Of a stretch of DNA of 64,000 bases, positions 1 through 64,000 are shown piece after piece. Each line of letters opens with the position of its first letter. Positions within the stretch are counted from its first letter, which is position 1. Under the pieces are notes generated by a model. It saw only the letters and a list, made by a program, of their open reading frames with translations, searched no databases and was not told where the DNA came from. The position numbers and the translations under genes were made by a program. This DNA comes from Streptococcus sanguinis SK1 = NCTC 7863 (lineage in GTDB: Bacteria > Bacillota > Bacilli > Lactobacillales > Streptococcaceae), in contig NZ_GL878507.1 in NCBI RefSeq assembly GCF_000194945.1, forward strand, positions 1 to 64,000, in the 5' to 3' direction.

Positions 1-1
1 T

Positions 2-29
2 TTGATTTTTTCTGAAGTTTTGGTATAAT
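2..29 (+). promoter_or_regulatory. Promoter of the tRNA-Arg/tRNA-Pro pair
   Basis: A -35 box TTGATT (2-7) and a -10 box TATAAT (24-29) are separated by 16 bases, and the -10 is preceded by TTGG, close to an extended -10. The first tRNA starts about 20 bases downstream. Confidence 0.7.
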
Positions 30-49
30 GAAATTAATATGAATAGTGA

Positions 50-123
50 GCACCCTTAGCTCAACTGGATAGAGTACCTGACTACGAATCAGGCGGTTAG
101 AGGTTCGACTCCTCTAGGGTGCA
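50..123 (+). tRNA. tRNA-Arg (anticodon ACG)
   Basis: A complete cloverleaf is visible: acceptor GCACCCT pairs with AGGGTGC, the anticodon stem is CCTGA/TCAGG around loop CTACGAA, and the T arm has GGTTCGACTCC. The ACG anticodon reads CGN arginine codons once A34 is deaminated to inosine. The 3' CCA is not encoded and must be added by the CCA-adding enzyme. It shares a promoter with the tRNA-Pro 46 bases downstream. Confidence 0.96.
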
Positions 124-169
124 TTTGGCAGCGAAGCCTTAGGGCTCCGTTTTTAGATTGTTTAAACAC

Positions 170-243
170 CGGGAAGTAGCTCAGCTTGGTAGAGTACTTG
201 GTTTGGGACCAAGGTGTCGCAGGTTCGAATCCTGTCTTCCCGA
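170..243 (+). tRNA. tRNA-Pro (anticodon TGG)
   Basis: A complete cloverleaf is visible: acceptor CGGGAAG pairs with CTTCCCG, the anticodon stem is CTTGG/CCAAG around loop TTTGGGA, and the T arm has GGTTCGAATCC. The UGG anticodon reads CCN proline codons. CCA is not encoded. No separate promoter is seen between the two tRNAs, so they are probably cotranscribed and processed. Confidence 0.96.
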
Positions 244-256
244 CTAGATAACATAG

Positions 257-285
257 AAGATAGATGTACTAATCTATCTTTTTGT
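257..285 (+). terminator. Intrinsic terminator after the tRNA pair
   Basis: A 9-bp stem AAGATAGAT/ATCTATCTT (257-265 with 272-280) with a 6-base loop runs into a T-rich tract. Confidence 0.75.
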
Positions 286-517
286 TTTTAAGAAAACTGT
301 ATTTACAGTATTTATGACTTAGCTTACATTGGATTTAATTAGCGATAGAATCTTTTAGAACTTCTGGTCTTGTCTCTTTATATAATCCTATTTGAATGCA
401 AGGGATTTGATTATTCAACTAGGTTTAGTTTGATTTTAAAGTCTAGTGTTCCAGAAGTTTAGTTTGTATCAAGCTGCTCAAATGTACTTTCCACTTGAGA
501 TGAGTAATATTAAAGAT
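286..517. other. Intergenic stretch without a recognisable gene
   Basis: No convincing reading frame was found on either strand. The only structure noticed is a separated 9-bp inverted repeat, AACTTCTGG (359-367) and CCAGAAGTT (451-459). It may be decayed sequence next to the tRNA genes. Confidence 0.5.
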
Positions 518-560
518 AAAAACCTCTGATAGCGGTGAATAGTTGCTTTCAGAGGTTTTT
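518..560. terminator. Bidirectional terminator (end of the DUF960 gene)
   Basis: A perfect 12-bp stem, AAAAACCTCTGA (518-529) with TCAGAGGTTTTT (549-560), is flanked by A and T runs so it can work on both strands. On the minus strand it lies 22 bases past the stop of the DUF960 gene. Confidence 0.8.
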
Positions 561-581
561 ATATGTGCTGAGTTTGATTTA

Positions 582-899
582 CTACATCAAAGAGTATTCA
601 TCAGATAGCATAATGGTTTCTTTGCCCTTGTTATCAACGATGTAGACTTTTCTGGGAAAGAAAGGGTCAAATTGATAGTTTAAGTCAAATGAAATAATGG
701 TGTTGAAGTTCTTTTGTGAGAAGCGTAGAGATACTCTTCCTTGGCGGTTGATGATTTCGAACTTGAGGACCGGGCGGAGTTCAAAGACGCCTTTGAGATT
801 GTTATCGATGATATACCAGAATGAGTCGACAATTTCTTCAGGGAGGCTCGTCATGATGCCAAAGCTGGCATATCGGCCGAGAGTATTTGTAAATGCCAT
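582..899 (-). CDS. DUF960 family protein
   Basis: A 105-residue protein that I match by its general pattern to the DUF960 family, short cytosolic proteins of streptococci and staphylococci with no assigned function. The N-terminus (MAFTNTLGRYASFGI, then TSLPEEIVDSFW) is the most characteristic part. There is no signal peptide or membrane segment. The start is supported by AAAGGAG about 6 bases upstream of the ATG. It is a single-gene unit ending at the bidirectional terminator at 518-560. Confidence 0.8.
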   Translation of the reverse strand: MAFTNTLGRYASFGIMTSLPEEIVDSFWYIIDNNLKGVFELRPVLKFEIINRQGRVSLRFSQKNFNTIISFDLNYQFDPFFPRKVYIVDNKGKETIMLSDEYSLM

Positions 900-1026
900 G
901 GGAGACTCCTTTCTTACGGTCTGGATTTTCTTATATGATACCCGAAAATGCTTGAGATTGCAAGAATTTGACCTCTTGTGAGGACGAATTAGACAAAAGA
1001 AAAAGAGCTTACGCTCTTTGACAACT

Positions 1027-1560
1027 TTATCGATTCTTTAGTTCAACATAACGTTTGTACCAAATATTGACATAGGCATCTGAAAATGGACCTCTTCCGT
1101 TGTTAATCCAATCAACTAGGATTTTGACATTTTCTTTGAGAATGAAATCCAAATCATCAGAATAGTGCATCTGTTTTTTGTGACGTTCATATTCTTCTAC
1201 ATCCAACAGGCGTTTTTCACCATCAGCAAAGACTTTGACGTCTAAATCATAGTCAATGTATTTTAGAGCTTCATTATCCAGATAGTAAGGGCTGGCTAGG
1301 TTGCAGTAGTATGAAGTTCCATTGTCTCGAATCATGGCAATGATATTAAACCAGTATTTTTTATGAAAATAGACAATGGCTGGTTCACGTGTTACCCAAC
1401 GTCGGCCGTCACTTTCTGTTACCAATGTGTGGTCATTAACACCAATAATGGCGTTTTCTGTTGTCTTTAGTACCATGGTATCTCGCCAGGTGCGGTGAAG
1501 ATTCCCATCATGCTTATAACTTTGAATTGTAATAAAGTCGCCTTCTTTTGGAAGTTTCAT
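1027..1560 (-). CDS. ntdP: Nucleoside tri/diphosphate phosphatase, DUF402/UPF0374 family
   Basis: A 177-residue cytosolic protein of the DUF402 (UPF0374) family, whose characterised staphylococcal and bacillary members hydrolyse nucleoside tri- and diphosphates. The family features visible are the N-terminal beta-rich segment ([19 protein letters not shown]), the central stretch with [12 protein letters not shown] and YYCNLASP, and the acidic [13 protein letters not shown], where the metal-binding acidic residues lie. Length is normal. Within the cell it probably acts in nucleotide pool cleaning. It lies upstream of recX in the opposite reading order but on the same strand; a separate promoter is likely. 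Confidence 0.85.
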
Positions 1561-1646
1561 AACTTACCAACTTTCTACAATTTATAAGTTTATCTTCTTT
1601 ATTGTAACATATTTTCATAGAAATGCATAAGTTTTCATAGAAAATC

Positions 1647-2423
1647 TTAAAGATATTCTCTCAGAGCGCTGGCGATGTCGGAGAAATCATAGCCTTTGCG
1701 AGCTAGAGCTTGGGTCAGACGCTGTTTTAAGTCATAGCCGTCGTATTTTTTTGAGTACTTGCGGTATTGCTTGTCTAGCTCTTTATAGAGCAGTTCTTGC
1801 TGGTTTTCTTGGTCTTCTTCGATTTGCAAATGCTGATAGGCGGTTTTGGCTTGACTATAGGAAAAACCTTTGTTTATCAAGGATTGAAGAATTTTATCTT
1901 GTAAGGCCTTGCTGGGCAGTTTTCCCTGGTATTTTCTGAGCAGCTTTTGGGCAACCTTGTCTGTTAGTTCAGTGAAATCAAACTGGCTCAATTCGTCTTC
2001 AATAATAGTGCTAGAAATCCCTTTTTGACTGAGTTTTTGTTTGAGAACAAAAGCGCCTTTGTCACCAGTGAGAAGGTTGGATTGGATAAAAGAATGAGCA
2101 TATTTTCTATCATTAATCCAATTATCCTTTTTTAGATTGTCCAAGACCTGACTGATGATTTCTGGTTGGATGTCGTGCTGCGTTAAGTAGTCTTTAACTT
2201 CTTTAGCAGTTCTTTGCTTGAAGGAGAGATGATAGAGGGCTAGATTTTTTCCGTAAGAAAATTGGGCATAGTCTTGAATTTTTGATAGCTCCTGCTCTGT
2301 GATTTCCATTCCTTTGGACAGCATGAAGCGAACGATGGTGTCTTCTGTAATATAGAGCTTTTCACTGTCGTCCAACTCCAAGAGGTAGAGTCTTTTTTTC
2401 TTTTCGATTTTTGTGATTTTCAT
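1647..2423 (-). CDS. recX: Regulatory protein RecX
   Basis: A 258-residue RecX, the modulator that binds RecA filaments and restrains recombination. It has three-helix repeats typical of the family, including [20 protein letters not shown] at about residues 64-83 and [15 protein letters not shown] further on. Length agrees with Firmicute RecX (about 260). It begins 27 bases after the stop of the upstream APH-like gene, so the two could be cotranscribed. In many streptococci recX and the divergent RlmD-type methyltransferase are close neighbours, as seen here. Confidence 0.92.
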
Positions 2424-2449
2424 AAGAGATTTTGGTAGAATCCTTTCTT

Positions 2450-3226
2450 TTAGCCAAATGCTTCAAAGGCAGCTATCAAGCGCAGTTTGTCTGTATCAAC
2501 ATCCTTCTGGCCATAGTAGTCAAGAAAGAGCTCTGCGTATTGGGGGTCAGATAAATTATAAGTAAGAGACCAGATTGCCCAGTAAAGGTCAAGGTGGCGA
2601 TCACTAAGGCCAGCGAGTCCAAGGTCAATAAAGCAGGAGAAGGTTGCTGCGTCTTTCAAAATGAAATTGGGTAAGCAGGCATCTCCGTGAATCAAGGCAT
2701 CCACCGTCAGTAAGTGTCCCTGTTCTTGGATAAGCTGATATGCTTCCTCACGGCTTTGGATATGAAACTGAGGCAGTAAAGCTTTTTGATAAAAGCAACC
2801 TTTATGGTAATTTTCCTCTGCTTGTTCTTTATAGTGTTGGAGGCGATGCTGGATTGGGAAATGCTGGGGTTGGAGGCTGTGAAGTTTTCTGAGTGTGACA
2901 GCCATCGTTTGGCAAAGTTCTTCTGGCTGTTGGAGAAAGGCTAGGGCGTCCTTACCCTCGGCTTCTTTAGTCAGTAAGTAGTCTTTATCTGCTGTTAGGT
3001 AGTGAATGACCGGCACACCGAGTCCTTGCTCTTCAAACCATTTGGCAAGTGTGGCTTCTTGTGCTAACTGGCCTTTTTGATCGATTTTCAAATAATAGCC
3101 CGTATCGGCATAGAAAACACTGGCTACAGAATGTGAGGAACTGTCGTAAAAAGTGGCTCCCTCTAGATAAGTTCGTATTTGCTCAGGAAAATGGTCTACT
3201 GGAAGGGATGTCTTTTCTGCTTTCAT
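2450..3226 (-). CDS. Aminoglycoside phosphotransferase (APH(3'))-like kinase
   Basis: A 258-residue protein with the APH/protein-kinase-like fold. The catalytic loop is HGDACLPN at residues 180-187 (Asp182 as base, Asn187 for metal), followed by IDLG with metal-binding Asp201 and a C-terminal region rich in aromatic residues. All key residues are present, so it is probably active. The substrate is unknown: chromosomal homologues in streptococci are not established resistance genes, and a small-molecule kinase role is equally possible. I chose the ATG at 3226 over the in-frame TTG at 3250 because a -10 hexamer lies between them; the transcript would start at the A of this ATG and so be leaderless. 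Confidence 0.8.
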
Positions 3227-3281
3227 ACTTTTATTGTAACATATTCTCAACTAATGCGAGGCAGCGTGGTATAATAGAAGC
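3227..3281. promoter_or_regulatory. Divergent promoter pair driving leaderless transcripts
   Basis: On the minus strand an extended -10 TGTTACAAT (TACAAT at 3238-3233) lies exactly 6 bases before the APH-like ATG at 3226. On the plus strand TGGTATAAT (TATAAT at 3270-3275) lies exactly 6 bases before the rlmD ATG at 3282. Transcription normally starts about 7 bases past the -10, which is the A of each start codon. No Shine-Dalgarno sequence precedes either ATG. Confidence 0.7.
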
Positions 3282-4652
3282 ATGAATGTGAAAGTGAAAC
3301 AAAGAATCCCTTTGAAAATTAAGAAAATGGGGATTAATGGGGAAGGGATTGGATTTTATAAGAAAACGCTGGTCTTTGTGCCAGGGGCTTTGAAGGGTGA
3401 GGAAGTCTACTGTCAGGTGACCAGGGTTCAGCGTAATTTCATCGAGGCCAAGCTCTTGACCATCAACAAGCGGTCAAAATTTCGGATGGAAGCGCCTTGT
3501 GAGATTTATGATAGCTGCGGGGGCTGTCAAATCATGCACCTCCACTATGACAAGCAGTTGGAGTTTAAGGAAGATTTGCTGCGTCAGGCCTTGAAAAAAT
3601 TTGCGCCAGCTGGTTACGAAAACTATGAGATTCGTCCAACCATTGGTATGCAGGAGCCGCTCTATTATCGGGCCAAGTTGCAGTTTCAGACTCGGAAATT
3701 TAAGGATGAGGTCAAGGCGGGGCTCTATGCCCAGAATTCCCACTATCTGGTCTCGCTGAAAAACTGTCTAGTTCAGGACAAGGTAACGCAAAAGATCATA
3801 AATAAGGTAGCTCGGCTTTTAGGGAAGTATAGACTGCCCATCTATGATGAGAGAAAGACTGCTGGAGTACGTACCGTTATGATTCGTAGATCCAGAAAGA
3901 CGGGTCAGGTGCAGATGATTTTTGTGACGGGGCGTAAGCTGGACTTTTCTCCAGTCGTTCGAGATCTAGTGGCTGAATTTCCTGAGTTGGAAACAGTGGC
4001 AGTTAATTATCATACGAGCAAGTCCAGTGAGATTTACGGGGATAAGACAGAGATTATCTGGGGCGAGGAGGCTATCCAAGAAGGGGTGCTGGACTATGAG
4101 TTCTCCCTGTCTCCTCGAGCTTTCTATCAGCTCAATCCTGAACAGACAGAGGTGCTCTACGGGGAGGCGGTTAAGGCGCTGGATGTAACGGAAGAAGACC
4201 ATTTGATTGATGCCTATTGCGGGGTTGGGAGCATCGGCTTTGCCTTTGCTAAAAGGGTCAAGTCTTTGAGAGGTATGGACATCATCCCTGAGGCCATTGA
4301 AGACGCCAAGCGCAATGCCAAGCGCATGGGCTTTGACAATACTCTCTACGAGGCTGGAACGGCAGAGGAGATTATTCCTCGCTGGTATGCTGAGGGCTAT
4401 CGGGCGAATGCCTTGATTGTCGACCCGCCGCGAACGGGTCTTGACGATAAGCTGCTGGAGACGATTGTCCGCTATGCACCTAAAAAGATGGTCTACGTTT
4501 CCTGCAATGTCTCAACTCTGGCTCGGGATTTGGTCAAGCTCTGTCAGGTCTACGATGTCCACTATATCCAGTCGGTTGATATGTTTCCGCATACTGCTCG
4601 GACCGAGGCAGTGGTGAAATTGTCTAAGAGAGATAGCACTCGGTTGAGTTAA
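3282..4652 (+). CDS. rlmD: 23S rRNA (uracil-C5)-methyltransferase, RlmD/RumA family
   Basis: A 456-residue SAM-dependent RNA m5U methyltransferase. It has an N-terminal TRAM domain (about residues 1-60, [18 protein letters not shown]), an iron-sulfur cysteine cluster starting at [10 protein letters not shown], and a Rossmann methyltransferase domain. The latter shows the SAM loop [11 protein letters not shown], the motif [12 protein letters not shown] and the nucleophile motif [13 protein letters not shown]. It methylates uridines of 23S rRNA; streptococci carry more than one paralogue, and which uridine this one modifies is not decided by sequence alone. The transcript appears leaderless. 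Confidence 0.9.
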
Positions 4653-4690
4653 TCGGAAACGGATTGCTAGAGTTGGCAAAATCATTCTAA

Positions 4691-4736
4691 AAAGGACTTA
4701 GTTTTCTTGTAATACAGAGCTAAGTCTTTTCTTTTG
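4691..4736 (+). terminator. Terminator after rlmD
   Basis: AAAGGACTTAG (4691-4701) pairs with CTAAGTCTTTT (4720-4730), with one G-T pair, followed by CTTTTG. The loop is long (18 bases). Confidence 0.6.
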
Positions 4737-4803
4737 TCAAAATTGCAAAGGTTTTATCGGAAGCGTAAGCTTGGAAGGTTAGTCTCTTCCTAATCTATTA
4801 GTC

Positions 4804-4834
4804 AAAAAAAAGAGAACACTCGTCAAGTGTTCTC
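4804..4834 (-). terminator. Terminator of the glycerol operon
   Basis: A perfect 9-bp stem GAGAACACT/AGTGTTCTC with a 5-base loop (4812-4834) is followed on the minus strand by eight T. It lies 19 bases past the glpF stop. Confidence 0.85.
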
Positions 4835-4852
4835 CAATGATAATCAGTTATA

Positions 4853-5557
4853 TTAGAATAAACCGAAGACTAGGACTGCAAGGACGGCACCAATAATTGG
4901 TCCGACAACAGGAATCCAAGCATAGCTCCAATCGCCATTTCCTTTGTTTGGAATCGGAAGGAGACTGTGCATGATGCGAGGTCCTAAGTCACGAGCCGGG
5001 TTTAGGGCATAACCTGTTGTTCCACCAAGCGAGAGACCAATTCCGACAATGAGTGTTCCGACTGCAAAAGTGCCAATGCCTGCTTGCAGCTTATAAAGTC
5101 CAAGAGCGAAGATAGTCAGTACAAGGACAAAAGTTCCAAGGATCTCGCTAATCAGGTTAGAGAAGGTATCTTTGATAGCTGGGCCTGTGCTGAATGTGCC
5201 TAGGACGTTAGCTGGATTTTCTTCAGCTAGATAGTGAGGTTTGAACTGTAGGAAGACGAGGAACTGTCCGACCATAGCACCTGCAAACTGAGCAAGGACG
5301 TAAGGAAGAACAGATGCCCAAGGCAAATCACCTTTCAGAGCTACTCCGATTGTTAGGGCAGGGTTCAGATGGGCTGGGCCAAGGTTGCCGGATACAAAAG
5401 CAGCGATGGCAACAGCGATCCCCCATCCCATGGTGATTACAATCCAGCCTGAATTGTGACTCTTAGTTTTGGGAAGAACCACACCTGCAACTACACCATT
5501 ACCCAGAAGGAGCAAGAGCAGTGTTCCTAAAAATTCGCCAAATATTTCTTTCATCAT
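4853..5557 (-). CDS. glpF: Glycerol uptake facilitator (aquaglyceroporin)
   Basis: A 234-residue inner-membrane channel of the MIP family with six membrane spans. Both NPA half-helix motifs are present, HLNPALT near residue 64 and ALNPARDLGPR near residue 188. The Asp after the second NPAR is the mark of glycerol-conducting rather than water-specific channels. It is the last gene of the glpK-glpO-glpF operon and supplies glycerol to GlpK. GGAG lies 8 bases before the first of two consecutive ATG codons. Confidence 0.95.
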   Translation of the reverse strand: MMKEIFGEFLGTLLLLLLGNGVVAGVVLPKTKSHNSGWIVITMGWGIAVAIAAFVSGNLGPAHLNPALTIGVALKGDLPWASVLPYVLAQFAGAMVGQFLVFLQFKPHYLAEENPANVLGTFSTGPAIKDTFSNLISEILGTFVLVLTIFALGLYKLQAGIGTFAVGTLIVGIGLSLGGTTGYALNPARDLGPRIMHSLLPIPNKGNGDWSYAWIPVVGPIIGAVLAVLVFGLF

Positions 5558-5624
5558 CTATGTTACTCCATTTAAAAGAAGGGGTGGCAGACAGTTGTTA
5601 GTCTACCGCCTCTTCTTGTATTTT

Positions 5625-7451
5625 CTATTTTTTTAATTCTTCTAAATCGTTATTTGCAAGGGCAGCTTGTACGTCGTTTCGATAAGCTGCTTTTTCTTCT
5701 TCTGTCCAGTCGTAGAATCGTCCCATTTCATCCAGAACAGGCTCTACAATAGCATCTAAACCATCCCGCATAAAGAGCATGTGATTTGTCCGGCGAAGCA
5801 GGAAGTCGACTGGGCTGAGTGCTAATTCATTACGCATAGCATAATGCAGTGACAAGGTATCCGCTAGGCTGAGACCTGGTGCTTGTTCAATGCTGTGAGC
5901 GAGGGCAAAGACTTTAGGAGCATTGGAACCGTAAAGGTTTGCAAGATAGAAGGCTTCTTTGCTGTCTAAGCCGCGTGAGACACCAAGTTGAGCAAAGGCT
6001 TCGATTTCGGAATCCACATTTGCTGGATTGAGCTCTCCGCCTGAAACAGGGTAGGTCTTAGAGTTGATGATCTTGAAGCTGCGGTCAAATTCTCCTTTGA
6101 GGATTTCAACCACACGCTCCATAGCGCCCTCAGCCATCTTACGATAGTCTGTGATCTTACCGCCAGCAAGGGTCAAGAGGCCATTGTTATCACGTTCTAA
6201 GCTGGAACCGCGGGACACAGCAGATGGATCCAAGTGTTTTTCAGAAGTGCTGCTTTCGAGTTGCGTAACAGCTGCTTCAACATCCTCACGAGATTTTTCT
6301 TTGGCCAGATAGCTTTCAACAGTCGCAATCAGTGCATTGAAACTTTCGTCGCTAATGGTACCGTTGTTTCCGCCGTTGTAGTCAGAAGCACTGTTTCCTG
6401 CAATCAGAGGACGCAGACCAGCCCAGCTGCTTTCGATATCGTCAATTGTAATCTTTGCTTCTGGGAAGCGATTATTGACAATGCCTAAGAGGTAATCCAC
6501 ATCTTCTTGTGTTACTTTTGGATGCTCTAGGTCGCCAGTGTAGTCAGTGTCTGTCGTACCAAAGTAAGTTTTATTTTCACGTGGAAGGACAAAGACCATC
6601 CGGCCGTCTCCCAAGCCTGTGTCAAAGTAGACTGGCTGAGAAACCTTAATCTTGCTAGAGTCAACCACTAAGTGAACACCCTTAGTTGGACGCATTTGTG
6701 AATATTGCTCACCGTCATTTGACAGATTGCGCACCTTGTCGCTCCAAGGTCCAGTTGTGTTGATGACTAGGCGAGCCTTGATTTCAAAGACTTCATCCGT
6801 TAAGAGGTCACGCGCAACAACACCTGTAATCTTTCCAGCTTCATCAAAGAGGAAACCTTCTGCCTTGACATGGTTGGCAATCAGTGCGCCGTCTTGGTTG
6901 GCGCGTTTGATATTTTCAATCACAAGGCGTGCATCGTTGTTGCGGAAGTCAAGATAGACACCACCGCCGACCAGGCCTTCCTTCTTGAGTTCAGGTTCCC
7001 GTTCTAGGACTTCTTCCTTGCTCAAGACCTTGTTGGCAGCAGGAGTGTTGTTAACACCGGCCAAGAGGTCATAGAGGTCCATAGCCACTTTGAGACGGAA
7101 GAGACTGAAAGTAGCACCCTCTTCTTCGTAGACAGGAAGTAGCATAGGATCTGGTTTTGGAATATGAGGGGCAATTTGCTGGACCACAGCACGCTCAGAA
7201 ACTGTATCTGAGACCACCTCTACGTCGAATTGCTTGAGGTAACGAAGGCCACCATGGACCAATTTCGTAGAGCGGCTAGAAGTCCCTTCGGCAAAGTCCT
7301 GCATTTCAATCAGACCAGTCTCCAGGCCACTTGCAGCTGCTTGCAAGGCTACTCCAGCACCGGTAATCCCACCGCCAATAATCAGGAGGTCCAAGGTGCG
7401 TTCCTGCATTTTTTTTATCGATAATTCACGTGTTTTCTTTGAAAATTCCAT
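5625..7451 (-). CDS. glpO: Alpha-glycerophosphate oxidase (H2O2-forming)
   Basis: A 608-residue FAD flavoprotein that oxidises glycerol 3-phosphate to dihydroxyacetone phosphate, using O2 and releasing H2O2. The dinucleotide-binding motif is LLIIGGGITGAGVALQAA (about 22-39), followed by TSSRSTKLVHGGLRYL. The streptococcal/enterococcal oxidase differs from GlpD dehydrogenases by an extra loop, visible here near residues 355-415 (from SDYNGGNNGT to PSAVSRGSSLERD). It is the middle gene of the glp operon; 68 bases separate it from glpK. It is a likely source of hydrogen peroxide when the cell grows on glycerol. Confidence 0.94.
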   Translation of the reverse strand: MEFSKKTRELSIKKMQERTLDLLIIGGGITGAGVALQAAASGLETGLIEMQDFAEGTSSRSTKLVHGGLRYLKQFDVEVVSDTVSERAVVQQIAPHIPKPDPMLLPVYEEEGATFSLFRLKVAMDLYDLLAGVNNTPAANKVLSKEEVLEREPELKKEGLVGGGVYLDFRNNDARLVIENIKRANQDGALIANHVKAEGFLFDEAGKITGVVARDLLTDEVFEIKARLVINTTGPWSDKVRNLSNDGEQYSQMRPTKGVHLVVDSSKIKVSQPVYFDTGLGDGRMVFVLPRENKTYFGTTDTDYTGDLEHPKVTQEDVDYLLGIVNNRFPEAKITIDDIESSWAGLRPLIAGNSASDYNGGNNGTISDESFNALIATVESYLAKEKSREDVEAAVTQLESSTSEKHLDPSAVSRGSSLERDNNGLLTLAGGKITDYRKMAEGAMERVVEILKGEFDRSFKIINSKTYPVSGGELNPANVDSEIEAFAQLGVSRGLDSKEAFYLANLYGSNAPKVFALAHSIEQAPGLSLADTLSLHYAMRNELALSPVDFLLRRTNHMLFMRDGLDAIVEPVLDEMGRFYDWTEEEKAAYRNDVQAALANNDLEELKK

Positions 7452-7519
7452 AATTACACACTTTCTAACTTAGTCGTTTCCTGCTTCTGCTGACTTTATC
7501 ATCAAAATAAGAATCAGTA

Positions 7520-9124
<1,605 letters not shown>

Positions 9125-9158
9125 TTAAAAAAATCTGAGGAGATTGTGCGAAAATCAC

Positions 9159-9186
9159 AAGAAACCTGGAGAAATCCAGGTTTCTT
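9159..9186 (-). terminator. Terminator at the end of the Mga-type gene
   Basis: A perfect 11-bp stem AAGAAACCTGG/CCAGGTTTCTT (9159-9169 with 9176-9186) with a 6-base loop overlaps the stop codon of the regulator. The minus-strand exit is U-rich (TTTCTTGTGATTTTC). Confidence 0.65.
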
Positions 9187-10612
9187 AATGGAATATCATG
9201 TGACGGATTTGAGCCAAATCTTCCAAATCTAAGTCATTTTTTAAATAATAGATGGGAACTTGCTGGGTTTGATGGATGGGATTGTTGGTGATGATGAGGT
9301 CATAATTTCTGCTAAGGTCGTAGGATTCAATCGTAATAAAGCGATTGTACTCTAAATAGCGTCTTAAAATGGCCGTCATCCTGGAAACAACGATAAAGCT
9401 ATCTGTCAAGTCCATGCCTATCTTGATTACTTGACCGTCGTTTTCAGCAATGTACTCCATCAGCTGGAGCCATTCCCACAAAACCTTTTTATCCAGAGAT
9501 GTTCCCTGCTGGAAAATAGGCAGTTTGCTAAAAATAGTGTCAGCCACTTGTCGGTAATCGTATTCGCTCCATAAGTAAGGATGGCGCAATTCCAGATCGT
9601 GCTTGTATTTGTCTTGCAAGAGATAGCCTCGAAAAAGAAAGACACGGGCACAGAGCTGACTGAGTTCGTAGGTCACCTGGTCCTCGATGTAATCCCCTAG
9701 CAAGTCCTGAGACTTCATCTCTTGAATGAGTTGCGTAATCAGACTGGCAATTTCACCACCAAAGCCCAGTATATATTCCATGGTGTGCAGGGGTAAAATC
9801 CGATGGGAAAGCAGAAATGAAAAGAAAATCATCATTTCCCCGTCTTCTTGGCTCAGAGTGATGTGCTGACCGGCAAAGAAATCATTTGTCCGGCGATGCA
9901 AGCGTTGGTAGAAGATGTTTTCAAAATAGCCCTGCATTTTCTGTTCAATGTTTTGGAATTGACTGGCTTTGACTCTTAGGCGCTGTTGGGTGATGTGTGC
10001 CCAAAGAGCCAAGTCCAATCGCTGCCCTTGAGAGAGTTGGGCTCCGCAGAGTTCTTCTAAGACGGCAACTTCCTGCCTTCTTTCTGATTTTTGAAGTTCT
10101 TTTTCCCAATCTTGACTAGACCAGACCTTGCGAAAGAGGCAGAAATAAAAATAGCGGATCTGGTGCTCAGGCCCTTTTAAGCGGCCATTTTGGATAGATA
10201 GCTCAAACTCTGATAAAATCTGATTTAGACCAGATATATGGCGGCCGAGGGTTGCTTCACTGATCATCAGTTCCTGAGCTAATTGATGGGCTAAAAACTG
10301 CTGATGATAGAGCAAGTAGTTTAAAATCTGGTGTTTGATAGCATTGCCCAAAAAGAGTCTGCGAATGTCCCGTCCCTTGGTATCCGGTCCGATGGACAGA
10401 CTGAGTGTTTCGTCTTGAAGCTGGATGGATAAGGTTGCATGATGGTCCATAGCCTTGTCGTTAATCAAGCTAATGTACTTGGTCAAGGTTGCTTTCGAGA
10501 AGCCTGTTTCAGACATGACGTCCTTCAAACTGGATGTAGAATGCTGCTGTAAATAAGACAGGACAATAAACTGCCCCGCTTCACTCTTTTCCATTAAGTC
10601 TGCAAGATACAT
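9185..10612 (-). CDS. Mga/AtxA-type transcriptional regulator
   Basis: A 475-residue regulator resembling Mga, with two N-terminal winged helix-turn-helix segments (about residues 15-55 with SLKDVMSETGFSKATLTKYI, and 95-130 with LAHQLAQELMISEATLGRHI). A long helical PRD-like region and an EIIB-like C-terminus (YDLSRNYDLIITNNP) follow. Such proteins respond to PTS phosphorylation of PRD histidines in Mga and AtxA. It lies directly upstream of glpK on the same strand, separated by a terminator and the glp promoter. A similar gene flanks glpK in pneumococcus, so control of glycerol genes is a reasonable inference, not shown. Confidence 0.82.
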   Translation of the reverse strand: MYLADLMEKSEAGQFIVLSYLQQHSTSSLKDVMSETGFSKATLTKYISLINDKAMDHHATLSIQLQDETLSLSIGPDTKGRDIRRLFLGNAIKHQILNYLLYHQQFLAHQLAQELMISEATLGRHISGLNQILSEFELSIQNGRLKGPEHQIRYFYFCLFRKVWSSQDWEKELQKSERRQEVAVLEELCGAQLSQGQRLDLALWAHITQQRLRVKASQFQNIEQKMQGYFENIFYQRLHRRTNDFFAGQHITLSQEDGEMMIFFSFLLSHRILPLHTMEYILGFGGEIASLITQLIQEMKSQDLLGDYIEDQVTYELSQLCARVFLFRGYLLQDKYKHDLELRHPYLWSEYDYRQVADTIFSKLPIFQQGTSLDKKVLWEWLQLMEYIAENDGQVIKIGMDLTDSFIVVSRMTAILRRYLEYNRFITIESYDLSRNYDLIITNNPIHQTQQVPIYYLKNDLDLEDLAQIRHMIFH

Positions 10613-10695
10613 ACGAAAACCCTCTCAATTCACTAATCTTAGCTTATCACAAAAGGGAAAAAAGACGAAGCAATGTGCTTTATATTTTCTTATCG

Positions 10696-10708
10696 TTGCC
10701 TGAGGCAA
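10696..10708. promoter_or_regulatory. Palindrome upstream of the Mga-type gene
   Basis: TTGCC-TGA-GGCAA is a perfect 13-base palindrome in the 253-bp gap between the divergent Mga-type and DUF1858 genes, 84 bases before the Mga-type start. It could be an operator; no binding protein can be named. Confidence 0.4.
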
Positions 10709-10780
10709 TAATGGAAGCATAAGTCTAACATCTTATCTATCTTAATTCGCTATTCCATTTCTTTTGAATAAGCATAAGAG

Positions 10781-10805
10781 GAGCAGACACTCCTGCTTTT
10801 TTTGC
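10781..10805 (+). terminator. Short hairpin with T run upstream of the DUF1858 promoter
   Basis: AGCAG/CTGCT with flanking G-T pairs, loop ACACTC, is followed by seven T. No plus-strand gene precedes it, so it may insulate the downstream promoter. Confidence 0.4.
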
Positions 10806-10806
10806 T

Positions 10807-10836
10807 TTGAGTCTGATAGCTTTTTTATGGTATAAT
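10807..10836 (+). promoter_or_regulatory. Promoter of the DUF1858-DUF438 operon
   Basis: TTGAGT (10807-10812) and an extended -10 TGGTATAAT (TATAAT 10831-10836) are 18 bases apart, 29 bases before the ATG, which has GAAGGAG at 10854-10860. Confidence 0.7.
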
Positions 10837-10865
10837 TGTAGAAAAATGACGATGAAGGAGCAGCT

Positions 10866-11096
10866 ATGGATAATGTGATTGATTTGTCTATCCCGGTGGC
10901 AGAAGTGATTGAGAAGCAGCCAGAAGTTTTGGATGTTCTGGTCGAGTTGGGCTTTACGCCTCTGGCCAATCCCGTTATGCGCAATACAGTCGGGCGCGTG
11001 GTTTCTATCAAAAAAGGTGCTGGTATGAATGGCATTGACCTTAATAAAATCAAGCAAACTCTGGAATTAAATGGCTATGAAGTGGTGGGGATTTAG
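10866..11096 (+). CDS. DUF1858 domain protein
   Basis: A 76-residue cytosolic protein that is essentially one DUF1858 domain (IDLSIPVAEVIEKQPEVLDVLVELGF, then a glycine-rich loop). The domain is small, is often found next to or fused with hemerythrin and DUF438 proteins, and has no assigned biochemistry. GAAGGAG precedes the ATG. The next gene starts 2 bases after the stop, so translation is probably coupled to the DUF438 protein, a likely functional partner. Confidence 0.85.
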   Translation: MDNVIDLSIPVAEVIEKQPEVLDVLVELGFTPLANPVMRNTVGRVVSIKKGAGMNGIDLNKIKQTLELNGYEVVGI

Positions 11097-11098
11097 GC

Positions 11099-12460
11099 AT
11101 GGCTACTGAACGCATTGAGGTCCTCAAGTCTATCTTGCTGGACCTACATAATGGAGCTTCAGCAGAATCTGTTCAGGAGCTTTTCAACGAGCATTTTGCA
11201 GGTGTGTCCGCTATTGAGATCAGCCTGATGGAGCATGAGCTAATGAACTCAGATACGGGAGTGACCTTCGAAGACGTCATGTCCCTCTGCAATGTCCATG
11301 CCAACCTCTTTAAAGGGGCCATTCAGAATGTAGAGGTGGCGGATACTGACCATCCAGGCCATCCGGTTCAGATCTTTAAGCAGGAAAATCTAGCCTTGCG
11401 GGCTGCCCTCATGCGGGTTCGCAGGCTCCTATCTACCTATGAAAGCACAGAAGATGAGGACCTTCTTCCTGAAATCCGCAAGGGACTCCAGCGCCAGCTG
11501 GGTTTGGTAGGGCAGTTTGATATCCACTATCAGCGCAAGGAAGAGCTCATGTTTCCCATCATGGAGAGCTACGGCCACGATTCGCCACCCAAGGTCATGT
11601 GGGGGGTAGACGACCAGATTCGAGAACTTTTTCAAGAGGCTAAGATTGCTGCAGAGCAGTTGCCTGATACTTCGATTGAAGAAGTCAAGGACAAGTTTGA
11701 GACTTTTGCTGCTGAGTTTGAAGCTATGATCTTCAAGGAAGAATCAATCCTTCTCATGATACTCCTAGAGTCCTTTCATCAGGATGACTGGCTCAAGATT
11801 GCTGAGGAGAGCGATGCTTATGGCTATGCTATCATCAAGCCAACGGAGAAATGGATTCCTGCGCGGCACTCATTCTCGGAGGAGGAAGCTGGGGATGCTG
11901 CTGATGAAGGAAGCGAAGCGTCAGCCAGTAGAGAGCAGTCTAGTGATGGCAGATTTGAGCAGGTCATTGATACGCCAGATGGTCAGGTCACCATTTCCTT
12001 TAAGCCTAAGGAAAAGAAGGAACAAGCCTTTAATCGGGAGTCCCAGCAGCCTTTTGGTCATGGCTATCTGTCGGTGGCGGAGGCCAATCTGATTTTGGAC
12101 CATCTGCCTATGGAGATTACCTTTGTCAATAAGGACGATATTTTCCAGTATTATAATGACAGTGTGCCGGCAGATGAGATGATTTTCAAGCGGACGCCGT
12201 CCCAGATAGGGCGCAATGTTGAGCTCTGCCACCCGCCCAAGCTATTGGACAAGGTGCGGCGGATTTTCAAGGCTCTGCGCGAAGGAGAGCGGGATAAGTT
12301 TGAGATGTGGTTCAAGTCGGAATCACGGGGCAAGTTTGTCCATGTGACCTATGCGGCGGTGCGGGATGAGGCCGGTGAATTTCAGGGGGTGCTGGAGTAT
12401 GTACAGGACATTCAGCCCTTCCGTGACATTGACAGTGATTTTTACCGAGATTTGGACTAG
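11099..12460 (+). CDS. DUF438 / hemerythrin-like / PAS domain protein
   Basis: A 453-residue cytosolic protein with three parts. An N-terminal DUF438 helical domain (about 1-70) is followed by a hemerythrin-like HHE helical bundle (about 75-215, with FDIHYQRKEELMFP and MWGVDDQIREL contributing His, Glu and Asp ligands). A C-terminal PAS domain follows (about 325-445, MEITFVNKDDIFQYYND). A charged low-complexity linker (about 258-310) joins the last two. Hemerythrin-like domains bind a di-iron centre, and PAS domains sense ligands or redox state, so an oxygen, NO or iron sensor role is inferred. It is cotranscribed with the DUF1858 protein. Confidence 0.85.
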   Translation: MATERIEVLKSILLDLHNGASAESVQELFNEHFAGVSAIEISLMEHELMNSDTGVTFEDVMSLCNVHANLFKGAIQNVEVADTDHPGHPVQIFKQENLALRAALMRVRRLLSTYESTEDEDLLPEIRKGLQRQLGLVGQFDIHYQRKEELMFPIMESYGHDSPPKVMWGVDDQIRELFQEAKIAAEQLPDTSIEEVKDKFETFAAEFEAMIFKEESILLMILLESFHQDDWLKIAEESDAYGYAIIKPTEKWIPARHSFSEEEAGDAADEGSEASASREQSSDGRFEQVIDTPDGQVTISFKPKEKKEQAFNRESQQPFGHGYLSVAEANLILDHLPMEITFVNKDDIFQYYNDSVPADEMIFKRTPSQIGRNVELCHPPKLLDKVRRIFKALREGERDKFEMWFKSESRGKFVHVTYAAVRDEAGEFQGVLEYVQDIQPFRDIDSDFYRDLD

Positions 12461-12486
12461 GTATTTGCAGTTAGAAAGTGAGAAAA

Positions 12487-12741
12487 ATGAGTTACGAACA
12501 GGAATTTTTACAGGAGTTTGAAGCTTGGGTCAAGACCCAGGTCATGATTAACGAGATGGCCCTCAAGGAGAGTCAGGCGGTCTACGAGGCGGATCAGGAC
12601 GAGCGGGCCAAGGAAGCGGCCATTCGCTATGAAAGTCGTCTAGATGCCTACCAGTTCCTTTTAGGAAAATTCGCCAACTATCAGGCGGGCAAAGGATTTC
12701 ACGACCTGCCAGACGGACTTTTGGGTGAGAGAAATTATTGA
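12487..12741 (+). CDS. DUF1912 family protein
   Basis: An 84-residue soluble, charged and helical protein of the streptococcal DUF1912 family (YQFLLGKFANYQAGKGFHDLPDGLLG near the C-terminus is the conserved part). Function is unknown. I chose the ATG at 12487 over the in-frame GTG at 12478 because the family begins MSYE and a GAAAGTGAG element precedes it. It lies 26 bases after the DUF438 gene and is probably the last gene of that operon. Confidence 0.8.
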   Translation: MSYEQEFLQEFEAWVKTQVMINEMALKESQAVYEADQDERAKEAAIRYESRLDAYQFLLGKFANYQAGKGFHDLPDGLLGERNY

Positions 12742-12764
12742 TTTTTTACTGGAAAGGTGATAAA

Positions 12765-13061
12765 ATAGGTTCATCAGAGGTGTTTTGAGTCAAGCATTTT
12801 ACAGAAAGTGGCGGTGCTGAGAAGTCCACAAGTGTGTCAAAACTGGTTGCTGATGAGATGAAAAATTGAAATAAAAGTGTCTTTTTGTTTCCTTTTAGGA
12901 CTAGGCAAGGAGCTGCAGGCTATACTAGCGTATGCCAAAGCGACTTAACGACATCATAAAAGAGAAAGAAGAAGAGAAAAGTTGCGGGCATCTGCCCGAA
13001 ATTGGGTGGTACCGCGGATGAACACATTCGTCCCTGTCATGGATATGGCAGGGACGATTTC
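12765..13061 (+). promoter_or_regulatory. T-box leader (tRNA-Val responsive)
   Basis: A complete T-box riboswitch lies upstream of valS. Stem I closes between CATCAG (about 12772) and CTGATG (about 12851). A GTC at 12836-12838 is a good candidate valine specifier codon. The T-box core with TGGGTGGTACCGCG lies at about 13003-13016, and the terminator stem CGTCCCTG.../...CAGGGACG (13029-13040 with 13045-13056) precedes ATTT. Uncharged tRNA-Val should favour the antiterminator and read-through into the RNase H-like gene and valS. The promoter must lie upstream of about 12765; I cannot place it firmly. Confidence 0.9.
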
Positions 13062-13141
13062 TATGTACCTTTGTGAGATAAGTCCTAGGGATAAAATCAA
13101 GCTTAGGTACATTGAAGTATTAGAATTAAGGAGAATAGATA

Positions 13142-13612
13142 ATGAGTACTAATATGATTTTTTTTGATGCAAGTACAATTGGACATAATGGAAATCAAGA
13201 TAGAAATCAAACAAAAATAAAAGTTGTTGATTCATCAAAAAATTCTTTACTTTCCAAGTTAGATTTATCAAATTATTTTAAAAGTCCTTTTGGAATTGAG
13301 GAATATGATGAAACTAGTGGAATAGCAACTTTGAATGATGGTTTAACCAATAATCACGGAGAGCTCTTAGGACTTTACTTAGCTATGAAAATAGCTGAAC
13401 AAATTGGTATAAAAGTGATTTGTGGCGATAGTAATAATGCGATTCAGTATTGGTCCAAAGGACAGTATAATCAAAAAAATATTAAGAATAATGAAACTAT
13501 AGATTTAATAAAATTAGTAACTAGTCAGCGCATTGGTTTTGAAAAAGATGGGGGAGAAGTTAGGAAGATTTCGGGAGATTCTAATCCTGCCGATTTAGGA
13601 TATCATAAGTAG
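13142..13612 (+). CDS. RNase H-fold protein encoded between the T-box and valS
   Basis: A 156-residue protein with the order of RNase HI active-site motifs: an N-terminal strand with Asp (IFFDAST, about residue 9), [14 protein letters not shown] with the catalytic Glu, [11 protein letters not shown] with the second Asp, and a C-terminal [12 protein letters not shown] like the family's terminal H/D loop. It may cut RNA in RNA-DNA hybrids or be a related nuclease; I cannot name a closer family. The gene is clearly more AT-rich than valS, starts with AAGGAG before the ATG, and ends 13 bases before valS. It sits inside the T-box-controlled transcript, which looks like an insertion by transfer. 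Confidence 0.7.
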
Positions 13613-13625
13613 AAAGGACAAACAC

Positions 13626-16274
13626 ATGTCTAAACAACTTTCACCTAAATACAATCCAGCCGAGGTTGAGGCTGGGCGTTATCAAAAATGGCTTGATGCT
13701 GATGTTTTCAAGCCTTCTGGAGATCAAAAGGCCAAGCCTTATTCGGTTGTGATTCCACCACCAAACGTGACTGGGAAACTTCACCTTGGTCACGCTTGGG
13801 ATACGACCTTGCAGGATATCATCATCCGTCAAAAACGTATGCAAGGCTTTGATACGCTTTGGCTACCAGGGATGGACCACGCGGGGATTGCGACTCAGGC
13901 TAAGGTCGAGGAGCGCTTGCGGGAGCAAGGCATTTCCCGGTATGACCTTGGTCGTGAGAAATTTCTCGATAAGGTCTGGGAATGGAAAGACGAATACGCG
14001 ACGACCATCAAGGAACAATGGGGCAAGATGGGGCTCTCTGTAGACTATTCTCGTGAGCGTTTTACCCTTGATGAAGGTCTATCAAAAGCCGTCCGCAAGG
14101 TTTTTGTCGAGCTTTACAAGAAAGGCTGGATCTACCGTGGTGAGTTTATCATCAACTGGGACCCAGCAGCTCGCACAGCACTGTCTGATATCGAGGTTAT
14201 CCATAAGGATGTCGAAGGTGCTTTCTACCACATGAACTACATGCTGGAAGATGGCTCACGCGCCCTTGAAGTTGCGACTACTCGTCCTGAGACTATGTTT
14301 GGGGATGTTGCGGTTGCGGTCAATCCAGAAGACCCACGCTATAAGGATTTGATTGGTCAAAACGTTATCCTGCCGATTGCCAATAAATTGATCCCGATTG
14401 TGGCCGATGAACACGCAGATCCTGAGTTTGGGACTGGTGTCGTGAAAATCACGCCTGCTCACGATCCAAACGACTTCTTGGTTGGTCAGCGCCATAACTT
14501 GCCGCAAGTCAACGTGATGAACGACGACGGAACCATGAACGACTTGGCCTTCGAATTTGCAGGCATGGACCGTTTTGAGGCTCGTAAGGCAGTCGTTGCC
14601 AAGTTGAAAGAAATCGGTGCTCTAGTTAAAATCGAAAAACGCGTCCACAGTGTTGGTCACTCAGAGCGGACTGGCGTTATGGTTGAGCCGCGTCTGTCTA
14701 CCCAGTGGTTTGTCAAGATGGACCAATTGGCTAAGAATGCCATTGCCAACCAAGCTAAAGATGACAAGGTAGAATTCTACCCGCCTCGTTTCAATGATAC
14801 CTTCCTCCAATGGATGGAAAATGTCCATGACTGGGTAATCTCTCGTCAGCTCTGGTGGGGTCACCAAATCCCTGCTTGGTACAATGCAGACGGCGAAATC
14901 TATGTAGGCGAAGAAGCACCAGAAGGCGATGGTTGGACGCAAGATCCGGATGTACTGGATACTTGGTTCAGTTCTGCCCTCTGGCCCTTCTCAACCATGG
15001 GCTGGCCTGATGTGGACTCAGCTGACTTCAAGCGTTACTTCCCAACTTCAACCTTGGTAACAGGTTACGACATCATCTTTTTCTGGGTGTCTCGTATGAT
15101 CTTCCAATCTTTAGAATTCACTGGTCGTCAGCCATTCCAAAATGTGCTCATCCACGGTCTTATCCGTGACGAGGAAGGTCGCAAGATGTCCAAGTCACTG
15201 GGAAATGGGATTGACCCGATGGATGTCATTGACAAATACGGTGCCGATGCCCTGCGTTGGTTCCTGTCAAACGGATCTGCCCCTGGACAAGACGTGCGCT
15301 TCTCTTACGAGAAAATGGATGCTTCTTGGAACTTCATTAACAAAATCTGGAACATTTCCCGCTATATCCTCATGAACAATGAAGGCTTAACGCTGGATGC
15401 TGCGCGTGAGAATGTCGCTCAGGTGGCGGCTGGTCAGGCAGGTAATGTCACCGACCGCTGGATTCTCCACAACCTCAACGAAACCATTGGCAAGGTCACT
15501 GAAAACTTCGATAAATTTGAGTTTGGTGTGGCTGGCCATATCCTCTACAATTTCATCTGGGATGAATTTGCCGACTGGTATGTGGAGCTGACGAAGGAAG
15601 TGCTTTACAGCGAAAATGAAGACGAGAAAGTCATCACTCGCTCTGTCCTCCTCTACACGCTGGACCAAATCCTGCGCCTGCTTCACCCAATCATGCCTTT
15701 CGTGACCGAGGAAATCTTTGGTCAAATCTCAGAAGGCACCATTGTGACCGCAGCTTATCCAGTGGTTCGTCCAGAGTTTGAAAATGCCGAGGCAGCAGCA
15801 GGCGTGGAAGCTATCAAGGATCTGATTCGTTCGGTGCGTAATAGCAGAGCAGAGGTCAATGTGGCGCCAAGCAAGCCGATTACCATCTTGATTAAGACGA
15901 CAGACAGCGCGCTGGAAGCCTTCTTCAAGGGTAATGTCAACTACATCAAGCGTTTCACCAATCCTGAGCATCTGGAAATTGCGGCAGACCTTGCTGTGCC
16001 AGAGCTGGTCATGTCCAGCATCATCACAGGCGCAGAAATCTACCTGCCGTTAGCAGACCTCCTCAATATCGAGGAAGAACTGGCTCGTCTCGAAAAAGAA
16101 CTAACCAAGTGGCAGAAAGAACTGGATATGGTCGGCAAGAAACTCTCTAACGAACGCTTCGTAGCCAATGCCAAACCAGAAGTCGTCCAAAAAGAACGAG
16201 ACAAACAAGCCGACTACCAAGCTAAGTACGATGCAACAGTAGCGCGGATTGATGAGATGAGGAAACTCGCGTAA
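13626..16274 (+). CDS. valS: Valyl-tRNA synthetase
   Basis: An 882-residue class I aminoacyl-tRNA synthetase that charges tRNA-Val. The HIGH motif is HLGH at residues 53-56 ([13 protein letters not shown]), and the KMSKS loop is at 520-524. The CP1 editing domain lies between them ([14 protein letters not shown]), and a C-terminal coiled-coil arm runs over the last 70 residues ([20 protein letters not shown]). Length is normal. AGAAAGGAC precedes the ATG. The gene is controlled by the T-box leader, though an accessory gene now separates the two. Confidence 0.98.
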
Positions 16275-16280
16275 GTTATT

Positions 16281-16322
16281 AAAATCAGTTGTGAATTTGA
16301 CTTAATTTCACAACTGATTTTT
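16281..16322. terminator. valS terminator
   Basis: A perfect 15-bp stem AAAATCAGTTGTGAA/TTCACAACTGATTTT (16281-16295 with 16307-16321) is followed by T residues. The A run on the other side makes it potentially bidirectional. Confidence 0.85.
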
Positions 16323-16331
16323 AAGTTGATT

Positions 16332-16342
16332 TATGGTATAAT
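16332..16342 (+). promoter_or_regulatory. Extended -10 promoter of the methyltransferase cassette
   Basis: TATGGTATAAT (TATAAT at 16337-16342) lies 15 bases beyond the valS terminator. No good -35 is present, consistent with an extended -10 promoter. TAGGAGG at 16368-16374 serves the first gene. Confidence 0.65.
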
Positions 16343-16378
16343 GAATGATAAAAAGCAAAAAAATAATAGGAGGCCGAT

Positions 16379-17437
16379 ATGAAAATAAATGCAATTGATT
16401 TATTTTGTGGCGTAGGCGGTCTAACGTATGGAGTTCAACAAGCTGGGATAAATGTGGTTGCTGGCTACGATATTGATGACAAAAGCAAATTTGCATACGA
16501 ATATAATAATGACGCAAAATTTATTTTAAAAGATATAAAGGAAATTGAGGATGATGAAATTTTAGCTTTGTATCCAAAAGATACAGATATAAAAATATTG
16601 ATTGGTTGTGCTCCCTGTCAACCATTCTCGTCCTATAGCCATAAATACCAAAACAACGAGAATACTCTAAAAAAAATAGATCTATTAGATTACTTTGGAA
16701 AACAAATTGAACTTGTACAACCGGATATAGTTTCAATGGAAAATGTTCCTCAAATGGAAAAGAGGGAAGTTTTTCAGCGTTTTAGAACTTTATTAGAAAA
16801 GAATGGTTATAAGGTAACTTTTAAGGTCGTGTACGCACCAGAATATGGTGTGCCTCAAATGAGAAAACGCCTACTTTTACTTGCTTCTAAATTGGGTGAT
16901 ATCTCATTACTTGAACCAGAATTTAATTCAGAAAGTTATCCGACTCTTCGTGACGCAATTGAAAACTTACCGAAAATAAAAGCTGGGGAAACATATGCTA
17001 AAGATCCATTGCATAGAAGTAGAAATATGTCTACTTTAAATTTAAAAAGAATCCAACAATCAAAACCTGGTGGTACGTGGAGAGACTGGGATGAAGATTT
17101 ACTTTTGGAAGCGTACAAAAAAGAAAGTGGGCAGTCGTTTGGTTCAGTTTATGGTCGATTAGAGTGGGATAAACCAGCTAATACCATTACTACTCAGTTT
17201 CCTGGCATAGGTAATGGTCGCTTTGGCCACCCAGAACAAGATAGAGCACTTAGTCTTCGAGAGGGGGCATTACTCCAAACCTTCCCCTCAAATTATCAGT
17301 TTGTTAGCCCTAAACAGGGTGGGAATTATCCAATAGGCCAAGTAGCGTTACAAATTGGGAATGCAGTGCCACCTAAATTAGGTGAGATTATTGGTAGAAG
17401 TATTATAAAACATTTGGAGGAACTTGATGAATTCTAA
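16379..17437 (+). CDS. DNA (cytosine-5) methyltransferase
   Basis: A 352-residue C5-cytosine DNA methyltransferase with all main motifs in canonical order. These are motif I DLFCGVGGLTYG (residues 7-18), motif IV GCAPCQPFSSY with catalytic Cys80, motif VI MENVPQM, motif VIII APEYGVPQMRKRLLLLA and motif X QIGNAVPPKLG. The target recognition region (about 215-300) gives no clue to the site. No restriction endonuclease gene lies beside it. It is AT-rich compared with flanking genes and overlaps the next gene by 11 bases, so it works as the first gene of a three-gene cassette, probably as the modification arm of a defence system. Confidence 0.95.
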   Translation: MKINAIDLFCGVGGLTYGVQQAGINVVAGYDIDDKSKFAYEYNNDAKFILKDIKEIEDDEILALYPKDTDIKILIGCAPCQPFSSYSHKYQNNENTLKKIDLLDYFGKQIELVQPDIVSMENVPQMEKREVFQRFRTLLEKNGYKVTFKVVYAPEYGVPQMRKRLLLLASKLGDISLLEPEFNSESYPTLRDAIENLPKIKAGETYAKDPLHRSRNMSTLNLKRIQQSKPGGTWRDWDEDLLLEAYKKESGQSFGSVYGRLEWDKPANTITTQFPGIGNGRFGHPEQDRALSLREGALLQTFPSNYQFVSPKQGGNYPIGQVALQIGNAVPPKLGEIIGRSIIKHLEELDEF

Positions 17438-19331
17438 CAAAGAGTACCCTATACATATTAGTCCCGAAATTTTGGAGCTTTTAGGACCTAGTCTTTATAC
17501 AAATATTTATTATATATTAGCAGAACTTATTGCAAATAGTTATGATGCTGATGCGGAAAATGTTTGGTTAGATCTGTCTGGAGATTCCATTATTATAGAA
17601 GATGATGGACATGGTATGACTTATGCAGAGACAGTTAATAAATATCTTGAAGTTGCAAAATCAACAAGAAATACAGAAGCTGAATCAAAGAGTAGAAAAT
17701 TCCAGAGACCTAAAATGGGAAGAAAGGGAATAGGTAAACTTGCGGCTCTGGCTGTTTCAACTGAAGTTAATGTAAAAACTAAGTCAAATGGTGAATTATC
17801 TGGTTTTGTTTTAACAAGAAATGTCCCAAAAGATCGTAACCTTCATCCAATTCCAGAATCAGAAATCACATTTTCAAATATTTCTGAATCAGGTACTAGG
17901 ATTGAGATGCTGAATTCGGAATTTAAGCTACCTGCTACGACAATAACAGTAAAAAATAATCTAGCTAAATTTTTCCCTCAGTTAAGTTCAAATCCTAAAA
18001 ATCCATTTGTACTCCATATTAGGGGAAAAGATGGTATTAATAAAAAATTAGATAATTTCGTGGATTCATTGGCGACATCGTTAGATTCTCTATTATTATT
18101 AGGAGAAGATAAGTATGCTATTTTAGATAAATTTGAAAAGACTGCACCAAAGTATGCAAAAGATAATCTGAAAAAAGAACCACCTCGAACTCTTTCTTAT
18201 AATATAAATAATAATCAAGGAGAACAAGAAAATAGAGAATTGAAGATAGAAGGTTGGATTGGAACATACCATACAACAAGAGGATTAAAAGCAAAAGAAT
18301 CTTCCGATTTTCCTGATAATTTTTTAGCTATTTATTCAAATGGAAAGTTAGGTCAATTTAATATATTAAACGAAATTGGACAAAATCGATTGAATGAAGT
18401 TTATGTTGTAGGTCAATTGTATGTTGATGAATTTGAGGAAACTAATTTACCCGACATGGCATTAAGCAACAGGCAAGGGTATAAAACTGATGATATCAGA
18501 TTTCAAATTTTCCTTGCAGAGGCTAAAAAGCTCCTTACCCAAGTTCTACAATTGAAAGAAAAGGCAATTAAAGCTAAAAATAAAAAATCTGAAAAAAGTA
18601 AAAAGGAGAAAAAAATAAAAGAAGAGGAACTGTTATCTAAAAAGGTAGAGACGTCAATTGAGTATATGGAAAAGGTTATCCAAACTCAGAGTTTTAATAA
18701 AAAAGATGCAGAAAAGATTTTTACAGATTTGGGAATTAAAAAAATTGCGACAGATCAAGATAGTAGAAAAATTTTAATTAGTCATACGAGGAGTGATCAG
18801 CAATTAAACAATGTTTTATACGGCTTATTATTGTTGAATGGCTTCTCTCCAGATGAAATTATTTACACAAGTGATCCTAGCTACAACTCAGTTGTACCAT
18901 ATGGACTAGATGTTTTCGAGTATCTTAGAGAGTTTTTTATTAAGAGTTATTCAAAGAAAGAAATATATGTGTTGTATGTTTACTCTGACAATTCTTCTAA
19001 AAGACCTGGAGTTTTACAGGAGATAGGAGCCGGTTGGGTTGTTAAGACTAAACATGGAATTATTAAAGCTGGAAAAACTAATCCTGAACCTCCTTTGAAT
19101 ATCTCTATCACTTATCCTAGTATTTATTTAGATAAAAAAGACAATAGGGTGTTTACGACAGAAAATCACTTTAGAGTTTTGTATGCGTTGATTGACTCTA
19201 TTTGCTCAATGTTTAATAAAGAGATTAAGTCTTTTGAGGAAAATAGGGATTATTTTGAAAATAATAATGGAGCTATTATTGATGAAAGTTCATTTGATTG
19301 CAAAATAAATAGTGAGGAGATAATTCTATGA
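17427..19331 (+). CDS. GHKL (MORC/MutL-like) ATPase with TIR-like C-terminal domain
   Basis: A 634-residue protein. The N-terminus is a GHKL ATPase: N box ELIANSYDADAENVW (Glu33, Asn37, Asp40), G1 box EDDGHGM (59-64), G2 box GRKGIGK (98-104) and a SGTRIEM motif. A transducer-like middle and a lysine-rich, probably coiled-coil linker (about 375-420) follow. From residue 448 the sequence KILISHTRSD and LLLLNGFSPDEIIYTSD, then GVLQEIGAGW with Glu532, resembles TIR domains, where such a Glu is the NADase residue. GHKL ATPases beside cytosine methyltransferases are known from restriction-like systems. Phage-sensing with a TIR effector is inference. The ATG at 17427 has GGAGG 6 bases upstream. Confidence 0.8.
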   Translation: MNSNKEYPIHISPEILELLGPSLYTNIYYILAELIANSYDADAENVWLDLSGDSIIIEDDGHGMTYAETVNKYLEVAKSTRNTEAESKSRKFQRPKMGRKGIGKLAALAVSTEVNVKTKSNGELSGFVLTRNVPKDRNLHPIPESEITFSNISESGTRIEMLNSEFKLPATTITVKNNLAKFFPQLSSNPKNPFVLHIRGKDGINKKLDNFVDSLATSLDSLLLLGEDKYAILDKFEKTAPKYAKDNLKKEPPRTLSYNINNNQGEQENRELKIEGWIGTYHTTRGLKAKESSDFPDNFLAIYSNGKLGQFNILNEIGQNRLNEVYVVGQLYVDEFEETNLPDMALSNRQGYKTDDIRFQIFLAEAKKLLTQVLQLKEKAIKAKNKKSEKSKKEKKIKEEELLSKKVETSIEYMEKVIQTQSFNKKDAEKIFTDLGIKKIATDQDSRKILISHTRSDQQLNNVLYGLLLLNGFSPDEIIYTSDPSYNSVVPYGLDVFEYLREFFIKSYSKKEIYVLYVYSDNSSKRPGVLQEIGAGWVVKTKHGIIKAGKTNPEPPLNISITYPSIYLDKKDNRVFTTENHFRVLYALIDSICSMFNKEIKSFEENRDYFENNNGAIIDESSFDCKINSEEIIL

Positions 19332-19726
19332 AAGAATCAAAATTAAAACATATAGATATAATTCAGTCAACGATTAGTCGGATGGCGCAAAATTCATTTA
19401 CAATCAAAGGTTGGACCATCACAATATTAGTTGGATTATTTGTTTTTTTACAAAAGGATAATTTTAGAAATAATATGATCATTTATCTAGTTCCGATAAT
19501 ATTTTTTTGGATCTTGGATTCTTATTATTTATGGCAGGAGCGTCTTTTTAGGAAGTTATATAACGATGTAATAGTTAATGTAACTGAAGAATCAGATTTG
19601 TCTATGAATATTATACAATATAAAAATACTGTTAAATTTTTTAGTTCATTGTTCTCAGTATCAGAAATAATGGTTTATTTGCCACTTTTATTAATTACAT
19701 TGTTGCTTTTATGCAACGGGAACTGA
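19328..19726 (+). CDS. Small membrane protein of the GHKL-TIR cassette
   Basis: A 132-residue protein with three probable membrane segments, at about residues 29-43, 49-69 and 106-129. Before them is an amphipathic N-terminus, HIDIIQSTISRMAQNSFTIKGW; the pattern RMAxNSFxIKGW recalls, from memory, a family of small membrane proteins often encoded in defence islands. Its ATGA start overlaps the end of the GHKL-TIR gene by 4 bases, which implies translational coupling and joint action. No function is known; anchoring or a membrane effector role is speculation. Confidence 0.7.
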   Translation: MKESKLKHIDIIQSTISRMAQNSFTIKGWTITILVGLFVFLQKDNFRNNMIIYLVPIIFFWILDSYYLWQERLFRKLYNDVIVNVTEESDLSMNIIQYKNTVKFFSSLFSVSEIMVYLPLLLITLLLLCNGN

Positions 19727-19727
19727 A

Positions 19728-19913
19728 AGCAGGTTAAATGTCGATTTTCCTATGGCGCCTGGAAAATATTTGTCAGGTAATCTCTCTGGCTATGTGCGCT
19801 TTCGTGTAAGCTCTTATCGGATTATTGCAAAGGTTGATGATGAAGATTTTGTAATTCTGAATGTTCACGTAGGAAAGAGTTCAAAAGTCTATCTGTTTAG
19901 AGAGCAAGATTGA
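19728..19913 (+). pseudogene. C-terminal remnant of a RelE/ParE-type toxin gene
   Basis: An open frame of 61 codons begins right after the stop of the membrane-protein gene and ends in TGA at 19913. It reads KYLSGNLSGYVRFRVSSYRI, then IAKVDDEDFVILNVHVGKSSKVYLF. This is the typical second half of a RelE/ParE toxin (GNLSGYxRxRVxxYR, then a final strand with a glycine and VY). The N-terminal third and any antitoxin gene are missing. The first in-frame ATG (19752) has no good ribosome site. It is probably the stump of a toxin gene cut when the upstream cassette arrived. Confidence 0.7.
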
Positions 19914-19973
19914 ACCTAAGTTCATTTAAAAAATCGGTCATCTTACTTTGCTCTTTACTGTCCCCCCCTCCAC

Positions 19974-20006
19974 AACCAAGTTCAGTTTCATCTGAGCTTG
20001 GTTTTT
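19974..20006 (+). terminator. Terminator before gnd
   Basis: AACCAAGTTCAG pairs with CTGAGCTTGGTT (19974-19985 with 19992-20003), with one mismatch, and is followed by TTT. It closes the cassette and toxin-remnant region. Confidence 0.7.
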
Positions 20007-20101
20007 CTATTCATCCACCCTCACAATCCGTCACCGACTTAATACTTTCTTTTAAGCCCTAAAAATGATAAAATAAGACAAACAAACTATAGGAGAACAT
20101 A

Positions 20102-21526
20102 ATGACTAAAGCAAATTTTGGTGTTGTTGGTATGGCTGTTATGGGCCGTAACCTTGCCCTAAATATCGAATCTCGTGGCTACACAGTTGCCATTTATAAT
20201 CGCTCAGCAAACAAGACAGAGGACGTCATTGCCTCTCATCCTGAGAAAAACTTTGTGCCAAGCTATGATGTAGAGTCTTTTGTGAACTCTATTGAAAAAC
20301 CGCGTCGGATTATGCTGATGGTTCAAGCTGGTCCTGGTACCGATGCGACTATTCAAGCGCTGCTCCCTCACTTGGATAAGGGCGATATCCTGATTGACGG
20401 TGGGAATACTTTCTACAAAGATACTATTCGCCGTAATGAAGAGTTGGCTAACTCTGGTATCAATTTCATCGGTACAGGTGTTTCTGGTGGTGAAAAGGGC
20501 GCATTGGAAGGGCCATCTATCATGCCGGGTGGTCAAAAAGAAGCTTATGAGTTGGTAGCGGATGTCTTGGAAGAAATCTCTGCTAAAGCTCCTGAAGACG
20601 GTGCACCATGTGTGACCTATATCGGTCCTGATGGCGCTGGTCACTATGTAAAAATGGTCCATAACGGAATTGAATATGGAGATATGCAGCTTATCGCTGA
20701 GAGTTATGACCTTATGCAGCACTTGCTGGGCCTTTCAGCTAGTGAAATGGCAGATATCTTCACAGAGTGGAACAAAGGCGAACTGGACAGCTATCTGATT
20801 GAGATTACAGCGGATATCTTGACACGCAAGGACGATGAAGGTCAAGATGGCCCAATCGTTGACTACATTCTGGATGCGGCTGGTAATAAAGGAACTGGTA
20901 AGTGGACCAGTCAATCTTCTTTGGATTTAGGTGTGCCGCTGCCATTGATTACTGAGTCAGTCTTTGCGCGTTACATTTCTACCTACAAAGATGAGCGTGT
21001 GGCTGCCAGCAAGGTATTGCCAAAACCAGCTGCATTCACCTTTGAGGGAGATAAGGCGGAGTTGATTGAAAAGATCCGTCAGGCTCTGTACTTCTCAAAA
21101 ATTATGTCTTATGCTCAAGGTTTTGCTCAATTGCGTGTAGCGTCTAAGGAAAACAACTGGAATCTGCCGTTCGGTGAGATTGCTTCTATCTGGCGTGCTG
21201 GCTGTATCATCCGTGCCCGCTTCTTGCAAAAGATTACAGACGCATACGGCCGTGATGCTGACCTTGCAAACCTGCTCTTAGATGAATACTTCATGGATAT
21301 TACGGCTAAATATCAGCAGGCAGTCCGTGATGTTGTCAGCTTGGCTGTGCAAGCAGGAGTACCAGTGCCAACCTTCTCTAGTGCCATTGCTTACTTTGAT
21401 AGCTATCGTGCGGAAAATCTGCCAGCGAATCTGATTCAGGCGCAGCGTGATTACTTTGGTGCTCATACATATAACCGTAAAGACAAAGAAGGTACCTACC
21501 ACTATTCTTGGTACGACGAAAAATAG
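20102..21526 (+). CDS. gnd: 6-phosphogluconate dehydrogenase (decarboxylating)
   Basis: A 474-residue enzyme of the oxidative pentose phosphate pathway that makes ribulose 5-phosphate, CO2 and NADPH. The N-terminal Rossmann motif is [15 protein letters not shown] (residues 7-21), the substrate loop is [21 protein letters not shown], and the catalytic lysine lies in [16 protein letters not shown]. The C-terminal tail ends with [20 protein letters not shown], as in bacterial dimers. AGGAGAACATA precedes the ATG. ritR starts 9 bases after the stop, the usual streptococcal pair. Confidence 0.97.
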
Positions 21527-21535
21527 GATAGGCCT

Positions 21536-22225
21536 ATGGCAAAGCGAATTTTACTAGTAGAAAATGAAAAAAATCTTGCCCGATTTGTGAGTTTGGAACT
21601 GCAAAAGGAAAGCTTTCTTGTAGATTTAGCTGAGACTGGTCAAGAGGGGCTAGCTCTGGCTAAAGATGCCGATTATGACTTGCTTCTGCTCAACTATAAT
21701 CTTCAGGATATGACTGCCAGCGACTTTGCTCAGCAGCTGAGTTTGATTAAGCCAGCGTCCGTCATTATCGTCCTGGCTAGTCGCGAAGAGATTGCAGAGC
21801 AGCAGGAAGCAATCCAGCATTTTGCCGTTTCATACGTAGTCAAGCCTTTCATTATCAGTGACTTAGTGGAGCGTGTCTCTGTCATTTTCCGCGGGCGTGA
21901 CTTTATCGACCAGCACTGCAGCCTCTTGAAAATTCCGACCTCTTATAGGAATCTGCGAGTGGATATTAAAAATCACACGGTTTACCGTGGTGAGGAAGTT
22001 ATCGCACTGACGCGGCGGGAGTACGATCTGTTGGTGACCCTGATGGGCAGCAATAAGGTCATGAGCCGTGAGCAGCTGCTGGAGCGTGTCTGGAAGTACG
22101 AGAGTGCAACGGAGACCAACGTTGTAGATGTTTATATTCGTTATCTGCGCAGTAAAATTGATGTGGAAGGGCAGCCAAGCTATATCAGAACCGTTCGCGG
22201 TGTTGGTTATGCCATGCAAGAATAA
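21536..22225 (+). CDS. ritR: Orphan response regulator RitR
   Basis: A 229-residue OmpR-family regulator with a receiver domain (1-120) and a winged-helix DNA-binding domain (about 128-228, ALTRREYDLLVTLM and YIRTVRGVGYAMQE). The phosphoacceptor Asp is replaced by Asn53 (LLLLNYNLQD), so it cannot be phosphorylated in the usual way. Cys128 lies in the linker (DQHCSLLKIP). In pneumococcal RitR, Asn53 and Cys128 are the diagnostic residues; Cys128 oxidation by peroxide activates DNA binding and repression of iron uptake. The gnd-ritR neighbourhood also matches. Role in iron and peroxide balance is inferred by orthology. Confidence 0.93.
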   Translation: MAKRILLVENEKNLARFVSLELQKESFLVDLAETGQEGLALAKDADYDLLLLNYNLQDMTASDFAQQLSLIKPASVIIVLASREEIAEQQEAIQHFAVSYVVKPFIISDLVERVSVIFRGRDFIDQHCSLLKIPTSYRNLRVDIKNHTVYRGEEVIALTRREYDLLVTLMGSNKVMSREQLLERVWKYESATETNVVDVYIRYLRSKIDVEGQPSYIRTVRGVGYAMQE

Positions 22226-22231
22226 AAATTC

Positions 22232-22267
22232 AAAACTCTGTTCTCCTTAGGGAGACGGAGTTTTTTG
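22232..22267 (+). terminator. gnd-ritR terminator
   Basis: CAAAACTC...TTCTCC, loop TTA, GGAGA...GGAGTTTTTTG forms a hairpin with a small internal loop followed by a run of T. Confidence 0.65.
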
Positions 22268-22417
22268 CGCTTGTTACAGTATTGATAGGAGAAATAATGC
22301 GGACTTTCTGATTATTCTATGCAATCGTTTTCGTTGAAATATAGCAAAAATATGTCTCGTAAAAAGGGATTTTAGCCTTTGGAATGCAAAAAAAGAGAAA
22401 ATATTTTTATAAAAGCC

Positions 22418-22472
22418 TTTACAAAATAAAAAATCGTGCTATAATAGAAGTATCGACATGCAAACGATTTCA
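22418..22472 (+). promoter_or_regulatory. PTS gene promoter with a perfect cre match
   Basis: TTTACA (22418-22423) and TATAAT (22440-22445) are 16 bases apart. The 14-mer TGCAAACGATTTCA at 22459-22472 matches the CcpA cre consensus TGNAARCGNWWWCA at every position, and lies just downstream of the expected transcription start. An upstream half-similar site, TGCAATCGTTTTCG, lies near 22320. Catabolite control, or control by a LacI-family sugar regulator, is expected. AAGGAGG at 22501-22507 is the ribosome site. Confidence 0.75.
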
Positions 22473-22512
22473 CAAAAACGGACTTGTTTGCAAAAAATAT
22501 AAGGAGGTCTGA

Positions 22513-24705
22513 ATGATGAAAGATTCATTCAAGAACATTTTTAGCTTTGAATTTTGGCAAAAATTCGGTAAAGCTTTGATGGTGGTCGTTGCTGTTATGC
22601 CGGCAGCAGGACTGATGATTAGTATCGGTAAATCGATCCCGATGATTAATCCAAATCTAGGTGTTTTAGTCACTATCGGTGGTGTTTTAGAGCAGATTGG
22701 TTGGGGGGTTATCGGTAACCTGCATATCCTCTTTGCTTTGGCTATTGGTGGAAGCTGGGCAAAAGAACGCGCAGGCGGTGCCTTCGCAGCAGGTCTGTCC
22801 TTTATCCTGATTAACCGTATCACTGGTGTTATGTTTGGTGTTACCAGCGATATGCTCTCAGATAAGGCTGCTGTAGTTAAAACAATGTTTGGCGCATCTA
22901 TTAAGGTTTCTGATTATTTCATCAGCGTTCTGGAGTCACCAGCTCTGAACATGGGTGTCTTTGTCGGAATTATCGCTGGTTTTGTTGGAGCGACAGCTTA
23001 TAACAAATACTATAATTTCCGTAAATTACCGGATGCCTTGTCATTCTTCAATGGTAAGCGTTTTGTACCTTTCGTTGTTATCTTGCGCTCAGTAATCGTA
23101 GCAATTGTTTTGTCATTCGTATGGCCAGTTGTTCAATCAGGTATCAACAGCTTTGGTATTTGGATTGCTAACTCACAAGATACTGCACCAGTTTTGGCAC
23201 CATTCATCTATGGTACTCTGGAACGTCTCTTGCTTCCGTTTGGTTTGCACCACATGTTGACCATTCCAATGAACTACACAGAACTAGGCGGTGTTTATCA
23301 CGTTATTACTGGTTCTGGTGCGGGAACAACTGTAGCTGGTCAAGACCCTCTATGGTTGGCTTGGGTAACTGACTTGGTTGGTACGAAATCAGCTGATCCT
23401 TCTACTTACCAACACTTGCTTGATACAGTTCATCCAGCTCGATTCAAGGTTGGTCAGATGATTGGTTCATTCGGTATCCTTATGGGGGTAGCGGCGGCTA
23501 TCTATCACAATGTGGATGCTGACAAGAAGCACAAATACAAAGGTATGATGATTGCGACTGCTTTGGCAACCTTCTTGACAGGGGTTACTGAGCCAATCGA
23601 GTACATGTTCATGTTCGTTGCAACACCGCTGTATATCATCTATGCATTTGTACAAGGTGCTGCGTTTGCAATGGCTGACATCGTTAACCTTCGTGTGCAC
23701 TCATTCGGTTCTATCGAATTCTTGACCCGTACTCCTATGGCCATCAATGCTGGCTTGGGAATGGATATCATCAACTTCATTTGGGTAACTATCCTATTTG
23801 GTGTTGTGATGTACCTCATTTCTAACTTCATGATCAAGAAGTTCAACTATGCAACTCCAGGACGTAACGGTAACTATGAAACAGCAGATGGTTCAGATGA
23901 AGCTTCTTCATCAGAGTCAACTGGCGGTAAAGTTGCTGAAGCTTCTCAAGCAGTAAATGTTATCAATCTTCTGGGTGGTCGCGCTAATATTGTAGATGTA
24001 GATGCATGTATGACTCGTCTGCGTGTGACTGTCAAAGATGCTGAAAAAGTTGGAACAGAAGAACAGTGGAAAGCTGAAGGCGCTATGGGCTTAGTTATGA
24101 AAGGTCAAGGCGTTCAAGCTATCTACGGACCAAAAGCTGACGTTCTCAAATCTGATATTCAAGACTTGTTGGATTCTGGTGAAGTGATTCCTGAAACACT
24201 TCCTAGCCAAAAAGCAGAATCAGCAGCTGCCGAAGTTACTTACAAAGGTGTGACTGAGGAAGTTGAAACTGTTGCGGACGGTCAAGTCATTGACTTGGTA
24301 AATGTTAAAGATCCAGTATTCTCACAAAAAATGATGGGTGACGGATTTGCAGTTGAGCCTGAAAATGGTAAGATTTATTCACCAGTTGCTGGTACAGTAA
24401 CTAGCGTCTTCCCTAGCAAGCACGCTATCGGTCTTGTGACAGATAACGGCTTAGAAGTCTTGGTACATATTGGTTTGGAAACTGTTAGCCTTGAAGGTAA
24501 ACCTTTCGAAGTTCATGTTTCAGAAGGTCAAAAAGTTGCAGCTGGAGATCTCCTAGTCACGGCTGACTTGGAAGCGATCAAGGAAGCAGGACGTGAAACT
24601 TCAACAATCGTAGTCTTCACAAATGCAGCAGCTATCAAGTCTGTAACAGTAGAAAAACTTGGTCAAGCATCTGCTAAGACAGTTGTTGCTAAGGTTGAAT
24701 TGTAA
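22513..24705 (+). CDS. ptsG: PTS glucose/maltose-type EIICBA transporter
   Basis: A 730-residue PTS permease with domains in the order IIC-IIB-IIA. The IIC membrane domain covers about 1-435 (VVAVMPAAGLMISIGKS; GLHHMLTIPMN; GVTEPIEYMF). A serine-rich linker leads to IIB with phosphocysteine Cys499 (VDVDACMTRLRV), and the C-terminal IIA carries phosphohistidine His652 (VLVHIGLETVSLEG). It imports and phosphorylates a hexose or maltose. The closest streptococcal relatives are annotated PtsG, but the S. mutans one was reassigned to maltose (MalT), so the substrate is open. It is followed 17 bases later by a phosphoesterase gene. Confidence 0.88.
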   Translation: MMKDSFKNIFSFEFWQKFGKALMVVVAVMPAAGLMISIGKSIPMINPNLGVLVTIGGVLEQIGWGVIGNLHILFALAIGGSWAKERAGGAFAAGLSFILINRITGVMFGVTSDMLSDKAAVVKTMFGASIKVSDYFISVLESPALNMGVFVGIIAGFVGATAYNKYYNFRKLPDALSFFNGKRFVPFVVILRSVIVAIVLSFVWPVVQSGINSFGIWIANSQDTAPVLAPFIYGTLERLLLPFGLHHMLTIPMNYTELGGVYHVITGSGAGTTVAGQDPLWLAWVTDLVGTKSADPSTYQHLLDTVHPARFKVGQMIGSFGILMGVAAAIYHNVDADKKHKYKGMMIATALATFLTGVTEPIEYMFMFVATPLYIIYAFVQGAAFAMADIVNLRVHSFGSIEFLTRTPMAINAGLGMDIINFIWVTILFGVVMYLISNFMIKKFNYATPGRNGNYETADGSDEASSSESTGGKVAEASQAVNVINLLGGRANIVDVDACMTRLRVTVKDAEKVGTEEQWKAEGAMGLVMKGQGVQAIYGPKADVLKSDIQDLLDSGEVIPETLPSQKAESAAAEVTYKGVTEEVETVADGQVIDLVNVKDPVFSQKMMGDGFAVEPENGKIYSPVAGTVTSVFPSKHAIGLVTDNGLEVLVHIGLETVSLEGKPFEVHVSEGQKVAAGDLLVTADLEAIKEAGRETSTIVVFTNAAAIKSVTVEKLGQASAKTVVAKVEL

Positions 24706-24722
24706 TATAGAAAAGAGAAATC

Positions 24723-25538
24723 ATGGCAAAATTCCTGACATTAAATACTCATAGTTGGATGGAAGAAGAGCAAGAAACCAAGCTTAATGAGCTTGCAGAA
24801 CGCATTCTTCAAGAAAAATATGATGTCATTTGCCTGCAGGAAGTCAATCAATTAACGGAGTCTGAACAGGTTGTTCAGGCTCCTTTCTATCAGGCGGTTG
24901 AGGGCGCAATTGAGATCCATCAAGACCATTTTGCTCTATGTCTGGTAGAAAAATTGGCTGAAGCAGGATTGGACTATCATTGGTCCTGGGCCTATAATCA
25001 TATTGGGTTTGATATTTACAACGAAGGAGTGGCAATTCTATCCAGAAAACCACTGACTCCTAGAGAAGTCCTGGTATCAGAGGCTAATGATCCTAGAGAT
25101 TACCATACCCGTAAGGTCTTGCTAGCCGAGACTGAGGTAGATGGGCAATTGCTGACAATTGCCTCCTGCCATCTGTCTTGGTGGGACAAAGGTTTTCAGG
25201 GAGAATGGGCTAAGCTTGAAGAAGAGCTGCTAAAAGCAGAAACTCCTCTGGTTCTCATGGGCGATTTCAACAATCCAGTCGGCCAACAAGGCTACCAGAC
25301 CATCTTGGCCAGTCCACTGAAGCTGCAGGATAGCCATACTGCTGCAAAAGAAGCTATCGGAGAGGCGACAGTAGAAGGGACTATTGCAGGCTGGGATGAT
25401 AATAAACATGCTCTGAAGATAGACTATGTTTTCACTAGTCAAGGGATGGATGTTGAGCGCTCCGCTGTCGTTTTTGACGGGAAAGAAACCCCTGTTGTCA
25501 GTGACCACTTTGGTTTAGAAGTGCAAGTGGCATTATAA
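24723..25538 (+). CDS. Endonuclease/exonuclease/phosphatase family protein
   Basis: A 271-residue protein with the DNase I-like metal-dependent phosphoesterase fold. The motifs are LTLNTHSW at the start, DVICLQEVNQL with the metal-binding Glu, LMGDFNNPVG, KIDYVFTS and the terminal VVSDHFGL with the catalytic Asp-His pair. There is no signal peptide, so it acts in the cytosol. Substrates of this superfamily range from nucleic acids to sugar and lipid phosphates; placement directly after a sugar PTS gene suggests a sugar-phosphate substrate, but this is inference. Confidence 0.85.
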   Translation: MAKFLTLNTHSWMEEEQETKLNELAERILQEKYDVICLQEVNQLTESEQVVQAPFYQAVEGAIEIHQDHFALCLVEKLAEAGLDYHWSWAYNHIGFDIYNEGVAILSRKPLTPREVLVSEANDPRDYHTRKVLLAETEVDGQLLTIASCHLSWWDKGFQGEWAKLEEELLKAETPLVLMGDFNNPVGQQGYQTILASPLKLQDSHTAAKEAIGEATVEGTIAGWDDNKHALKIDYVFTSQGMDVERSAVVFDGKETPVVSDHFGLEVQVAL

Positions 25539-25653
25539 TAGTAAAAAGATGAGGCAAGACTGAGAATGCAACAGATTTGTCTCGCTTTTTATTTTTGATA
25601 AACACATTTTTAGAGCAAAATGGTGAAATATTACACCCCAAAACGGCTGTCTT

Positions 25654-25680
25654 TTGTTATTCTTGAAAACGTGTTATAAT
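25654..25680 (+). promoter_or_regulatory. Promoter of nrdR-dnaB-dnaI
   Basis: TATAAT (25675-25680) is preceded by a TTGTTA-like -35 (25654-25659, 15-base spacing; TTTTGT two bases earlier gives 17). TAGGAGGAAA precedes the nrdR ATG. Confidence 0.6.
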
Positions 25681-25709
25681 GAAGTATTAGGATTCTAGGA
25701 GGAAATGGT

Positions 25710-26183
25710 ATGCGTTGTCCGAAATGTGGTGGGAATAAATCAAGTGTAGTTGATAGCAGACAGGCAGAAGATGGAAATACAATCCGTCGCCGTCGTGAGT
25801 GTGAGGAATGTCAACACCGCTTTACGACCTACGAGCGTGTTGAAGAGAGAACCCTAGTTGTTGTCAAGAAGGACGGGACACGCGAGCAATTTTCTCGGGA
25901 TAAGATTTTTAACGGTATTATTCGCTCCGCTCAAAAGCGGCCAGTATCTAGTGACGAAATAGAAGAGATTGTCAACCGAATCGAGCAAAAGGTCCGCAGT
26001 CAGAGCGATAATGAAATCAATAGTGAATATATTGGATCCTTAGTCATGGATGAACTGGCAGAGCTGGATGAAATCACCTACGTTCGTTTCGCCAGTGTTT
26101 ACCGGAGTTTCAAGGATGTGGGAGAGCTAGAAAGCCTGCTCAAGCAGATTACTAAGGGGTCCAAGAAGAAAAAGGACAAATAA
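25710..26183 (+). CDS. nrdR: Transcriptional repressor NrdR
   Basis: A 157-residue repressor of ribonucleotide reductase genes. It has an N-terminal zinc ribbon (CPKCGG near residue 3 and CEECQHRF near residue 31) and an ATP-cone domain (about 47-137, [20 protein letters not shown]) that reads ATP/dATP levels. The C-terminus is lysine-rich. Length is typical. First gene of a replication operon: dnaB starts at the base after its stop codon. Confidence 0.96.
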
Positions 26184-27338
26184 ATGAAACCGAACCATCA
26201 GTTTTCTTTCTTGCGCAATAATGCAGTCAGCCCAGATATTGCTATCTTGACCAAGCTCTATCTGCCGATTTTGGGGAGAGAAGCAGCAGCACTTTATCTT
26301 TATCTGCTGTCTTTTGTGGATAATGGACAAAAGCAGCATCTCTTCAGTCAGATTCTTAATCATTTAGATTTTGGACTTAATATTTTAGAAGAAAGTTTTG
26401 AGCGTTTAGCGGCGATTAAGCTAGTAGATCTTTATCAAACAGATGACCACTATCTGGTTCAACTCCACCCAACCTTAACGACGGAGGAATTTTTCAGCCA
26501 TAATGTGTACAGTCGGCTCTTGGAAAAGAAAATCGGTGAAGCTGCTGCAGATGCCCTGCGACCAGAAAATCCTAGTGGAGAGAAATTGGTCAAGCCTTTT
26601 ATGCAGGTGTTTGGTATGGAAGCTGAGCAAGCAAGGGCAGTGCGAAAGGCCAATGATTTTGACTTGGAGTATTTCAAGCAACGGATGGCTCAGGACAATC
26701 TTCGCTTTGCCAATGAAAAGGAAGATTTGTTAGAATTGTTTGCAATTGCTGAGCAGAAGAAGTGGACTTGGTATGAGACCTATGTCTTGGCTAGAGAAAC
26801 TGCTGTTTCTCAGGTTATTTCTACCAAGCGGATGAAGCAAAAGCTTGCTCAGAAGCCGGCAGAAGGTCAGTTTTCTAAGCAGGAGCAGTCTATTATCCAA
26901 GAAGCGAAACGAACATCACCAATGGTCTTCCTGGCAGAAATCAAAAAAATTCGTCAGGCTGCTATTACGCGGACGGAGAGAAAGCTTTTGCTAGATTTAG
27001 CTGAATTAGGCCTTTTGGACGAGGTTATCAACGTAATCTTGCTCTTGACCTTTAATAAGGTGGATTCAGCCAATCTCAATGAAAAGTATGCCCTCAAGGT
27101 AGCTAATGATTTTTCTTATCAAAAGGTGACGACAGCTGAGGAAGCAGTCTTGAAAATCCGTGAGCGCAACCAGCAGCCCCAGAACCGTCCAGCTAAATCT
27201 GGACAAGGCTCTACCAAGAGCAATGTACCTGACTGGAGTCAGCCGGATTATAAAAACGAAACGAGTGCAGAGAAGCAGGCCGAGCTAGAAGAACAGAAAC
27301 GTCGGCTCTTAGCCAAACTTGAAGGAGGAGGCGAATAA
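26184..27338 (+). CDS. dnaB: Replication initiation/membrane attachment protein DnaB
   Basis: A 384-residue Gram-positive DnaB, the helicase-loading co-factor that works with DnaD and DnaI at oriC and restart sites; it is not the DnaB helicase. Two DnaB/DnaD-type helical regions can be seen, the N-terminal winged helix part (about 1-120) and the conserved YxxxI-like region (about 290-350, LAELGLLDEVINVILLLTFNK). The C-terminal tail is charged. It is directly followed by dnaI with no gap, so the two products are made together. Confidence 0.9.
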   Translation: MKPNHQFSFLRNNAVSPDIAILTKLYLPILGREAAALYLYLLSFVDNGQKQHLFSQILNHLDFGLNILEESFERLAAIKLVDLYQTDDHYLVQLHPTLTTEEFFSHNVYSRLLEKKIGEAAADALRPENPSGEKLVKPFMQVFGMEAEQARAVRKANDFDLEYFKQRMAQDNLRFANEKEDLLELFAIAEQKKWTWYETYVLARETAVSQVISTKRMKQKLAQKPAEGQFSKQEQSIIQEAKRTSPMVFLAEIKKIRQAAITRTERKLLLDLAELGLLDEVINVILLLTFNKVDSANLNEKYALKVANDFSYQKVTTAEEAVLKIRERNQQPQNRPAKSGQGSTKSNVPDWSQPDYKNETSAEKQAELEEQKRRLLAKLEGGGE

Positions 27339-28238
27339 ATGGAGAAAATAGGACAGAATATGCCTCATATGAATAGGGTGCGGCAGTTTGACTATCAGGA
27401 GCTGGTCAAGCAGATTATGGCGGACCCAGATGTCGCGGCCTTTATCCAACAGGAAAAGCTGACCCAAGTTGAGATTCAGCGCAGTGTCTCCAAGTTTAAC
27501 CAGTATATTACGGAGCGCAACCGCTTTTTGCTGGGGGATGAGACCTATATTGCTAAGGGCTATAAGCCAATCTTGGTGAAAAATGAAGGCTATGCGGATG
27601 TTGCCTATGAGGAGACGCCTGAGTTGATTGAGCAGGAGAGGCAGGAGGCCATTAGAAGCCGTCTCAATCTTATCAGCTTACCAGCCAGTCTCAAGGAAGC
27701 AAGCCTAGCTCAGGTGGATCTGGATGATGTTGGCCGCTACAAGGCTTTTGAACTGTTGACCAACTTTGTTGCGGAGTTTCCGAATTATCAGAAGGCTGTT
27801 TATCTTTACGGTGATTTTGGGGTCGGAAAAAGCTACATGATGGCTGCTCTGGCGCATGATTTGTCAGAAAAACGCAGTGTTTCAACGACACTGCTCCACT
27901 ATCCGAGCTTTGTTTTAGATGTTAAGAATGCGATCAGCTCTGGCTTGGTCAAGGAGAAGATTGATCAGGTCAAGACAGCTCAAGTGCTGATTTTGGATGA
28001 TATTGGTGCAGAGCAGTCTAGCCCCTGGATGCGCGATGAGATTTTGCAGGTCATTCTCCAACACCGTATGCAGGAAAATCTGCCAACTTTCTTTACTTCT
28101 AACTTTAAGTTTGCAGATTTGGAGCGTCACTTTGCCAGCTCTAAGAATGGCGATGAGACTTGGCAGGCCAAGCGGGTTATGGAGCGGATTAAGTTTCTGG
28201 CTCAGGAGGTGCGCCTAAAAGGAGAGAACCGCCGATGA
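27339..28238 (+). CDS. dnaI: Primosomal protein DnaI
   Basis: A 299-residue AAA+ ATPase that loads the replicative helicase. The N-terminal domain (about 1-100, NMPHMNRVRQFDYQELVKQI) contacts the helicase. The ATPase core has Walker A GDFGVGKSYM, Walker B VLILDDIGAE, sensor 1 (LPTFFTSNF) and an arginine-rich end RVMERIKFLAQEVRL. Length is normal. It overlaps the nitroreductase gene by 4 bases. Confidence 0.95.
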   Translation: MEKIGQNMPHMNRVRQFDYQELVKQIMADPDVAAFIQQEKLTQVEIQRSVSKFNQYITERNRFLLGDETYIAKGYKPILVKNEGYADVAYEETPELIEQERQEAIRSRLNLISLPASLKEASLAQVDLDDVGRYKAFELLTNFVAEFPNYQKAVYLYGDFGVGKSYMMAALAHDLSEKRSVSTTLLHYPSFVLDVKNAISSGLVKEKIDQVKTAQVLILDDIGAEQSSPWMRDEILQVILQHRMQENLPTFFTSNFKFADLERHFASSKNGDETWQAKRVMERIKFLAQEVRLKGENRR

Positions 28239-28951
28239 ATGAAACGATTAACTTGATGAATGCTCACACGTCTGTTCGCCGCTTTACGGAGGAGCAGATT
28301 TCGGATAAGGAACTCCGTGTCATCATTGATGCTGGGCGGGCTGCGTCCAGCTGGAAGAATTTCCAGTCCTATTCTATCATTGTGGTGCGAAGCAAAGAGA
28401 AAAAAGAAGCCCTCTTTGATTTGGTGCCCCAAGAAGCCATTCGGCAGTCTTCGGCCTTCCTGCTTTTTGTTGGCGACCTCAATCGTGCCCAAAAGGGCGT
28501 TCAATTGCATACGGAAGACTTTTATCCTGAGGGAACGGAGAATCTCCTGATTAGCTCAGTAGATGCCGCTCTGGCGGGGCAAAATACTCTCTTAGCGGCT
28601 GAAAGTTTGGGTTATGGTGGAGTAATCATTGGACTGGTTCGTTATGCTGCCAGTCAAATAGCAGAGCTTTTTAAGCTACCGGACTACACTTATCCGGTCT
28701 TTGGGATTGCTCTGGGAACTCCCAACCAGAACCATGCAGTCAAACCGCGGCTGCCTTATGAATCAGTGGTCTTTGAGGAAGAATATCGTGAACAGGATCG
28801 TTCAACTATCCAAGCCTATGACCGCGTACAGACTGAATATGCTGGTGAGCGGGCTAAGGAAACCTGGAGTCAGCGCCTAGCTACCCAATTTGGTCAGGAG
28901 CCAAATCAAGCTATCAACCAACTGTTCAAAGAAAAGAAATTAGAAAAATAG
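28235..28951 (+). CDS. NADPH-dependent nitroreductase/oxidoreductase (NfrA-like)
   Basis: A 238-residue FMN enzyme of the nitroreductase superfamily. HTSVRRFTEEQISDKEL (residues 11-27) with the FMN-binding arginines, AASSWKNFQSYSIIVV, and the GYGGVIIGLVR loop are diagnostic. Such enzymes reduce nitroaromatics, quinones or flavins with NADPH. The long C-terminal extension (from about 190) is as in the NfrA group. The gene overlaps dnaI and precedes der, but this looks like shared transcription rather than shared function. Confidence 0.88.
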   Translation: MNETINLMNAHTSVRRFTEEQISDKELRVIIDAGRAASSWKNFQSYSIIVVRSKEKKEALFDLVPQEAIRQSSAFLLFVGDLNRAQKGVQLHTEDFYPEGTENLLISSVDAALAGQNTLLAAESLGYGGVIIGLVRYAASQIAELFKLPDYTYPVFGIALGTPNQNHAVKPRLPYESVVFEEEYREQDRSTIQAYDRVQTEYAGERAKETWSQRLATQFGQEPNQAINQLFKEKKLEK

Positions 28952-28993
28952 GGTGGAGTTTGGCTCTGTCCTAAAGAATGAAAGAGGAAAAAC

Positions 28994-30304
28994 ATGGCCT
29001 TACCAACTATTGCCATTGTCGGCCGTCCCAATGTCGGCAAATCAACGCTCTTCAATCGGATTGCCGGTGAGCGAATTTCTATTGTGGAAGATGTTGAAGG
29101 GGTGACCCGCGACCGAATCTATGCGACAGCAAGCTGGCTCAACCGTAAGTTTAGTATTATTGACACGGGCGGAATTGACGATGTTGACGCGCCTTTTATG
29201 GAGCAAATCAAACACCAGGCTGAGATTGCTATGGACGAAGCAGATGTTATCGTTTTTGTCGTGTCTGGCAAGGAAGGTATCACGGATGCGGACGAGTATG
29301 TGGCTCGCATGCTCTACAAGACCCATAAGCCGATTATTTTAGCGGTCAATAAGGTCGACAATCCTGAAATGCGCAATGAGATTTTTGATTTCTATGCGCT
29401 GGGCCTAGGTGATCCATTCCCAGTTTCCTCAGTCCACGGGATTGGTACAGGGGATGTTCTTGATGCCATCGTTGAAAATCTGCCAAATGAAGAAGTGGCT
29501 GAAAATCCTGATATGATTAAGTTTAGCTTGATTGGCCGTCCTAATGTCGGTAAGTCTAGCTTGATCAATGCCATATTAGGTGAAGAGCGGGTTATTGCCA
29601 GTCCTGTTGCTGGTACTACGCGTGATGCTATTGATACGGTCTTTACGGACAGTGAAGGTCAGGAATTTACCATGATCGACACGGCTGGTATGCGCAAGTC
29701 AGGCAAGGTCTATGAAAATACAGAGAAATACTCTGTCATGCGGGCCATGCGGGCGATTGACCGCTCAGATGTCGTTCTGATGGTGCTTAATGCTGAAGAA
29801 GGAATTCGTGAGTACGACAAGCGAATCGCCGGCTTTGCCCATGAAGCAGGAAAAGGTATTGTTATCGTTGTTAATAAGTGGGACACACTGGAAAAAGACA
29901 ACCATACCATGAAAGACTGGGAAGAAGATATCCGAGACCAGTTCCAGTATTTGTCTTATGCGCCAATTATCTTTGTTTCTGCCCTGACCAAGCAGCGTCT
30001 CCATAAGCTGCCGGACATGATTAAGCAAATCAGTCAGAGTCAGAATACCCGTATTCCCTCTGCGGTCCTCAATGATGTTATCATGGATGCTATCGCGATT
30101 AATCCGACACCGACTGACAAGGGCAAGCGTCTCAAGATTTTTTATGCGACTCAGGTAGCGACCAAACCGCCAACTTTTGTCATCTTTGTCAACGAAGAAG
30201 AGCTTATGCACTTCTCTTACCTGCGTTTCTTGGAAAATCAAATCCGCAAGGCTTTTGTCTTTGAAGGGACCCCACTTCACTTGATTGCAAGGAAGCGGAA
30301 GTAG
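28994..30304 (+). CDS. der: Ribosome biogenesis GTPase Der
   Basis: A 436-residue essential GTPase with two tandem G domains, each with a full motif set: [15 protein letters not shown] and NKVD in the first, and [15 protein letters not shown] and NKWD in the second. A C-terminal KH-like domain (from about 350, [16 protein letters not shown]) follows. It acts in assembly of the 50S subunit. It has its own ribosome site (AAAGAGGAAAA) 42 bases after the nitroreductase gene. Confidence 0.97.
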
Positions 30305-30350
30305 AGTTGGAAAACAGTAATTTGACAAACATACGTTTATATGTAAAAAT

Positions 30351-30382
30351 GAAAGTAAGCATAAGAGCTTGCTTTTCTTTTT
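30351..30382 (+). terminator. der operon terminator
   Basis: AAAGTAAGC/GCTTGCTTT with one T-G pair and loop ATAAGA is followed by TCTTTTTTT. Confidence 0.75.
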
Positions 30383-30394
30383 TTATGTCGAAAG

Positions 30395-30405
30395 TATGGT
30401 ATAAT
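30395..30405 (+). promoter_or_regulatory. Promoter of the SNF2-murC region
   Basis: An extended -10, TATGGTATAAT (TATAAT 30400-30405), lies 27 bases before the ATG at 30432; no clear -35 is seen. AAGGTGG at 30420-30426 is the ribosome site. Confidence 0.6.
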
Positions 30406-30431
30406 GGTGAGATAAATGTAAGGTGGTAATT

Positions 30432-33400
30432 ATGGCAAAATTAATTCCTGGTAAGATTCGGACAGAAGGAATTGCCCTGGTTGAAAACAATAAGGTAGTA
30501 ATCCTTGAGGTCAGTGATTCACTTTTATATGCTCGTGTGGATGAGTGCAATCTGCGCTATAGCTTGGATGATGATGTCATCTTTTGTTATTGCGACTTTT
30601 TCCAGAAGAAAAAATATTGTGCCCATCTGGCAGCCTTGGAGTATTATCTGAAAAATGCTCCATCTGGAAAAGATGTGCTAAAGAGTATGGAAGAAGAGGA
30701 GTTGACCAGTCAGGAGACCCAAGAGCTGGTTTCTTTTGGAAGCTTGTTCTTGGATAAGGTCTTGCCGGATAAATCTAATCAACAGGTTCGTTACGAGCTC
30801 TCGGCTACTGGTCAAGAGGACTCTTATACTGGACAGTTTCTCTGGAGTCTCCGAATCAGTCGCTTGCCGGACGAGCGCTCTTATGTTGTCCGAGACGTTC
30901 TTTCCTTCCTTCGAACCTTGGAAAAGGGCGGACATTATCAGATTGGTAAGAGTTACTATGAGGCTATTCATTTGGAGGATTTTGATGAAGCCAGTCAAGA
31001 TTTGCTCGTTTTCCTGCAAGGACTAGTGTCTGACTATCAGGGGCAAGATTCTTCTTTGATTTTCCCAAATGCTGGGCGCAATCTTTTCTTCCCGGCTAGT
31101 ATCTTTGAAGAGGGGGTTATCTTCCTGATGAATCTGTCTTCTTTCCGCTTAGAGTACAGCCTTTATGACTACAGTGAAGTCTTTTTCCAAGATTTACATG
31201 AAGAGGCAGAAGTTTATACTTTCCAAGTGGAAGAGTATGAAGAGCATTTTGAGCTAGTCATTGCTGAGAAGAATTATAAGATGCTTTATGATGGGCAGTT
31301 TATCTTTTATGGAGATACCTTCTATCAGCTAAATCCTCAGCAGATAAGACTAATTAAGGCTTTACGGGAGTTGCCTATAGAGCATGATCGGTTGAAGCGC
31401 CTGCAATTCGACTTGTCAGAGAGAACGAAGCTGGCTTCCAGTCTGTCTGAGTTTAAAAAGGTTGGTCGGATAGAAGCACCTGAAAGTATGATGATTCATG
31501 ACTTTACAGCCAAGTTTGACTTTGACATCGGTCCTGACAAGCGTCTGATTTTGGACACTGTCTTTGACTATGGAGACAGGAAGGTGACGACTCGTAAAGA
31601 TTTGGAACGTCTGCCTTTTGCGGGTAATTTTGAGCATGAGCAGCAAGTCTTTAAGCAAATGCTGCAGGCAGGTTTTGTGGCAGATTTTTACAGTCAGCGA
31701 CCGCCTCTGAAACCGGAAGAAATTTATCATTTCTTCTCGGAAGTGATTCCCAATTTTGAGGCTTTGGGCCATGTCAGTATGACAGAAGAGTTAGAGGCAC
31801 TGGCACAGACAGAAAGTCCAAGGATCTCTGTCAAGATGAAGGGCGGCCTCTTAGATGTTGGTTTCGATTTTGCTGGCATTGCGCAGTCAGAGATTGACGC
31901 AGTTCTTGATTCGCTCTTTAAGGAGCAGGACTTCTTTATCAGTAAGTCTGGGCAAGTCTTGATTTTTGATGAAGAGACCAAGGAGATGATTCGGACTTTA
32001 CAGCAGCTGCGGAGTAAGCGGACTAAAAATGGTTTCATTCAGACCAGCAGTCTGGCAGCTTATCAATTGGCAGAGTTTTTCAAGGGCAAGGATAGGGTAC
32101 AGTTTTCAAAAGATGTGCAGCAGCTGGCCTTTGACCTGACTCACCCTGAGGAATTTCCTCTTCCTGAGCTGCAAGTCAAGGCTGACCTTCGGGATTACCA
32201 AGAGACGGGTGTCAAGTGGTTATCCATGCTGGATAAATATGGCTTTGGTGGCATCTTGGCTGACGATATGGGGCTAGGAAAGACCCTGCAGACGATTTCT
32301 TTTCTGAGTTCGCGTATAGATGACTCTAAGAAAGTCTTAATCTTGGCGCCATCCAGCTTGATTTATAACTGGAGCGATGAGTTTGCTAAATTTGCTCCAC
32401 ATTTGGATGTGGCGGTGGTGTATGGTCTGAAAAATGTTCGTGATGAGCTGATTGCGGAGAAGCATCAGATTACCATTACCAGCTATGCTTCTTTCAGGCA
32501 GGATGTGGAAGAATACAAGGATAACCACTTCCAGTATCTGATTTTGGATGAGGCTCAGGTGATGAAGAATGACCAGACCAAGATTGCCCAGTATTTGCGG
32601 GATTTTGAAGTGGAGCATACTTTTGCTCTTTCTGGGACGCCGATTGAGAATAATCTGGGAGAACTTTGGTCTATTTTCCAGATTGTCATGCCAGGACTTT
32701 TGCCAAGCAAAAAGGAATTTTTAAAACTGCCGGCTGAGAAAGTCGCTCGCTATATCAAACCATTTGTCATGCGGCGCAAAAAAGAAGATGTGTTGCAGGA
32801 ACTGCCTGATTTGATTGAAGTCGCCTATCGCAATGAATTGGCAGATAGTCAGAAGACTATTTATCTGGCTCTGCTCAAACAAATGCAGGACAGAATTATC
32901 CATGCGACAGAAGATGAAATCAACCGCAGCAAGATAGAGATTCTGTCAGGTCTTATGCGCCTCCGTCAGATCTGTGATACTCCGAAGCTGTTTATGGAAG
33001 ATTACGAGGGCGAGAGCGGTAAGCTAGAAAGTTTGCGGGAATTACTTGAACAGATACAAGATGGTAATCGTCGTGTCCTCATATTTTCACAATTTCGTGG
33101 TATGCTGGATATTATCGAGAGTGAGTTGGACAAGATGGGCATGGAGTCCTTTAAGATTACAGGCTCTACTCCAGCCAAGGAGCGTCAGGACATGACAACA
33201 GCCTTCAATGACGGCCAGCGTTCAGCCTTTCTAATCTCCCTCAAGGCTGGAGGTGTCGGTCTCAATCTGACCGGTGCTGACACAGTCATCTTGGTCGACC
33301 TCTGGTGGAATCCAGCGGTTGAGGCCCAGGCCATCGGCCGTGCCCACCGTATCGGTCAGGAGCGCAATGTCGAAGTCTATCGGATGATTACACGGGGTAC

Positions 33401-33533
33401 GATTGAGGAGAAGATACAGGAGTTGCAGGAGAGCAAGCGCAATCTGGTTTCGACTATTCTCGACGGAGCAGAAGCCAAATCCAGTCTCTCTGTGGAGGAA
33501 ATTCGAGAAATTCTGGGAATTTCGGCAGAATAG
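30432..33533 (+). CDS. SNF2-family DEAD/DEAH-box helicase
   Basis: A 1033-residue helicase-like protein. It opens with a SWIM zinc finger (about 50-70, CYCDFFQKKKYCAHLAALE), has the bacterial SNF2 helicase-associated domain in the middle, and a Swi2/Snf2 ATPase core in the last 450 residues. The core shows motif I ADDMGLGKTLQTI, motif II DEAQVMKN, motif III LSGTPIENN and motif VI AIGRAHRIGQ. It is a DNA translocase probably acting on DNA-protein complexes; its bacterial role is not established. I chose the ATG at 30432, not the GTG at 30423, because it sits correctly from AAGGTGG. Confidence 0.92.
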   Translation: MAKLIPGKIRTEGIALVENNKVVILEVSDSLLYARVDECNLRYSLDDDVIFCYCDFFQKKKYCAHLAALEYYLKNAPSGKDVLKSMEEEELTSQETQELVSFGSLFLDKVLPDKSNQQVRYELSATGQEDSYTGQFLWSLRISRLPDERSYVVRDVLSFLRTLEKGGHYQIGKSYYEAIHLEDFDEASQDLLVFLQGLVSDYQGQDSSLIFPNAGRNLFFPASIFEEGVIFLMNLSSFRLEYSLYDYSEVFFQDLHEEAEVYTFQVEEYEEHFELVIAEKNYKMLYDGQFIFYGDTFYQLNPQQIRLIKALRELPIEHDRLKRLQFDLSERTKLASSLSEFKKVGRIEAPESMMIHDFTAKFDFDIGPDKRLILDTVFDYGDRKVTTRKDLERLPFAGNFEHEQQVFKQMLQAGFVADFYSQRPPLKPEEIYHFFSEVIPNFEALGHVSMTEELEALAQTESPRISVKMKGGLLDVGFDFAGIAQSEIDAVLDSLFKEQDFFISKSGQVLIFDEETKEMIRTLQQLRSKRTKNGFIQTSSLAAYQLAEFFKGKDRVQFSKDVQQLAFDLTHPEEFPLPELQVKADLRDYQETGVKWLSMLDKYGFGGILADDMGLGKTLQTISFLSSRIDDSKKVLILAPSSLIYNWSDEFAKFAPHLDVAVVYGLKNVRDELIAEKHQITITSYASFRQDVEEYKDNHFQYLILDEAQVMKNDQTKIAQYLRDFEVEHTFALSGTPIENNLGELWSIFQIVMPGLLPSKKEFLKLPAEKVARYIKPFVMRRKKEDVLQELPDLIEVAYRNELADSQKTIYLALLKQMQDRIIHATEDEINRSKIEILSGLMRLRQICDTPKLFMEDYEGESGKLESLRELLEQIQDGNRRVLIFSQFRGMLDIIESELDKMGMESFKITGSTPAKERQDMTTAFNDGQRSAFLISLKAGGVGLNLTGADTVILVDLWWNPAVEAQAIGRAHRIGQERNVEVYRMITRGTIEEKIQELQESKRNLVSTILDGAEAKSSLSVEEIREILGISAE

Positions 33534-33587
33534 CTTGAAAAATAGCCTGAATAGTTTATAATAATGAAGGGTTGAAAGGAAAAAGAT

Positions 33588-34247
33588 ATGACTGATAAAC
33601 AATTTCCTCTGGTGTCAGATGATGAAATCATGCTGACGGAAATGCCGCATATGAATCTTTATGATGAACTGGATCTCATTAGCAACATTACCGGAGACTA
33701 TACAGACCGTAATTATTTGGAATGGATGCCGATTGTGGATTCCAGCAGGCATGCTCCCATCGCTGCCAGTCAGGCTATCAGAAGACCGCTGCAAAAGCAG
33801 TCTGCTTTCAAGGATTTTAAAAAGCCGATTGATAAGAAAGATCCAGCTATTCGTTATGCTGAGCAGGCACGCGAGGAAGCTCGGGCAGATTTGAAAAAGA
33901 AGCGTTCAGCGTCTTATCTGACCAGCGACCTTCCGACTAAGGTCCGCAGCAGAAAGCTTCCAACAGCTTCTAATGCGGAAAGACCGAAGCCAACAGCCCC
34001 TTTTCAGAAGAATACATCAGGGGAATTTACGAAGTTTGGCGACAGGCTTCAGCAGGATAACTATATTTTGGCAGATATTCAGCCTGAGTATAGCCCTCAG
34101 CCGCAGGAGCCAGAAGAAAAGCCTAAGAAAAACAATTATGATTTTTTAAAAACCAGTCAGATCTATAATCAGGATAGGGCTAAGGAGGAGCAGTTGAAGC
34201 ATTCCAAGGCTCAAGAGCTGAATTTGACAGGCTTGGACAGCGAATAA
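33588..34247 (+). CDS. Hypothetical protein between the SNF2 helicase and murC
   Basis: A 219-residue hydrophilic protein rich in Lys, Glu, Pro and Gln, with no membrane segment and no domain I recognise. It begins with an acidic segment (VSDDEIMLTEMPHMNLYDELDLI) that may form an interaction helix. The rest looks largely disordered. A similar gene lies at the same place in other streptococci, so it is conserved though uncharacterised. AAAGGAAAAAG precedes the ATG. It lies 54 bases after the helicase gene and probably shares its transcript. Confidence 0.75.
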   Translation: MTDKQFPLVSDDEIMLTEMPHMNLYDELDLISNITGDYTDRNYLEWMPIVDSSRHAPIAASQAIRRPLQKQSAFKDFKKPIDKKDPAIRYAEQAREEARADLKKKRSASYLTSDLPTKVRSRKLPTASNAERPKPTAPFQKNTSGEFTKFGDRLQQDNYILADIQPEYSPQPQEPEEKPKKNNYDFLKTSQIYNQDRAKEEQLKHSKAQELNLTGLDSE

Positions 34248-34339
34248 AGCTGGCTTGCTCGAGTCTTTTCTGCCTACAATTTTCTGATGTATAAAGGAAA
34301 TTGCTGTTTGCTTATGTAAATGTAAAATCTATCTGCATA

Positions 34340-34493
34340 TAACATCCATCATCGGTTGAAAAAGACCGATGCTAGAAGCTAGGACTTACTGATTGGTCCG
34401 GCTTCTTTGGTGTTTTGGTGGTGCCTAAAAGCTTGTAAAGAAAGAAAATCCCTGCGGGCTGATGAGGGTCTGCGGAGATTTTCCTATTTGGAT
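34340..34493 (+). other. Structured leader upstream of murC
   Basis: The 280-bp gap before murC holds three successive inverted repeats. They are CATCGGT/ACCGATG (34350-34356 with 34365-34371), AGAAGC with GGAC/GTCC inside and GCTTCT (34374-34407), and a longer GAAAATC.../...GATTTTC (about 34444-34485). None ends in a convincing T run. It may be a regulatory leader or a processed RNA; I do not recognise a known riboswitch class. Confidence 0.45.
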
Positions 34494-34527
34494 TTGCTTT
34501 TATGGCCTTGTATCTTAAGGAGTAATC

Positions 34528-35862
34528 ATGACGAAAACCTATCATTTTATCGGGATTAAGGGCTCTGGTATGAGCGCTTTGGCTTTGATGCTGCATCAGA
34601 TGGGCCATAAGGTTCAGGGCAGTGACGTTGATAAATATTATTTCACTCAGCGCGGTCTGGAGCAGGCTGGCATTTCCATTCTGCCTTTTGATGAAAAGAA
34701 TATCCAACCAGACTTCGAAATTATTGCCGGCAATGCCTTTCGTCCAGATAACAATGTAGAAATTGCCTATGCAGACGCAAACGGCATCAGCTATAAACGC
34801 TACCATGAGTTTTTAGGCAGCTTCATGCGTGACTTTGTCAGCTTGGGAGTGGCTGGTGCCCACGGGAAGACCTCTACAACGGGTATTCTCTCCCATGTTC
34901 TCTCCAATATCACGGATACTAGTTATCTGATTGGTGACGGTACAGGCCGTGGTTCTGCCAATGCCAAGTATTTTGTCTTTGAGTCAGACGAGTACGAGCG
35001 TCATTTTATGCCTTATCATCCGGAATATTCGATCATTACCAATATCGACTTTGACCATCCGGATTATTTCACGAGCCTGGAAGATGTCTTTAACGCTTTC
35101 AATGACTATGCCAAGCAGATTACCAAAGGACTCTTCATCTATGGAGAAGATGAGCAGCTACGTCGGATTACTTCCAAGGCTCCGATTTACTACTATGGCT
35201 TCAAGGAAGAGGGCAATGACTTTGTTGCTCACGACCTCTTGCGTTCTACCAGTGGTTCAGGCTTCAAAGTTTCTTTCCGCGGGCAAGAGCTGGGTGAGTT
35301 CCAAATTCCAAGCTTTGGCCGCCACAACATTATGAATGCGACAGCAGTAATCGGCCTCTTGTATACTGCAGGTCTTGATTTGGATTTAGTTCGGGAACAT
35401 CTCAAGACTTTTGGCGGAGTTAAGCGCCGTTTTACTGAAAAGATTGTTAATGAAACAGTTATCATTGATGACTTTGCTCACCATCCGACGGAAATTATCG
35501 CAACTCTTGATGCAGCTCGTCAGAAGTATCCAAGCAAGGAAATCGTGGCAATCTTTCAGCCGCATACCTTCACTCGAACCATTGCTCTCTTGGACGAATT
35601 TGCGGAAGCCCTCAATCAGGCTGACTCAGTTTATTTAGCTCAGATTTACGGATCTGCGCGTGAGGTGGACAATGGCGATGTTAAGGTCGAAGATCTGGCT
35701 GAAAAGATTGTGAAGCGGGCCAAGGTTATTGATGTGGATAATGTTTCTCCGCTTCTTGACCACGATAATGCCGTTTATGTCTTTATGGGAGCTGGTGACA
35801 TCCAGACCTATGAATATTCCTTTGAACGTCTCCTGTCCAATCTTACCAGCAACGTTCAGTAG
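34528..35862 (+). CDS. murC: UDP-N-acetylmuramate--L-alanine ligase
   Basis: A 444-residue Mur ligase that adds L-alanine to UDP-MurNAc, the first peptide step of peptidoglycan synthesis in the cytosol. It shows the N-terminal UDP-binding fold ([15 protein letters not shown]), the P-loop [10 protein letters not shown] near residue 112, [10 protein letters not shown] with catalytic acids, and the C-terminal domain with [10 protein letters not shown] and [15 protein letters not shown] precedes the ATG. GNAT genes follow 11 bases later. Confidence 0.96.
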
Positions 35863-35873
35863 GAGGAGACTTG

Positions 35874-36386
35874 ATGGAAGCACCGATTCGAATCAGACAG
35901 GCCGACTTGAGCGACTGGGTAGAAATTCTTGCAATTGAGCAGCTGAATTTTCCAGCAGCAGAAGCGGCCGGTGCAGAAGTTCTCAAAGAGCGGATTGAGC
36001 AGATTGCTGATACTTTTTTGCTAGCAGAGCTGCATGGTCAGCTGGCGGGCTATATTGTTGGACCAGCTGTTCAGGCGCGATATTTGACAGATGATCTCTT
36101 TAGCAAGGTGGGTGCTAATCCTCCAGAAGGTGGCTTCATTGCTGTCCAAAGTCTGTCCGTCCATCCAGATTTTCAGAGGCAGGGGGTCGGAACCTTGTTG
36201 CTTGCAGCTCTCAAGGAGATAGCTGTTCAGCAAAATCGAAAGGGCATTAGCCTTACCTGTCATGATGAGCTGATACCTTATTATGAGATGAATGGTTTCG
36301 TCCACGAAGGGATTTCTGACTCAACTCATGGTGGGGCTGCTTGGTCTGATATGGTGTGGGAAAATCCCAATTTTAAGGAGAAGTGA
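35874..36386 (+). CDS. GNAT family N-acetyltransferase (copy 1)
   Basis: A 170-residue acetyl-CoA-dependent acyltransferase. The acetyl-CoA-binding motif A lies in SLSVHPDFQRQGVGTLLLAALKEIA (Q/R-x-x-G-x-G/A), and the C-terminal part is GISLTCHDELIPYYEMNGF. The pattern, with HDELIPYYE and STHGGAAWSDMVWENP, resembles arylalkylamine-type GNATs. The substrate is unknown. It is a close paralogue of the next gene. I chose the ATG at 35874, with AGGAGGAG 6-13 bases before it, over the adjoining TTG. Confidence 0.88.
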   Translation: MEAPIRIRQADLSDWVEILAIEQLNFPAAEAAGAEVLKERIEQIADTFLLAELHGQLAGYIVGPAVQARYLTDDLFSKVGANPPEGGFIAVQSLSVHPDFQRQGVGTLLLAALKEIAVQQNRKGISLTCHDELIPYYEMNGFVHEGISDSTHGGAAWSDMVWENPNFKEK

Positions 36387-36889
36387 TGATTATCCGTCAA
36401 GCTCAAATGGCTGACTTAGATGCCATTTATGCTATCGAATTGGAAAATTTCAGTCCAGAAGAGGCTGTTAGCCGCGAAAGTCTAGCAGCTCATATCCAAA
36501 CCCTATCTTCAACTTTTTTGGTGGCAGAAAAGGACGATAAGATTTTGGGCTATCTGGAGGGACCTGTCCGTCCAGAACGTTATTTAAAGGACATTTCCTT
36601 TACAGAGGAGATTGAAGATTATAGTCATCTGGACGGCGGCTTTATCTCTCTGACCAGCCTTTCTATCTCGAAAGATGCTCAGGGGATGGGGGCCGGTCGC
36701 AAGCTATTGGAAGCTATGAAAGAGATTGCTATAGCAGATGAACGCCACGGCATCAATCTGACCTGCCACGACTATCTCACCGCTTACTACGAGAAGCATG
36801 CCTTTGTAAATGAAGGTTTGTCACAATCAACTTACGCAGGTGCCACTTGGTTTGATATGGTCTGGGAAAATCCTAGTCTCAAACTGTAA
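36386..36889 (+). CDS. GNAT family N-acetyltransferase (copy 2)
   Basis: A 167-residue paralogue of the preceding gene with the same end pattern (LTCHDYLTAYYEKHAFVNEG, then STYAGATWFDMVWENP). Its acetyl-CoA motif is SLSISKDAQGMGAGRKLLEAM. The two probably arose by tandem duplication and then diverged. The ATG overlaps the previous stop codon (TGATG), with AAGGAG at 36375-36380, so translation is coupled. Both lie between cell-wall genes murC and mltG; a cell-wall link is only inference from position. Confidence 0.88.
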   Translation: MIIRQAQMADLDAIYAIELENFSPEEAVSRESLAAHIQTLSSTFLVAEKDDKILGYLEGPVRPERYLKDISFTEEIEDYSHLDGGFISLTSLSISKDAQGMGAGRKLLEAMKEIAIADERHGINLTCHDYLTAYYEKHAFVNEGLSQSTYAGATWFDMVWENPSLKL

Positions 36890-36924
36890 AAAAACCAATA
36901 ATAAGCTAGAAAATCCTACTCTTA

Positions 36925-36953
36925 TTGCATTTATCTGACTTTTAAGATATAAT
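36925..36953 (+). promoter_or_regulatory. mltG promoter
   Basis: TTGCAT (36925-36930) and TATAAT (36948-36953) are 17 bases apart, 32 bases before the TTG start of mltG. Confidence 0.75.
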
Positions 36954-36984
36954 GTTAGGGATTATGATGAAGGAGGTCAAATTT

Positions 36985-38451
36985 TTGACTGAAAAATCAC
37001 AAGACAAAGAGAAGAATCTGAGCTTTAAAGAGCAGATTTTGAAAGACTTAGCTGGAGAAAAGGAAGAACAAACTCCCTCTTCAACTAGCCAGTCAGAAGC
37101 GGACTCTGCTTCTGCAAAAGAAACAGCAGCTGCGGAGGACTTTGAAGCTAGACCGGCTTCGGTAGATGTTTCCTACAAGGTTGCAGAGAATGAAAAGGCT
37201 CACCCTCAGGTCTATGGCCGAGTGGATGAGGAAGATAAGAAGCCCAATGAGGTCCTATCTCGGGCTAATCGGGCCAACAACACGGTCAAGAAAAAACGTC
37301 AAAACACCTTAGCCCGCAGGATTATGACAACGGTTCTGCTGATTGTCCTGCTGGGACTTGTGGTCACAGGAGTTGTCGGCTATACTTATGTATCTTCAGC
37401 TCTTAAACCTGTTGATGCAAACGCAACAGAGTATGTGACGGTTGAAGTGCCAGAAGGCTCTAGCTCTAAACAGATTGGGGAAATTCTCGAGAAAAAGGGG
37501 CTGATTAAAAATGCCCAAGTTTTTAGTCTGTATTCCAAGATTAAAAGCTTTAACAATTACCAGTCTGGCTATTACAATCTCCAGAAGAGTATGGACCTAG
37601 ATACCATTGCTCGGCAGCTTCAGGAAGGTGGAACAGATACACCGCAACCACCAGTTGTTGGTAAGGTTACTATTCCTGAAGGATATACACTGGAGCAGAT
37701 TGCAGAGGCTGTGACGGTTAATGCAGCTGCAACTTCTAAGAAGACTAGTAAGACACCTTTTAGTAAGGACGATTTCCTAGCTAAGGCGCAGGATGAAGCT
37801 TTCATTTCCAAGATGGCGGCTAAATATCCACAGCTGCTGGGCACATTGCCAAGCAAGGACAGCGGAGTCAAGTATCGCTTAGAAGGTTATCTCTTCCCTG
37901 CCACTTATAACTATGGCGAGGATGCGGATTTGGAAAGCTTGATTGACCAGATGTTGGGCGCAATGAATACCAATCTGTCTTCTTACTACTCTACTATCGA
38001 AGCGAAGAACCTAACGGTTAATGAAGTTCTGACTCTTGCTTCTCTGGTGGAAAAAGAAGGTTCAACAGACCAGGACCGCAAAGATATTGCCAGCGTCTTT
38101 TACAACCGTCTCAATCAAGCGATGCCGCTTCAGAGTAATATCGCTATCCTTTATGCTCAAGGCAAGCTAGGAAAGAAAACGACTCTGAAAGAGGACGCTG
38201 AGATTGATACCAATATCGACTCGCCTTTCAATGTCTATAAAAAAGAAGGGCTTATGCCTGGACCAGTTGATAGTCCGAGCCTATCAGCTCTGGAAGCTAC
38301 CATTAACCCAAGTAAGACGGACTACCTCTACTTTGTGGCAAATGTTGAAACAGGCGCTGTTTACTTCGCTAATACTTATGAGGAACACGCTAAAAATGTT
38401 GAGGAGCATGTCAACAGCAAGCTCACTCAATCCAGCAGCAGTTCTAATTAG
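36985..38451 (+). CDS. mltG: Endolytic murein transglycosylase MltG
   Basis: A 488-residue membrane-anchored lytic transglycosylase (YceG family) that cuts nascent glycan strands in peripheral wall synthesis. A long charged cytosolic N-terminus (about 1-110) precedes one membrane segment (about 113-135, IMTTVLLIVLLGLVVTGVVG). A LysM-like region and the YceG catalytic domain follow (LASLVEKEGSTDQDRKDIASVFYNRL with the catalytic Glu; ALEATINPSKTDYLYFV). I chose the TTG at 36985 because AGGAGG (36971-36976) is correctly spaced from it and the upstream ATG overlaps the promoter. The serine-rich tail ends at the stop. Confidence 0.93.
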   Translation: MTEKSQDKEKNLSFKEQILKDLAGEKEEQTPSSTSQSEADSASAKETAAAEDFEARPASVDVSYKVAENEKAHPQVYGRVDEEDKKPNEVLSRANRANNTVKKKRQNTLARRIMTTVLLIVLLGLVVTGVVGYTYVSSALKPVDANATEYVTVEVPEGSSSKQIGEILEKKGLIKNAQVFSLYSKIKSFNNYQSGYYNLQKSMDLDTIARQLQEGGTDTPQPPVVGKVTIPEGYTLEQIAEAVTVNAAATSKKTSKTPFSKDDFLAKAQDEAFISKMAAKYPQLLGTLPSKDSGVKYRLEGYLFPATYNYGEDADLESLIDQMLGAMNTNLSSYYSTIEAKNLTVNEVLTLASLVEKEGSTDQDRKDIASVFYNRLNQAMPLQSNIAILYAQGKLGKKTTLKEDAEIDTNIDSPFNVYKKEGLMPGPVDSPSLSALEATINPSKTDYLYFVANVETGAVYFANTYEEHAKNVEEHVNSKLTQSSSSSN

Positions 38452-38591
38452 ACTGCTATCATTGCAGATAAGAGAAAGCTAGTGCATTTAGTTCTAGCTT
38501 TCTCAGTCCTGCTATATAAAAAAGGGACTGATACAGACTTGTCTCAGCCTCTTGTTTTAGTTTTAAAATAAAATAAAAGAAAAGAGAAAAA

Positions 38592-39074
38592 ATGGCTGAA
38601 AAAACTTATCCTATGACCCTAGAGGAAAAGGAAAAACTAGAAAAAGAATTAGAAGAATTGAAATTGGTGCGTCGTCCAGAAGTGGTAGAACGTATTAAGA
38701 TTGCCCGCTCATATGGCGATTTGTCAGAAAACAGTGAATACGAAGCTGCAAAGGACGAACAGGCTTTTGTGGAAGGACAGATTTCTAGTCTGGAAACCAA
38801 GATCCGCTACGCTGAGATTGTAAACAGTGATGCTGTAGCCAAGGACGAGGTAGCTATCGGCAAAACAGTTACCATTCAAGAAGTAGGCGAAAGCGAAGAG
38901 GAAGTCTACATTATTGTTGGTTCTGCTGGTGCAGATGCTTTCGCAGGCAAGGTATCCAATGAAAGCCCGATTGGTCAAGCTCTAATTGGCAAGAAAACAG
39001 GCGATACTGCAACAGTCGAAACACCAGTTGGCAGCTACGATGTTAAAATTCTCAAGGTTGAAAAAACCGTTTAA
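38592..39074 (+). CDS. greA: Transcription elongation factor GreA
   Basis: A 160-residue factor that enters the RNA polymerase secondary channel and stimulates cleavage of backtracked RNA. The N-terminal coiled coil (about 1-77) carries the conserved tip acidic region ([18 protein letters not shown]), and the C-terminal domain follows ([36 protein letters not shown]). Length is normal. Its ribosome site is AAGAGAAAAA just before the ATG. It stands 140 bases after mltG. Confidence 0.96.
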
Positions 39075-39082
39075 TAAATACC

Positions 39083-39117
39083 AAAAGGAACTGGCTAGAA
39101 GACTGGTTCTTTTTTCG
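39083..39117 (+). terminator. greA terminator
   Basis: AAGGAACTGG and CTGGTTCTTTTTT pair through seven or more positions including G-T pairs, and run into six T. Confidence 0.7.
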
Positions 39118-39185
39118 TTTCTTTTAAGACAGAGAGTGTAGGCTAGATAAGAAGAGCAGGGAAAAAATAGAGAAAAGGCAGATGC

Positions 39186-39197
39186 TTATGCTATAAT
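39186..39197 (+). promoter_or_regulatory. relPRS promoter
   Basis: TTATGCTATAAT contains an extended -10 (TATAAT 39192-39197) with TG one base upstream; no clear -35. GTAGGAGAACTGT precedes the relP ATG at 39228. Confidence 0.6.
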
Positions 39198-39227
39198 GAG
39201 AATAAGCTAGAAAAGTAGGAGAACTGT

Positions 39228-39848
39228 ATGCAAGAGCAAGATATTTATGGGAAATATGGGGCCTACCTGCCCAAGATTTTAGAGGATCTTAGTCAGCGTA
39301 TTCAAGAGGCTAATGATCGAGTCAAGCAGGAAACAGGGCAGAAGCTTTTTGAGCATTTTAATGCACGAGTCAAGCAGGCAGCCAGTATGGAAGAGAAATG
39401 TCAACGCAAGAATTTGCCTAGGGCGCCAGAGTCAGCCCTGAAAGAAATTCGTGATGCGATTGGGATTCGGATTGTTTGCGGTTTTATTGAGGACATCTAT
39501 CAGACTATTGAGGTGATTCGTCAGCTAGAGGGCTGTGAGATTGTTCTGGAAAAGGACTATATCCGAGCTGCCAAGCCTAATGGGTATCGCTCCTACCACT
39601 TGATATTAGAGGTGGAGACTCCTTACGAGGACTGTCATGGTCAAAATCCCGGCCGCTATTTTGTAGAAATCCAGCTTCGAACCATTGCTATGGATTCTTG
39701 GGCCAGCTTAGAGCATCAGATGAAGTACAAGCATGAGATTAAAGACAGCAAGCGGATTGTCCGCGAGCTGAAACGCTGTGCAGATGAGCTGGCTTCCTGT
39801 GATGTGACCATGCAGACCATCCGCAATTTGATTCGAGAAAGTGAGTGA
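39228..39848 (+). CDS. relP: Small alarmone synthetase RelP
   Basis: A 206-residue single-domain (p)ppGpp synthetase of the RelA/SpoT synthetase fold without hydrolase or regulatory domains. Substrate-binding motifs are IRDAIGIRIVCGFIEDIY, AAKPNGYRSYHLILEV and VEIQLRTIAMDSWASLEHQMKYK, with catalytic acids in the last two. Streptococci have two such enzymes; this one is RelP rather than RelQ because it is followed by a two-component system, as in the S. mutans relPRS operon, while RelQ lies near nadK. Its 3' end overlaps the regulator frame by 8 bases at most. Confidence 0.93.
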   Translation: MQEQDIYGKYGAYLPKILEDLSQRIQEANDRVKQETGQKLFEHFNARVKQAASMEEKCQRKNLPRAPESALKEIRDAIGIRIVCGFIEDIYQTIEVIRQLEGCEIVLEKDYIRAAKPNGYRSYHLILEVETPYEDCHGQNPGRYFVEIQLRTIAMDSWASLEHQMKYKHEIKDSKRIVRELKRCADELASCDVTMQTIRNLIRESE

Positions 39849-39849
39849 G

Positions 39850-40554
39850 ATGATGAAGATTTTATTAGCTGAAGATGAGCAACAGCTGTCCCGTGTCTTG
39901 GAAACGGCGATGACCCATGAAGGCTATCAGGTTGATACAGCCTTTGATGGGCAAGAAGCTGTGGACTTGGCCAAGGAAAATGCCTATGATTTGATGATTC
40001 TTGATATCATGATGCCAGTCAAGACAGGCATTGAAGCGCTGAAAGAAATCCGCCAAACCGGCAATACGACCCATGTCATCATGCTGACAGCTATGTCAGA
40101 GGTAGATGACAAGGTCACAGGGCTGGATGCCGGTGCAGATGATTATCTGACCAAGCCCTTCTCTCTGAAAGAGCTTCTGGCTCGCCTGCGCTCTATGTCC
40201 AGACGGGTAGCGACTTTCACCCCCAATTTGCTGCAGATTGGCCAAACCAGCCTCAATGTCGGAGAGCATGAGCTCATTAGCTCCAACTCTATTCGACTAG
40301 CCGGTAAGGAATCTAAAATGATGGAATTTCTTATGCTCAATGCCCAGAAGAGTCTTTCCACTCAGGAAATCTTCCGTCATGTTTGGTCCAAAGACGAGGA
40401 TGAGGATTTGGACGAAGGCTTCGTCTGGATTTATATTTCCTATTTGCGTCAGAAGCTGAAGGCTATTCATGCTGACCTTGCTATCTTGGGTGAGGAAGGC
40501 GGCAGTTTCACTCTGGTGCCGCTGGAAGGAGATAGCCATGTTTCGGAAACTTAA
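39850..40554 (+). CDS. relR: Response regulator RelR
   Basis: A 234-residue OmpR-type regulator. The receiver domain (about 1-120) has the acidic pocket ILLAEDEQ, phosphoacceptor Asp in LMILDIMMPV and Lys in DDYLTKPFSLKEL. The winged helix (about 130-225) has SKMMEFLMLNAQ and WIYISYLRQKLKAI. Unlike RitR, all phosphorylation residues are present. The start may be either of two adjacent ATG codons at 39850 and 39853; an upstream GTG at 39841 is less likely. It partners RelS, encoded next with a 17-base overlap. Confidence 0.9.
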   Translation: MMKILLAEDEQQLSRVLETAMTHEGYQVDTAFDGQEAVDLAKENAYDLMILDIMMPVKTGIEALKEIRQTGNTTHVIMLTAMSEVDDKVTGLDAGADDYLTKPFSLKELLARLRSMSRRVATFTPNLLQIGQTSLNVGEHELISSNSIRLAGKESKMMEFLMLNAQKSLSTQEIFRHVWSKDEDEDLDEGFVWIYISYLRQKLKAIHADLAILGEEGGSFTLVPLEGDSHVSET

Positions 40555-41773
40555 AATTCGGTTCATTCTGCTGGCTTCGGCGGCTATTGTCTGTATTTTG
40601 CTGACCATGATTGCTGTCTTAAACTCTGTTCGTTTTCTGCAGACCAACGGAGAAATCCAAGCTGTTCTCAATATTCTATCTGCCAATAATGGAGATTTTC
40701 CCAGTGTAGAAGAAACGGCAGAGAGCTTGCAAAACGACCGTATCACCATTGATACCATCTACCAATACCGCTATTTCAGTGTGGTCTATAAGGAAGATAA
40801 AACTCTTTACTCCACCAACTTGGACCATCTTTCCAATCTATCTAAGGAGCAGGCGCTCAGCTATGCAAACAAAGTGATTAAGAACAGCCGCAGCAGTGGG
40901 GTTTTTAAGGTAGGCAGTCAATTTTATTCCTACCAGATAACGCAGGATTCCAAGACCAAGCGCTATTTACTGGTGGTCTTAGATTCGACCAATTATCTCG
41001 AAAGCCGCAATGACTTTTTCTGGCTGTCTATCCAGTTGTGTTTCTATAGCTTTATTTTCTTTGTCTTAGTCGTGTCTGGATTTTCCAACTTTGCCATCCG
41101 TCCCTATATCAAAAACTATGAAAATCAGAAGCGTTTTATCACTAATGCGGGACATGAACTGAAGACGCCATTGGCAATCATTTCAGCCAATACGGAGCTG
41201 CAAGAGCTGATGACTGGCGAAAATGAATGGACAGAGAGCACTAAGGACCAGGTCAAGCGCCTCAGTAATCTAATCAATCAAATGGTCGTTCTGGCCCGTC
41301 TGGAAGAGCAGCCAGATGTTACTTTGGTAGATGTGAATTTTTCAGAAGTTGTTAAAAAAGTAGCAGGAAACTTCAAGTCTGTCATTGAGAAGGCAGGCAA
41401 GAAGTACGAGATCAAGCTGCAGGAAGACATCCATGTCAAGGCAACTGAAGATGAACTCTATGAATTGGTTAGTATCCTGATTGACAATGCCTGCAAGTAT
41501 TGTGACGAAGATGGACAAATTTTTGTCACCCTGACCAAGGCCAAGCGTGGGAAACGAGCTCGTCTGACGGTAGCCAATAGCTATGCGGATGGTAAGAATG
41601 TTGATTACAGTCGTTTCTTTGACCGTTTCTATCGTGAAGACGAATCGCACAATCAGAAGCAGCCTGGCTACGGGATTGGCCTATCCATGGCAGAAAGTCT
41701 GGTGCGGATTTTCAAGGGCAGGATTTGGGTTTCATATAAGAAAGGCTTGATTGGCTTTACCGTTTTACTGTGA
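40538..41773 (+). CDS. relS: Sensor histidine kinase RelS
   Basis: A 411-residue membrane kinase. Two membrane segments (about 8-30 and 162-185) enclose an extracellular sensor of about 130 residues. The H box is NAGHELKTPLAII near residue 205, followed by the N box LVSILIDNACKYC and a G box (GYGIGLSMAESLV). An F-box-like RFFDRFYR precedes the G box. I chose the ATG at 40538 with GGAAGGAG at 40524-40531; it overlaps relR. It is expected to phosphorylate RelR and thereby tune alarmone output; the signal is unknown (oxidative stress has been proposed in S. mutans). Confidence 0.9.
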   Translation: MFRKLKIRFILLASAAIVCILLTMIAVLNSVRFLQTNGEIQAVLNILSANNGDFPSVEETAESLQNDRITIDTIYQYRYFSVVYKEDKTLYSTNLDHLSNLSKEQALSYANKVIKNSRSSGVFKVGSQFYSYQITQDSKTKRYLLVVLDSTNYLESRNDFFWLSIQLCFYSFIFFVLVVSGFSNFAIRPYIKNYENQKRFITNAGHELKTPLAIISANTELQELMTGENEWTESTKDQVKRLSNLINQMVVLARLEEQPDVTLVDVNFSEVVKKVAGNFKSVIEKAGKKYEIKLQEDIHVKATEDELYELVSILIDNACKYCDEDGQIFVTLTKAKRGKRARLTVANSYADGKNVDYSRFFDRFYREDESHNQKQPGYGIGLSMAESLVRIFKGRIWVSYKKGLIGFTVLL

Positions 41774-41851
41774 TAGAGTCACCTCGTTAATCAGTTATTG
41801 CTTTCTTTGCTGAGTTTTTGGTATCGGTTACGCCGATTCTTACTCGAGATT

Positions 41852-41887
41852 AAAAAAAATCTTCTAGTGTTAGCTAGAAGATTTTTT
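41852..41887. terminator. Bidirectional terminator between relS and yidC2
   Basis: A perfect 14-bp stem, AAAAAATCTTCTAG (41854-41867) with CTAGAAGATTTTTT (41874-41887), serves both convergent genes. Confidence 0.9.
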
Positions 41888-41889
41888 CT

Positions 41890-42813
41890 TTATCTTGACC
41901 GTTGCTTACCAGCATTGCGGTTCTTTTTCTTTTTGTTCTTTTGCTCAATAGCCTGCTGAGCTTTTGGAGTAACATCTTTAGCTCGACTCGCTTTTTTCAA
42001 GCCTTTAGGAGGATTTTTTTCAAATTCCTCTGCCACCTGTTTTCTCAGGCGAGGTCGGATGATGTAGTTGATGATAAATTGCTGGATGATTTGGATAAAT
42101 CCACCGACTACCCAGTAGAGAGTGACTGCGGCAGGTGAGAGGAATGAGAAACCAACAATCATGATAGGACTCATATAAGAAGCCTGTTTCATGCTGTTTC
42201 TTTGAGTTTCATCTTCAATACCATGCAGAGAGAGCACCGACTGGATATAGTAGAGGATACCGACAATGGCAGTCAAAGCCAAGTCGCTTTTGGCCAGGTC
42301 TTTAATCCAGAGGAAGGAACTGCCTGCAACTCCTTGAGTATACTGAGCGGCAAAGAAGAGGGCTGAGAAGAAAGGCATTTGGATAAGCAGAGGCAGACAG
42401 CCTATACCGCCAAACATGCTGAGTCCATTCTCTTTTTGAGCAGCCATCAGTTCTTGCTGAGCCTGCATTTTCTCTTCCTGAGTCTCAGCATTTTTGATTC
42501 GCTCTTGGATTGGGGCAAAAATTGGCTTGAAGTAGTTCATCTTTTCAGACTGAAGCGTTGCCTTCCAAGACTGATAGATTCCCAGCGGTAGAATGATAAT
42601 CCGCACGATGAGCGTAACGATGATAATCGCCAGACCATAACCCAGACCTGAATTCTTGGCAAAGAATTGGATACCATCCGCCATAGGCTGACCAATCACG
42701 TCCCAAATCAGACCAGAAGGATTACCGGCCTTGTCGCGGCCCACACAGCCGGACAGGAAAAGAAGCGCAGCCAGTCCCATACCGGAGAATAAAAAGCGTT
42801 TGAAATGTTTCAC
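41890..42813 (-). CDS. yidC: Membrane protein insertase YidC2
   Basis: A 307-residue Oxa1/YidC insertase made as a lipoprotein: signal peptide [23 protein letters not shown] with lipobox LSGC and Cys at residue 23. Five membrane segments follow, with the conserved groove arginine in [16 protein letters not shown]. The C-terminal tail (about 250-307) is long and strongly basic (KKASRAKD..., [15 protein letters not shown]), the mark of the YidC2 paralogue that can bind ribosomes for cotranslational insertion. Neighbour acyP is divergent in many genomes; here it lies just upstream on the same strand. Confidence 0.9.
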
Positions 42814-42894
42814 GAGTTCATATCCTTTGTTTCTAAAAAATAATACCTATCTATTCTACTGTTTTTTTGCAAAATATACAATAGTTCTGCAGAC

Positions 42895-43173
42895 CTAATT
42901 TGAAATTTTAAAGTCGGGATAGGAGTCGAAATTAGCCATGGTCACATCCAAATAACTGACCTTAGAAAAAGGGGTCGGTCCCTTGCGGATTTCTTGGATA
43001 AATTTGGCCATCAGAGCTGGGTCATCAGCCTGAGCCAGAATGCCAACAGTACCATCGTCGTTGTTCCAGACCCGGCCGGTGATACCTCCGATTTCCAGCG
43101 CTATAGAATAGACTCCCCAGCGGAATCCAACCCCTTGTACCCGTCCTTGGGCTATCATTTTTACTTTCTGCAT
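42895..43173 (-). CDS. acyP: Acylphosphatase
   Basis: A 92-residue enzyme that hydrolyses acyl phosphates. The active-site loop GRVQGVGFRW has the phosphate-binding Arg (residue about 18), and the catalytic Asn lies in GRVWNNDDGTV. Length is standard. AAGGAGGACGCC precedes the ATG on the minus strand. It stands 82 bases upstream of yidC2 and could be cotranscribed with it. Confidence 0.95.
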   Translation of the reverse strand: MQKVKMIAQGRVQGVGFRWGVYSIALEIGGITGRVWNNDDGTVGILAQADDPALMAKFIQEIRKGPTPFSKVSYLDVTMANFDSYPDFKISN

Positions 43174-43240
43174 GGCGTCCTCCTTTAGTGAGCGGACCGA
43201 GGGGATTTAAGCCCTCAGTATGAGTGCAAGTCTGCTAAAT

Positions 43241-43251
43241 TGTGGTATAAT
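43241..43251 (+). promoter_or_regulatory. Promoter giving a leaderless transcript for the SpoU methyltransferase
   Basis: Extended -10 TGTGGTATAAT (TATAAT 43246-43251) lies exactly 6 bases before the ATG at 43258. Transcription should start on or beside that A, leaving no room for a ribosome site. Confidence 0.7.
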
Positions 43252-43257
43252 GTTCTT

Positions 43258-43998
43258 ATGAATATTATAACCTCAAAAGCCAATAATGTGGTAAAAAAAG
43301 CTAAAAAACTTCATCACAAAAAATACCGCAAGGATTCTTATTTGATCGAAGGCTGGCATTTATTTGAGGAAGCTGTCAGCAGCGGGGCTGAGCTGATTCG
43401 GATTTTTGCTTTAGCGGAATACGCAGAACAATTAGCTGATTTTTCTCTGGTGATCTTTGTCAGTTCGGAAATTTTAGCAGATTTGGCTGATAGTAAGACG
43501 CCACAGGGCATTGTCGCAGAAGTGGCTTTTGAAAGGAAAGAAATACCATTGGAGTTAAGCGGACGCTATCTTTTCTTGGAGGACGTTCAGGATCCAGGTA
43601 ATGTCGGTACCATCATTCGGACCGCGGATGCAGCTGGTTTTGACGGGGTTTTCATCTCTCAATTGTCGGCAGATATCTATAACTTAAAAACGCTGCGCTC
43701 TATGCAGGGGAGTCATTTTCACCTGCCCGTTTATCGGATGGATACGGCTGATTTTATTAGGCTGGCTCAGTCTTCCCGTCTGCCAATTCTAGCGTCGACC
43801 TTGTCGTCAACATCTATCGATTACAGAAATGTAGATAGCAAAGAGAGCTTTGTCCTAGTCATGGGCAATGAAGGTCAGGGAATTAGTCCAGAAATGACGG
43901 AAGCAGCTGATGTTCTGGTCCATATTTCCATGAAGGGGCAGGCAGAAAGTCTTAATGTTGCTGTCGCTGCTGGTATTTTAATCTTTCATTTAAGCTAA
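43258..43998 (+). CDS. TrmH/SpoU family RNA 2'-O-methyltransferase
   Basis: A 246-residue SPOUT enzyme with an N-terminal substrate-binding domain (about 1-95, SKANNVVKKAKKLHHKKYRKDSYLIEGWHLFEEA) and a C-terminal trefoil-knot domain. Motifs 1 to 3 are visible: LEDVQDPGNVGTIIRTADAAGF, VMGNEGQGIS and SLNVAVAAGIL. It methylates a ribose in rRNA or tRNA; the target is not decided. The upstream TTG at 43240 overlaps the -10 box, so the ATG at 43258 is the real start. Confidence 0.9.
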   Translation: MNIITSKANNVVKKAKKLHHKKYRKDSYLIEGWHLFEEAVSSGAELIRIFALAEYAEQLADFSLVIFVSSEILADLADSKTPQGIVAEVAFERKEIPLELSGRYLFLEDVQDPGNVGTIIRTADAAGFDGVFISQLSADIYNLKTLRSMQGSHFHLPVYRMDTADFIRLAQSSRLPILASTLSSTSIDYRNVDSKESFVLVMGNEGQGISPEMTEAADVLVHISMKGQAESLNVAVAAGILIFHLS

Positions 43999-44014
43999 AA
44001 ATCAGAAAAAGAGA

Positions 44015-44020
44015 TATAAT
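44015..44020 (+). promoter_or_regulatory. -10 box of the HD-domain gene
   Basis: GATATAAT (TATAAT 44015-44020) lies 22 bases before the ATG at 44043, which has GGGAGGTG at 44030-44037. Confidence 0.5.
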
Positions 44021-44042
44021 AGTTGGCAAGGGAGGTGATTCT

Positions 44043-44534
44043 ATGCCTTACAAAAAGGACGAGGAGTTTATGGCCTATGTTGGGCACTTGATTGAAAAGC
44101 CTAGTGTGCAGCGCCTGAAAGAAATTCCCCATCATATTCATTCCAATAGACTTGAACATTCCATCAATGTAAGTTATACTAGTTACAGAATTGCCAAAAA
44201 ATTTGGTTGGAATGCCCGCAGCACGGCACGCGGTGCCCTGCTTCATGACTTATTCTACTATGACTGGCGTGTGACCAAGTTTAAGAAGAGTCATGCTTGG
44301 GTTCATCCGAGGTTGGCAGTTCGCAATGCTCGTAAGATTACTAAGCTTAATAAAGTCGAAGAGGACATTATCGTCAAGCATATGTGGGGCCTGACTTTGG
44401 CACCGCCTCGCTACAAAGAATCATTCGTTGTGACGATGGTGGACAAGTATTGGGCCGTCAAAGAAGCAACGGCACCTTGGAGACGCAAGGGCAGTAATCG
44501 CAAGCTCTTTCATCGAAAGATGCTGAAACCGTAA
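44043..44534 (+). CDS. HD-domain phosphohydrolase
   Basis: A 163-residue cytosolic protein with an HD metal-dependent phosphohydrolase domain. The metal ligands are seen as His in RLEHSINVSY, the HD pair in ALLHDLFYYDW, and a later Asp in VVTMVDKYWAVK. The substrate is probably a nucleotide or phosphate ester but cannot be named. The C-terminus is basic (APWRRKGSNRKLFHRKML). It has its own promoter and precedes the Bax-inhibitor-like gene by 25 bases. Confidence 0.85.
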   Translation: MPYKKDEEFMAYVGHLIEKPSVQRLKEIPHHIHSNRLEHSINVSYTSYRIAKKFGWNARSTARGALLHDLFYYDWRVTKFKKSHAWVHPRLAVRNARKITKLNKVEEDIIVKHMWGLTLAPPRYKESFVVTMVDKYWAVKEATAPWRRKGSNRKLFHRKMLKP

Positions 44535-44559
44535 ATGTTTTATTATAAAAGGAGTAACT

Positions 44560-45243
44560 ATGAATCATTCTATTATTCAAGATCAATCAGATATTAATTC
44601 TTTCTATGCCAAGATTTATTCTATCGTTGGTGTCGGTATCGGAATCTCAGCAATCGTATCCCTCTTGATGCTGAACTTCTTTCAGGACATTATTATCTCT
44701 GTTCTGACAGGCTCCACTTGGATTTTCTATGCGGCTATTGCAGTTGAGTTTATCCTTGTGTTGGTAGCATCTGGAACTGCTCGGAGCAATAGCCCAGCGG
44801 CGTTGCCTATGTTTTTAGCTTATTCAGCCATCAATGGTTTTACCTTAAGTATTATCATGGCCCTGTATCTTCAGTCAACTGTTCTCTTAGCCTTTCTGAC
44901 AACGACCGTGATGTTCTTTGCTATGGGCTTCATCGGCAAGGTGACCAAGAAGGATCTTTCTGGAATGGGCAGAGCTTGTATGGCCGGTTTGATTGGTATT
45001 ATCGCTGCTAGCTTCCTTAATATCTTCTTGAGAAGCAGTGGCTTGGACTTTATCATCAGTATCGTTGGTGTCCTTATTTTCTCAGGACTCATCGCTTGGG
45101 ACAATCAGAAGATTCGCTACGTCTATGAGCAGACCAATGGCAATCCAGGAAATGGCTGGGCAATTTCGCTGGCTCTGCACCTATATCTGGACTTCATTAA
45201 TCTCTTCCTCAGCTTGCTGCGTATTTTTGGAAGAAACAAATAA
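44560..45243 (+). CDS. Bax inhibitor-1/YccA family membrane protein
   Basis: A 227-residue integral membrane protein with seven hydrophobic spans and the family's C-terminal pattern SLALHLYLDFINLFLSLLRIF, where the conserved aspartate of the pH-dependent Ca2+-leak channels lies. A further Asp pair is near GLIAWDNQKIRYVYE. Bacterial members leak calcium or modulate membrane proteases (YccA and FtsH). Its role here is unknown. AAAGGAG precedes the ATG. Confidence 0.9.
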   Translation: MNHSIIQDQSDINSFYAKIYSIVGVGIGISAIVSLLMLNFFQDIIISVLTGSTWIFYAAIAVEFILVLVASGTARSNSPAALPMFLAYSAINGFTLSIIMALYLQSTVLLAFLTTTVMFFAMGFIGKVTKKDLSGMGRACMAGLIGIIAASFLNIFLRSSGLDFIISIVGVLIFSGLIAWDNQKIRYVYEQTNGNPGNGWAISLALHLYLDFINLFLSLLRIFGRNK

Positions 45244-45261
45244 CTCAGCTAAATAAGACTC

Positions 45262-45290
45262 AAGCATTGGGCGCTTGCCCAGTGCTTTTT
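45262..45290 (+). terminator. Terminator after the Bax-inhibitor-like gene
   Basis: AGCATTGGGC, loop GCTT, GCCCAGTGCT (45263-45286) with one T-G pair is followed by TTTTG. Confidence 0.85.
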
Positions 45291-45306
45291 GTTTCTCCTA
45301 TGGATT

Positions 45307-45317
45307 TATGGTATAAT
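45307..45317 (+). promoter_or_regulatory. lysA promoter
   Basis: Extended -10 TATGGTATAAT (TATAAT 45312-45317) lies 29 bases before the ATG. AAGCGAG at about 45334-45340 is a modest ribosome site. Confidence 0.6.
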
Positions 45318-45346
45318 AAATCCAGCAAATAGAAAGCGAGAACAGT

Positions 45347-46597
45347 ATGAAAACTCCTTTTGTCAGTCGTGAAAAGTTAGCTGAGATTACGGATCAGTTT
45401 CCAACCCCTTTCCATCTTTATGACGAGAAGGGAATTCGGGAAAGAGCGCGTGCCCTGCATGAGGCCTTTTCTTGGAATCCAGGTTTTAAAGAATATTTTG
45501 CCGTCAAGGCCACTCCCAATCCTGCTATTTTAAAAATCCTCAAAGAAGAAGGCTGTGGGGTGGATTGTGCCAGCTATGTTGAGCTGCTCATGAGCCAAAA
45601 GCTGGGCTTTGCTGGACAGGATATCATGTTTTCGTCCAATAACACACCAGCTGAGGAATTTCAGTTTGCGCGTGACTTGGGAGCGACTATCAATCTGGAT
45701 GCCTATGAAGATGTGGCTTTTCTAAAGGAAGCCGCGGGTATTCCAAAGATTATTTCCTGCCGTTACAACCCTGGTGGTGTCTTTGAGCTGGGAACCAGCA
45801 TCATGGATAATCCGGAAGAAGCCAAGTTTGGTATGACTAAGGACCAGCTGATTCAAGCTTTCAAAGAGCTCAATGAGTTGGGAGCTGAGAAGTTTGGGAT
45901 TCATGCTCTCTTGGCCTCAAATACTGTCAGCAATGACTACTATCCTGAACTGGCTCGTCAGCTTTTTGAGCTGGCTGTAGAAGTAGTGGCTGAGACAGGA
46001 GTTGAGTTGGACTTTATCAATCTCTCTGGTGGTGTTGGTATCAATTACCAGCCTGATGGCGAGGAAAATGACATTGCGGTCATCGGTCAGGGAGTTCGTC
46101 TGGCATATGAAGCTATTCTGACACCGGCTGGTCTAGGACAGGTCAAGATTTATACGGAGTTGGGCCGCTTTATGTTGGCACCTTATGGCCTGCTGGTCAC
46201 CAAGGTTACCCATAAGAAGCAGACCTACCGCACCTATCTGGGAGTGGACGCCTCTGCAGTCAATCTGCTGCGTCCTGCCATGTATGGCTCTTATCACCAC
46301 ATTACTAATATGGATCGACCTGAGGGTGAGACAGAGATTGTGGATGTTGTCGGCAGCCTCTGTGAGAATAACGATAAATTCGCCATAAATCGACCGCTGC
46401 CCGTCAGCCAAATCGGTGATACACTGGTGATTCACGATACGGGTGCTCATGGTTTCTCTATGGGTTATCAGTACAATGCCAAGCTCCGCTCCAGCGAAAT
46501 TCTCTTGGAGCAAGATGGCAATGTTCGCATGATTCGTCGGGCTGAAAAACCAGAAGATTATTTTGCGACACTGTATGGCTTTGATTTTGAAAAATAG
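45347..46597 (+). CDS. lysA: Diaminopimelate decarboxylase
   Basis: A 416-residue PLP enzyme of fold III that decarboxylates meso-diaminopimelate to L-lysine, the last lysine step, which also feeds Lys-type peptidoglycan. The PLP lysine is Lys54 (YFAVKATPNP). Further motifs are the glycine-rich phosphate loop (NLSGGVGINY), GSLCENNDKF with the active-site Cys, and GAHGFSMGYQYN. It belongs to the divergent clade with NxxxGxxxG spacing seen in streptococci. It is a single gene, followed by yneF with its own ribosome site. Confidence 0.88.
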   Translation: MKTPFVSREKLAEITDQFPTPFHLYDEKGIRERARALHEAFSWNPGFKEYFAVKATPNPAILKILKEEGCGVDCASYVELLMSQKLGFAGQDIMFSSNNTPAEEFQFARDLGATINLDAYEDVAFLKEAAGIPKIISCRYNPGGVFELGTSIMDNPEEAKFGMTKDQLIQAFKELNELGAEKFGIHALLASNTVSNDYYPELARQLFELAVEVVAETGVELDFINLSGGVGINYQPDGEENDIAVIGQGVRLAYEAILTPAGLGQVKIYTELGRFMLAPYGLLVTKVTHKKQTYRTYLGVDASAVNLLRPAMYGSYHHITNMDRPEGETEIVDVVGSLCENNDKFAINRPLPVSQIGDTLVIHDTGAHGFSMGYQYNAKLRSSEILLEQDGNVRMIRRAEKPEDYFATLYGFDFEK

Positions 46598-46652
46598 AGA
46601 AAATTTGATATAATGAAGAGCAATGTAAAAATGGAATAGAGGAGTTCTCGAT

Positions 46653-46901
46653 ATGAATTTAGTTTTAGCAATTTTCTTGATTATGGCAGCATTTGCTGGA
46701 GGCGTGATCTTGGGTATGTATCTGCTTCGTCGGCAAGTGGAGAAGGAATTTGCAGAAAATCCGCGTTTGAATGTAGAAGCAGTTCGGACCTTGCTTAGCG
46801 CTAGCGGCCAACGGCCAAATGAAGCGAAAGTGCAGCAAGTCTACCGTCAAATTATCAGCCAGCAGAAAGCTGCGCTTGCTAAGAGCAAAAAGAAAAAATA
46901 A
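46653..46901 (+). CDS. YneF family (UPF0154) membrane protein
   Basis: An 82-residue protein with one N-terminal membrane segment (about 3-24, [22 protein letters not shown]). A cytosolic part follows, with [32 protein letters not shown] and a lysine tail. It matches the YneF/UPF0154 family, which is conserved in Firmicutes and has no firm function. TAGAGGAG precedes the ATG. It lies 55 bases after lysA. Confidence 0.9.
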
Positions 46902-46952
46902 TTTTCTAGAGGCTGGCTTTTAATACCAGTAGAGAAAATCTATAAAAAAATG

Positions 46953-46985
46953 GGGATTTGGAATCGGCTTCCAGTCCCTTGTTTT
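46953..46985 (+). terminator. Possible terminator between yneF and racE
   Basis: GGGATTTGGAA and TTCCAGTCCC form an imperfect hairpin followed by TTGTTTT. It ends 15 bases before racE, so partial read-through is possible. Confidence 0.5.
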
Positions 46986-46999
46986 AGAAAGAAGACCTT

Positions 47000-47794
47000 A
47001 TGGATAATCGACCAATCGGTTTTTTAGACTCAGGAGTGGGCGGTTTGACTGTAGTCCGTGAGCTCATGCGGCAGCTCCCCCACGAAGAGGTCATTTATAT
47101 CGGAGATTCGGCGCGGGCTCCTTACGGTCCTAGGCCTGCTGAGCAGATTCGCGCTTATACCTGGCAATTGGTCAACTTCCTTCTGACCAAGGATGTTAAG
47201 ATGATTGTCATTGCCTGCAATACAGCGACTGCTGTTGTCTGGGAAGAAGTGAAGGAAAAGCTGGATATTCCCGTACTGGGTGTGATTCTGCCGGGGGCTA
47301 GTGCAGCTATTAAGTCAACTGCCAGCGGCCGCATTGGTGTTATTGGAACACCAATGACAGTTTCTTCTGATATTTATCGTCAGAAGATTGAAGCGCTCTC
47401 GCCGGAGATGCAGGTGGAAAGTTTGGCCTGCCCTAAGTTTGTACCTTTGGTAGAGTCCAATGAACTTCATTCCAGTCTTACCAAAAAAGTTGTCTATGAA
47501 ACCCTGCAACCTCTGGCTGGCCGAGTAGATACCCTGGTCTTGGGCTGTACCCACTATCCCTTGCTCCGGCCTATCATTCAAAACAGGATGGGACCGAATG
47601 TGAAGCTAATTGACAGCGGGGCAGAGTGCGTACGGGATATTTCTGTCCTACTCAATTACTTTGAAATCAATCGCAGTCGGGAAAAACAGGAGCTCAATCA
47701 CCAATTTTACACAACTGCCAATGCCAAAAGCTTTTCGGAGATTGCAGAAAGCTGGCTGGGCCTGAAAGTGAATGTGGAGCATGTAAGCTTATGA
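47000..47794 (+). CDS. racE: Glutamate racemase
   Basis: A 264-residue cofactor-independent racemase that makes D-glutamate for peptidoglycan. The two catalytic cysteines are Cys73 (ACNTATA) and Cys184 (GCTHYPLL). The N-terminus [16 protein letters not shown] is standard. First gene of a dense operon running to yidD: it overlaps the rdgB-fusion gene by 4 bases. Also named murI in other genomes. Confidence 0.96.
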
Positions 47795-48795
47795 CAAATA
47801 AAATTTATGAATACATTGACGAGAACAATTGGTATATCGGAGAATGGACCCGCTTTCGCAAGGCTGGCTATCATTTCAACGACATCCCATACAGGCTCTT
47901 GGAGCATATAGATGCAGAGTTGAGTGAGCTGATTGAGCGGGATTTGGATGAAGAATACAACGCCTTTACCACAGTTGTGGTCAAATACGGCTCGCCCATG
48001 TCCTATATCCAGTTTGTCCTTAATATGATTAACGACCGCCAGAAGCGCGATTTTAAGGCGACCAGTCATAAGGGGGCTATTCTGATTACAGAAAAGGACT
48101 TGCTGCGCAAGGTTTTCTTCCTGTCTAAAGATGGAGTTAAGATGACCGACTTTTTTGGTCAGGGGCAGGAGTCAGAGATGGCTGTCGGAGATACCATCTT
48201 GATTGCGACTCGCAACGAAGGAAAGACAGCAGAGTTTCGCAAACTCTTTGATAAGCTGGGTTACAAGGTTGAAAATCTCAATGATTATCCTGACTTGCCA
48301 GAAGTGGAAGAGACTGGAACTACCTTTGAGGAAAATGCGCGGCTCAAGGCGGAGACAATCAGTAAGTTGACCGGTAAAATGGTGCTAGCTGACGACTCAG
48401 GTCTGCAGGTCGATGTTTTAGGCGGCTTGCCTGGAGTCTGGTCGGCTCGCTTCGCTGGAGTAGGCGCGACAGATGATGAAAACAACATCAAGCTCCTGCA
48501 TGAATTGGCTATGGTGTTTGATGTCAAGGACCGCTCGGCCCGTTTTCATACGACCCTAGTGGTGGCCAGTCCTGAAAGGGAGTCTCTGGTAGTTGAAGCG
48601 GATTGGCCGGGCTACATTGCCCATGAGCCAAAAGGGGAAAATGGCTTTGGCTATGATCCCTTGTTCTTAGTGGGAGAAACAGGAAAAACATCTGCCGAAC
48701 TAACGATAGAAGAAAAAAATGCGCAATCCCATCGGGCTCAGGCAGTTAAGAAATTAGTGGAGGTATTTCCAGCATGGCAAAGCAAACCATTATAG
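47791..48795 (+). CDS. rdgB: Nucleoside-triphosphate diphosphatase (RdgB/HAM1) with N-terminal extension
   Basis: A 334-residue two-part protein. The C-terminal 200 residues are RdgB/HAM1, which removes dITP, XTP and similar damaged nucleotides; motifs are [46 protein letters not shown] and AQSHRAQA. The N-terminal 130 residues ([34 protein letters not shown]) form a separate domain that I do not recognise; the same fusion is usual in streptococci. It overlaps racE by 4 and the phosphodiesterase gene by 22 bases. Confidence 0.92.
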
Positions 48796-49295
48796 TCATG
48801 AGTGATTCTCATGGCGACCGTGCTATTGTAGAAGAAATTAGGAATCATTATATTGGAAAGGTAGATGCGATTTTTCATAACGGAGACTCTGAGCTTCCTT
48901 CTGATGATGAGGTATGGCAAGGGATTCAGGTTGTTGCAGGGAATATGGACTTTTACGACGGCTATCCAGAACGCTTAGTGACGGATTTGGCGGGGACCAT
49001 TATTGCCCAGACTCACGGGCATCTCTTCCATATCAACTTTTCTTTTCAAAAGCTGGATTTGTGGGCGCAAGAGGTTAATGCAGACATCTGTCTCTATGGT
49101 CACCTGCATATTCCAGATGCTCAAATGGAGGGCAAAACGCTCTTTCTGAATCCGGGCTCCATTAGCCAGCCACGCGGCCTGATCAACGAACGTCTCTACG
49201 CTAAGGTAGAGATTGATGATGACCGCTTTAAAGTTGATTTCTATACACGAAATCATGAACTTTTTCCAAGCTTGTCCAAGGAGTTTAGCCGATGA
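48774..49295 (+). CDS. YfcE-type metallophosphodiesterase
   Basis: A 173-residue calcineurin-like phosphoesterase of the YfcE/MJ0936 group. Metal-binding motifs are intact: MSDSHGD, FHNGDSE, VAGNMD, QTHGH and YGHLHIP, followed by LNPGSIS. Members hydrolyse phosphodiesters with Mn2+; the natural substrate is unknown. Its frame starts inside the end of the rdgB gene and ends 4 bases into the CBS-protein gene, so the operon is translationally coupled. Confidence 0.93.
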
Positions 49296-49753
49296 TTGCT
49301 AAGGAATTTGAAGACTATCTGCTGGAACATGAAGAAACTTTTTTGACGCCTGGGGAAAATTTGGCGGTTATGATTGACACCCATAATGTGGATCATGCTA
49401 TCCTATTGCTGAGCCAGATGACATACTCACGTGTTCCAGTCGTGACAGCAGATAAAAAGTTTGTTGGCACGATTTCCCTGACAGACATCATGTCTTATCG
49501 CATGCGCCATGATTTGCCAGAAGAGGAATTCATGATGACAGACATCGTCCACATGACCAAAATGGACGACTTGACAGTTGGGCCAGATTATACTGTATCA
49601 GATGTGCTTCATAAGCTGGTCGACGAGTCTTTCCTGCCGGTTGTGGGCGAGGATCAGCATTTTTACGGAATTATTACTAGAAAGTCCATTTTGAAAGCTG
49701 TCAATTCTTTGTTGCACGGCTTTAGCAAGAAGTACGAAATTCGCAAAAAATGA
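49292..49753 (+). CDS. cbpB: CBS-pair protein, probable c-di-AMP-binding CbpB
   Basis: A 153-residue protein consisting of two CBS repeats (about 20-75 with YSRVPVVTADKKFVGTISLTDIM, and 85-145 with LPVVGEDQHFYGIITRKSILKAV). CBS pairs bind adenosyl nucleotides; the Firmicute orthologue CbpB (YkuL/DarB) binds c-di-AMP and regulates the Rel (p)ppGpp synthetase. Orthology is judged from size and neighbourhood, so ligand binding is inferred. It overlaps both adjoining genes by 4 bases. Confidence 0.8.
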   Translation: MIAKEFEDYLLEHEETFLTPGENLAVMIDTHNVDHAILLLSQMTYSRVPVVTADKKFVGTISLTDIMSYRMRHDLPEEEFMMTDIVHMTKMDDLTVGPDYTVSDVLHKLVDESFLPVVGEDQHFYGIITRKSILKAVNSLLHGFSKKYEIRKK

Positions 49754-50481
49754 AAGAATACATTAGACCGTTTTTAAATCAAAAAAACATCTCAGAAAAT
49801 TCTAAAATTGCCTATTCTTATGATTTGGAGCAGTTTATCGAGGAAGTGCATGGCCGGATTACCGAGACCAATCTGCGGATTTATCAGGCCTCTATCAAGG
49901 ATTTTAAGGCAGCTGTTCAGAAGAGGAAGCTCTCAGCAGTCAATCAATTTCTTTACTTTCTTTATCAGCAGCAGCTTATTGAGGAGTTTCACCGCTTGGT
50001 CCTGCCCAAGGTCTCCATATCGAAGGAGCAGGAAAATGAACTGCTGGACCTGTCTGCTTTTTGGCAGGAATCAAGCGTTCCTAGGGGGCGGCTGATGGCT
50101 CTTCTTATCTTGGAAATGGGCTTGTTGCCCAGCGAGATTCTGCAGGTCAGAGTGGCAGATGTTAATCTGGACTTTCAGGTTTTGAAGATTGAAAAGGCCG
50201 GTCAGAAGCGGGTTATCAAGATTCCTGAGAGCCTGACGGGTGAGTTAGAAGACTATCTGACGGGGACGTATTTATTTGAGAAAAACGGCAAATCCTATTC
50301 TCGTCAATGGGGCTTCCGTCAGCTAGAGGCCTTCTTGATTGAGCAGGGACAAGCCAGTCTATCTGCCCAAAGCCTGCGTGAGCAGTTTATTTTGCGTCAG
50401 CGGGAGAAGGGGATTGGCCTCTATGATATTGCCCAAGATTTGGGCTTGAAAACCATGATTACACTAGAAAAATACAGATAA
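49750..50481 (+). CDS. XerD-like tyrosine recombinase family protein, degenerate catalytic site
   Basis: A 243-residue protein with the layout of XerC/D recombinases: an N-terminal SAM-like domain ([26 protein letters not shown]) and a C-terminal catalytic fold. Several catalytic residues are changed. The first Arg of GLR is Leu (MGLLPSEI), the first His is Gln (SAQSLREQF), and the later His is Leu (DLGLKTM). The second Arg and the final Tyr (EKYR) remain. Streptococci resolve chromosome dimers with XerS, so this XerD-like protein is probably not an active recombinase. It lies next to scpAB, which suggests a chromosome-related structural role. Confidence 0.85.
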
Positions 50482-50482
50482 A

Positions 50483-51193
50483 ATGGATATCAAACTAAAA
50501 GATTTTGAAGGCCCGCTTGACCTGCTGCTCCACCTCGTATCTAAGTACCAGGTGGATATTTATGATGTGCCCATTACGGAGGTCATCGAGCAGTATTTGG
50601 CTTATGTGGCCACCTTGCAGGCCATGAAACTAGAAGTGACGGGTGAGTACATGGTCATGGCCAGCCAGCTCATGCTGATTAAGAGCCGCAAGCTCCTGCC
50701 TAAGGTGGCGGATAATGCTGAGCTGGAAGATGATTTGGAGCAAGACCTCTTGAGCCAGATCGAGGAATACCGCAGGTTCAAGCTCTTGGGTGAGAAAATG
50801 TCGCTCCAGCACGAGGACCGGGCTCTTTATTATTCTAAGCCCAAGCTGGAGCTGGTTTATGAAGACGCTGAGCTCCTACATGACAAGTCAACGATTGATC
50901 TTTTTTTGGCTTTTTCCAAAGTTATCGCCAAGAAGCAAGAGGAGTTTTCTAAGAGCCACACAACCATTGTGCGAGACGAGTACAAGATTGAGGACATGAT
51001 GGATGTGGTGCGTCAGCGCTGTGCTGGTAAGAACCGTCTGGCTCTGCAGGAGATTTTCGCAGAGACCAAGGACATGAATGAAGTTATTACTCTCTTTCTG
51101 GCGACATTGGAATTGGTCAAGGTGCAGGAAGTGCAAGTCATTCAGGAAGAAAATTTTGGAAATATTTATTTAGTAGGAAGAGGAAATGAGTAA
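50483..51193 (+). CDS. scpA: Segregation and condensation protein A
   Basis: A 236-residue kleisin that bridges the two SMC heads of the bacterial condensin. The N-terminal motif [20 protein letters not shown] and the middle [12 protein letters not shown] are standard; the C-terminal winged helix (about 165-230) is [25 protein letters not shown]. It starts 1 base after the upstream stop and overlaps scpB by 8 bases. Confidence 0.96.
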
Positions 51194-51755
51194 GTTAGCA
51201 GAGATTGAAGCCCTGCTTTTTGTGGCGGGAGAAGATGGACTCAAGGTTCATCAATTGGCAGAAATCCTTTCTTTGCCGCCGACCGGGGTTATTCAGAGTT
51301 TGGAGAAGTTGGCTGAGCAATATGAAGCCAATCCAGACTCCAGTCTGACCCTACTGGAAACCTCAAAGACATACAAGCTGGTCACTAAACCAGAGTTTGC
51401 TGAGATTCTGCGGGCCTATTCACGGGCTCCAATCAATCAAAGTTTGTCGCGAGCAGCGCTGGAGACCTTGTCTATCATTGCCTATAAGCAGCCGATTACA
51501 AGGATAGAAATAGATGACATTCGCGGGGTTAATTCCAGCGGTGCTTTGGCTAAGCTCTTGGCTTTTGAACTGGTTCGAGAGGATGGCAAAAAGGAAGTCA
51601 TTGGCCGGCCAAATCTCTATGTGACAACGGATTATTTCTTAGACTATATGGGGATCAATCACCTAGATGAGCTGCCGATTGTCGAAGAAACAGAGCTAGT
51701 TGCTGAAGAAAGCCAGCTCTTTATTGAAAGGACAGATATCGATGAGAATCAATAA
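51186..51755 (+). CDS. scpB: Segregation and condensation protein B
   Basis: A 189-residue partner of ScpA with two winged-helix domains: [21 protein letters not shown] at the start and [28 protein letters not shown] in the second. It dimerises on the ScpA middle region in the SMC-ScpAB complex. Its 3' end overlaps the rluB start by 14 bases. Confidence 0.96.
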
Positions 51756-52470
51756 ATACATCGCTCATGCTGGGATAGCCAGCCGCCGTAAGGCAGAAGA
51801 GCTAATCAGGCAGGGGAAGGTCAGTATAAACGGCCAAGTGGTACGTGAGCTGGCGACAAACGTCAAGTCTGGCGACCGTGTGGAAGTAGAAGGCCAACCT
51901 ATCTACAATGAGGAGAAGGTTTATTACCTCCTCAATAAGCCGCGCGGAGTCATTTCCTCTGTTAGTGATGACAAGGGTCGTAAGACGGTCGTGGAGCTCT
52001 TGCCTCAGGTCAAGGAGCGGATTTATCCGGTCGGTCGTTTGGACTGGGATACTTCTGGCATCCTCATTCTGACCAATGACGGGGACTTTACCGACGAGAT
52101 GATTCATCCCCGCAATGAGATTGATAAGGTCTATGTGGCTCGTGTTAAAGGATTGGCCAATAAAGAAGTTCTTCGTCCTCTAACTCGTGGTATTGAGATA
52201 GAGGGGCGCAAAACCAAGCCAGCGGTTTATGAGATTATCAAGGTTGACCCGGCAAAAAATCGCTCGGTCATTCAGCTGACCATCCACGAAGGCCGTAACC
52301 ATCAGGTCAAAAAGATGTTCCAGGCGGTCGGATTGCAAGTGGATAAGCTTTCACGGACTCGCTTTGGTCATTTGGACTTAACTGGTCTTAAGCCTGGTGA
52401 GTATCGAAAACTCAGCAAGAAAGAAGTCAGCCAGCTGCATACACTGGCTGTAACCAAGACCAAGAAATGA
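51742..52470 (+). CDS. rluB: Pseudouridine synthase RluB (RsuA family)
   Basis: A 242-residue rRNA pseudouridine synthase with an N-terminal S4 RNA-binding domain ([22 protein letters not shown]) and the catalytic motif [18 protein letters not shown], with the nucleophilic Asp. [12 protein letters not shown] is also diagnostic. It modifies 23S rRNA near the peptidyl transferase centre by homology. I chose the ATG at 51742, which matches the family start, and not the in-frame ATG at 51700. Confidence 0.94.
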
Positions 52471-52721
52471 TAAAGAAACTGCTTATTGCTCCTGTCCGCT
52501 TGTATCAACGCTTCATATCGCCTGCTTTCCCTCCATCTTGCCGCTTTCGGCCCACCTGCTCTAACTATATGATAGAAGCTATCCAGAAGCATGGAGCTAA
52601 AGGTGTCCTAATGGGCTTGGCGCGCATTCTCCGCTGTCATCCCTGGTCTCAGCCGGGAGAGGATCCTGTACCAGACCATTTCAGTTTGAGAAGAAATAAT
52701 TCAAGAAAAAAGTCACACTAG
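52467..52721 (+). CDS. yidD: Membrane protein insertion efficiency factor YidD
   Basis: An 84-residue protein with the YidD pattern: an amphipathic N-terminal helix ([18 protein letters not shown]), [15 protein letters not shown] with the conserved cysteines, and [15 protein letters not shown]. It helps membrane protein insertion by the YidC/Sec route. It overlaps rluB by 4 bases and is the last gene of the racE operon, ending at the terminator around 52720. Confidence 0.95.
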
Positions 52722-52743
52722 ATAAGTATCTAGTGTGACTTTT
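52705..52743. terminator. Bidirectional terminator between yidD and trkH
   Basis: AGTCACACTAGATA (52711-52724) is the exact reverse complement of TATCTAGTGTGACT (52727-52740), with A and T runs outside. It starts within the last codons of yidD. Confidence 0.9.
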
Positions 52744-52769
52744 ATATATCTATATTTTCCGAATATTTC

Positions 52770-54209
52770 CTATCTTCTAGACCAAGTCTTAGGCAGGAAG
52801 AGCAGGAGAATCGGGTAGATTTCCAAGCGACCGCCAATCATAGCAAAGGCTAGCAGAAGTTTAGAAAAAGGACTAAAGATAGAAAAATTATCTGTCGTCC
52901 CAATCATAGGACCGATATTGTTAAAGCAGGATAGGACACCACTGACAACTGTCATGAGATTGTTGTTATCCAGGCTGACGATGAAAATGAGTGCCAGCAC
53001 GATCAAAACATAGGTTGCTAAATATTTGAGAACCTTGTGCTGGGTATCCTTGTCTAAGACTGCACCATTGACATGCATGGTTAGGACCCGATTAGGTGAT
53101 AGGGTAGAGAGGATTTGATTTTTGGCAATGCGGGAAATGATAATCCCCCGAATAACCTTGAATCCCCCAGCGGTTGATCCAGCCGAACCCCCGATACACA
53201 TGAGCAGGAGCAGGATGACCTGAGAAAAGAGAGGCCACTTGACCGTATCGCCATAGCCAAATCCAGTTGTTGTGATGACATTGGCTACCTGGAAGAAGGA
53301 AATCTCCACGCTCTTGGCAAAGCCTTGATAGAGGTGGAAGACATTAAAGGCAATCAAGGCTGTGGAAAGAAAGACAATCCAGAGATAGCCCCTAAGCTCT
53401 TCATCACCAAAGCAGGCCTTAAACTTACGAATCAGCAGATAATAATAGAGGTTGAAGTTGACCCCGAAAGCTAAAACTCCAAAGCTGACCAGATAAGTAA
53501 TCAGCGAGCTGTTATAGTGGGCGATACCGTCATTGTATACGGTGAATCCGCCCGTACCAGCTGTTCCCATGGCAATGACCAGACTGTCAAAGAGGGGCAT
53601 GCCCGCTAGGAAATAAAGCAGAGCAAAGATAGCAAAGAGAGCCAGATAGATGATATAGAGGATTTGGGCCGTACTCTTGAGCTTGGACACAACCTTGCCA
53701 AAGACTGGGCCCGGAACTTCTGCTTTCATGACCTCCAAGTGACCATTTTTAGCATTGTCCATAATAGCTAGGGCAAAGACCAGCACTCCCATCCCTCCGA
53801 TTAAGTGAGTAAAACTGCGCCAGAAGAGCAGCGAATGAGAGAGAACGCCGACATCGTTGAGAATAGTTGCTCCCGTGGTTGTAAAGCCGGAGCTGACCTC
53901 AAAGAAGGCATCAATGATGTCCGGTATCTGACCAGAGAAGACAAAGGGCAGGGCTCCGAAGAAGGACCAGAGAATCCAGCAAAGGGCTACAATCAGTACA
54001 CCTTCCTTGGCGTAGATATGCAGGTCCTTGGGCTTGAAATAAGAGCCTATGCCACCTAAAACTAGCAGGATAGCCATGGTCGCCCCGATAGAGAGAAAGA
54101 CTTTTAAAGGCTCACCGTAGATTAGAGCGACGATAATGGGTACAATCAGCAGAGCCGCCTCAATCAGTAGTAATTTTGCCAGCAGGTAGCGAATCATAGA
54201 TCTATTCAT
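52770..54209 (-). CDS. trkH: TrkH family potassium transporter
   Basis: A 479-residue membrane protein with the four-fold repeated M1-P-M2 architecture of K+ transporters. Selectivity-filter loops are visible as SSGFTTTGATI, TAGTGGFTVYN, TTTGFGYGD and CFNNIGPMIG. It forms the K+ pore with the cytosolic TrkA gate encoded 5 bases upstream. Potassium import of this type in streptococci is commonly controlled by c-di-AMP through the TrkA partner. Confidence 0.94.
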   Translation of the reverse strand: MNRSMIRYLLAKLLLIEAALLIVPIIVALIYGEPLKVFLSIGATMAILLVLGGIGSYFKPKDLHIYAKEGVLIVALCWILWSFFGALPFVFSGQIPDIIDAFFEVSSGFTTTGATILNDVGVLSHSLLFWRSFTHLIGGMGVLVFALAIMDNAKNGHLEVMKAEVPGPVFGKVVSKLKSTAQILYIIYLALFAIFALLYFLAGMPLFDSLVIAMGTAGTGGFTVYNDGIAHYNSSLITYLVSFGVLAFGVNFNLYYYLLIRKFKACFGDEELRGYLWIVFLSTALIAFNVFHLYQGFAKSVEISFFQVANVITTTGFGYGDTVKWPLFSQVILLLLMCIGGSAGSTAGGFKVIRGIIISRIAKNQILSTLSPNRVLTMHVNGAVLDKDTQHKVLKYLATYVLIVLALIFIVSLDNNNLMTVVSGVLSCFNNIGPMIGTTDNFSIFSPFSKLLLAFAMIGGRLEIYPILLLFLPKTWSRR

Positions 54210-54214
54210 GGGGC

Positions 54215-55564
54215 CTACCTCGCTAACAGATCGTAAATCTGCGTGATATTTTGGAGCAGAGTGGTCACGACAATTTTATCTCCAACTTGCAGATTGTCAT
54301 CGCCTGTAGGAAAGATAGCTTTACCTTGGCGGATAATGGCCGCAATCAGAACATCTTTCTTCAGATGAAGCTGAGACAGAGGAATACCAGTCATCTTGTT
54401 TTCTTCCTTGATTTGGAACTGCAGGGTCTCGATTTGGCCGTTGGCTACATGGTGCAGAGCTTCTAGGTTAGAGAACTGAGCATTGTAGCGACCGCGGATA
54501 AAGTGCATAACTGTATCAACGGCGATACCTTTAGGTGTCACGATGCTGGCAAAGTCTTGGTTATCAATGATTTCCAACAAACTAGTCCGGTTGACCTTGG
54601 TGATGTTTTTCTGCACACCCAGATTATTAAGGAACATAGAAGTAATGATATTTTCTTCGTCTACACCAGTCAGGGTAGCGATGGCATCAAAGTTATTGGC
54701 GCGTTCCTCCAGTAGGATATCCTTGGCAGTACCATCTCCATGGACAACATAGAGATCAGGAAATTCCTGACTGAAAAAGGTTGCCCGTTCATGGTTAGAT
54801 TCAATGACTTTGAGCTCGATTTTACTATTCTTGAGAATATTGAGCAGGTAATAAGCAATCTTGCCTGCCCCGATAATCATCAGGCTCTTAACCACTCTAG
54901 GTCGTACCATATTATGGAATTGAACGATGTCCAGGCGGTTACCTGTGACATAGATTTTGTCGCCGGCATCCAAAGTGAAGTCTCCATCAGGAATTTCCAA
55001 GTGCCCTTTTCTCTCAATGGCACAAACAATGATATTTCCAAATTTCTTGCGGAACTGGGAAATACTCATCTGGCAGAGATTGCTGTCTTCCTTGAGTTTG
55101 AACTCCATCAGTGCCACCCGGCCATTGGCAAAGTGCTCTACTGACAGGGCATTAGGGAAATCAATGATATTGGCAATATAGCGAGCAGTTAGGAGCTCAG
55201 GATTGACCACCAGCGAGAAGCCTAGAATGTTCTTCTCCTTAAAGTAAGGGTTGGAATATTCAGGATTACGCACCCGAACGACGGTTTCCTTAGCGCCCAT
55301 TCGTTTGGCCAGAACAGCTGAGACCATGTTGACTTCATCATGCTCAGTCATAGAGATGAAGATGTCACAGTGACTAACATCCGCTTGTTCTAAGATTTTG
55401 AAGTTGGCTCCATTGCCAGCAATACCGATAATGTCATAGCGCTTGGTAATCTGGTTGAGAACAGCCTCATCCTGCTCAATCAGGATAACATCATGATTTT
55501 CAGCCACTAAGGAGCGACAGAGGGCCGTCCCGACCTTCCCGCCACCGACAACAATAATTTTCAT
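54215..55564 (-). CDS. trkA: Trk system potassium transporter regulatory subunit TrkA
   Basis: A 449-residue cytosolic gating protein with two RCK_N/RCK_C units. The NAD(H)-binding motifs are MKIIVVGGGKVGTALCRSL at the N-terminus and LMIIGAGKIAYYLL near residue 225; the RCK_C domains lie near 140-215 and 370-449. I chose the ATG at 55564 with GGAGG about 9 bases upstream over the TTG at 55582. It forms an operon with trkH. C-di-AMP binding to the RCK_C domain is known for relatives and is possible here. Confidence 0.93.
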   Translation of the reverse strand: MKIIVVGGGKVGTALCRSLVAENHDVILIEQDEAVLNQITKRYDIIGIAGNGANFKILEQADVSHCDIFISMTEHDEVNMVSAVLAKRMGAKETVVRVRNPEYSNPYFKEKNILGFSLVVNPELLTARYIANIIDFPNALSVEHFANGRVALMEFKLKEDSNLCQMSISQFRKKFGNIIVCAIERKGHLEIPDGDFTLDAGDKIYVTGNRLDIVQFHNMVRPRVVKSLMIIGAGKIAYYLLNILKNSKIELKVIESNHERATFFSQEFPDLYVVHGDGTAKDILLEERANNFDAIATLTGVDEENIITSMFLNNLGVQKNITKVNRTSLLEIIDNQDFASIVTPKGIAVDTVMHFIRGRYNAQFSNLEALHHVANGQIETLQFQIKEENKMTGIPLSQLHLKKDVLIAAIIRQGKAIFPTGDDNLQVGDKIVVTTLLQNITQIYDLLAR

Positions 55565-55733
55565 AAGTTTAGATTCCTCCAAAGTATGTATCTATCATAC
55601 TCTTTTTTCAATTAAATTTCATCTATAAAATACAGAATAGCTTGCTTATTTATAGAATTCCGAATATTTTTTTACCAAAATGGTATCTTCCTGTGATATT
55701 TAAAAAAAAGTACAACTTTTTGAGCATTTTTTA

Positions 55734-55761
55734 TTGACTTGTAGGCTGAAAGTGTTATACT
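55734..55761 (+). promoter_or_regulatory. Strong promoter upstream of a probable small RNA
   Basis: TTGACT (55734-55739) and TATACT (55756-55761) are 16 bases apart, one of the best -35/-10 pairs in the window. Confidence 0.75.
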
Positions 55762-55767
55762 AAATGA

Positions 55768-55868
55768 GTACCTTCATTGGTTTACCTCAAACCTGTTGTG
55801 ATGTAAGTTAATGAAGCCTTAACCACGCTGTTTGCTGAGCTTGACTCCGGGCAGTGTGGCTATTTTTT
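55768..55868 (+). ncRNA. Probable small RNA or terminated leader upstream of trmL
   Basis: From the predicted start (about 55768) a compact structured RNA of about 100 bases follows. A long-range stem CTTCATT/AATGAAG (55772-55778 with 55810-55816) encloses the hairpin GGTTT/AAACC (55779-55793). An 8-bp stem CCACGCTG/CAGTGTGG (55823-55830 with 55852-55859) is followed by a run of seven T, a good intrinsic terminator. The trmL ATG lies 37 bases beyond. It may be an independent sRNA or a riboswitch-like attenuator; I do not recognise its class. Confidence 0.6.
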
Positions 55869-55904
55869 TATCTAAAGAAAAATACTAGGAAAAATATTCT
55901 TATT

Positions 55905-56408
55905 ATGAAAAATCATATTGTTCTTTTTGAGCCTCAGATTCCGCAGAATACCGGCAATATTGCCCGTACTTGCGCCGCGACTAATTCACCGCTTCACATC
56001 ATCAAGCCCATGGGTTTTCCCATTGATGATCGCAAGATGAAGCGGGCTGGGCTGGACTATTGGGATAAGCTGGACATCACCTATTATGAGAGTTTAGACG
56101 ATTTTATGGAGCAGATGGATGGCCGTCTTTATCTGATTTCTAAGTTTGCAGAGAAGGTCTATTCTGAGGAAAATTTTGCAGCAGAAGGTTCGCACTATTT
56201 TATGTTTGGTCGTGAGGACAAGGGATTGCCAGAGGAATTTATGCGTCGTCATCCAGAGAAGGCACTGCGTATTCCCATGAATGATCAGCATGTTCGCAGC
56301 CTCAATGTTTCAAACACAGTCTGTATGATTGTTTATGAAGCCCTGCGCCAGCAGAATTTTGCTGGCTTAGATTTGGTACACGAGTATGAAGCGGACAAGC
56401 TGAAGTAG
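55905..56408 (+). CDS. trmL: tRNA (cytidine/uridine-34 2'-O)-methyltransferase TrmL
   Basis: A 167-residue SPOUT methyltransferase, almost entirely the knotted domain ([20 protein letters not shown] at the start, [13 protein letters not shown], and [20 protein letters not shown] at the end). It methylates the ribose of the wobble base in tRNA-Leu. Length and start support the ATG at 55905; the in-frame start at 55854 lies within the upstream terminator and is unlikely. A weak AGGA is 13 bases upstream of the ATG. Confidence 0.92.
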
Positions 56409-56528
56409 CGGAATGAATGTATCTAAGCAGTTAATTTTCCTGATTGATAGAACACTAATGTTGAAACATTTTTGATTACATCAATCAAATTGCTTGCTCT
56501 GGCAGGCTTTTTTTGTTATGATAATGAT

Positions 56529-56670
56529 GTCTTCAGGGCAGGGTGAGATTCCCGACCGGCGGTAATTTTTGGATTGGAAATTTTTTCTCAATGCCAATTA
56601 AGTCCGCGAGCGCAAGCTGATGTGGTGAGATTCCACAACCGACAGTATAGTCTGGATGGGAGAAGACGAG
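56529..56670 (+). promoter_or_regulatory. FMN riboswitch (RFN element)
   Basis: All conserved RFN segments can be read: CTTCAGGGCAGGGTGA, ATTCCCGACCGGCGGT, GTCCGCGAGCG, GTGAGATTCC..ACCGACAGT, TAGTCTGGATGGGAGAAGA. The closing stem P1 is GTCTTC/GAAGAC (56529-56534 with 56662-56667). Bound FMN should turn off the riboflavin transporter gene 130 bases downstream. The expression platform (56671-56790) contains short inverted repeats and AAGCTTTTTT near 56744, but I cannot assign the switch helix. Confidence 0.97.
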
Positions 56671-56802
56671 AGGCAGTGAAGCATACTTGCCGTTTAATCT
56701 TTATTTAAGGGCTGAGCCTTATACTAAATAATCATTAGCTGACAAGCTTTTTTCAGTGGCCTTTCCGGCTTCTCTAATTTTTATAAATTGGAGGAACCTG
56801 TG

Positions 56803-57360
56803 ATGACAAATACTCGTAAGTTGGCGATTGTAGCAGTTTTATCTGCACTTTCATTTCTACTCATGCTTTATGAGATTCCCTTGATAACTGAGTTTCTAAA
56901 GTTGGATTTTTCAATTATTCCGATTTTACTGGCTTTGGTAGTCTTGGATCTAAAAAGCTCTCTAGCAGTGCTCTTGATTCGCTCTGTCTTAAAGCTAGCT
57001 TTGAATAATAATGGCGTAGGCACTCTAATCGGTCTACCCATGAATATACTAGCGGTAGCTGTCTTTGTTTGTGCTTTTTCCCTCTTGTGGAAAAAAAGAA
57101 AGAGCTTATCTAGCTATGTGAAGGCTTCCTTAGCAGCAACACTTGGTCTAACGATTACTATGATCATTCTAAATGTCATTTATGCTGTGCCTCTCTATGC
57201 GAGGTTTGCTGGTTTTGATATTAATAAGGCATTTGGTCTTTCCAAGTATCTGCTGACTATGATTGTCCCTTTTAACCTATTAGAAGGAGTAATCTGGGCT
57301 GCTGTCTTTTGGCTAATTTACAAACTCATACAGCCCGTTCTAAAACGCTATGAAAAATAA
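56803..57360 (+). CDS. ribU: Riboflavin ECF transporter S component RibU
   Basis: A 185-residue integral membrane substrate-binding subunit with about six spans that captures riboflavin and works with the shared ECF ATPase module encoded elsewhere. The pattern LAIVAVLSALSFLLMLYEIPL and LKLDFSIIPILLALVVLDLKS is typical. FMN riboswitch control supports the assignment. I chose the ATG at 56803 with GGAGG 9 bases upstream, over the TTG at 56788 that lies in the leader. It overlaps the PAP2 gene by 11 bases. Confidence 0.95.
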   Translation: MTNTRKLAIVAVLSALSFLLMLYEIPLITEFLKLDFSIIPILLALVVLDLKSSLAVLLIRSVLKLALNNNGVGTLIGLPMNILAVAVFVCAFSLLWKKRKSLSSYVKASLAATLGLTITMIILNVIYAVPLYARFAGFDINKAFGLSKYLLTMIVPFNLLEGVIWAAVFWLIYKLIQPVLKRYEK

Positions 57361-58000
57361 ACAATCTTATCTAACAAAGGGCTCTTTTGCCCTTTTACTT
57401 TTCTTTATGCTAGGCTACATGGTCAAATTTTATCCTGAGCAGCTGACCAGCTTTGACACCCCGATTCAGACCTGGTTGCGGGGAGACTTGCCTGCAGCTT
57501 TGACGACTTTTTTCAAACTAGTGACCAGTGTGATTGATCCGATGGGGATTATCATCTGGGTTTCGGCTCTTGTCCTGTTTTTCCTTTATAAAAAATGGAA
57601 GCTGGAAGCTGCCTTGCTAGCGGGAAATCTGGTCTTACATGGGATTTTGATTAAGCTGATTAAACTCCTTTACCAAAGAAGCCGGCCCAGTCTTTCGCAT
57701 TTGGTCAAAGAGGGTGGTTACTCTTTTCCGAGCGGGCATGCCATGGCGACAGCCGTTGTTGTTGGGACCTTGATTATCATTGCCCAGCAACGAATTCAAA
57801 ACCAAAAAATCAAGCGATTGGTACAAGGTTTGCTCTTTCTCTTTATCTTCATGATTATGGCTTCCAGAGTCTATCTGGGAGTGCACTACCCGACAGATGT
57901 AATCGGAGGAGCCTTGATGGGCTTTGCCATCCTCAATATTGAATTTCCTTTTTATGACAAGCTGCGTTTCCAGTGGCGTTTCAAGGGAAAGCAGAAATAG
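57350..58000 (+). CDS. PAP2-family membrane phosphatase
   Basis: A 216-residue membrane protein with the three PAP2 acid-phosphatase motifs: KLLYQRSRPS, YSFPSGHAMA and SRVYLGVHYPTDV. The catalytic histidines lie in the second and third. Five or six membrane segments place the active site outside. Relatives dephosphorylate undecaprenyl pyrophosphate, phosphatidylglycerol phosphate or phosphatidate; the substrate is open. It is cotranscribed with ribU under the FMN riboswitch, which is probably incidental. Confidence 0.93.
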   Translation: MKNKQSYLTKGSFALLLFFMLGYMVKFYPEQLTSFDTPIQTWLRGDLPAALTTFFKLVTSVIDPMGIIIWVSALVLFFLYKKWKLEAALLAGNLVLHGILIKLIKLLYQRSRPSLSHLVKEGGYSFPSGHAMATAVVVGTLIIIAQQRIQNQKIKRLVQGLLFLFIFMIMASRVYLGVHYPTDVIGGALMGFAILNIEFPFYDKLRFQWRFKGKQK

Positions 58001-58153
58001 CGTTTACTTTGATAAGAATAATCAATAGGAACAGAGTTACAGAGTCGAAAAATTATTTATGGCATAATTCTTGAGTTTTAGAATTCAAACTTAGTTTTGG
58101 ATTACAGTTATCATACACTGGCCGTTAAAAAATGAGTTATAATTGAATTATTG

Positions 58154-58197
58154 AAAAACACCAAATGAACATGGTAAGTAGTTCATTTGGTGTTTTT
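58154..58197. terminator. Bidirectional terminator between the PAP2 and TetR genes
   Basis: AAAAACACCAAATGAAC (58154-58170) pairs exactly with GTTCATTTGGTGTTTTT (58181-58197). Confidence 0.9.
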
Positions 58198-58202
58198 TAG
58201 TT

Positions 58203-58775
58203 TTAAGCATTTTGAATAATATCTTGAATAGATAGCTTGCAAAGTGATTTGAATTTTTTAGAAAAGACTTCAGGAGATTCTGGAATTGCTTGTGTAATCC
58301 ATGACTTTATAATTGATAGAGTATAATTAACAAGTAATTCTTCAGTAAACTCTTTAGATAAACCCATTTTACTAGACAGTTGAATGTTTTGGCTAATCCA
58401 AGTCTTATATTGGTTCTTTAAAAAAAGTTCCCAATTAGGATCAGCTGCAGTTGAATAAAGATATTTTAGCCAGATTCTATTCTCAAAAATTAATGGTATT
58501 ATTTCAGAAGCAAGGAAGTCAATAAAAAGAGCATTATCGGATCCATTTGAACCTGGTACAAAATCTAGCATTTTTGACATTATTCGTTCGTCAATGTCGT
58601 GATGAATAGCTTCAATTATTTCGTTAGGAGAGTTGAAATGATTTTTATAGATTGTTTGTCTTGCTATGCCTGCTTCTTCTGCAATCTCAGAAAAAGAAAA
58701 GTTAGATTTATCAGGATATTTTTCAGAAAGTCGAAAGAAAGCAGTGATAATATTTTCTCGCGTATCTTTGGTCAT
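58203..58775 (-). CDS. TetR/AcrR family regulator (divergent from the MATE transporter)
   Basis: A 190-residue repressor-type regulator. The N-terminal HTH (about 8-52) reads NIITAFFRLSEKYPDKSNFSF, then SEIAEEAGIARQTIYKNHFNSP. The ligand-binding C-terminal part has the DUF-type helices common in streptococcal TetR proteins. It is AT-rich compared with the flanking housekeeping genes. It is divergent from the MATE gene across a 340-bp AT-rich gap, so it probably represses that gene and itself. Confidence 0.88.
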   Translation of the reverse strand: MTKDTRENIITAFFRLSEKYPDKSNFSFSEIAEEAGIARQTIYKNHFNSPNEIIEAIHHDIDERIMSKMLDFVPGSNGSDNALFIDFLASEIIPLIFENRIWLKYLYSTAADPNWELFLKNQYKTWISQNIQLSSKMGLSKEFTEELLVNYTLSIIKSWITQAIPESPEVFSKKFKSLCKLSIQDIIQNA

Positions 58776-59115
58776 TGCCGTTATTCTCCTTGTCAGTCAA
58801 TATGTAGCCTAGTACTTCTAATGTTATTAGTAAAAAATTATTTTAGTCTAAGTATAATTAATTAGATTCAATACTAACAAAAAAATTACAGTTTGTAAAA
58901 AATTTTCTAAATTGCTTTTGATTATTCTGTAAAAGCGAGATATTTTGGCTACATTTTGTAAATTTTTGGTACTGGAAGTAGTGTAATGAAAATGTTATTA
59001 TGTAATTTATGTTGTGTCTATGCTCTTTATCAAAATGGGAAATGTTGTCTAAAAGGGTATATGACTGGAAGAATCTTTACGAGTAGAAAGAGCTTTGAAC
59101 AAATGAGACATAGTC
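58776..59115. promoter_or_regulatory. Divergent intergenic region between the TetR and MATE genes
   Basis: A 340-bp very AT-rich gap with no reading frame. Near the TetR start lies an imperfect palindrome CTAATG-TTATTAG (58820-58832), a plausible operator. Promoters cannot be fixed with certainty because many TATAAT-like hexamers are present. Confidence 0.4.
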
Positions 59116-60459
59116 ATGAATAAATTAGAAAATATATCTGTAAAAAAACTGTTAGTTCAACTAATTATTCCCTCATTAGTTACAGCAATAGTAAGTGGAT
59201 CTTATAATTTAGTTGATGGCATATTCATTGGACAGACCTTAGGGCTTGAGGGGAATTCTGCTAATACATATACATTTATGATATATGCCTTGGTCTATGC
59301 TTTTTCAGCTCTAGCGAGTGAAGGAACAGCATCCTTGTTGACAATCTCACTTGGCAAAAAGGATTACAAAAATGCCCGATTAATTTTAGATTCCTCTATC
59401 CAAGTTTCTTTAATTTTATCAATTCTACAGTCGATACTTTTGTGGTTTTCCTTAGAAGGCTTATTGATTATTTTTGGGGCACCACAAGAACTGTATCATT
59501 ATGTTAAGGAATTTTGCCTTACATTTCTTATTGGAGCGCCTATATATTTTGTCTCACACACTCTTTTGTACTGTTTGCGGGCTCAAGGTAAGATTAAAGA
59601 AGTTTTACATATCAATGCTATTTCATTTCTTGTGAATGCAGGGACTGGTGCAGTTCTAATTCTTGTATTTCATACTGGTTTTTTTGGATCAGCTTTATCT
59701 ACAGTTCTGGCTAATCTTGCTGCACTTATCTTGATATTCAGAGAGTACACTGGAAAATCTAACGATTTAAAAATAGATTTGAAGAGCTTATTATTTATTG
59801 ATAAAAAGCTTATCAATAAAATTATTGCAATGGGGTTGCCATTCTTTCTTACAACGGTCATATCTGTGATATTACTGATATTATATAATAGGGTTGCTTT
59901 TGATTATGCAGGTACTTATGGTATTGCTGCTTTATCTATAACCTCTTCAATCTATCGCTATATTATTTCTTTGATGAATGCTATTACTAATGGAGTTCAG
60001 CCTGTAATTAGTTTTAATTATGGTGCAAAAAATTATAGTAGAATAAAGCAATCACTTAGCCTTTCACTAATAATCAGCACAATTTTTTCTCTGTGCTTGT
60101 TCCTTATAATTCAAATTTTTGCAGCGCAAATAGCTACACTGTTTAATTCAAGCGATCCAAAATTTATAAAGTTTTCTAGTACAGCCTTAAGACTTGTTAT
60201 GATTTCGTTACCTGTACAAGGAATCATCAATATCGGAACTAACTATTTTCAATATATTTCTTTCTCGCGGATATCTACTTTTTTAGTTATTTTGAGACAG
60301 ATTATTTTTCAAATACCTTTAGCATTATTTTTACCAATTTTGTTTGGAATAACTGGCCTATGGTCCTCTTATTTTATTTCAGATTTTTTGATACTTGTGA
60401 TTATAATGTTTTGGCTAAAATTTATGATGACTAAATTAAGGAAAATTATGGAGGCATAA
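59116..60459 (+). CDS. MATE family efflux transporter
   Basis: A 447-residue membrane protein with twelve spans arranged as two six-helix bundles. The MATE features are SLVTAIVSGSYNLVDGIFIGQTLG near the start and NAITNGVQPVISFNYGAKNYSR in the second half. It exports cationic drugs or metabolites with H+ or Na+. No clear ribosome site precedes the ATG at 59116. It is followed without a gap by the remnant of an ABC-transporter ATPase gene, so the original operon was larger. Confidence 0.92.
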   Translation: MNKLENISVKKLLVQLIIPSLVTAIVSGSYNLVDGIFIGQTLGLEGNSANTYTFMIYALVYAFSALASEGTASLLTISLGKKDYKNARLILDSSIQVSLILSILQSILLWFSLEGLLIIFGAPQELYHYVKEFCLTFLIGAPIYFVSHTLLYCLRAQGKIKEVLHINAISFLVNAGTGAVLILVFHTGFFGSALSTVLANLAALILIFREYTGKSNDLKIDLKSLLFIDKKLINKIIAMGLPFFLTTVISVILLILYNRVAFDYAGTYGIAALSITSSIYRYIISLMNAITNGVQPVISFNYGAKNYSRIKQSLSLSLIISTIFSLCLFLIIQIFAAQIATLFNSSDPKFIKFSSTALRLVMISLPVQGIINIGTNYFQYISFSRISTFLVILRQIIFQIPLALFLPILFGITGLWSSYFISDFLILVIIMFWLKFMMTKLRKIMEA

Positions 60460-60460
60460 A

Positions 60461-60577
60461 ATGACCTATATAGAGATGTGTAATTCTTTTAAACGATATA
60501 AATCAGGAGACAGCGAGATTGTCGCTAATAATAATATAAATTTTAAAATAGATAAGAGAGACGATGTATGTTTATAA
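60461..60577 (+). pseudogene. 5' remnant of an ABC transporter ATP-binding gene
   Basis: The ATG at 60461, just after the MATE stop and with GGAGG at 60449-60454, opens a 38-codon frame. It reads MTYIEMCNSFKRYKSGDSEI, then VANNNINFKIDKRDDVCL and a stop. This is the typical start of a MacB/LolD-type ABC ATPase, up to the residues just before the Walker A strand, where it is disrupted. Weak traces (LILSILGS in another frame near 60588) may be the decayed Walker A region. The permease gene is absent. Confidence 0.7.
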
Positions 60578-60709
60578 AGAAATAATTTGATTTTATCTAT
60601 TCTAGGTTCTGTAGTAAATTTTTGTTTAAAAAACATAAACATGTTAGAAGCATTAAAATCTGTAGATTGATTATATTTTGTTTTATATATATTATTTGAG
60701 TATAATTAT

Positions 60710-60742
60710 ATCCCTTTTTCTTTATGGAAGAAGGGATTTTTC
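60710..60742 (+). terminator. Terminator after the MATE/ABC remnant
   Basis: ATCCCTTTTTC (60710-60720) pairs with GAAGAAGGGAT (60727-60737) with one G-T pair, followed by TTTTT. Confidence 0.75.
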
Positions 60743-60760
60743 GAGTCACTGCCGGATTTT

Positions 60761-60770
60761 GTGGTAGAAT
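60761..60770 (+). promoter_or_regulatory. Candidate promoter like that of the radical SAM gene
   Basis: TTTTGTGGTAGAAT (TAGAAT 60765-60770) repeats the element at 61417-61430 that precedes the radical SAM gene. It is 300 bases upstream of the MGMT-like gene; the sequence between is non-coding. Confidence 0.45.
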
Positions 60771-61069
60771 GGAATTTATAAAAACTTATAACCTCTTAAA
60801 CTTTCATTATTGGAAGTTTTTAGAGGGTTAGCTAATCAATAAAGTTGTAGAAGTAAGTTTCGATTGCTTCTATCTTAGGAACGATCTTGCCATGAACTGG
60901 AGGGTAAGAAAGCTTTATAACTATAAGTGGAATGAAAGTTGCTCGGAAATGATATGAGTACATCATCAATGAAAGAGGTTTTATAATATATATATATATA
61001 TATTATAAAACGAAGGATAGTGTTCTGGCCTTTCTGATCCACTTTGTAAAAAGGAGGGTCATTTCCGTT
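60771..61069. other. Non-coding stretch with inverted repeats and an AT palindrome
   Basis: About 300 bases without a supportable gene. It contains an imperfect hairpin ACCTCTTAAACTT/AAGTTTTTAGAGGGT (60790-60832) and a perfect 32-base palindrome of alternating A and T at 60979-61010, with TTTTATAATA at the left end. It ends at AAGGAGGG (61051-61058) before the MGMT-like gene. A short minus-strand stretch (about 60840-60965) could be a gene fragment, but I cannot identify it. Confidence 0.5.
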
Positions 61070-61369
61070 TTGAATCAAGAACTCATAGATGCTGTTTTGG
61101 CATTAGTAGATAGCATTCCCTCTGGGCGCGTGGCGACCTATGGCCAGATTGCCCGTTTGATTGGGCGGCCTAAAAACGCTCGCTTGGTGGGAAAGATTCT
61201 CAGTCAGTCGGAACTTTATGGCGGCAAGCATCCTTGCCATCGGGTAGTCAATGCGGCAGGACGCCTCGCACCAGGCTGGGAAGACCAGAAACACTTGCTT
61301 TGGGCAGAGGGAGTAGACTTGAAGGCCAATGGCTGTGTGGATTTGAAAGTCTATTTGTGGAATCGGTGA
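61070..61369 (+). CDS. MGMT-family DNA-binding protein (O6-alkylguanine alkyltransferase-like)
   Basis: A 99-residue protein equal to the C-terminal DNA-binding domain of O6-alkylguanine-DNA alkyltransferases: VDSIPSGRVATYGQIARLIG with the HTH, and the motif PCHRVVNAAGRLAP. Unlike Atl proteins, which carry Trp in place of the cysteine, it keeps PCHRV, so it may transfer alkyl groups. It lacks the N-terminal domain. The start is a TTG at 61070, with AAGGAGGG 12 bases before it, a somewhat long spacing. No alternative in-frame start fits better. Confidence 0.85.
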   Translation: MNQELIDAVLALVDSIPSGRVATYGQIARLIGRPKNARLVGKILSQSELYGGKHPCHRVVNAAGRLAPGWEDQKHLLWAEGVDLKANGCVDLKVYLWNR

Positions 61370-61370
61370 T

Positions 61371-61403
61371 TTCCTTCTTTCTTTGTGAAAGAGGGAATTT
61401 TTG
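61371..61403 (+). terminator. Terminator after the MGMT-like gene
   Basis: TTCCTTCTTTC (61371-61381) pairs with GAAAGAGGGAA (61387-61397) with one T-G pair, followed by TTTTTG. Confidence 0.75.
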
Positions 61404-61420
61404 TTTCTAAACTCTTTTTT

Positions 61421-61430
61421 GTGGTAGAAT
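61421..61430 (+). promoter_or_regulatory. Promoter giving a near-leaderless transcript for the radical SAM gene
   Basis: GTGGTAGAAT (TAGAAT 61425-61430) lies 7 bases before the ATG at 61438. AAAGG lies only 2 bases before that ATG, too close for normal initiation. Confidence 0.55.
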
Positions 61431-61437
61431 GAAAGGT

Positions 61438-62376
61438 ATGAAATCTTACAATTCTTTGAATGATTATTATCGAAAACTTTTTGGAGAGAAGACTTTTAAG
61501 GTGCCCATTGATGCGGGCTTTGACTGTCCCAATCGGGATGGTACGGTAGCGCATGGAGGCTGTACTTTTTGTACCGTTTCGGGTTCTGGTGATGCCATTG
61601 TGGCACCAGATGCGCCCATCCGCGAGCAGTTCTATAAGGAAATTGATTTTATGCACCGCAAGTGGCCAGATGTTCGTAAGTATCTGGTCTATTTCCAGAA
61701 CTTCACCAATACACATGAGAAGCTTGAAGTGATTCGTGAGCGTTATGAGCAAGCCATTAACGAGCCAGGTGTCGTTGGACTTAATATCGGGACTCGGCCG
61801 GACTGTTTGCCTGATGAGACCATCGCCTACTTGGCTGACCTGTCCGAGCGTATGCATGTGACCGTGGAACTGGGGCTTCAGACTACCTATGAGGAGACTT
61901 CGGACCTCATCAATCGTGCCCATTCTTATGAGCTCTATGTGGAGACGGTCCAGCGAGTTCGTAAGCTGGCTCCCAAGGCGGAGATTGTCTCTCACTTGAT
62001 CAATGGCCTGCCGGGCGAAACCCATGAGATGATGCTGGAGAATGTCCGTCGCTGTGTGACGGACAATGACATTCAGGGAATTAAACTTCACTTGCTTCAC
62101 TTGATGACTAATACCCGCATGCAGCGGGATTATCATGAGGGGCGACTGCAGCTGCTCAGTCAGGAGGAGTATGTCTCCATCGTCTGCGACCAACTGGAGA
62201 TTATCCCCGAGCATATCGTCATCCACCGTATCACAGGCGATGCCCCGCGAGATATGTTGATTGGCCCCATGTGGAGCCTCAATAAATGGGAAGTTCTCAA
62301 TGCCATCGAGGCGGAAATGCGTCGTCGTGGCAGCAAGCAAGGCTGTAAAGCAAAGGAGCAGAGATTCGTATGTTAA
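61438..62376 (+). CDS. Radical SAM protein, YtqA/TIGR01212 family
   Basis: A 312-residue radical SAM enzyme with a 4Fe-4S cysteine set in FDCPNRDGTVAHGGCTFC, where the first cysteine is separated from the CxxC pair by a long insert, as in this family. The TIM-barrel features are VGLNIGTRPDCLPDE, VELGLQTTYEETS and GIKLHLLHLMTNT. It is the usual partner of MnmM in Firmicutes; its reaction is not established. I chose the ATG at 61438, since the in-frame ATG at 61429 lies within the -10 box. Confidence 0.9.
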   Translation: MKSYNSLNDYYRKLFGEKTFKVPIDAGFDCPNRDGTVAHGGCTFCTVSGSGDAIVAPDAPIREQFYKEIDFMHRKWPDVRKYLVYFQNFTNTHEKLEVIRERYEQAINEPGVVGLNIGTRPDCLPDETIAYLADLSERMHVTVELGLQTTYEETSDLINRAHSYELYVETVQRVRKLAPKAEIVSHLINGLPGETHEMMLENVRRCVTDNDIQGIKLHLLHLMTNTRMQRDYHEGRLQLLSQEEYVSIVCDQLEIIPEHIVIHRITGDAPRDMLIGPMWSLNKWEVLNAIEAEMRRRGSKQGCKAKEQRFVC

Positions 62377-62921
62377 GACCATTGCAGATGGCCCATGCCT
62401 TTTTGGCAGAAGTCGTGACCAAGGAAGATATCGTGGTGGATGCTACTATGGGCAACGGGCATGACACCCTCTTTCTGGCTCAATTGGCCAAGCAAGTCTA
62501 TGCTTTTGACATTCAGGAGCAGGCTGTGGAAAAGACGCGCCAGCGCTTGGCAGAAGCTGACTTGGACAATGTTCAGCTAATCTTGTCTGGGCATGAGACT
62601 ATGGACCAATACACGGACCATTTCAAGGCAGCTATTTTTAATCTTGGCTACCTGCCTTCGGCGGACAAGTCTGTCATTACTCGACCTGATACGACGCTGG
62701 AAGCTTTGGAAAAGGTCTGCCGAGGCTTAGAAAAAGGCGGCCGTGCAGCGATCATGATTTACTATGGGCATGAAGGTGGCGAAGTTGAAAAAGATGCGGT
62801 GCTAGACTTCGTTAGTCAACTGCCCCAGCAGGACTTTACCGTTGCCCTCTATAAGACTATCAATCAGATTAACAACCCGCCTTTCTTAGTCATGATTGAG
62901 AAATTGAGGGAAGAAACTTGA
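62370..62921 (+). CDS. mnmM: tRNA wobble uridine methyltransferase MnmM (YtqB family)
   Basis: A 183-residue class I SAM methyltransferase of the YtqB group: AHAFLAEVVTKEDIVVDATMGNGHDTLFLAQLAK has the SAM loop (DATMGNGHDT), and FNLGYLPSADK carries the catalytic-loop motif. In Firmicutes MnmM completes mnm5s2U34 in tRNA by methylating nm5s2U. It overlaps the radical SAM gene by 7 bases, a conserved arrangement. Confidence 0.9.
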   Translation: MLRPLQMAHAFLAEVVTKEDIVVDATMGNGHDTLFLAQLAKQVYAFDIQEQAVEKTRQRLAEADLDNVQLILSGHETMDQYTDHFKAAIFNLGYLPSADKSVITRPDTTLEALEKVCRGLEKGGRAAIMIYYGHEGGEVEKDAVLDFVSQLPQQDFTVALYKTINQINNPPFLVMIEKLREET

Positions 62922-63047
62922 TATACAATAAGGATACAGAGAGAAAAGCCAGACAATAGGAGCTTTCAGTGCTGTATCCTTATTTTTTAAATTGCGAAAC
63001 TCAAATAAATAGGTCTAAAAGAAGAGAATTATGATGTGTGTAAATTT

Positions 63048-63090
63048 AAAGTCTTATATTTTCTTACAAAGAAGATATAAGACTTTTGAC
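63048..63090 (+). terminator. Terminator after mnmM
   Basis: AAAGTCTTATATTTTCTT and AAGATATAAGACTTTT form a long hairpin with loop ACAAAG (about 63048-63088) and U-rich exit. A promoter element TTGACA (63087-63092) for the TetR gene follows at once. Confidence 0.7.
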
Positions 63091-63160
63091 ATTTTTTAGT
63101 TTATATGATAAGCTATGACTGTAAAATCAAAAAACGTCACAGAGTTTTTAGGAGGAAGTT

Positions 63161-63757
63161 ATGGCTACTGCTTTTACTAGCGAAGAAAAAGAAGTTATTA
63201 GAAAGAAATTACATAAAGTTGCAAAGGAATGCCTTCAAAGATATGGGGTTAAGAAAACCACAGTTGACCAAATGGCAGCAATGGTAGATATTTCCAAAGG
63301 TTCTTTTTATAATTTTTATTCCTCAAAAGAAATGTTATTTTTTAAGGTCTTAGAAGAATATCAAATAGATGTTATGAATCGTCTGACAGAACAATTAGGT
63401 ATGGAAACCAAGATAGATACAAATCGTCTGGTACAGTTACTTTATGATTTTTATCAAGATTTTCGCTATTCATTTATGTATACCATATTTAAAAATCATG
63501 AAATGGAATTACTCGTAAGAAAATTGCCAAAAGAGGCGATAACAAATCATCATCTGATAGATGATAGGATGGTAAAAGAAATTGTATCTCGAATCAACAT
63601 TAGAGAAAATGTATCGGTAGAAATCGTCTCTGCTTTATTTAGAACGATTGCTATGACTATATTACACATCGAGGAAATCGGTGAAGAACAATTTGATACT
63701 ACATTGAAGTTAGTCATACAAGGAGTTGTGGAACAAATTACTAAGGAGGATAGGTAA
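63161..63757 (+). CDS. TetR family regulator of an ABC transporter operon
   Basis: A 198-residue TetR protein with N-terminal HTH (about 17-60, AKECLQRYGVKKTTVDQMAAMVDIS, then KGSFYNFYSSKEMLFFKVL) and a C-terminal ligand or dimer domain. GGAGGAAGTT precedes the ATG. Its stop codon overlaps the ATG of the ABC ATPase gene, so it is the first gene of that operon and probably regulates it. Confidence 0.9.
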   Translation: MATAFTSEEKEVIRKKLHKVAKECLQRYGVKKTTVDQMAAMVDISKGSFYNFYSSKEMLFFKVLEEYQIDVMNRLTEQLGMETKIDTNRLVQLLYDFYQDFRYSFMYTIFKNHEMELLVRKLPKEAITNHHLIDDRMVKEIVSRINIRENVSVEIVSALFRTIAMTILHIEEIGEEQFDTTLKLVIQGVVEQITKEDR

Positions 63758-64000
63758 TGGTGAAAGAAGCAATTAGAACCGCAAACCTTTCTAAAAGATA
63801 TGGAACAAAAAATGTTGTCAACAACTTGAATCTATCAATAAAACCTGGTGAAATAGTAGGGTTTTTAGGACTGAATGGTGCAGGGAAAACAACGACGATG
63901 AGAATGATGCTAGGATTGATAAAATCTACATCAGGAGAATGCTATATTCAAGGAAAAAAGTTAGATCTGAATAATTTAGAACTTCGAAACGAAATAGGTT
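63757..64000 (+). CDS. ABC transporter ATP-binding protein (partial, cut by window end)
   Basis: The first 81 codons of an ABC ATPase, continuing past the window. It reads MVKEAIRTANLSKRYGTKNVV, then Walker A GLNGAGKTTTMRMMLGLI near residues 41-58 and SGECYIQGKKLDL. The pattern with GLNGAGKTT and the pre-Walker IKPGEIVGFLG is that of drug or bacteriocin exporters (CcmA/DrrA type). AAGGAGG at 63742-63748 precedes the ATG, which overlaps the TetR stop (TAATG). A permease gene is expected downstream. Confidence 0.9.
   Translation, partial: MVKEAIRTANLSKRYGTKNVVNNLNLSIKPGEIVGFLGLNGAGKTTTMRMMLGLIKSTSGECYIQGKKLDLNNLELRNEIG

Follow-up and report, generated by a model that had tools for sequence, protein, structure and literature searches.

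The 23S-methyl RNA (Rfam RF01065) ranges across the Lactobacillales and was reportedly first described in a 2007 paper. Surveys of individual species, in the sections drawn on here, list transcripts of this family. In S. pyogenes M49, an 84-nt sRNA, sRNASpy490305, is labelled 23S-methyl, and the next list entry is an FMN element, the order also seen in the window studied here (PMC3542284). A further study of S. pyogenes tabulates 23S-methyl under 5'UTR RNAs and not under intergenic ones (PMC6431027), and in S. agalactiae genomes it is a core family (PMC6064168). In Enterococcus, E. faecalis sRNA_111 and E. faecium sRNA_106 are 23S-methyl RNAs validated by Northern blot (PMC7724050). Those sections of the four papers state no function for the RNA. 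Section 10 of PMC4448216 and the part of PMC6212727 consulted do not name it, and a term search of PMC10117718, PMC2864571, PMC2965389, and PMC3166299 found neither 23S-methyl nor methyltransferase terms.

We analyzed a window of 64,000 nucleotides from the start of a Streptococcus sanguinis SK1 contig, in which a structured RNA between trkA and trmL had been predicted from the sequence alone, as an unclassified RNA that could be a new sRNA or an attenuator of trmL.

Results

Identity of the RNA and its promoter

The RNA belongs to the known 23S-methyl family. The RF01065 covariance model matched over its full length, scoring 86.1 bits where the gathering score is 50 (E value of 1.2e-12 for the whole window); an antisense match of 29.6 bits, below the cut-off, is the mirror image of an inverted repeat. 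As in the described motif, there are two hairpins, the second a terminator, followed by an RNA methyltransferase gene, trmL, 39 nt downstream, and we saw no structural difference from the family. The original prediction assigned the RNA to no class and named a match to a described family as one outcome that would speak against it. Given the RF01065 match and the short homologues listed in S. pyogenes (PMC3542284, PMC6431027) and validated in Enterococcus (PMC7724050), which are members of the same Rfam family in other species, the RNA is already classified and is not a new sRNA. Of the 295 genomes in the window's order, 194 contained a match, 180 of them over the cut-off; in its class, 30 of 348 did, all 30 in the same order; and among 14 named controls the sole positive was Lactococcus lactis. 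The features of the locus are as follows.

54215 to 55564, minus strand: trkA, the divergent upstream gene (NF007033, 818.5 bits)
55734 to 55761, plus strand: promoter, TTGACT and TATACT 16 nt apart, with an extended -10 TG (sequence, consensus scan, homologues)
55768 to 55870, plus strand: predicted transcript of about 100 nt, with ends inferred from the -10 element and the U-tract
55771 to 55866, plus strand: RF01065 23S-methyl RNA, model positions 1-102 of 102 (86.1 bits)
55772 to 55816, plus strand: hairpin 1, a long imperfect stem with a 9-nt loop containing CCUGUU (RF01065 alignment, fold, covariation)
55807 to 55823, plus strand: possible alternative helix, GUUAA/UUAAC, between the 3' arm of hairpin 1 and the linker, 5 bp here (pairing, covariation in relatives)
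55823 to 55869, plus strand: hairpin 2, an intrinsic terminator with a U-tract (RF01065 alignment, fold, covariation)
55834 to 55848, plus strand: terminator apex, consisting of G, a 2-nt bulge (C plus A, C, or U), 3 bp, a loop, and C (homologues)
55905 to 56408, plus strand: trmL-type tRNA (Um34/Cm34) methyltransferase gene (TIGR00185, 186 bits, just short of the curated cut-off of 190.6)

The flanking genes thus bear out the placement in a trkA-trmL gap. The sequence also confirms the coordinates and the promoter first proposed: TTGACT (55734-55739), TG (55753-55754), and TATACT (55756-55761), with a 16-nt spacer and 10/12 consensus matches, form the top-scoring promoter-like site of the scanned stretch. 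Such sites are no more numerous than expected by chance, with 10 in 3 kb versus 6.5 ± 2.8 in shuffles and 1 in 261 bases versus 0.8. A TG followed by at least five of the six bases of TATAAT was present in 96 of 117 homologous loci, compared with 30 of 1,974 control windows from those same loci. By eye, f2, f3, f6, and f9 (we use f1 to f40 as handles for families) often have TTGCAA or TTGCAT rather than TTGACA as the -35 element ahead of the RNA. A consensus scan, the sole method applied to this question, found no further promoter-like site on the plus strand from 55761 to 55905.

Promoters of CiaR-dependent csRNAs carry a TTTAAG-N5-TTTAAG repeat. No such repeat was present in 55734-55868, even with up to two mismatches, as originally predicted, and the RNA is not a CiaR-dependent csRNA by this feature. 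A leader peptide was also considered and rejected. By eye, hairpin 1 offers a short reading frame with a TTG start in Streptococcus and f3; this start is not conserved in f2, and no ribosome-binding site was seen ahead of the frame.

As in the S. pyogenes list, an FMN riboswitch is close by (RF00050, 112.1 bits, 56525-56671, plus strand). It lies ahead of a 190-aa open reading frame (56788-57360) that resembles ECF-transporter subunits at below-cut-off scores and probably encodes a riboflavin transporter.

Structure, covariation, and the terminator apex

The fold of 55768-55872 has a predicted energy of -31.4 kcal/mol (z score of -3.6), and 1 of 200 shuffled sequences folded equally well. Two stems had been expected to be nested; both hairpins were recovered, but they stand side by side. 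The terminator hairpin occupies 55823-55859 and the U-tract 55863-55869. A simple terminator scan misses this terminator, probably because of its bulge, but comparative data support it, as first proposed. Compensatory base changes, which the original prediction had suggested looking for, were found in both hairpins. Among all 19 distinct Streptococcus sequences, 96.6% of cells were paired, and both sides had changed in 11 of 31 pairs (6 of the 16 counted in hairpin 1 and 5 of the 15 in hairpin 2), a result equalled in 0 of 500 shuffles. In 35 of the 51 distinct sequences of f1, f3, and f8, 95.3% of cells were paired, with both-side changes in 17 of 31 pairs, and again 0 of 500 shuffles did as well. 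Such tests overstate significance when, as here, the sequences are related. In the terminator halves of 51 of 97 distinct sequences from eight families (52 were picked and L054 was left out), 96.6% of cells were paired and both sides had changed in 11 of 16 pairs. A hairpin 1 and a terminator hairpin with compensatory changes are what RF01065 membership entails. The data therefore support the structured RNA first proposed, complete with a promoter and a terminator of its own, its length of about 100 bases being deduced from the predicted ends.

The tip of the terminator is conserved beyond its pairing. The apex is present in 91 of the 97 distinct homologues, its 3 bp being GUG/CAC or GAG/CUC, and the bulge is CA in 39, CC in 33, CU in 19, and CG in 0. 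A plain terminator would have no need of such a conserved apex, and we therefore infer that it is a binding site, a putative docking point for a partner that could be protein or RNA. An apex pattern matched 60 of 118 genomes, mostly at the 23S-methyl RNA itself among the matches listed, compared with 1 match for a reversed control pattern. Matches in G011, G089 (its second), and G098 have no tRNA nearby, and the second match in G256 reflects a single locus divided between two contig ends. A model of the terminator alone, whose E values are rough, matched 81 of 108 genomes, once in 76 of them (nine being the tRNA-linked copies of f7 described below) and twice in five (G010, G025, G049, G081, and G107). 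It missed G012 and G051, although both have the 23S-methyl RNA. Since matches were mostly single and more than one occurred in only 5 of 108 genomes, we rejected the idea that the apex marks a general class of terminators.

Gene order around the RNA

Gene order was compared in 117 of the 194 positive genomes, at one locus in each. The trmL gene came directly after the RNA in 85, followed via queG or ddl-queG in 23, and lay apart in 9 (in G069 and G175, queG itself was not seen and the order was deduced from distance and strand; ddl was seen in G069). Collinearity with trmL in 108 of 117 loci is what a cis-acting element would show, and it counts against an autonomous role. Eight loci, however, are not collinear and support autonomy. 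One or two inverted genes separate the RNA from trmL in G042, G275, G212, and G102, trmL is on the other strand in G189 and on the other strand about 5 kb off in G013, and it is on another contig in G167 and G061. The ninth, G002, has one same-strand gene in between. RNAs in these nine loci score from 92.3 bits (G042) to 47.3 bits (G102), three of them below the cut-off, and five of the eight noncollinear ones score low (G013, 53.8; G189, 51.8; G061, 49.4; G167, 48.4; G102, 47.3), which counts against autonomy.

Upstream, where rlmA and trkA were sought within about 430 to 1,500 bases of flank, an rlmA-type gene on the same strand was present in 75 of 86 non-Streptococcus loci and, in the flanks covered, in 0 of 31 Streptococcus loci. 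The rlmA-type call passes the Pfam Zn_ribbon_RlmA model and falls below the cut-offs of the NCBIfam 23S rRNA methyltransferase models; in the window's genome, an rlmA-like gene is on another contig. In Streptococcus, trkA was recognized in 20 of 31 loci and is divergent there. The upstream rlmA is kept at six of the nine RNAs detached from trmL, and 3 of 117 loci (G189, G061, and G102, with an upstream flank of 430 bases in G061) have neither trmL in collinear position nor rlmA upstream. No neighbor gene was invariant across the 117 loci. Because rlmA-type and trmL genes flank the RNA in most families but neither always does so, a purely cis role for 23S-methyl appears doubtful from gene order.

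The frequent rlmA neighbor raises the possibility that the element is a mere terminator or insulator of that upstream gene, with hairpin 1 incidental. We regard this as very unlikely, as the RNA has its own conserved promoter and a covarying hairpin 1, and the Streptococcus loci have no rlmA in the flank covered, with trkA divergent where recognized.

Regulated attenuation and the loop of hairpin 1

The main rival to an autonomous RNA is signal-responsive attenuation of trmL, in which hairpin 1 and the linker would switch pairing partners and the TrmL protein or another signal would set termination. Rfam types RF01065 as Cis-reg, the terminator lies 39 nt before trmL with no other promoter-like site ahead by the consensus scan, and trmL is collinear in most loci, so that this part of the original prediction has some footing, although the RNA is also retained where trmL is elsewhere (8 of 117 loci not collinear, two of them with trmL on another contig). 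An alternative helix could provide the switch. Across f1, f3, and f8 it was 87.3% paired, with both-side changes in 5 of 9 pairs against a shuffled mean of 2.6 (reached in 13 of 500 shuffles) and 19 doubly changed cells against 6.0 in shuffles, figures that relatedness of the sequences can inflate. In an Enterococcus-like RNA, forming it costs just 5.6 kcal/mol. In the window, by contrast, the helix is 5 bp and costs 10 kcal/mol relative to the main fold; it overlaps the terminator stem by only 1 to 3 nt, and the terminator still forms in constrained folds.

Pairing of the 3' arm of hairpin 1 with the native linker, compared with shuffled linkers, also divides the families. Native values were stronger in f3 (-9.6 versus -3.2), f8 (-8.6 versus -4.1), f2 (-6.2 versus -3.1), f1 (-4.0 versus -2.1), and f9 (-4.1 versus -2.7) and no better in f5 (-2.6 versus -2.7), f6 (-2.3 versus -2.7), and f4 (-0.4 versus -1.4); in f6, f9, and f4, the native linker is outdone by linkers taken from other families. 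On this comparison, an antiterminator was rejected as a family-wide feature. The second helix hints at regulated folding in some lineages and is not a classical antiterminator, and we consider regulated attenuation of trmL a possible but rather doubtful account of the RNA.

A base-pairing sRNA acting in trans through the CCUGUU loop is a similarly tentative reading, which we hold to be doubtful. In the 35 sequences of f1, f3, and f8, the unpaired CUGUU is invariant and the preceding C nearly so, and in some genomes the RNA is detached from trmL. However, f2 and most of f6 have a different loop (CCAUCAG), f4 and most of f9 have an unrelated one, and no target was found, the start of trmL being the region compared. 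Against the trmL ribosome-binding region, the loop paired no better than shuffled sequences in f1 (-5.67 versus -5.76) and f9 (-3.94 versus -3.99) and slightly better in f3 (-7.38 versus -6.73), f8 (-6.54 versus -5.64), and f6 (-5.00 versus -4.60, three loci).

Hairpin 1 might instead imitate a tRNA-Leu anticodon arm and, as a decoy, bind TrmL in an autoregulatory loop. In the window, its CUCAAA equals 6 of the 7 nt of the tRNA-Leu(CAA) anticodon loop, CUCAAAA, but the match spans the junction of stem and loop and is confined to Streptococcus, being absent from the hairpin 1 loops of the other families that adjoin trmL. The details of TrmL recognition in the part of PMC9508554 consulted, with A35 as the key nucleotide and a role for A36-A37-A38 that is either direct or exerted by way of i6A37, also count against such mimicry, which we consider highly improbable.

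A slot shared with tRNA-Gly(UCC)

The terminator model also matched weakly, at 33.9 to 36.5 bits, in nine f7 genomes that have no RF01065 match, always just behind tRNA-Gly(UCC) and ahead of queG, with trmL following queG in the three loci long enough to see it. These nine loci were chosen by their terminator match. A second sample was taken from queG neighborhoods irrespective of the terminator, comprising 62 of the 78 queG genomes outside the order, with upstream flanks of 243 to about 2,300 bases. There, tRNA-Gly(UCC) lay ahead of queG in 11 of 62. Five of these (f22, f36, and f40) have a matching terminator (24.9 to 36.8 bits) immediately after the tRNA, with trmL about 1 kb past queG, six (f20 and f24) have no terminator match behind the tRNA, and three further loci carry a similar terminator (24.7 to 33.0 bits) with no tRNA directly in front. 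Over both samples, 14 of 20 tRNA-Gly(UCC)/queG loci have a terminator that scores 24.9 to 36.8 bits with the model built on the RNA, nine of them having been picked for it, and in the eight loci that are sufficiently long trmL follows.

These units differ from the RNA in that a tRNA stands in place of hairpin 1, in the 6 of 20 loci without a matching terminator, and in their displayed terminators, which have no bulged apex. The likeness of the promoters was judged by eye only. ARAGORN found no tRNA in the window RNA, and no tRNA sequence is recognizable in the body of the RNA that would make it a pseudo-tRNA-Gly. Local alignment to tRNA-Gly(UCC) gave a mean of 15.8 in f1, compared with 12.0 for shuffled sequences and 12.3 for other tRNAs, and 10.9 to 14.0 in other families, compared with 11.8 to 12.6 for shuffled sequences; by alignment, any similarity of hairpin 1 to tRNA-Gly would be weak at most. 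The window's genome has 27 tRNA loci, and the terminator model never rose above 14.9 bits at any of them. In Streptococcus, the RNA precedes trmL without queG, and the shared place therefore concerns the family and not the window's locus.

Other tRNA genes are followed by similar terminators. Extra copies lie behind tRNA-Glu-Thr-Tyr-Gln in G010, G025, and G049 and behind tRNA-Lys in G275 and G212. The same bulged-apex terminators are seen in L169, L170, and L206 (genus g10, tRNA-Glu-Thr-Tyr-Gln) and in L172 and L173 (genus g57, tRNA-Lys). In L274 (f15), tRNA-Leu(UAA) and tRNA-Leu(CAA), the kinds that are TrmL substrates, lie upstream of a similar terminator and queG, which may be chance. In L259 and L276, outside the order, a short tRNA-free stretch ahead of queG is bounded by promoter-like sequence and a similar terminator; these are possible unrecognized small RNAs.

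On the basis of 20 loci, with moderate bit scores, the RNA unit and the tRNA-Gly(UCC) gene of some other Bacilli probably have a terminator in common and perhaps also an origin. One scenario is that the common ancestor of most Lactobacillales had a tRNA-Gly(UCC) gene ahead of queG-trmL and that this gene gave way to, or degenerated into, the two-hairpin RNA, which would have kept the promoter and terminator of the tRNA and gained the bulged apex as a binding site. We offer this ancestry tentatively, as conceivable though not probable.

Discussion

We lean, with modest confidence, toward reading 23S-methyl as a small-RNA gene in its own right, with a terminator that some polymerase passes on its way into trmL. 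The conservation of promoter, hairpins, and terminator, the gene orders, and the loss of trmL linkage in some genomes come from sequence comparison, and the short RNAs reported in S. pyogenes and Enterococcus favor this reading; the entry of 23S-methyl under 5'UTR RNAs (PMC6431027) weighs against it. The extended -10 promoter would drive synthesis of a presumably stable RNA of about 100 nt that folds into two hairpins and is stopped by the intrinsic terminator. This RNA would probably act through its bulged apex with a putative partner. Where trmL lies directly behind, its mRNA may arise from read-through of the terminator; trmL is probably dependent on this because no other promoter-like site precedes it in the gap, and the RNA gene would thus also set the basal level of TrmL.

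Mimicry of 23S rRNA was rejected as a basis for action. In the one RNA compared, that of G018, the longest word shared with its own 23S rRNA on either strand was 10 nt, against a shuffled mean of 9.9; the assembly that contains the window yielded no 23S match.

This analysis adds the trmL-type identity of the downstream gene, the gene orders with an extended -10 promoter and a bulged terminator apex that are mostly retained, and the presence of tRNA-Gly(UCC) in the slot before queG in some other Bacilli. The gene orders shift the RNA from a leader of a methyltransferase gene toward an autonomous small RNA. A terminator and slot in common with tRNA-Gly(UCC) give this widely kept RNA a testable origin and, if the ancestry is true, 23S-methyl would illustrate how a small RNA can arise from the cassette of a tRNA gene.
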